IMG/VR virus record: IMGVR_UViG_3300049617_000453 | Coordinates: 1 to 20,875 of that record | Length of the DNA stretch: 20,875 nt | Source of the DNA: a virus | Reading direction: 5' to 3' (one strand) | In this document: in pieces, positions 1-20,875 of the stretch | Layout: every line of letters starts with the position of its first letter | Numbering within the stretch: the stretch's first letter is position 1 | Notes under the pieces: model-generated | The model's input: only the letters and a program-made list of their open reading frames with translations | What the model was told of the DNA's origin: nothing | The model's database searches: none | Program-made: the position numbers and the translations under genes

Positions 1-1467
1 GAGGCCGCGGAGCAGCTGGAGCGGACGGCGAAAATCACCGGCGTCACCACGCAGCAGATGCAGCAGCTTTCCTATGCGGCGAAAATGACCGATACCCCGG
101 TCGATCGGCTGCGCATGGGCATGGAAACGCTCAACCGAGTGGTGGGCGAGGGAAGCAGAAACAAGGCGGCGACCAGCTTGTTCGCGCATCTGAAAATCCC
201 GAAGGTTGACCTCAAAGACCCGATGCGGTTGCTTACGGACCTCTCCGCCGCGTTCGAGCACACCAAAACCGCGGCGATGCGCGCGCAAATGGCCTGGGTT
301 CTGTTCGGTCAGCGGTCGGGGCAGGAATTGCTCCCGTTCTTGATGCTTGGCCCTAAAAAACTGGCGGAACTCAATGAAGAGGCGGGAAAATTTGGTCGCA
401 TCGACAGCGAAGAGGATGTGCACGCGCTGACCGCGTATGGCGAGGCCATGAAGAAAGCGCAGGAAGCTGTCAGTGGCTTTGAGGACGCGATCGCGGCGAA
501 ACTGGCGCCGGTCCTGCGGCCCATCATCGACGCGACCAGCGATTGGATTGCTGCGAACCGGGAATGGATTGCGACCGACATCGCCGGCTCGGTGCGGCGG
601 CTCGCGACCTGGGTGGGTCATCTCCATTTCGGGGATATCGTCCAGGACGTGACCGGTTTTGCGCATGGAATCAGCGACCTGGTCGCGCGGTTCGGCGGGT
701 TGCAGAACGCGCTGGGAGGTGTCGCGCTGGCGTTGGGTGCGGAGTTGACCGCTAAAATCCTGGAAACACTCGGAGTGATGAAGGAGCTCGGCAGCGCGGT
801 GATCGGTCCGGTAATCGGCGCGATCGGTGAATTCGTCTACGCGATAGGCGCGGGGGAAGGCGCGATGTTCGCTTTCAATTTCGCGCTGATGGCGAACCCG
901 GTGGGCGTGGTCATAGGCGGACTACTGGCGTTGGGGTCTGCAGCTTATGAAATCTGGAACCACTGGAAATGGCTTTCCGACCGGTTTCACGATTTCTTTG
1001 GCTGGATGGAGCGGCAGCAAAAATGGTATGAAGGGCTCTCGGTCGGGGCGAAAATCGTGCTTGCGATCGCTGTCCCTTTCGCCGGCGCCGCCGACCTGGT
1101 GAAAATCGCCTGGGAAGGTGTTATCGATGTTTTCGAGCGGCTCTGGAATATACTGCAAGCTGTGGGTGGCGCGATCGGAGATGCCGCGAGATACCTTGGC
1201 ATAAACCAAGGCCATGCGGAATTGGGCGGTGGCAGGCACCTGGCGCCGTCCATTTCCACTTCGCATTTACATCTGCCGAGCCCGCTGGCCAGCGTAGCTG
1301 CGGCCTCCGGAAGCGTCGCGGGCGGCGTTCAGGCGCATACAAAAATCGACATCAACCTTAATGGACTGCCGCAAAACGCACAGGTGCGTGCGAGCACGAC
1401 AGGCAGCGCAAGCACAAATGTAGTGCGAAAGGATCGGGGGGCGGCGTGGGGTGGCGCGCCGGGATGA
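1..1467 (+). CDS. Phage tail tape measure protein, 3' part (5' end outside window)
   Basis: The frame is open from base 1 and ends at TGA 1465-1467, so about 488 C-terminal residues of a longer protein are present. Tape measure proteins set tail length, sit inside the tail tube and are ejected with the DNA. Support comes from three things. There is an N-proximal stretch typical of the family (EQLERTAKITGVTTQQMQQLSYAA, then an FGQRSGQEL region and a leucine/alanine helical region). Long hydrophobic glycine/alanine segments follow (around ALMANPVGVVIGGLLALGSAA and IVLAIAVPFAGAADLV), with a low-complexity Gly/Ser/Ala C-terminus. The gene also lies directly before Mu-type baseplate genes. The ATG of the next gene overlaps its stop (ATGA). 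An internal ATG at 58 is not the start, because the frame continues upstream to the window edge. Family call is confident; subfamily is not resolved. Confidence 0.88.
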   Translation, partial: EAAEQLERTAKITGVTTQQMQQLSYAAKMTDTPVDRLRMGMETLNRVVGEGSRNKAATSLFAHLKIPKVDLKDPMRLLTDLSAAFEHTKTAAMRAQMAWVLFGQRSGQELLPFLMLGPKKLAELNEEAGKFGRIDSEEDVHALTAYGEAMKKAQEAVSGFEDAIAAKLAPVLRPIIDATSDWIAANREWIATDIAGSVRRLATWVGHLHFGDIVQDVTGFAHGISDLVARFGGLQNALGGVALALGAELTAKILETLGVMKELGSAVIGPVIGAIGEFVYAIGAGEGAMFAFNFALMANPVGVVIGGLLALGSAAYEIWNHWKWLSDRFHDFFGWMERQQKWYEGLSVGAKIVLAIAVPFAGAADLVKIAWEGVIDVFERLWNILQAVGGAIGDAARYLGINQGHAELGGGRHLAPSISTSHLHLPSPLASVAAASGSVAGGVQAHTKIDINLNGLPQNAQVRASTTGSASTNVVRKDRGAAWGGAPG

Positions 1468-2174
1468 TACGTGTCTCGGTCCGGTCCGATTACATGCGAT
1501 ATGGACTGCAACTGGAAAAGGCGCAGCGCTGGATATTACCCTACGCGGCTGCTGCGGCGATAACCGATTGCGCGGTCGACGCAAAAGCGCACTTGGTCAA
1601 GGAATTCCCGATTATCTTTGACCGCCCCACCCCGTTTACCCTCAACGGAATGGTTACGGTGCCCGCGACGAAAACCTCCATGACTGCGGAGCTGCGAGTA
1701 AAGGATATACAGGCAAAATACCTGCTCCTGGAGGACACCGGCGGCACGCGCACGCCGCAGATGAGCGCGGGCGGGAAGGGTAACGCGCTGCTGGCGCCAG
1801 GGAAGGGCTTGCAGTTGGACGCGTATGGGAACATCCCCGCGGGCTATGCGCGCCGGGTGATCGCAGCCGCGATCAACCGAAACGAGAAAATTGCCCGGCT
1901 GAAAAAGGGCTTGGGGCGCGAAGGGCTTAACTCCAGTAGCGGGTATTTTCTGCTCAACCGGATCGGTCCGGGCGGGCGCGGTCCGGGCGGGGTATTCATG
2001 CGTCTCGCGGGCGGCACATATTTGCGCGTGCTCAGTTTTGTTTCCTCGGAAAAGTATTCCGCGCGCATGGAATACCGGTCGCGCGTCTATAAGGTGGTGC
2101 GGGAAAATTTCCGTGTCTACATGGGTTTGCGCATCGAGCAGCAGGCGGCGCGGCGGGGTTGGGGGAAAGGATGA
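1464..2174 (+). CDS. Putative minor tail / tail-completion-type protein (not part of the standard Mu set)
   Basis: This is a 236-residue protein. The ATG at 1464 is chosen because it forms an ATGA overlap with the tape measure stop; a GTG at 1446 would add only six residues. The N-terminal part has an alanine-rich helix (LPYAAAAAITDCAVDAKAHLV) followed by the motif FDRPTPFTLNGM and VPATKTSMTAEL. I associate this motif with minor tail / gpZ-like or HK97-gp10-like proteins of prophages, from memory of family style and without a search. The C-terminal third is basic, with many Arg and Gly, and ends RRGWGKG. Mu itself has no gene between tape measure (gp42) and N (gp43), so this is an insertion relative to that layout. 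It is likely a structural or assembly factor of the tail. Function is inferred from position and motif only. Confidence 0.6.
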   Translation: MIRVSVRSDYMRYGLQLEKAQRWILPYAAAAAITDCAVDAKAHLVKEFPIIFDRPTPFTLNGMVTVPATKTSMTAELRVKDIQAKYLLLEDTGGTRTPQMSAGGKGNALLAPGKGLQLDAYGNIPAGYARRVIAAAINRNEKIARLKKGLGREGLNSSSGYFLLNRIGPGGRGPGGVFMRLAGGTYLRVLSFVSSEKYSARMEYRSRVYKVVRENFRVYMGLRIEQQAARRGWGKG

Positions 2175-3526
2175 GCTATTCCGCTTCGTCCTTCGACGCA
2201 TCCGCCGCATTGTCCTCGCTGGGCCAGCTCCAGGACATCGCGAATGCGCCGTGGCTGGCCGATTACCAGCAGGCATCGTTCCGCGGCGTGCCGTTCCTGA
2301 TCCGCTCGCATGAGCGCGCGGGCGGAAGGCGGGTCGCGGCGCATGAATATCCGTTCCGCGACGTGGGAAGCGCGGAGGATATGGGTCGCCGGCAGATCAC
2401 CTACCGGCTTCGCGCTTATGTCGTCGGCTCTCCGTCCATCTCCTATTTCCCGGCGCGGGATGCGCTGCAGGCGGCGTTCGACGCGCCTGGCACCGGAACG
2501 CTGGTGCACCCTTTTCTTGGCTCGGTAACGGTCTTATGCGCCACCGCGACCCTCAGCGAGGGTGAAGCGGGAAATTCCGCCTACTGGGACCTGGAATTCG
2601 TCGACTCGGGCGTTACCAGCACCCCCGCTGCGCTGATCGACACGCAAAGTTCCTTTCTGTCCGGCGTGGGGAGCTGGGCGCAGGCGGCGGTGAACGATTA
2701 CGCGATCGGCGCGGCGATCGCGGCGAACCCTGGCGTTCTGCTGGGCGCGGCGCAGACTTATTTGGGGGGGCTCGCGGCCTCCCTAACGGGCCTCCCGGTC
2801 GGAGTCGTGTCGCAAATCGGCACGCAAATCGCCGGCCTGGTTTCCTCGGCCGGCGCAGGCGCGGGGCCGGTTACCAGTGTGGTGACCGGGGCGACCGGGG
2901 ACCCGGTCGCTGTGGCGGTGACCGATGTGTTTTTCGCGGCAGCATCAGCCGCCGCGAACAATGCCGGCACCGAAGCGACGTCGGACCCCGTATCTGGCCA
3001 GGTGGGATTGGTCACCACGCCGCCATCCGACCCGAGCTATGGCCTGGCGGACTACTCGACGTACGCCTCCGGCGTGACCAATGCGACTCCATTGCAAGCG
3101 CAAGCCGAAAATGCGATGGTGGCGCAATTTACGGCCTTGGTGCAGGGCGCGGCGGTCGCGGCGACATGTCAGGTGTTTGCGAGCACGGAATTTCCATACG
3201 CACAGGCGGCCGCAACCGCCGCCAGCACGCTGCTGGGTCTGCTGGACGCGCAGACGGACGCGGCAGCGGCGGCGGGCGATGACGGCGCCACGGCCGCGTG
3301 GATGGGGCTGACGGGCCTCGCGCTGACCGACCTCAATGCGCGCATCCAGCAACTCCCTGCGCTGGTGACGTACGTGGTGGCGGGGAGCCTTCCGGCCTGC
3401 GTTCTGGCGCAACTGCTCTATTCGGATGCAACTGAGGCGGATGCGCTTTTCGCGCTCAACAATAGCGCGACTTACGACCCGGGATTCATGCCGTTGACCG
3501 GGTTGGCGGTGGCGGCGACGGTATGA
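2171..3526 (+). CDS. DNA circularization N-terminal domain protein, Mu gpN (gp43)-like tail/baseplate protein
   Basis: 451 residues from ATG 2171, preceded by GGGGGAAAGG and overlapping the previous stop as ATGA; an upstream TTG at 2159 is less likely. The first 150 residues carry the family signature: SSLGQLQDIANAPWLADYQQASFRGVPFLI, then AGGRRVAAHEYPFRD, then a segment around GTGTLVHPFLGSV and a YWDLEFVDSG strand. This matches the DNA_circ_N type domain found in Mu N. In Mu-like phages the protein is a tail/baseplate component. The DNA circularization label is historical, and I would not infer an enzymatic role. The remaining 300 residues are alanine-rich and helical, as usual for this family. 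Position between tape measure and the gpP-like hub supports the call. Confidence 0.85.
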   Translation: MSYSASSFDASAALSSLGQLQDIANAPWLADYQQASFRGVPFLIRSHERAGGRRVAAHEYPFRDVGSAEDMGRRQITYRLRAYVVGSPSISYFPARDALQAAFDAPGTGTLVHPFLGSVTVLCATATLSEGEAGNSAYWDLEFVDSGVTSTPAALIDTQSSFLSGVGSWAQAAVNDYAIGAAIAANPGVLLGAAQTYLGGLAASLTGLPVGVVSQIGTQIAGLVSSAGAGAGPVTSVVTGATGDPVAVAVTDVFFAAASAAANNAGTEATSDPVSGQVGLVTTPPSDPSYGLADYSTYASGVTNATPLQAQAENAMVAQFTALVQGAAVAATCQVFASTEFPYAQAAATAASTLLGLLDAQTDAAAAAGDDGATAAWMGLTGLALTDLNARIQQLPALVTYVVAGSLPACVLAQLLYSDATEADALFALNNSATYDPGFMPLTGLAVAATV

Positions 3527-4665
3527 GTGGCGTGCAAAGCACGGACGTGCCGGCGCTTTTTATCGCGGGGACGCAATATACCGGCTGGACCGCATTCACC
3601 TTTGAACGGGCGATCGATCGGATGGTGAGCGCAGCGACTTTCACGGTGTCGGTTAATCCACAGGCGCAATCGGCACCCTGGCCAATCGACCGCTGGCAGT
3701 CTGCAGCGGTCAAAATCAATAGCGAAACGATCCTGACGGGATACGTTGAGCACGTTGAACCGGAATTCTCCCCCACCGATCATAAACTAACCGTCAGTGT
3801 GTGTTCCATCACCCAGGATTTGGTGGAATGCTGCCCCGATATCGCATCTGGTCAATTCCGGAATTACACTCTTTCGGCAATTGCAAGCGCGATTTGCAAA
3901 CCGTTTGGGATTACGGTCTCCGTGCAAGCCCAGGGCGCCACCACCCTGCAATTCCCTCTGCAGGATGTGACGCTGCAGCGCGGCGAAACCGCATTCAGCT
4001 TTCTCGGCCGGCTGGGGAAGCTGGCTGGCGTGCTGTTGACGGACGACGCGCAGGGCCGGCTGGTTTTGACCAGCGCTGGCACAACGCGCGCGGCAACCGC
4101 GCTCGTCCAGGGTCAGAATATCCTCAGCGCGCGGGGCTTGCTGACCACTGAACGTCGGTTTTCCGAATACATCGTCAAGGGGCAAAACGCGCTCGGAAGC
4201 ACCGCGCCATCCTACCAGGATGGCGAGCCGGTGACCCCTGTGCAAAACGCACTGCGCGCGGTGGTGGCCGATAGCGCGGTCCCTCGCTATCGGCCGCACG
4301 TGTCGATTGCGGAATCGCAGCTGAGCCAGCAAGGGATGCAGCAGCGCGCGCAGTGGGAGTGCGACTACGCGGCCGGCCGCAGTTCCCAGGCGGAAATTAC
4401 CGTGCAAGGGTGGCGCCAGACCGCGAGCGGTGCGTTGTGGTGGGATAATCTGCTTGCGACCGTCAACGCGCCTTTTTTGCAGCTCTCGCAGGATTTGTTG
4501 ATCGCGCGGCTGCGCATGACGGCCAATGATCGCGAGGGCCGCACCACGGAACTGACGTTGGGGCCGGTGGAGGGCTACACACCCGAGCCTGGCGCGGTCA
4601 AAATCCACACCAAGCGCGGGAAAAAGACCGTAGGCTACGACTGGAGCGGAGCCGGCGGCATATGA
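3523..4665 (+). CDS. Baseplate hub protein, Mu gpP (gp44)-like
   Basis: 380 residues; ATG 3523 overlaps the preceding TGA. The N-terminus (LFIAGTQYTGWTAFTFERAIDRMVSAATFTV) and the following segments (WQSAAVKINSETILTGYVEHVEPEF; HKLTVSVCSITQDLVECCPD) match the beta-rich start of gpP/gp44 and late-control-D-like hub proteins. The central LQDVTLQRGETAFSFLGRLGKLAGVLLTDDAQGRLVLT segment is the characteristic hub subdomain, in which a short helix is followed by a strand reading out a lysis/LysM-like fold. In Mu the protein forms the central hub between the tail tube and the gp45 spike. A strong 11-bp inverted repeat lies inside this gene at 4266-4295. Next gene starts in an ATGA overlap, suggesting coupled translation of hub and spike. 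Confidence 0.85.
   Translation: MSGVQSTDVPALFIAGTQYTGWTAFTFERAIDRMVSAATFTVSVNPQAQSAPWPIDRWQSAAVKINSETILTGYVEHVEPEFSPTDHKLTVSVCSITQDLVECCPDIASGQFRNYTLSAIASAICKPFGITVSVQAQGATTLQFPLQDVTLQRGETAFSFLGRLGKLAGVLLTDDAQGRLVLTSAGTTRAATALVQGQNILSARGLLTTERRFSEYIVKGQNALGSTAPSYQDGEPVTPVQNALRAVVADSAVPRYRPHVSIAESQLSQQGMQQRAQWECDYAAGRSSQAEITVQGWRQTASGALWWDNLLATVNAPFLQLSQDLLIARLRMTANDREGRTTELTLGPVEGYTPEPGAVKIHTKRGKKTVGYDWSGAGGI
4266..4295 (+). repeat. Perfect 11-bp inverted repeat inside the hub gene
   Basis: GGCCGATAGCG at 4266-4276 and CGCTATCGGCC at 4285-4295 are exact reverse complements separated by 8 bases. As RNA the stem could extend by a U-G and a G-C pair. It lies within coding sequence, with no T-run after it. 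It may be chance in GC-rich DNA or a real mRNA structure. Confidence 0.6.
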
Positions 4666-5168
4666 ATCTATGGCACCGGCTTTGCGGCGTGGTGACACGC
4701 GGGAAATTCCAAACCAGCTCGGTGCAAGGCCGCACCATCGTGCAGGTGCAGGGGCTGGATCAGGAAGAATTCGGCGCGGTGGAATTGTTGCTGCCGCCGG
4801 GCTACGTTGCGCGACCTTTGCCGACCGACACCGCGGACCCGCTAATTCTCGAAATCGCGGGGCAATCCGGCCATAAGGTGGCGATCGGCGGCGACGATAC
4901 CGCGGACTCGGTGGGTGATCTGCAGCCCGGAGAATGCGGGTTGAGCCGCGCCAGCCAGACGATTCTGCTGCGCCTGAATGGGGTTTTTGTCGATACCACA
5001 TTTACGGTGCAGATCGCTGCGCCGGAGCTTAAATGGTCTTCCGCGCTCGGTGGCGACTTGCTGAGACTGGTGAATGAGACGATGATGCAATTGTTTAACA
5101 CCCACACTCATGCCGGCGGATCGCCCCCCGACCAGCAAATGACCTCCGATCAACTGACAGGCTCTTGA
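4662..5168 (+). CDS. Baseplate spike protein, Mu gp45-like / gpV-type, with HTH tip motif
   Basis: 168 residues; ATG 4662 overlaps the hub stop as ATGA. The N-terminal half is an OB-fold-like region (GKFQTSSVQGRTIVQVQGLDQEEFGAVELLLPPGYVARPLP, then KVAIGGDDTADSVGDLQPGECGLS). The C-terminal half forms short alternating strands typical of the triple-stranded beta-helix spike. Near the end, H148-T-H150-AGG fits the HxH tip motif that binds iron in contractile-tail spikes such as P2 gpV and related proteins. Mu gp45 is about 197 residues, so this is a slightly short but complete version. It pierces the outer membrane as the tail contracts. Family call rests on motif and synteny. Confidence 0.88.
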   Translation: MNLWHRLCGVVTRGKFQTSSVQGRTIVQVQGLDQEEFGAVELLLPPGYVARPLPTDTADPLILEIAGQSGHKVAIGGDDTADSVGDLQPGECGLSRASQTILLRLNGVFVDTTFTVQIAAPELKWSSALGGDLLRLVNETMMQLFNTHTHAGGSPPDQQMTSDQLTGS

Positions 5169-5169
5169 C

Positions 5170-5190
5170 CACGCGAACGGCGTTCGCGTG
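5170..5190 (+). promoter_or_regulatory. Intercistronic hairpin between spike and gp46-like genes
   Basis: CACGCGAAC (5170-5178), loop GGC, GTTCGCGTG (5182-5190): a perfect 9-bp stem in the only sizeable gap (41 bp) of the baseplate operon. After one C/A mismatch two more pairs can form (5167-5168 with 5192-5193), overlapping the gp45 stop. No T-run follows, so a full intrinsic terminator is unlikely. An attenuator, RNA-processing or mRNA-stability element is more plausible. Confidence 0.55.
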
Positions 5191-5209
5191 ATCCCCTGAT
5201 GGGACACTC

Positions 5210-5704
5210 ATGGATTTCGCGCTGACCTTGCTGTCGGACGGCACCGGCGCCGACCTGGCGCTGACGCCGCAGGGGGACCTGGCGCTCGATGCTGGCCTGA
5301 CCACGTGTGTCATCCTCTCCCTGTTGTGCGATCGCCTTGCGGACCCCGACGACGTAATCCCGGATGGGTCCAGCAATCGGCGCGGCTGGTGGGGGGATGC
5401 GTATCTGCCGCCACTGCCGGACGGCAGCGCGATGCGCCTCGGCAGCAAACTTTGGCTGCGTACGCGAATGACCGAAACACAGCGCACCGCGAAAATCATT
5501 CAGGCCGATATCGCGCAGGCGCTGGCCTGGATGACAATCACCGGCCTTGCGAGCGCGATCAATATCTCGTTCCAGTTCGTTGGTGCGACGGGTGTGCAAT
5601 ATACGGTGGCTATCGTGCAGCCAGGCCCGTCGGGCAGCGCCACGGCCATTTATACCGTGGCGTGGAATTTTTCGCTGGGCGTGACATCGGTGACGCAGGG
5701 ATAG
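5210..5704 (+). CDS. Phage GP46 family baseplate protein
   Basis: 164 residues; ATG 5210 with a weak GGGA upstream, following the hairpin. The sequence shows the typical gp46/W-like (gp25-related) pattern. There is an N-terminal segment GDLALDAGLTTCVILSLLCDRLADPDD, a WWGDAYLPPLPDGSAMRLGSKLWLRTRMTETQRTAKIIQADIAQALAWM core, and a C-terminal strand region. The WWGD and GSKLWLL/R-type motifs are hallmarks. In contractile tails the family makes up the inner baseplate wedge and links sheath start to baseplate. Length matches the family (about 140-160). It is followed four bases after the stop by the baseplate J gene. Confidence 0.88.
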   Translation: MDFALTLLSDGTGADLALTPQGDLALDAGLTTCVILSLLCDRLADPDDVIPDGSSNRRGWWGDAYLPPLPDGSAMRLGSKLWLRTRMTETQRTAKIIQADIAQALAWMTITGLASAINISFQFVGATGVQYTVAIVQPGPSGSATAIYTVAWNFSLGVTSVTQG

Positions 5705-5708
5705 ATGC

Positions 5709-6836
5709 ATGGCGCTCAACCGGCCGACGCTGCCCAGTTTGATCACGCAGACCCAGCAGCAGCTTTGCGCGCGGCTGCAAGGCACGTCCACGCCCGCGAC
5801 GGTGGCGAATACCCTGGTGTTCGGGCTGGTGCTCGGGCAGCAGCTCAATATCAGCTACGGCTACGCGGACCGAATGGCGAGCAACTTTTTCCTCTCCACC
5901 GCGCAGGGCGGATATTTGGACTTGCGCGCCTACGACTACGCGATTTTTCGCAAGCAGGCGATCGCGTCGGCGGGGGCGGTCACGGTCACCGGGTCGGTCG
6001 ATGCGGCGCTGCCCGCCGGCACCATCCTGCAGACCCAGGACGGAACGCTTTCCGTCGTCACCGCCGCTGCCGGGAATACGGGCAGCAGCGGCAGCGTCAA
6101 TGTGGCGGTGAATGCGCTTACCGGCGGCAGCGCGGGGAATTTGCCCACCGGGACGATTATGGGGCTGGTGAGCGCGGTCCCGGGAATCAACGGCCAGGCG
6201 ACCGTTGCATCGCCGGGCTTGACGGGTGGGGTGGATCAGGAAAGCGATACGCTGCTGCGCGCGCGGGTGCTGGCGCGCACGCAAAGCACACCGCAGGGCG
6301 GCGACCGGCAGGATTTCTTCAACTGGACACTCGGAGTTTCCGGTGTAACCCGTGCGTGGGTGTATCCCAATCTTTATGGCGCTGGGTCGGTGGCGGTGGC
6401 GCCGGTCTATGACAGCCGCGCCCCCGGCAGTATCCTGCCCACCGGCGCCGACCTGACCAATGTGGTCGCGGCGCTGAACGCGTCCGGACCGTGCATCGGA
6501 GAATTCTCCGCGTTCGCGCTGGCGGAGGACTCCATTGCGGTCACAATCACCAATCTTGTAACCCAGAACGGATATTCCACCGCGACCGTCACCGCGAATA
6601 TCCAGTCGAGCCTGGCGTCCCTGTTCGCCCAGACGACCCCTGGAGGCGCGGCGGCGGGCAGCAACGTGATCCAGAACAATGGCACTCCCACCAGCGGCAC
6701 ACTGCCGCAGGAGGTCATCTCGGCCGCGATCGCGACCAGCGCTGGTGTGTTCACCTTCGACCTTGCGGCGCCGGTCGGTGATATCGTCAGCGCGACAGGT
6801 CATATCGCGGTGCTTGGCACGGTCACTGTGACATGA
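5709..6836 (+). CDS. Baseplate J-like protein, Mu gp47-like
   Basis: 375 residues from ATG 5709 (MALNRPTLPSLI). An ATG at 5705 opens a different, shadow frame. Family features are the N-terminal NRPTLPSLITQTQQQLCARLQ, a YADRMASNFFLSTAQGGYLDLRAYDYAIFRKQA helix-rich segment, and a GSVTVT/beta-rich middle. The diagnostic stretch is GGVDQESDTLLRARVLARTQSTPQGG followed by GVSGVTRAWVYP. Baseplate J proteins form the wedge of contractile tails and transmit the contraction signal. The C-terminus is beta-rich and ends in VTVT. The following gene overlaps as ATGA. Complete, of typical length, no sign of decay. Confidence 0.92.
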   Translation: MALNRPTLPSLITQTQQQLCARLQGTSTPATVANTLVFGLVLGQQLNISYGYADRMASNFFLSTAQGGYLDLRAYDYAIFRKQAIASAGAVTVTGSVDAALPAGTILQTQDGTLSVVTAAAGNTGSSGSVNVAVNALTGGSAGNLPTGTIMGLVSAVPGINGQATVASPGLTGGVDQESDTLLRARVLARTQSTPQGGDRQDFFNWTLGVSGVTRAWVYPNLYGAGSVAVAPVYDSRAPGSILPTGADLTNVVAALNASGPCIGEFSAFALAEDSIAVTITNLVTQNGYSTATVTANIQSSLASLFAQTTPGGAAAGSNVIQNNGTPTSGTLPQEVISAAIATSAGVFTFDLAAPVGDIVSATGHIAVLGTVTVT

Positions 6837-7396
6837 GCGGCGCGATTACCAGCGGTAATCCGCAAGCGTATCTGACCAGCCCGAACTTTTCGCAGCAATT
6901 CCTGTCGCTGCTGCCGCCGGGAAGCGCTTACGGCGCGGTCGCGCAGAGTTTGTCTTTCGGCGTAGGGGACGCGTTCGCAGGCTTGCGCGCGTACGTTTCA
7001 AACATCACTGAGACGGAGATGGTTCCCGCGACGGCGGATCAATTGTTGACGAACTGGCAGTATGATTTCGGATTGCCGGATTGCTGTTCCGCGCTTTCCC
7101 CCACCCTGCCGCAACAGCAGGCCGATCTGGTGGCGAAAATGCAGGCAACCGGGGGGCAGTCTGCGTCCTACTTCATCAGCCTGGCGGCGAATCTGGGTTT
7201 TCCGGGCTGCACCACCGCGCGCTTCCGGCCGGCGCGGTATGGGGATTTCTACGGCACGCGATATTACACGCTGAGTTGGCGGTTCGTGTGGCAGCTCACG
7301 GTCCGCGCGCCGGAGACGGGCGCGACAGAGCTGATTTGCCGGGTGACGCAATATCAACCGGCGTATGGCGTGGTCATTTTCAACTTTACGGGTTGA
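6833..7396 (+). CDS. Mu gp48-like tail/baseplate protein (DUF2313/YmfQ type)
   Basis: 187 residues; ATG 6833 overlaps the baseplate J stop. The pattern fits the gp48/YmfQ (DUF2313) family, which follows baseplate J in Mu-like phages and connects baseplate and fibre. It includes FSQQFLSLLPPGSAYG near the N-terminus, a helix ending ETEMVPATADQLLTNWQYDFGLPD, QQQADLVAKMQATGGQS, then FRPARYGD and the C-terminal LICRVTQYQPAYGVVIF. The length matches. Its position directly before the fibre genes agrees with a P2 gpI-like role in tail-fibre attachment. No anomalies seen. Confidence 0.86.
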   Translation: MSGAITSGNPQAYLTSPNFSQQFLSLLPPGSAYGAVAQSLSFGVGDAFAGLRAYVSNITETEMVPATADQLLTNWQYDFGLPDCCSALSPTLPQQQADLVAKMQATGGQSASYFISLAANLGFPGCTTARFRPARYGDFYGTRYYTLSWRFVWQLTVRAPETGATELICRVTQYQPAYGVVIFNFTG

Positions 7397-7400
7397 TCCG

Positions 7401-8636
7401 ATGCAATTTTCCACCGCACCTGGCGTCGTCGCTCTCGGCAGCGGCGACCGGCCCATCTCCACCGCGACTGTCGGCGATTGCACCAGCGGCAATCCGTCCG
7501 CAGTTCCACCTGTGCTGCCCAGCGAAATCTGGGCCGCGGACATGAACATGGTGCTCTACGAGTTGTGCAATGTAGTCACGGCGGCTGGGCTGACACTCTC
7601 CACGGTGACTCTCAACCAGGTGGCGACCGCGATCGGGGTGATGATCAACGATAAAATCTTCGTGCCGGAGTATATTCCCGAAGGATCGAACACCGTCGCC
7701 CTGACCACCACACAGATCGACGCCAGCGCGATCATTGTCATCAACGGAACCCCGGCGGGAACAGTGACCGTGAATTTCCCGGCGGGGGCCGGGTGGAGCG
7801 GCATTTTACGCAACGCCACCGCCCAGCCATTGAGCGTGGCAGTCACAGGTCAAGCTGGCGATGTCGCGGAGACGCCTGGGACAATCCCGCCAACAACGGT
7901 TCTGGCATATTCGAGCAAGGAAATCTGGTCGGACGGCGCGGCGGTCTATCTGGCCACGGCCGATGGCGGCGACCTGAATATCGCCAATAATTCCTCGATC
8001 ACCGGCATTCCGACCCTGATCGCCAACGCGATCGCGGCGATCCCTCATGGTGTGGAGTATTTTGGGCAGGGCGCGATGACCTGGACCGTGCCCGCCGGTG
8101 TTTATTCGGTAAAAATCTGGTTGTGCGGCGCAGCGGGTGGTGGTGGTGGTGGTGTGGCCAGTGCGGCGGGAGGCGGCGGCGCCGGCGGATCGGTTTTGCG
8201 CATCGCCGAGCAGGTCGTGCCGGGTCAGGTGCTCGCGGGGGGCATCGGCGCCGGTGGGGCCGGGGGCGCTGCTGGCGCGGGTGGCGCCCAAGGTGGCACC
8301 ACGACCTTCGCCGGCCGCAGCCTCACTGGTGGCGCGGGCGGGACGGGCGGCACATCCGGCTCCGCGCTCGGTTTGGGGGGCAATATCGGCAGCGTGAGCG
8401 GGCTGGTTGCCGGCGACGTCTCCCTGGGCGCCGGCGACGGCACCGCGGGCTCCTCGTCCGGCGGGATTTACATGGGCGGCGCGGGCGGCTTCCCCAACTT
8501 TATCGGCGGTGCAGGCGCGTCCGGCTCTCTCGGCAATGGCGCGTCCGGGCTCGGGCCCGGCGCGGGAGGCGCGGGCGGCGCGAACGGCACGCCGGGCGGC
8601 CCGGGCGGCGACGGCGCGGTGCTGATCGAATGGTAG
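7401..8636 (+). CDS. Glycine-rich tail-fibre / receptor-binding protein
   Basis: 411 residues from ATG 7401, four bases after the gp48 stop. An in-frame ATG at 7365 would overlap gp48 and adds no conserved-looking sequence. The N-terminus (about 1-90: FSTAPGVVALGSGDRPIST...PSEIWAADMNMVLYELCNVVTAAGLTLS) resembles tail-associated attachment regions. Residues about 225-242 (MTWTVPAGVYSVKIWLCGA) lead into roughly 165 residues dominated by Gly, with GGGGGG and repeated GGAGG units, ending GGPGGDGAVLIEW. The TVPAGVYSVK-plus-glycine architecture and terminal GGxGGDGxVxIEW are typical of glycine-rich domains on phage fibres and adhesins. It probably packs as polyglycine helices at the fibre tip and contacts the host surface. 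Receptor unknown. Confidence 0.75.
   Translation: MQFSTAPGVVALGSGDRPISTATVGDCTSGNPSAVPPVLPSEIWAADMNMVLYELCNVVTAAGLTLSTVTLNQVATAIGVMINDKIFVPEYIPEGSNTVALTTTQIDASAIIVINGTPAGTVTVNFPAGAGWSGILRNATAQPLSVAVTGQAGDVAETPGTIPPTTVLAYSSKEIWSDGAAVYLATADGGDLNIANNSSITGIPTLIANAIAAIPHGVEYFGQGAMTWTVPAGVYSVKIWLCGAAGGGGGGVASAAGGGGAGGSVLRIAEQVVPGQVLAGGIGAGGAGGAAGAGGAQGGTTTFAGRSLTGGAGGTGGTSGSALGLGGNIGSVSGLVAGDVSLGAGDGTAGSSSGGIYMGGAGGFPNFIGGAGASGSLGNGASGLGPGAGGAGGANGTPGGPGGDGAVLIEW
8127..8625 (+). repeat. Glycine-rich low-complexity repeat tract
   Basis: Codons 243-408 of the fibre gene are mostly GGC/GGT/GCG, encoding GGAGG, GAGGAG and similar units. It is imperfect rather than a clean tandem array, so slippage is possible but not shown. 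Confidence 0.7.
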
Positions 8637-8640
8637 AGTG

Positions 8641-9522
8641 ATGAGCGGCACCACGCTCCTTTCGCCGAGTAACGCGAGAACGATTACGCTTGACCCCGCC
8701 AGGCCGATCTACGGAATTCCCGCGTGGCCGAACAAAAACGCGAACGATGCGCTCGATTACTGGTTCGATCTTTCGGGCGCGCTGCTCGACGGGTCGGACG
8801 GCGCATCGGCCTCGCTGGTTGCGGGGGTGCTGGAAGTGGTGGCTGGCGATAGCGCGCTCATCATGATCGGCGCGCCGCAACAGGGAAGCGCGGCGCCGCT
8901 TTACGCGCAAAACGGCTGGTTAATGGCGATGCTGGGGGGTGGCACACCTAACGCGGCCTATACCCTCATGCTCACCGCGGGAATTACCGGGGGCGGGATT
9001 ACCCGCACCTACACGCAACAGGTAACAATCCAAATGACTACGCAACAGTCCTACACCTCCGTCTTGCTTGGACCGCAAGCGGCGGTGCTGCTTGCCGGCG
9101 TAGATTTGTCCGAGAGCCTGGTGACCCCGACCGGCGGAACGCAGGAAACTCTGGCGACGGCGTTGGCTTCCGCGGGCGGCGGTGGCACCGCGGGGGTCAC
9201 GATCGATGACCTCACACAGCCTGCCGGCAACACCGCAATCACCGCATCCGTTTTGACCGCGCAGTGGACGCGCAGCACCTCCGCGAGCGCGGGCACCGGC
9301 GTCCGCATGCCCCTCCAGACACTCGCGGAGCCGGCGGAAGGCGCGCCGCCGATCGCTGGAAAACCGTTCACCTGGGTCAATCAGACCGGATCGATGGGCA
9401 TGTTCTATCCGCCGACCGGGCTCAATTTCACCGGCCTGGCCGTCAACCAGGGTGTTCCGGTGCCTTCCGGCACCGTGGTGACGGGAATCCAGTTCGCCGA
9501 CGGCGTTTGCGACATAGGATAA
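8641..9522 (+). CDS. Fibre-tail adaptor-like N-terminus with extended C-terminal domain; putative tail protein
   Basis: 293 residues from ATG 8641; the GTG immediately before (8638) would only add one residue. Residues 1-130 follow the pattern of phage fibre-tail adaptor proteins. A lysine/asparagine-containing lead (PNKNANDALDYWFDLSGALLDGSD) runs into a domain of alternating strands that ends TAGITGGGITRTYTQQVTIQM. The C-terminal half (about 185-293: TAGVTIDDLTQPAGNTAITASVLTAQWTRS ... MFYPPTGLNFTGLAVNQGVPVPSGTVVTGIQFADGVCDIG) is unrecognised and beta-rich. Lying between two fibre-like genes, it probably joins fibre to baseplate or decorates the fibre. Adaptor similarity is judged by eye; the C-terminal function is unknown. 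Confidence 0.55.
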   Translation: MSGTTLLSPSNARTITLDPARPIYGIPAWPNKNANDALDYWFDLSGALLDGSDGASASLVAGVLEVVAGDSALIMIGAPQQGSAAPLYAQNGWLMAMLGGGTPNAAYTLMLTAGITGGGITRTYTQQVTIQMTTQQSYTSVLLGPQAAVLLAGVDLSESLVTPTGGTQETLATALASAGGGGTAGVTIDDLTQPAGNTAITASVLTAQWTRSTSASAGTGVRMPLQTLAEPAEGAPPIAGKPFTWVNQTGSMGMFYPPTGLNFTGLAVNQGVPVPSGTVVTGIQFADGVCDIG

Positions 9523-9529
9523 TAACGCA

Positions 9530-12500
9530 ATGATTTTTCGTCTTCCTCTGCTGGTGGTGCTGCTGGCTGGTGTTGTCGCGCGCTCTGCGTTTGCGCAACT
9601 AAACCATTTGGACCCCGCGTTGACGGCGTCCGTGGCCTCCTTGCAGGGTCAGGTGACGACGTTGCAGAGCAGCCTGGCGGTCGATACCTCGGCAACCGCG
9701 CTAGAGGCGGCGTTGGGGAATTATTACGCGACACCAACGTCAGTCAGCGGCATGATCGCGTCCGATCTGACGGGCTACGTGACTGCGGCCACGCTCGCAA
9801 GTGATCTGTCGACGTATGAGACGCAATCCGAGCTGGCGACAACTTTGAGCGTGTATTCCACGACCACTGCCATGGACTCTGCGATTACCGCGGCGTTGGC
9901 GCCGTATGAGACGCAAGCCGCGCTGGTGACGGCGTTGGCGGCCTATGTGACCTCCGCCAGTCTCTCCACCACGCTCACAAGCTACGTGACCGCCACCACC
10001 CTGGCCGGCCAGCTCGCGGCCTATGAAACGCAGGCAGCGCTCGCGACGACACTTGGCGGGTATTCCACGACCACCGCGATGGATGCCGCGATCGCCGCCG
10101 CTCTGGCACCTTACGAGACTCAGTCCGCACTATCCGCGGCGCTCGGGAATTATGAGACGCAGGCGGCTCTGGCGACCACTCTCGCGGGGTATGTGACCTC
10201 CAGCGGCCTGACCACCGCGCTGGCGCCCTACCCGACCACAAGCGCGATGAACAGCGCGATTTCGGCGGCGATCGGCGGTGTTTCCTTTCCTGCGGCCAGC
10301 ACGGGAATTACGGGGGGCGTGCGGCTGGATTCCAGCGTCACAGGCAGTCCCGCGGTGATCAGCGCGGTCTCGCAATGGAGTGGCTTGAGCGGCCATGCGC
10401 TCGACGGCGCTACTCTGGTCGCGACCGGCGCGCAAAACGCGCTGGACGTCAACGATGCGATCGATCGCGGCGTAATCGACATTCGGGGTTTCGCCTCGGT
10501 TGGCGCGCCCTATTACGGAAACAGAACAGACTGGCATTGCGCAGTCGCGGTCAGCGGCGCGCAAGTGACATTTTCCGGTTGCAAGGGGCCGACCCCGGTG
10601 TTCACCGGCCGGTCGGGGCAGCTTATTTCCTTGCAAGCGATGGGCGTGATGCCCACGGCCGGGCCGGTCAACGGCATTGCGATCGCGCAGCCCAACACGT
10701 ATTCCTGGGGATCGGCATTTCCATCCCTCACCCTGTCCGACGTGTCGTTCACCGGGTCGGTTAGCGGCGCTACACTCACCGTTTCCGCGGTTGCCAGCGG
10801 GACCCTGGCGAGCGGAATGACGGTGAGCGGCGTCGGCGTGCCTTCCGGCCTTGTGATCGCATCGCAGCTAACGGGCAGCACAGGCGGGACCGGAACCTAT
10901 AGTCTGGCCACCACGCCCGGCACCGTGACGTCGGAGTCGATGACGGCGGCGATGGGCGAGGGCGCGCGGACCAAAATTGCCATGGCGGGCGTGGCGCCGG
11001 TGCTGCTGAGCGGAGATGACGGCGCGAATTGCCCGAACGGCACGTGGGATTTTTACAGCGGTGGCGCAGGATATGTGCCGATCTGGTTTTCCGCAACGGT
11101 GGTAAATGGCGCGATCTCCGGGGGGATCGCGCAGATACCGAACCCGATGTCAGGCGGCAACAGCACATTCGCGGGCGGTATTTCGGGCACCGTTCTCACC
11201 GTGCCTGCCAGCGCTACCGCCAGCGTGACCGGCAGCGGCGGCAGCGCGCTTATCACCGTCAATTATAGCAGCGGGCAGATCAATATCGGCGACGTGATTT
11301 CCGGGCCTGGAATCACCAGTAGCCCAACGGTTGTCTCGGAGATCCAGGCCACACCGACTCTAGTCTACCAGATCAGTTCGCCGCTGCCGTCCACGGTCGG
11401 CATCAATGTGACCGAGACCGCGACTTTTTCCGGTGCGGCGGCGGGAACGCTTGCGATCGGAGATGTGCTTTCCGGCACCAATGTCGCGCCGGGCACCTAC
11501 ATTCTGTATCAGAGCAGCGGCACTGCGGGTGGCGCGGGGACCTATGTACTTTCCGCGAGCTCCACCACCGGCGGCAGCGAGCTGCTGACAGAGGGGCTGC
11601 CTGGGTTTTTCTTCGACCATTTTCCGACCTCCGGCCAGGCTCTTCCCGCGCAGCCGTTCGGTGCGGCGCCTTGTTCCGTGCCGCCGCGCATCACCGCTTC
11701 GTTTATGGATGCGCAAATTATCGTCACCTACCCCGGAAAACGCTACGATAGCGCGACGGTGGCGGCGCTTTCTGGTGGAACCGTTGCGAGCGCGGGCAGT
11801 ATGGGCGCGGTTTCGGAATATCTTTACCCCGGTCCGCTCATGACCAGCATTGCGTCGGTGCAGTCCCCCCAGACCATTACCTTGACCACCGCGCCCGGCT
11901 ACACGCCCAGCGGTGCGGTGGACGGCGTGGCGGGGTCTGATGATGCACCCGCGTTCAACGCCGCCCGGTCCTGGCAGGGGACACTCGCGGCGCTGGGGAT
12001 CAACCGTCCGATCTATCTTCCGGTCGGCAACACGTATTTCGCCTCCGCATTGACGCCGGCGGTGAATTTCCAGGGGTCGGTGGTCGGGTCCGGCGCGGGC
12101 GATATCTCCACCGCAGTGATCGACCCCCGCGTTCCAAGCGGCAACGTCCTGGACTGCGACAATTCGTCCATCCTGTATCCCCAGGCCGGCATCTATGCCA
12201 GCAATACCCCGATCGCTCCCGCCTCTGCCACCGGATGCACTTATCGAGACATTACTTTGTTCGGGTGGAAAGAGTCGCCGAACCTTCAAAACGCCTATGC
12301 GATTTCAGGAACAAGTCAGTTCTCGCATATCGAGAATGTCGAAGCCGAGAACTTTAGCGGTAGCTGTTTACGGTTGGGCTACGCGGAGGCGAGCGGCGAC
12401 ACGGCGGGCGCATGGGAGGAGGCGACAATTTCCGGATCGGTGCGGTGCCGGTTCGACGGGTCTAAAACCGACGTGGATGCGCCTGTGATCGACGTGGATT

Positions 12501-14737
12501 CAGACCTCGCGTCCGTGACCAACACGGACGAAGGCGAAGCCGACATTACGGCGTATGGTCCGGGCAGCGAATGTATTTCTATACACAATGAAGGCACCAG
12601 CACGGCCAAGACGTCCCTGCTGCAATTCGCGATGGTAAGATGTGAAGGCGCGGTGTCATTCAACACCAATGCATTCGGGAATTTATATCCGTATGCCGGG
12701 TCAAACGGGGTGGCGAATGCGGATTTGGTGGATATCGGGTCGATCGACGGCGAGCAGGTCGAGGCGAACCCGGGCGGTAGCCGCATTACCTTCGGGACAC
12801 TGTGGGCGATTTCCCAGCAATTCGGTTTCGATGCGGTGAAAATGAGCGGCGAAGAACCGTCCGCCAGCCCGTTCGATACCAAAAACGTGATTTTCCAGAA
12901 TATCGTGGACAGTGGTGGCGCGTATGGCCCGGTCCTTGAAGTCAATGTCTGCGCGCGGTGCAGCTTCAACATCGCGGGCGGCGGCCTCCCGAAATGGGCA
13001 ACCGCGATCGTGGTCGGCCCCGCGACCAACGCGGCGTCTCAGGCCGCGGTGCAGCAGCTTTATGTAACGACGGACAGGTCTGCGTATGGGTCGTCAATCA
13101 ATACCCCTGATATTCCTCCTCTGTGGGCAGCGATCGACCCGACATCCGCAGCAGAGGTGACGATCAATGGGGTCAACGGCGATCCGACGGACCCGACCAC
13201 GGGCGGGAATTACACCCAGGGTGCATTCAATGTTCTGGGTAGCGTTTACCTCGCGGGGTGCAATGGGGTGCTGTCCGGCAGCGCGGGCGCGATTTCCTGC
13301 GGCGTCGCGGCGGCCGAGCAGACGCAGCTCTATTCCAATGCGGCCGGGGCCACGCGCGCGGCCTATGGTATCGGCACCGATGCGGAGACGGCTCCTGTCA
13401 CCAGTCTGACCGTTTCCTTCTACACCTCCGCGACGCCCAGCCCGGGGTACACCACACTGACCGTGAGCGGTGCGCCGCCTGCTTTCCAATCCGGTATGAC
13501 CGCCGAGGTCGGGTATTTCACCGCGCCCTACACGATAATCTCCACCAATCCGGGAGCCGACCAGGTGGTGGTTAGGGGTATCGTTACGCCGCTGGCCGGC
13601 GCGGCGCTGACCCTGAATTTTAATGTGGGTAGCTCGCCGTGCCTCGCGCAACTTTTTGATGACGATGGAAAATCGCTCGGCTGCGCGCTGAGTGCGGCGC
13701 GCGCGACTGGGATTTTAACGTTCGAGGCCGAGCCCTCGATCCCGACCGATAGCGGTGCCGATGCGAACCCGAGTTGGGCAACGAGCGAGGGATATCTTGC
13801 GTCGCAACTGGCAAACTACGTTGCGTCCAGCCAGCTCGGCGCGAGTTTCGGCGTCGCTACCCTGGACGGCACGGGGCATCTGACGTCCACGCAACTGCCA
13901 ACCAACGTGATCACCACTGCTCAGGTCAACGTGGCAAGCGGCGTGGCGGCGTTGAATTCTTCCAGCCAGCTTTTGACCGCAGAAATTCCAGGCACTGTGT
14001 TGACCGCCAGCAGCACGCTGACGCCCGCGCAGATGGGGAGCGGAACGGTGGGCTCCGGCGTGGTGATCAATGTGCCGACGCCCGCTTGCAATAGCAGCGG
14101 CACGCAGATCGTGGATGGTGCGTATGTGGCGAGTTGCGCGCCAACCGCGACTGCCGCCAGCCCGTTTTCCCTGCCGCACGGACTGGAGGCCAACAACTGG
14201 TATAGCACTGCGATGGGGGGGTCTATCGGGTCCGGCAGCATGGTGGTCAACCGGCGGTATGGTGCACTTTTTTATGTCCCGAATTCGAGCATCAGCCTCA
14301 AAACTCTGGGTTTTGTTTTGTCCTCGTCCGCCAGCGCGACCGGGAATTGCCGCGAATACGTGTTCGCTATTTCCGGCACTACGGACCAGCCGGGATCGCT
14401 GGTCACCAATGCCGACACGGGGAATATCTCAGTGACCAATGGCACCGCCGCCGGCGCCATCACCACCACACTCGCCACGCCAGCGACGCTGGCCCAGGGG
14501 TGGTATGTGCCTGCGCTGATTTGCGATACAGTGTATTCGGTTACCGGGCTGAGCTCCACGACGCCCAGCCTGTTCGGGGAATATGTGGTGGGCAGCGGCA
14601 GCGCGGGTAATGCGGGGTCGACGGCGGGTCCGACCAATGGTTACTACGCGGCATCGACGGTCACATCCGTCTCCAGTTTCGGCACCGCCTCTGTCCTTTC
14701 GGGGAATTTCATGCCCGTGATCGAACTCGGGTTCTGA
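9530..14737 (+). CDS. Giant repeat/beta-helix tail fibre or surface adhesin with N-terminal signal peptide
   Basis: 1735 residues from ATG 9530. Residues 1-22 (MIFRLPLLVVLLAGVVARSAFA, cut before Q23) form a convincing Sec signal, odd for a virion protein. Residues 83-250 hold about 13 units of 13 or 17 residues starting Y-x-T, such as YETQAALATTLAG and YSTTTAMDAAIAAALAP, probably a trimeric helical stalk. Related beta domains of the GxLxV...GTGGTGTYSL type lie near 407-472, 547-631 and 633-687. From about 770 a pectate-lyase-like right-handed beta-helix begins (DGVAGSDDAPAFNAA, then RPIYLPVGNTYF and a VVGSGAG turn), typical of tailspikes. Near 1420-1480 two copies of a fibre motif occur, GVATLDGTGHLTSTQLP and GVAALNSSSQLLTAEIP. 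The C-terminal 200 residues are beta-rich. Role inferred as polysaccharide recognition or depolymerisation; no catalytic residues identified. It may instead be a host surface protein. Confidence 0.72.
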   Translation: MIFRLPLLVVLLAGVVARSAFAQLNHLDPALTASVASLQGQVTTLQSSLAVDTSATALEAALGNYYATPTSVSGMIASDLTGYVTAATLASDLSTYETQSELATTLSVYSTTTAMDSAITAALAPYETQAALVTALAAYVTSASLSTTLTSYVTATTLAGQLAAYETQAALATTLGGYSTTTAMDAAIAAALAPYETQSALSAALGNYETQAALATTLAGYVTSSGLTTALAPYPTTSAMNSAISAAIGGVSFPAASTGITGGVRLDSSVTGSPAVISAVSQWSGLSGHALDGATLVATGAQNALDVNDAIDRGVIDIRGFASVGAPYYGNRTDWHCAVAVSGAQVTFSGCKGPTPVFTGRSGQLISLQAMGVMPTAGPVNGIAIAQPNTYSWGSAFPSLTLSDVSFTGSVSGATLTVSAVASGTLASGMTVSGVGVPSGLVIASQLTGSTGGTGTYSLATTPGTVTSESMTAAMGEGARTKIAMAGVAPVLLSGDDGANCPNGTWDFYSGGAGYVPIWFSATVVNGAISGGIAQIPNPMSGGNSTFAGGISGTVLTVPASATASVTGSGGSALITVNYSSGQINIGDVISGPGITSSPTVVSEIQATPTLVYQISSPLPSTVGINVTETATFSGAAAGTLAIGDVLSGTNVAPGTYILYQSSGTAGGAGTYVLSASSTTGGSELLTEGLPGFFFDHFPTSGQALPAQPFGAAPCSVPPRITASFMDAQIIVTYPGKRYDSATVAALSGGTVASAGSMGAVSEYLYPGPLMTSIASVQSPQTITLTTAPGYTPSGAVDGVAGSDDAPAFNAARSWQGTLAALGINRPIYLPVGNTYFASALTPAVNFQGSVVGSGAGDISTAVIDPRVPSGNVLDCDNSSILYPQAGIYASNTPIAPASATGCTYRDITLFGWKESPNLQNAYAISGTSQFSHIENVEAENFSGSCLRLGYAEASGDTAGAWEEATISGSVRCRFDGSKTDVDAPVIDVDSDLASVTNTDEGEADITAYGPGSECISIHNEGTSTAKTSLLQFAMVRCEGAVSFNTNAFGNLYPYAGSNGVANADLVDIGSIDGEQVEANPGGSRITFGTLWAISQQFGFDAVKMSGEEPSASPFDTKNVIFQNIVDSGGAYGPVLEVNVCARCSFNIAGGGLPKWATAIVVGPATNAASQAAVQQLYVTTDRSAYGSSINTPDIPPLWAAIDPTSAAEVTINGVNGDPTDPTTGGNYTQGAFNVLGSVYLAGCNGVLSGSAGAISCGVAAAEQTQLYSNAAGATRAAYGIGTDAETAPVTSLTVSFYTSATPSPGYTTLTVSGAPPAFQSGMTAEVGYFTAPYTIISTNPGADQVVVRGIVTPLAGAALTLNFNVGSSPCLAQLFDDDGKSLGCALSAARATGILTFEAEPSIPTDSGADANPSWATSEGYLASQLANYVASSQLGASFGVATLDGTGHLTSTQLPTNVITTAQVNVASGVAALNSSSQLLTAEIPGTVLTASSTLTPAQMGSGTVGSGVVINVPTPACNSSGTQIVDGAYVASCAPTATAASPFSLPHGLEANNWYSTAMGGSIGSGSMVVNRRYGALFYVPNSSISLKTLGFVLSSSASATGNCREYVFAISGTTDQPGSLVTNADTGNISVTNGTAAGAITTTLATPATLAQGWYVPALICDTVYSVTGLSSTTPSLFGEYVVGSGSAGNAGSTAGPTNGYYAASTVTSVSSFGTASVLSGNFMPVIELGF
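9776..10279 (+). repeat. Array of about 13 stalk repeats (13- and 17-residue units)
   Basis: Codons 83-250 encode units beginning Y[E/V/S/P]T with hydrophobic residues at fixed positions. Near-identical nucleotide words recur: variants of TATGAGACGCA for YETQ, and TATTCCACGACCAC for YSTTT. The order (V, E, S+insert, E, V, V, E, S+insert, E, E, V, P+insert) suggests duplication of multi-unit blocks, not simple drift. Confidence 0.8.
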
Positions 14738-14764
14738 CCGCTCCAGGACAGCCAAGGAAAGGCC

Positions 14765-15052
14765 ATGCATGATAGGACGGACGCGGAACGGACACGTGAC
14801 GTGCGGGAAAATGTCAGCGCTGCGCTGGGCTTCAACGTGGAAAGCAATGGCGACCGCGACACGGAGCGGCGCGATCGCGTGGCGCGGTTTATCGACGAGG
14901 GGTTGCGGCGTGAGGATCGCGCGGTGCAGCTGCGCGCCGCGATCGTGGGCCGTGGTCTGGCGCTTCTGGCCTCCGCGATCACCGGTATTGCTGCTGCATT
15001 GGCCAGCGGCGGAACGCATTGGATCAGGGTGATGAAGGAAATTCTGCAATGA
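14765..15052 (+). CDS. Small single-TM protein in the lysis region, holin candidate
   Basis: 95 residues. The ATG at 14765 has an excellent Shine-Dalgarno, AAGGAAAGG at 14753-14761. The first 55 residues are very charged (many Asp, Glu, Arg) and helical. Residues about 59-81 (AAIVGRGLALLASAITGIAAALA) form one membrane segment, followed by a short WIRVMKEILQ tail. I do not recognise the family. A C-terminal single TM next to an endolysin fits a small holin or an accessory (antiholin, membrane-anchored regulator). An unrelated tail-anchored protein cannot be excluded. The next gene overlaps as ATGA. Confidence 0.6.
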   Translation: MHDRTDAERTRDVRENVSAALGFNVESNGDRDTERRDRVARFIDEGLRREDRAVQLRAAIVGRGLALLASAITGIAAALASGGTHWIRVMKEILQ

Positions 15053-15204
15053 TCGCGGCAATGATCGATGTCGTCCGTAATCGGAAATTCCTGTTGCGAT
15101 GCGCGCTGCCGATGTTCGTTGCTGGCTACCTGTTCGGGAGCATCTACACGCATTACCTCGATGCGCTGGGCACGGGGTGCATTTCTGTCGTGATGCCGAA
15201 ATGA
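15049..15204 (+). CDS. Very small single-TM protein, holin/lysis candidate
   Basis: 51 residues; ATG 15049 overlaps the previous stop (ATGA) and its own stop overlaps the next ATG, so it is translationally sandwiched. An upstream in-frame ATG at 15019 is rejected because it lies deep in the previous gene. The sequence has a short basic N-terminus (VVRNRKFLLR), one TM segment at about 15-36 (LLRCALPMFVAGYLFGSIYTHY) and a short tail with a cysteine. Length and topology fit a class III-like holin or an antiholin partner of the 95-residue protein. No family recognised. Confidence 0.55.
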   Translation: MIAAMIDVVRNRKFLLRCALPMFVAGYLFGSIYTHYLDALGTGCISVVMPK

Positions 15205-15677
15205 GTGGGCTGTTTCTCGTTCACCTGAAGAGTCTGGTCGTGGTGCCCACCCTGGCCGCGTTGCCGGCTGGATATTCGTCGCAGGCGGCGGTGAATCTGC
15301 TGACCGGAATTGCGCTGGTGGAAAGCGGCGCGGAATATCTGGCGCAGATCGGTGGAGGGCCCGCGATCGGGCTGTGGCAGATGGAACCCGCGACGCACGA
15401 TGATTGCTGGGACAATTTCATCCGTTTGCGTCCCAGCCTGGTCACGGCGATGGCATGCTTGATGAATAGACAGCCGGAATACACCCAGCTGCAAGCCAAT
15501 CTGGCTTATGCGTGCGCGATGGCGCGGATAAAGATCATGCGCGCGCCCGAAGCTTTGCCGGACGCAAACGACGCCCCGAGAATGAGTGCCTACCACAAAG
15601 AGTTTTACAATACCTGTGGCGGCTCGGCGGACTCGCAGCACAACATCCCGGTTTTCCAGCAGGCTATCGACGCATGA
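15201..15677 (+). CDS. Endolysin, lytic transglycosylase/lysozyme-like
   Basis: 158 residues; ATG 15201 overlaps the previous TGA. The core LLTGIALVESGAEYLAQIGGGPAIGLWQMEPATHDDCWDNFIRLRP is the pattern of phage-type SLT/lysozyme-like endolysins. The catalytic Glu is E41 in the ES motif, followed by a GxGPAxGLxQMEPxT substrate-groove motif. The second half has a YTQLQANLAYACAMARIKIMRAPEALP helix and YHKEFYNTCGG, in which a conserved Tyr is likely part of the active-site cleft. It would cleave peptidoglycan glycan strands at lysis. The N-terminus is only weakly hydrophobic and contains a Lys, so I do not call a signal or SAR sequence. Export probably depends on a holin from the preceding genes. 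Confidence 0.8.
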   Translation: MSGLFLVHLKSLVVVPTLAALPAGYSSQAAVNLLTGIALVESGAEYLAQIGGGPAIGLWQMEPATHDDCWDNFIRLRPSLVTAMACLMNRQPEYTQLQANLAYACAMARIKIMRAPEALPDANDAPRMSAYHKEFYNTCGGSADSQHNIPVFQQAIDA

Positions 15678-15880
15678 TTACCCTGGTCCTGGTTTGGTGT
15701 TTGCGCAGCAACCCGAAGGTTTGCACCGAACACCGGATTGCGGCACCGGAAAATTCCACCATGATGGGATGTATCGTCAACGCGCAAGCAAGTGACCTCG
15801 CATGGTCGGAAGACCACCCGCAATACCGCTTGGCGCGCACTCGGTGCGAGTGGAACGTCCCGCGCCAGGTGCCGGCCTGA
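15674..15880 (+). CDS. Small four-cysteine peptide in the lysis cassette
   Basis: 68 residues; ATG 15674 overlaps the endolysin stop (ATGA). The frame is open further upstream, but only inside the endolysin gene. It has a short hydrophobic start (MITLVLVWC) and four cysteines, C9, C17, C33 and C58. The spacing is WCLRSNPKVC ... MGCIVNAQ ... DHPQYRLARTRC. Similar small proteins with C-x7-C, CMxxAQ and HPxWxxxRxRC patterns occur in alphaproteobacterial mobile elements, from memory. The pattern suggests two disulfides in the periplasm or at the membrane. Function is unknown; a lysis accessory (spanin-like or periplasmic) is only a guess from location. Confidence 0.6.
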   Translation: MITLVLVWCLRSNPKVCTEHRIAAPENSTMMGCIVNAQASDLAWSEDHPQYRLARTRCEWNVPRQVPA

Positions 15881-15910
15881 CGCTGGCGAATCACACAACC
15901 AACCACAAAC

Positions 15911-15916
15911 AAGGAG
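15911..15916 (+). promoter_or_regulatory. Strong Shine-Dalgarno AAGGAG
   Basis: AAGGAG lies six bases before the ATG at 15923. It is the strongest ribosome-binding site in the plus-strand operon, and the gene it serves is the only lysis-region gene after 14765 that is not coupled by overlap. It fixes the start codon. Confidence 0.75.
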
Positions 15917-15922
15917 ACTGAA

Positions 15923-16651
15923 ATGGACACTTCCGGGTTGGCGCCGATCATGGCGCAGCTGACTATTTTGTTCGGCGCACATGCGACCAGTTACATCGGC
16001 GCGGCGGCGATTCTGATATTGCTGATCGCGCATGGAGCGATGCCCTACCTGCCGGTGCCTGCGGACGGAGCGAAAGGATTTTACACCGATGCATATAATA
16101 TCCTGCGTCTCCTCTCGGGGAATTATCGCAACGCCGCGCCCGCCACGCCGCCGGCGCCGCCTCCGCCATCCGGCGTGATTGCCAGCAAGGCGCCGATCGC
16201 CGGCGTTTTGTTGTGCGCGGGGCTTCTGGGGGCGTTGAGCAGCTGCGCTGCGGTGCCGTGGCTCGCGGACGCGCAACTGATCGTCAACGGGCTGGTGGCG
16301 CTGGAGCCCGTGTTGGCGACCGCGTTGGGCAATAATGCCGCAAAGGTGCAGGCCGATATTGCTGAGGCCCAGATTGCACTTTCCGACGTGACTGCGGTAT
16401 CGGGGTCCGCGACCGCTGTGGCAGCGATCGACCTGGCGGTCAGGGACCTGGCTCCTTACGCGACGGCGCTCCCGGCACCCTACAGCGGCTACGCGAGCGC
16501 GGCCGCGGCGCTGCTGCCGGTGGTGGTCGCCGAAGAGTCCGGAACTCCCTCCACGCCGCCGCCGGTGGCAGCGGCGAACGCGATTGTTGTGCACCGGTCA
16601 CTGACTGAGGATCAGGCGCGCGGGGTTCTGGCGCAGTTGCCTAGCCGATGA
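15923..16651 (+). CDS. Membrane protein joining an N-terminal TM to an internal lipoprotein-type signal; lysis-associated
   Basis: 242 residues from ATG 15923 with AAGGAG upstream. Residues about 22-40 form a TM segment (TSYIGAAAILILLIAHGAM). A Pro-rich linker follows at 71-84 (PATPPAPPPP). Residues 85-108 then read as a lipoprotein signal: VIASK, hydrophobic APIAGVLLCAGLLGAL, lipobox LSS|C with Cys108. The remainder (109-242) is an Ala/Val-rich helical domain ending HRSLTEDQARGVLAQLPSR and resembles prophage lipoproteins that have only the second half. It may be a fusion of a holin-like and a lipoprotein gene. Alternatively, a GTG at codon 85 (16175) may start a separate lipoprotein, although no good Shine-Dalgarno is seen there. 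A spanin-like role is possible but unproven. Confidence 0.65.
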   Translation: MDTSGLAPIMAQLTILFGAHATSYIGAAAILILLIAHGAMPYLPVPADGAKGFYTDAYNILRLLSGNYRNAAPATPPAPPPPSGVIASKAPIAGVLLCAGLLGALSSCAAVPWLADAQLIVNGLVALEPVLATALGNNAAKVQADIAEAQIALSDVTAVSGSATAVAAIDLAVRDLAPYATALPAPYSGYASAAAALLPVVVAEESGTPSTPPPVAAANAIVVHRSLTEDQARGVLAQLPSR

Positions 16652-16702
16652 GGCGATGCGTCGCCGGCCACCGCCATTGCGCGATGGCCGTCGACGCGGT
16701 CA
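16652..16702. terminator. Convergent intergenic gap with two small hairpins, possible bidirectional terminator
   Basis: The 51-bp gap between opposing genes holds GGCGA-TGCG-TCGCC (16652-16665, beginning directly after the stop) and GCCAT-TGCGCG-ATGGC (16673-16688). Both are short 5-bp stems without T-tracts. Position is right for termination of both operons; the structural evidence is weak. Confidence 0.35.
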
Positions 16703-17842
16703 TCACGGCGCGGTCGGGTAGGTCCAGATTGTCCCGCAGCCGCCGGGAATAAACGGTTTCGCTGGGCAGTCCGTGGTGTCCGTTCCGCCGAATGCGCTGA
16801 CGTCGTAGACAACCCCGCGCGCGATGACCGGTGTTCCGGTGTTGCCGGCGGGGCCGGGTGGACCATCGAACGTCGCGAGCGTGGTCAGGCTGGCATCGGA
16901 CCCGGACAGCTCGGCGAAATAGCTTTCGCTGAGCCCGGCGATGCCGGACTTTAGTAGCCCGAAATAGAGGTTTCCGGCTGGGTCCACGGTGGGGGCGGAT
17001 GGAACCTCGCAGACCGTAATGAATGCCTTCAGCACCCGGTAGACGCCGGTAGCGGGGCTGAACTGCCAGATGCCGCCGCATTGCTGATTGAGGCCGAACC
17101 GTGCGACCCCGTAAAGGTCGCCGTCGGCCGATTCGGCGGTGATCGCCTGGTCGGTGCCGTTGTCCGTGCCGGTGACACTTGCCACGTCCGGGTTGAATTC
17201 CCCGGTGATGGTGTTGAATGACCAGAAATCGTAGCCTGACGCGACCCGCGCGGTGCCCCAGAACACGCCGGACCCATCCAATACGCCTGGATTGTTGTAA
17301 TTCCCGTCGAAATTGGCGGGAAAACTCAATACCTGCGAATACTGTAATGTGGTGGCGTCGAGTTCGTAGATGCCGCCCGAGCCGTTGGCGCCGCCCTGGC
17401 GCGCGAACCCGAACAGGTTCTGGCCCGGCCCAGCGTAAATCCCGACGGGCTCGCTGAGACCTTGCGCTTTGCCGAACGTGTGTAGTCTAGATATTTTCCC
17501 GGTAGCGAGCGAGGCCATCAACACCTCGCCTGCTTTGTGCGCGCCGCTGTCGGACGTTGCCCAGAAAAGGTGCCCTGGCCTGTAAGCGACCGGAGAACCG
17601 TAGGGGCTTTCGCCCTCCGGAAGCGCGAACAGGTCGCTGTAAACGCCGGTCGGGCCGATTTGAAACGCGGTGTTGGACCCGAGCCCGTAAATGATTTGCC
17701 CGGTCGCGTTGGGCACTAAGGTGCTCACGAAACTGCCGCCGCCTTCTGTGGCGCCGTCCAACGAATGCACAACGGTGATTTGGGCGAAAGCTGGTCGTGC
17801 GAGGGCCAAGGCGGAGGCGGTAAACAACGCGGCTTTGAGCAT
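16703..17842 (-). CDS. Secreted repeat (GloVer / beta-propeller-like) protein, possible moron
   Basis: 379 residues on the minus strand. ATG at 17842 is chosen over longer frames because AGGGAG (plus 17851-17856) lies eight bases upstream and it starts a clean signal peptide: MLKAALFTASALALARPAFA cut before Q21. The mature protein repeats blades of the kind xVxHSLDG ... GNLYFG / GSGGIYELDATT ... VLSF, for example ANGSGGIYELDATTLQYSQVLSFP, GDLYGVARFG with GGIWQFSP, and PAGNLYFGLL. This is the style of GloVer-type tandem-repeat exported proteins, which probably fold as propellers. No catalytic motif is seen. It lies 29 bp after the HTH gene in the same orientation. Being secreted and antisense to the late genes, it is a candidate lysogenic-conversion gene. 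Confidence 0.72.
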   Translation of the reverse strand: MLKAALFTASALALARPAFAQITVVHSLDGATEGGGSFVSTLVPNATGQIIYGLGSNTAFQIGPTGVYSDLFALPEGESPYGSPVAYRPGHLFWATSDSGAHKAGEVLMASLATGKISRLHTFGKAQGLSEPVGIYAGPGQNLFGFARQGGANGSGGIYELDATTLQYSQVLSFPANFDGNYNNPGVLDGSGVFWGTARVASGYDFWSFNTITGEFNPDVASVTGTDNGTDQAITAESADGDLYGVARFGLNQQCGGIWQFSPATGVYRVLKAFITVCEVPSAPTVDPAGNLYFGLLKSGIAGLSESYFAELSGSDASLTTLATFDGPPGPAGNTGTPVIARGVVYDVSAFGGTDTTDCPAKPFIPGGCGTIWTYPTAP

Positions 17843-17871
17843 CGGGCAAACTCCCTGGTTGCAAAACGCGA

Positions 17872-18312
17872 TTAACGATAGCGCGGCCGTTGCGCCCGCG
17901 CCACGGGAAACGATCCCGCGTCCGTCTGATCGCACGCCGCGGCGCTGGCTGCGGTGCTGCCGCGCGGCACAATCCTGCATGGCTCGGTGGCGCCGGCCAC
18001 GACTAGCCCCAGCACCGCCGCGTGCGCGCCGACGCACGGAAAACCTAGCGACTGTGCCTCATGGTCGTCGGCTGAAATGCCCAACTCCACCAGGTCCGGG
18101 GACTGCGGCAGCACAGCGATCTGCGCCAGCGCCTCGGCCGCCGCGCGCTCGATTTGGCAATATAGCTCGCGCAACTGGGTGATGACGCCGGCGGGCGTGG
18201 GGTTTCGGCCGGCCGCCCAGGATTTCACTGTGTCGATCCGGACGCCCAGGGCCGCGGCGGCCTCCCTTTGCGAGAGGCCGCAGCGGTCGATGAGCAAAGC
18301 GATTGGCGTCAT
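17872..18312 (-). CDS. HTH DNA-binding protein, probable autoregulator of its operon
   Basis: 146 residues. ATG at 18312 overlaps the stop of the upstream gene (ATGA), so the two are translationally coupled; longer frames with in-frame starts upstream are not supported. Residues about 5-36 form an XRE/Cro-type helix-turn-helix: LLIDRCGLSQREAAAALGVRIDTVKSWAAGR. Arg/Gln at the recognition helix and the W-G-R turn are typical. A helix (VITQLRELYCQIERAAAEALAQI) follows. The C-terminal 80 residues include EAQSLGFPCVGAHAAVLGLVVAG and RIVPRGSTAASAA, which look like a second conserved domain. Being second in an operon whose promoter contains a perfect 8-bp palindrome, it likely represses its own transcription. 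The C-terminal function is unknown. Confidence 0.8.
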   Translation of the reverse strand: MTPIALLIDRCGLSQREAAAALGVRIDTVKSWAAGRNPTPAGVITQLRELYCQIERAAAEALAQIAVLPQSPDLVELGISADDHEAQSLGFPCVGAHAAVLGLVVAGATEPCRIVPRGSTAASAAACDQTDAGSFPVARAQRPRYR

Positions 18313-18719
18313 GCCACTTCGTCGCATTCCTCGGTCTCGCGCTCCATCGGCTCCTCGAGCGGCACTCCGCATCGGAGAATCATTCCATCCGCGATCAGAT
18401 ACGCGCCATCAGAACCGACCGTCATGCCGCCAATCTCGGCGATATCCGTGCCCACCAATATCCAGCCGTTCGCCAGCTTGGCGGGCGCGCAGAAACCGGT
18501 TTCGTGGTGCTGGGCGAGATCGCCCGTGAAGCGGCGCCCGTGCTCGGCGATCACCTTGTGGGCTGCCTGCCAGAGGTTGCGCTTCCCTTGGGTGGAATTT
18601 TTCCCGTAGGGCGCGAAACCACATTCGGGCGAGATGCCAACCGAAACACCGTTGGACCGGTTGATGTAGAGCATCAGCGCGCCGTCGCGACGCGTGTAGG
18701 GCTTAAAAGTGATATCCAT
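18309..18719 (-). CDS. Uncharacterised 136-residue protein, first gene of the HTH operon (candidate phage accessory effector)
   Basis: 136 residues from ATG 18719, with AGGGAG at plus 18727-18732 seven bases upstream. Longer in-frame extension would cross the promoter and is rejected. Sequence features: a basic/aromatic N-terminus (ITFKPYTRRDGALMLYINRS), three cysteines (C33, C77, C117), a helix NLWQAAHKVIAEHGRRF, beta-rich middle GWILVGTDIAEIGGMTVGSDGAYLIADG, and a strongly acidic tail EEPMERETEECDEVA. No TM or signal. I do not recognise the family. Its setting is a strong promoter, an overlapping palindromic operator and a coupled HTH gene downstream. That is the layout of small phage effectors kept under self-limiting control, such as anti-CRISPRs with Aca regulators. 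Function is not established. Confidence 0.72.
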   Translation of the reverse strand: MDITFKPYTRRDGALMLYINRSNGVSVGISPECGFAPYGKNSTQGKRNLWQAAHKVIAEHGRRFTGDLAQHHETGFCAPAKLANGWILVGTDIAEIGGMTVGSDGAYLIADGMILRCGVPLEEPMERETEECDEVA

Positions 18720-18726
18720 GGTATAT

Positions 18727-18732
18727 CTCCCT
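18727..18732 (-). promoter_or_regulatory. Shine-Dalgarno AGGGAG for the 136-residue protein gene
   Basis: AGGGAG read on the minus strand, seven bases before ATG 18719. It decides this start over the longer in-frame ORF that would run through the promoter. Confidence 0.75.
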
Positions 18733-18735
18733 GTC

Positions 18736-18754
18736 AGGCTGGCCAATCCAGCCT
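18736..18754 (-). promoter_or_regulatory. 5'-UTR inverted repeat of the HTH operon
   Basis: AGGCTGG-CCAAT-CCAGCCT: perfect 7-bp arms with a 5-base loop, lying between the predicted transcription start and the Shine-Dalgarno. It could be an mRNA hairpin tuning translation or a second protein-binding site. The 5-base spacing is the same as in the upstream palindrome, though the arm sequences differ. Confidence 0.5.
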
Positions 18755-18760
18755 CTCGCG

Positions 18761-18787
18761 ACATAATACACAACCAGTGTATTACGT
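18761..18787 (-). promoter_or_regulatory. Palindromic operator overlapping the HTH-operon promoter
   Basis: Plus-strand arms TAATACAC (18764-18771) and GTGTATTA (18777-18784) are exact reverse complements around AACCA. They extend to ACATAATACAC/GTGTATTACGT with one mismatch. The palindrome covers the -10 box and the whole spacer, reaching the -35. A dimeric HTH protein bound here would block RNA polymerase; the coupled HTH gene is the natural candidate. Confidence 0.75.
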
Positions 18788-18790
18788 CAA
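18763..18790 (-). promoter_or_regulatory. Sigma70-type promoter of the 136-residue protein / HTH / secreted protein operon
   Basis: On the minus strand, TTGACG (plus 18785-18790) is followed after 16 bases by TATTAT (plus 18763-18768), 43 bases before ATG 18719. Both boxes are near consensus, in strong contrast to the GC-rich surroundings. Start of transcription is expected near 18756. Confidence 0.75.
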
Positions 18791-18810
18791 GCGGTAGTTA
18801 CGGCGGGCGT

Positions 18811-19176
18811 CTACAGCATCAGCCGCAGTCCGAGCAGCAGGATGCGAATCTCCGGCCAGGTCATCTGCCGATGCCGCCGGCGCCAAGCGTCGATGCGAGA
18901 CGGCGTGACCGATCGCGCCACCGCGACGAGCGCCTTACGATCGTCGACCCCGAGCATGTCGAGTGCCGCGGGCGCCGCGCCAGTGAGGAGATCGGCCTCA
19001 ACGCGATCGGCGCCGGCGCGCATCGCGGCGATTATCTCGTCGTTTTCGAGCTCAAGGTATTGGCGGATCGCGATCAGTACGTCGGCCGGCGTCATCGCAG
19101 CACCGAGATCGGCGCCGTCAATGACCATGCGCGGTCCGAGCACTGGCCGGTGCTTGGGGTATCGGGCGACGTTCAC
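18811..19176 (-). CDS. Uncharacterised 121-residue protein coupled to the VWA gene
   Basis: 121 residues using GTG at 19176, which overlaps the stop of the VWA gene as GTGA. The longer frame to 19437 lies inside the VWA gene and looks like shadow sequence, being Arg-rich with no structure. The protein is probably mostly helical: MTPADVLIAIRQYLELENDEIIAAMRAGADRVEADLLTG, then DMLGVDDRKALVAVARSVTPSRIDAWRRRHRQMTWPEIRILLLGLRLML. The last helix is amphipathic-hydrophobic. No family recognised. Tight coupling to VWA suggests the two products act together or are needed in equal amounts. The TAG stop is 20 bp before the -35 of the next operon, and no terminator is visible between them. Confidence 0.65.
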   Translation of the reverse strand: MNVARYPKHRPVLGPRMVIDGADLGAAMTPADVLIAIRQYLELENDEIIAAMRAGADRVEADLLTGAAPAALDMLGVDDRKALVAVARSVTPSRIDAWRRRHRQMTWPEIRILLLGLRLML

Positions 19177-19766
19177 GATCCGCGCGCCCCCAGCAGCATC
19201 TGCATGGTATGCGCGATCGGCGTGCTCGCCTGAGTCGCCCAGCTGTGCACGTGGCAGCGACCACACCCGGCGCGGGCCAGTCGACGCATGAAATTGATCG
19301 CCTCCAGATTGGTCTCGTCGCCGCAATACAAAACGTTGATCGTGCCGGATAGTCTGGCTGCCGCGGCGAGCGCTTGCTCGGGGCTGTCGGGCTCGCCATC
19401 CGATATCACCAGCGTCGCGACCGGCCTTTCGGGCCATGCTCGCTCGATGGCCAGCGCCATATCAGTGCAGCCGTGGGGCTCGGGCAGCACGCCGTTGACC
19501 CATGCCGCATCGACGGAAAACGCCATCACGCGATGCTCCGGCCTCTGCACGTGGCGCAGCGCGTCGCGCAGATGGTCGATGCGCCGACGATTACCGCCGG
19601 CCGGGAGACCCATCGACGCGGAAACATCGCAGAGGATCAGCCGCGCGGTGCCGGCGGCGGCAAATCGGGCCTGATGGCGCGCGGTCTCGCCAGTAACCGC
19701 TGGCGTCGATTTGGCGGCGGAGGCGATGATCGCCTGCAACGGGTTGGTGACGGATGTGCCGGGCAT
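19173..19766 (-). CDS. VWA-domain protein with intact MIDAS
   Basis: 197 residues from ATG 19766, three bases after the stop of the upstream gene. It has a Rossmann-like VWA fold: LILCDVSASMG gives the DxSxS motif (D47, S49, S51), GCTDM provides the MIDAS Thr (T101), and VISDGEPDSPE the Asp (D123). A metal-dependent protein interaction is therefore expected. No signal peptide, TM or additional domain is present. A Cys/His group near the C-terminus (C148, C168, C171, H172, H174) might bind metal or be incidental. Cytoplasmic small VWA proteins usually work with an AAA+ ATPase (MoxR-like) or a kinase/ter partner, none of which is in this window. Partners may lie beyond base 20875 or be the GTGA-coupled 121-residue protein. 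Confidence 0.85.
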   Translation of the reverse strand: MPGTSVTNPLQAIIASAAKSTPAVTGETARHQARFAAAGTARLILCDVSASMGLPAGGNRRRIDHLRDALRHVQRPEHRVMAFSVDAAWVNGVLPEPHGCTDMALAIERAWPERPVATLVISDGEPDSPEQALAAAARLSGTINVLYCGDETNLEAINFMRRLARAGCGRCHVHSWATQASTPIAHTMQMLLGARGS

Positions 19767-19769
19767 CGG

Positions 19770-20387
19770 TCAGGTCCAATCGCAGCGAGAGCCGCAAAGA
19801 TGATATGTGCCGGACGGGTTGCTTGCGGTGAGCTCGCCAAAAAAGGCAGCGAGGTCGGCCTTGCGCTTGACCAGCGCGGGCTTGGTGCGGATGGTGCCGT
19901 CCGCCAAGGAAAAGTCGGCCAAATGATCCTTGGTGTAGCGATTGTCGCCGCGATTGATCATCGCGCGGCGGCCGTAACGGGTGTCCGCGATCACGATGCT
20001 CAAATCGGCAGCGGGGTGATCGACCAGCGCCGAGGCTTTTATCAGCCAGGCGCGTGTCCTGGCGTCAATCTGCTGCTGGCGGGCGCGGGCTGCGTCGGCC
20101 GCGGCGGTTTGCCGCTGGCGGGCGATTGCCGCCTCCCGCTCCGCGTGCTGGGCACGCACAGCCGCCGCCGCCTCCTCAGCGATCCGCTGGCGTTCGCGCG
20201 CGCGGATTGCGGCCATTTCCGCCTCCGTAGCCGCAGCCGCGACTCGCGCGCGCTCGGCTTCGTCGAGCATGGCCTCTCGCATGGCAGATTGGCAGGCCGG
20301 CATCCGGCCTGCGGCCTCGCGCATCGCCGCCCGCATAAGAGTGATGATCTGGTCGTCCGTCAAAACGGAGAGATCGAGAGTGTCCAT
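19770..20387 (-). CDS. Alanine-rich coiled-coil protein with C-terminal domain, function unknown
   Basis: 205 residues. ATG at 20387 shares one base with the upstream stop (TGATG), and the stop lies three bases before the VWA start. Residues 1-30 form a short domain (LSVLTDDQIITLMRAAMREAAGR). About 32-110 is an uninterrupted Ala/Arg/Glu/Gln-rich coiled coil (EAERARVAAAATEAEMAAIRARERQRIAEE and onward). The C-terminal 90 residues form a compact domain: WLIKASALVDHPAADLSIVIADTRYGRRAMINRGDNRYTKDHLADFSLADGTIRTKPALVKRKADLAAFFGEL, ending with a CGSRC pair. No enzyme motif recognised. A structural or scaffold role beside the VWA protein is possible. Confidence 0.7.
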   Translation of the reverse strand: MDTLDLSVLTDDQIITLMRAAMREAAGRMPACQSAMREAMLDEAERARVAAAATEAEMAAIRARERQRIAEEAAAAVRAQHAEREAAIARQRQTAAADAARARQQQIDARTRAWLIKASALVDHPAADLSIVIADTRYGRRAMINRGDNRYTKDHLADFSLADGTIRTKPALVKRKADLAAFFGELTASNPSGTYHLCGSRCDWT

Positions 20388-20875
20388 CAGACGTCGGACC
20401 GGGCTTGGTGAGCCGCAGCCAGGCCGGGGAGCAGGCCGCGAGACAACAGATGCTTGAGCAGGCGGCCGGAATCGCGGAGGGCATGGGCACCGTCGTCAAT
20501 CCAGTAACGCGCGTCGGTCCGCGCGACGGTCTCGGTGACGACTAGCTTCAGCGCGTCGTCGAGCTCGGCGAGCAACGCCTCGTTCTCCTGCGCGACGCGG
20601 CCGCGCAGGACCTTGATGGTATAATCGATGCTCTCAACAGCTTCGGCGCGCAGGCGATTGGCCCATGCGATCTGCTTGGGCGTACCAGTGAGCGGCTGCA
20701 GACCCGACTCATCGCTTGCACGCGCGGCGGCGTCAGCGCGCGCCGCTTTTTCGCAGGCCCAGCAATGTTGGTGATTGCCCATCCACTCAGCGCGCCGCTC
20801 GGCCGCGGCGCGGTTGTGCCCATCAACCGAGCCGGTGCCGTGCCCGCATGCATAGATATAGGTCGCTTTAGCCAT
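20387..20875 (-). CDS. Cys/His-cluster (zinc-ribbon-like) mobile-element protein
   Basis: 162 residues. The ATG occupies the last three bases of the window, so a longer start outside cannot be excluded. The N-terminus has a probable metal site: C10-G-H12 in YIYACGHG, and C38-W-A-C41 in NHQHCWACEKA, with an Arg/Trp segment between (AERRAEWMG). Next comes LTGTPKQIAWANRLR, a motif I recall from short proteins of plasmids and prophages (LTGSEKQIAWAE-type). The remaining 80 residues are helical. The pattern suggests a small metal-binding protein with a nucleic-acid or protein contact role. It begins the tightly packed four-gene run reading leftward. Function unknown. Confidence 0.7.
   Translation of the reverse strand: MAKATYIYACGHGTGSVDGHNRAAAERRAEWMGNHQHCWACEKAARADAAARASDESGLQPLTGTPKQIAWANRLRAEAVESIDYTIKVLRGRVAQENEALLAELDDALKLVVTETVARTDARYWIDDGAHALRDSGRLLKHLLSRGLLPGLAAAHQARSDV

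Follow-up and report, generated by a model that had tools for sequence, protein, structure and literature searches.

A predicted Sec signal peptide on a giant fibre-like protein of a Mu-like phage and the recurrence of such proteins at the tail-fibre position

By the general view, tailed phages fold their receptor-binding fibres and put them together in the cytoplasm. The locus described here raises the question of why a fibre-like protein encoded in a tail operon would carry an export signal, and where such a protein would act. The window, that is, the whole stretch of 20,875 nucleotides analysed, is virus DNA (IMG/VR record IMGVR_UViG_3300049617_000453, positions 1-20,875), and its left part was recognised from Pfam and PHROG matches and the order of its ORFs as a Mu-like contractile-tail operon. 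The genes run from a DNA-circularisation-type protein (PF07157 match) and the baseplate hub through baseplate J, gp48, a glycine-rich fibre and an adaptor to the protein in question, which is followed by a 95-aa protein and a transglycosylase-like protein. The features considered are as follows.

5709..6836, + strand: baseplate J, Mu gp47-like (PF04865, E=2e-51)
6833..7396, + strand: Mu gp48-like baseplate wedge protein (PF10076, E=6e-18)
7365..8636, + strand: first tail fibre with a glycine-rich tip (PF21722, E=6e-9; phrog_863, E=5e-14)
8638..9522, + strand: putative fibre-tail adaptor, 294 aa, a GP4 gp77-like domain plus about 160 extra residues (profile search)
9516..9519, + strand: Shine-Dalgarno-like AGGA, 10 bases ahead of the ATG
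9530-14737, + strand: ORF of the giant fibre-like protein, 1735 aa
9530..9595, + strand: predicted Sec/SPase-I signal peptide MIFRLPLLVVLLAGVVARSAFA, 22 residues (our own rule and the sequence)
9596..9616, + strand: predicted mature N-terminus QLNHLDP
9596..14737, + strand: predicted mature fibre-like protein, aa 23-1735, with 20 cysteines in 10 successive pairs
9725..10267, + strand: stalk of 13 Y-x-T units spaced by 13 or 17 residues, aa 66-246
10706..11053, + strand: shared repeat module, aa ~393-508, the region matched in four of five matching genomes
14765..15052, + strand: 95-aa protein with a hydrophobic C-terminal stretch by reading; no PHROG match
15099..15677, + strand: transglycosylase-like protein (phrog_3108, E=8e-37; Pfam SLT under the cut-off), with a likely start near 15204 by alignment

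The preliminary description had placed the 1735-aa protein at the fibre position, and the gene order agrees, since the gene follows the baseplate genes and a gp77-like adaptor and lies ahead of lysis-type genes. The first tail fibre is without a signal peptide and has 3 cysteines. As a single query the adaptor reached Pfam PF23148 at E=0.0068, under the cut-off, and did not match gp77 in the PDB; a profile of seven sequences, the window's included, matched GP4 gp77 (PDB 8jou_D) at E=8e-11. On this profile search the protein encoded directly upstream of the 1735-aa protein appears to belong to the GP4 gp77 adaptor type. On the strand opposite to the tail and lysis-type genes, positions 16703-17842 (minus strand) encode another protein whose start, MLKAALFTASALALARPAFA, looks like a signal; TIGR03803 tandem-repeat (choice-of-anchor GloVer) domains come after it.

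The reality of the signal depends on the start codon and on how often such a match arises by chance. The ATG of the ORF lies 7 bases past the stop codon of the adaptor gene and the next in-frame ATG is codon 75; with the intervening GTG and TTG codons compared by their upstream bases, the first ATG is credibly the best start by ribosome site and spacing. Residues 5-17 contain the sole 13-mer in the protein that contains none of D, E, K, R, H, N and Q and has a mean Kyte-Doolittle value of at least 2.5. The signal peptides were called by a rule of our own, not by SignalP, which looks for K/R in the n-region, a hydrophobic core and an AXA-type site. The 1735-aa protein has a positive n-region, such a core and such a site, and the rule places cleavage after residue 22, so that the Sec signal described at 9530-9595, followed by QLNHLDP, was recovered at exactly those coordinates. 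Among 260 genes of at least 120 aa located at or upstream of baseplate J in J-bearing loci, the rule flagged two, both resembling real signals, and it flagged 5/435 antisense ORFs; with default starts, it flagged 12 of the 86 genes of at least 250 aa that lie between J and the transglycosylase gene. Given the low rates in the antisense and upstream controls, the match in the 1735-aa protein stands well above chance.

The fibre features claimed for this protein fared unevenly. The stalk repeats are present as Y-x-T units, and the beta-helix and C-terminal tip were left unconfirmed by Pfam, PHROG and PDB searches. The N-terminal part had no family match that would indicate a tail-attachment module in the same chain, and the signal peptide stands there instead. 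Two pattern scans of viral contigs gave no full-length homologue, tblastn of the whole protein and of its C-terminal 195 aa against 50,697 phage records gave nothing over the cut-off, and the PDB sequence search gave no match. Pfam and PHROG likewise had no match to the whole protein and two below-cut-off matches to its parts. A single-sequence AlphaFold2 model of residues 1541-1735 had a mean pLDDT of 38 and was unusable; a second AlphaFold2 model, with a mean of 36, was unusable too. In the family of an Acidiphilium genome (locus L005), which we take to be Acetobacteraceae, 5 of 299 genomes matched part of the protein, four of them in the shared repeat module; the fifth match (L012, aa 552-670) is weak and falls inside an IMP-dehydrogenase-like gene by reading. 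An outer-membrane C-terminal signature, suggested by the terminal F of the window protein, was set aside as inconsistent by reading among other signal-peptide proteins. As no full-length homologue was found, the argument for the 1735-aa protein proceeds by analogy and from its own cysteines.

For the same reason, related loci were collected through the adjoining transglycosylase-like protein. Two overlapping sets, the best 80 of 223 related stretches and, from a second scan, the best 80 of 193, yielded 48 loci with a recognisable baseplate J, including the window, phiAP1, L005 and near-duplicates. With alternative starts allowed, sixteen of these 48 have a gene for a long signal-peptide protein in the interval from J to the transglycosylase gene; rule hits in L035 and L047 were left out of the 16 as false starts, L022 and L024 are identical in sequence, and in L084 the signal-peptide protein precedes the first fibre. 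Examples of these starts are MKKMIFLAALAAFFVSGACA (L018), MRKFLLISVLLPSLAVA (L044), MKKLFVYMLVGAGVFASAAYA (L059), MRKISSFLISFLLAVSAHA (L070) and MKKILLSLICCGAFGVAHA (L075). We set the start codon ourselves in L022, L025, L040, L048, L057, L069, L074, L189, L193 and L197, and the cleavage site in L191, which our rule had not called.

The preliminary description had asked for the N-termini of homologues to be compared, which could be done for related families, the 1735-aa protein itself having no detected full-length homologue. Two N-terminal regions of related families matched 7 and 8 of 397 genomes of one family, and 9 of the 11 fetched loci carry a signal peptide (L188-L193 and L195-L197, with an author-set start or cleavage site in L189, L191, L193 and L197). 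Of the other two, L194 has an ambiguous signal, and the weak match of L198 falls in a large protein that is unrelated by reading. Where hosts are named, the recurrent arrangement belongs to phages or genomes of acetic acid bacteria. Phages bearing gp77 were considered as a precedent for a fibre signal and rejected: of six regions, five have a fibre after gp77, and none of these fibres, in BcepMigl, BcepIL02, Atu_ph08, PBC5 and Itty13, carries a signal, although GP4 gp77 (8jou_D, PF23148) is of the same adaptor type as window 8638..9522; the sixth region, DSL-LC06, has a terminase next to gp77.

Even cysteine counts are preferred in exported proteins of Gram-negative bacteria, according to one report (PMC7678975), and we used even, paired mature cysteines as a supporting mark of an exported protein, not as a strictly defining one. 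The number of mature cysteines is even in all 30 collected signal-peptide proteins, being 20 in the window protein and 2, 4, 6 or 8 in the others. In nine of the 30 the precursor total is odd, owing to a cysteine inside the signal peptide. Counting pairs in succession (1-2, 3-4 and so on), the gap within a pair has a median of 14 residues and is at most 30 in 72 of 84 cases, and the gap between pairs has a median of 137.5 and is at most 30 in 3 of 54. These counts are not independent, as single linkage gave six families with 19 of the 30 proteins in one of them; at the family level, Fisher tests gave p=0.04 against all control clusters (48/84 even) and p=0.006 against control clusters of at least 400 aa (14/37 even). 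Among 32 hand-chosen proteins of the fibre region without a signal, 26 have at least two cysteines, of which 13 are even in number, and the cysteines of the 26 show no pairing. For the 1735-aa protein alone, random placement gives the ten-pair pattern with p=0.004; of 11 proteins whose pairing was tested alone, L025, L040 and L052a miss p<0.05. Two proteins found later, outside the 30, have 8 (L204) and 2 (phiAO1) mature cysteines. The parity and pairing point to signal cleavage and to disulfide formation outside the cytoplasm.

The composition of the set bears on these numbers. Left out were the false start in L035 (8 cysteines) and the false hit in L047 at 6284, proteins in other than the fibre position (L124, L147), a 212-aa protein (L053), a fragment (L010), tail-operon proteins of about 250 aa (L014, L015, L019, L021) and L194, with an ambiguous signal and 14 cysteines. 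Two proteins downstream of the transglycosylase gene were also excluded (L092 at 10516, 483 aa with 7 cysteines before cleavage; L030 at 10489, 246 aa with 5 before cleavage), as were the duplicate contigs L024, L100, L101, L136, L137, L152, L157 and L159. In L028 the gene is split, and its first ORF, with 2 cysteines, was counted (the second has 6); the L084 protein was counted although it lies ahead of the first fibre.

The related loci also differ in how the fibre is divided. In L018, L020, L022, L028, L044, L059, L075, L083, L169, L204, phiAO1 and phiAP1, a separate short protein of 97-208 aa is followed by a long signal-peptide body, the phiAP1 signal being out of frame. L029, L035, L042, L043, L047 and L092 have a single long fibre, signal-less and attachment-like at its start. 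The short protein resembles the N-terminal module of these fused fibres by BLAST in two comparisons (phiAP1 to L043, E=6e-6; L059 to L029, E=2e-11) and by reading in the remaining loci, where PHROGs gave weak matches or none. No separate mini-fibre is encoded in the window, where the additional C-terminal residues of the adaptor occupy that place; a separate short protein is likewise missing from L040, L069 and L084. In L046 and L055 a split short protein precedes signal-less bodies with 4, 3, 3 and 7 cysteines, so splitting alone does not accompany export.

In the pairs compared, the signal-peptide proteins retain their first 90-240 residues and exchange the remainder; L075 and L083 are 81% identical over the first 242 aa, and phiAP1 and L059 76% over 92 aa. 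By analogy, a conserved start joined to a swapped body looks like a receptor-binding protein. An NH motif lies within 12 residues of the cleavage site in 13 of 30 mature proteins, as PNH[LIM] in 12 members of a single family and as QLNHLDP in the window protein. The resemblance of QLNHLDP to PNH[LIM], with which exported fibre-like proteins of acetic acid bacteria begin, was noticed post hoc and is suggestive only. Small peptides of 47-63 aa with a signal (by reading in L169) bear PNHxLPQF and are encoded directly ahead of the signal-peptide fibre gene at the following positions.

L006 (phiAP1), 13321-13461
L059, 6798-6938
L204, 10366-10506
L169, 7258-7446

In L025, the signal-peptide protein at 8000-9682, directly before the transglycosylase gene, has a Laminin_G_3 domain (PF13385, E=5e-15) and a GDSL esterase domain (PF13472, E=1e-7).

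Two described phages carry the arrangement. PhiAO1_380 of Acetobacter phage phiAO1 (BCZ75793.1; 820 aa, annotated as hypothetical) resembles the window protein in its place after a gp77-like adaptor, assigned by order and reading, and after a short protein; it has a signal peptide followed by RPNHLLPQYQ and two mature cysteines. It differs in being shorter and in that the short protein, 188 aa by our call, is a separate gene, and tblastn of the phage collection containing phiAO1 showed no similarity between it and the window protein. phiAO1 was reportedly sequenced from particle fractions and predicted to be an incomplete phage (PMC8566455). As it has the same genes as L188-L192, a reading of those loci as domesticated tailocins was dropped.

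PhiAP1_570 of Acetobacter phage phiAP1 (BCZ75852.1) has the same gene order as the window, with a signal encoded directly upstream; unlike in the window protein, the signal is encoded in another frame than the body, which is free of cysteine. In the phiAP1 record (L006), the frames part at a G run within 13471-13560, and the body is annotated from an internal ATG; in L059 and in L204, a near relative of phiAP1, signal and body share one frame. The same report describes sequencing of phiAP1 by Illumina, infection of a cured host detected through a marker, with no plaques, and tail fibres seen by TEM in 0 of 15 strains, a result that does not discriminate (PMC8566455); the word "signal" is absent from its main text. 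As phiAP1 infects with its signal out of frame, either it can do without the exported form, or its body no longer needs export and would be produced within the cell.

Taken by analogy and from its sequence, the 1735-aa protein is very probably exported, cleaved and oxidised: analogous proteins in related phages retain a signal peptide, and their cysteines are even in number and paired, in the manner of exported oxidised proteins, which supports the export proposed earlier. The broader reading, of a late-made, Sec-exported and oxidised fibre-like ligand-binding protein that acts outside the cytoplasm and exemplifies an arrangement recurring in Mu-like phages, is likewise probable. From the computed features (signal, operon position, cysteine parity and pairing, the split short protein in related loci and bodies conserved at the N-terminus and variable at the C-terminus), we infer actual export, disulfides, timing, partner and function. 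The gene would be made together with the late tail genes; its product would leave the cytoplasm through Sec, lose its first 22 residues and be converted into a disulfide-bonded form in the periplasm, and would act outside the cytoplasm, not as a fibre put onto the tail inside the cell. The recurrent order would then start with an adaptor, in many cases followed by a short attachment fibre, and continue with the fibre body, encoded separately and with a signal peptide, before the lysis-type genes. The oxidised body may be the receptor-binding part, which would reach the tail only at lysis and dock through its conserved mature N-terminus onto the short fibre or the adaptor. Docking at lysis fits the gene position, the split short protein and the body swapping; if the protein is exported, it is the likeliest mode of action, with a chance that we put a little under even. 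The whole two-compartment assembly, in which a Sec-exported, disulfide-matured receptor-binding body joins a tail built in the cytoplasm (adaptor and mini-fibre) only on mixing at lysis, is tentative.

An exported and oxidised protein might instead never join the virion. Acting late in the envelope or after release, it could bind or degrade a host surface glycan or receptor, and would stop progeny from sticking to debris or exclude further phages; we regard this as quite possible, while short of probable. Phage T5 Llp, a small lipoprotein, and lambda Lom, an outer-membrane barrel, are phage-encoded exported proteins; Llp offers a functional parallel and lom, which lies among tail-fibre genes, a parallel of placement. 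Both are exported, as proposed for the 1735-aa protein, but neither is fibre-like. A released factor would suit a phage that encodes another, glycine-rich fibre, as the window does, or a mini-fibre, as its relatives do; it would also suit the lectin-like and esterase member in L025, infection by phiAP1 with its signal out of frame, and the small signal-bearing peptides with the same PNH motif that adjoin the gene in phiAP1, L059, L169 and L204. Against it, the gene position and the body swapping are those of a receptor-binding fibre, and in the Mu-like loci examined no long fused second fibre was seen together with a short protein and signal body. L048, of a different phage type, encodes a 715-aa fibre as well as a signal protein, and L046 and L055 have neither form.

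The remaining readings depart further from export late in infection. Display on the lysogen, as a lysogenic-conversion adhesin or a captured host adhesin, would suit a large repetitive protein with a signal peptide and the neighbouring minus-strand TIGR03803 protein, whose start also resembles a signal. It is improbable, as Pfam finds neither an anchor nor a barrel domain, and the gene is closely set among its neighbours, only 7 bases from the adaptor gene on the tail side and with lysis-type genes on the other, which makes expression late in infection likelier. Thus lysogen-surface display, one option in the preliminary description, gained no specific support, and capture from a host is not needed for proteins that are encoded within phage tail operons and swap modules with one another. 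That the protein is a cytoplasmic virion fibre, with a signal-like stretch that is vestigial or skipped by a later start codon, recalls the phiAP1 body annotated from an internal ATG; the choice of the first ATG by ribosome site and spacing and the cysteine parity and pairing across 30 proteins make this very improbable. Another option raised earlier, an uncleaved hydrophobic element for attachment in the virion, has in its favour the single strongly hydrophobic segment at the fibre end that would join the tail. It conflicts with the AXA-type cleavage sites retained across unrelated families, with the nine of 30 precursors that become even only when cleaved, their odd cysteine lying inside the signal, and with the quite different beginnings of the fused fibres, and we consider it the least probable of all.

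Among the matches listed in the open-access literature (subscription journals lie mostly outside it), no description of signal peptides on proteins at the tail-fibre position was found. For target proteins of diversity-generating retroelements, one report takes a missing signal peptide as support for a phage origin (PMC6199706). Recurrent exported, disulfide-paired fibre-like proteins, if true, would amount either to an assembly route not described before or to secreted phage adhesins that have gone unnoticed as a class, and docking at lysis, if true, would be categorically new.

Other coding features were noted in the tail regions compared. In Sinorhizobium phage PBC5 (L097), orf16 at 7939-8988 starts with a signal peptide and lies near, not at, the gp77-linked fibre. 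A cysteine-containing signal-peptide protein of about 250 aa is encoded in the tail operon upstream of J in L015 (2250-3014) and L021 (2403-3155), and also in L014 and L019. Long antisense ORFs of 768 and 705 aa lie in the middle of the tail operon in L200 (10600-12903, reverse-complement coordinates) and L201 (10565-12679), respectively.
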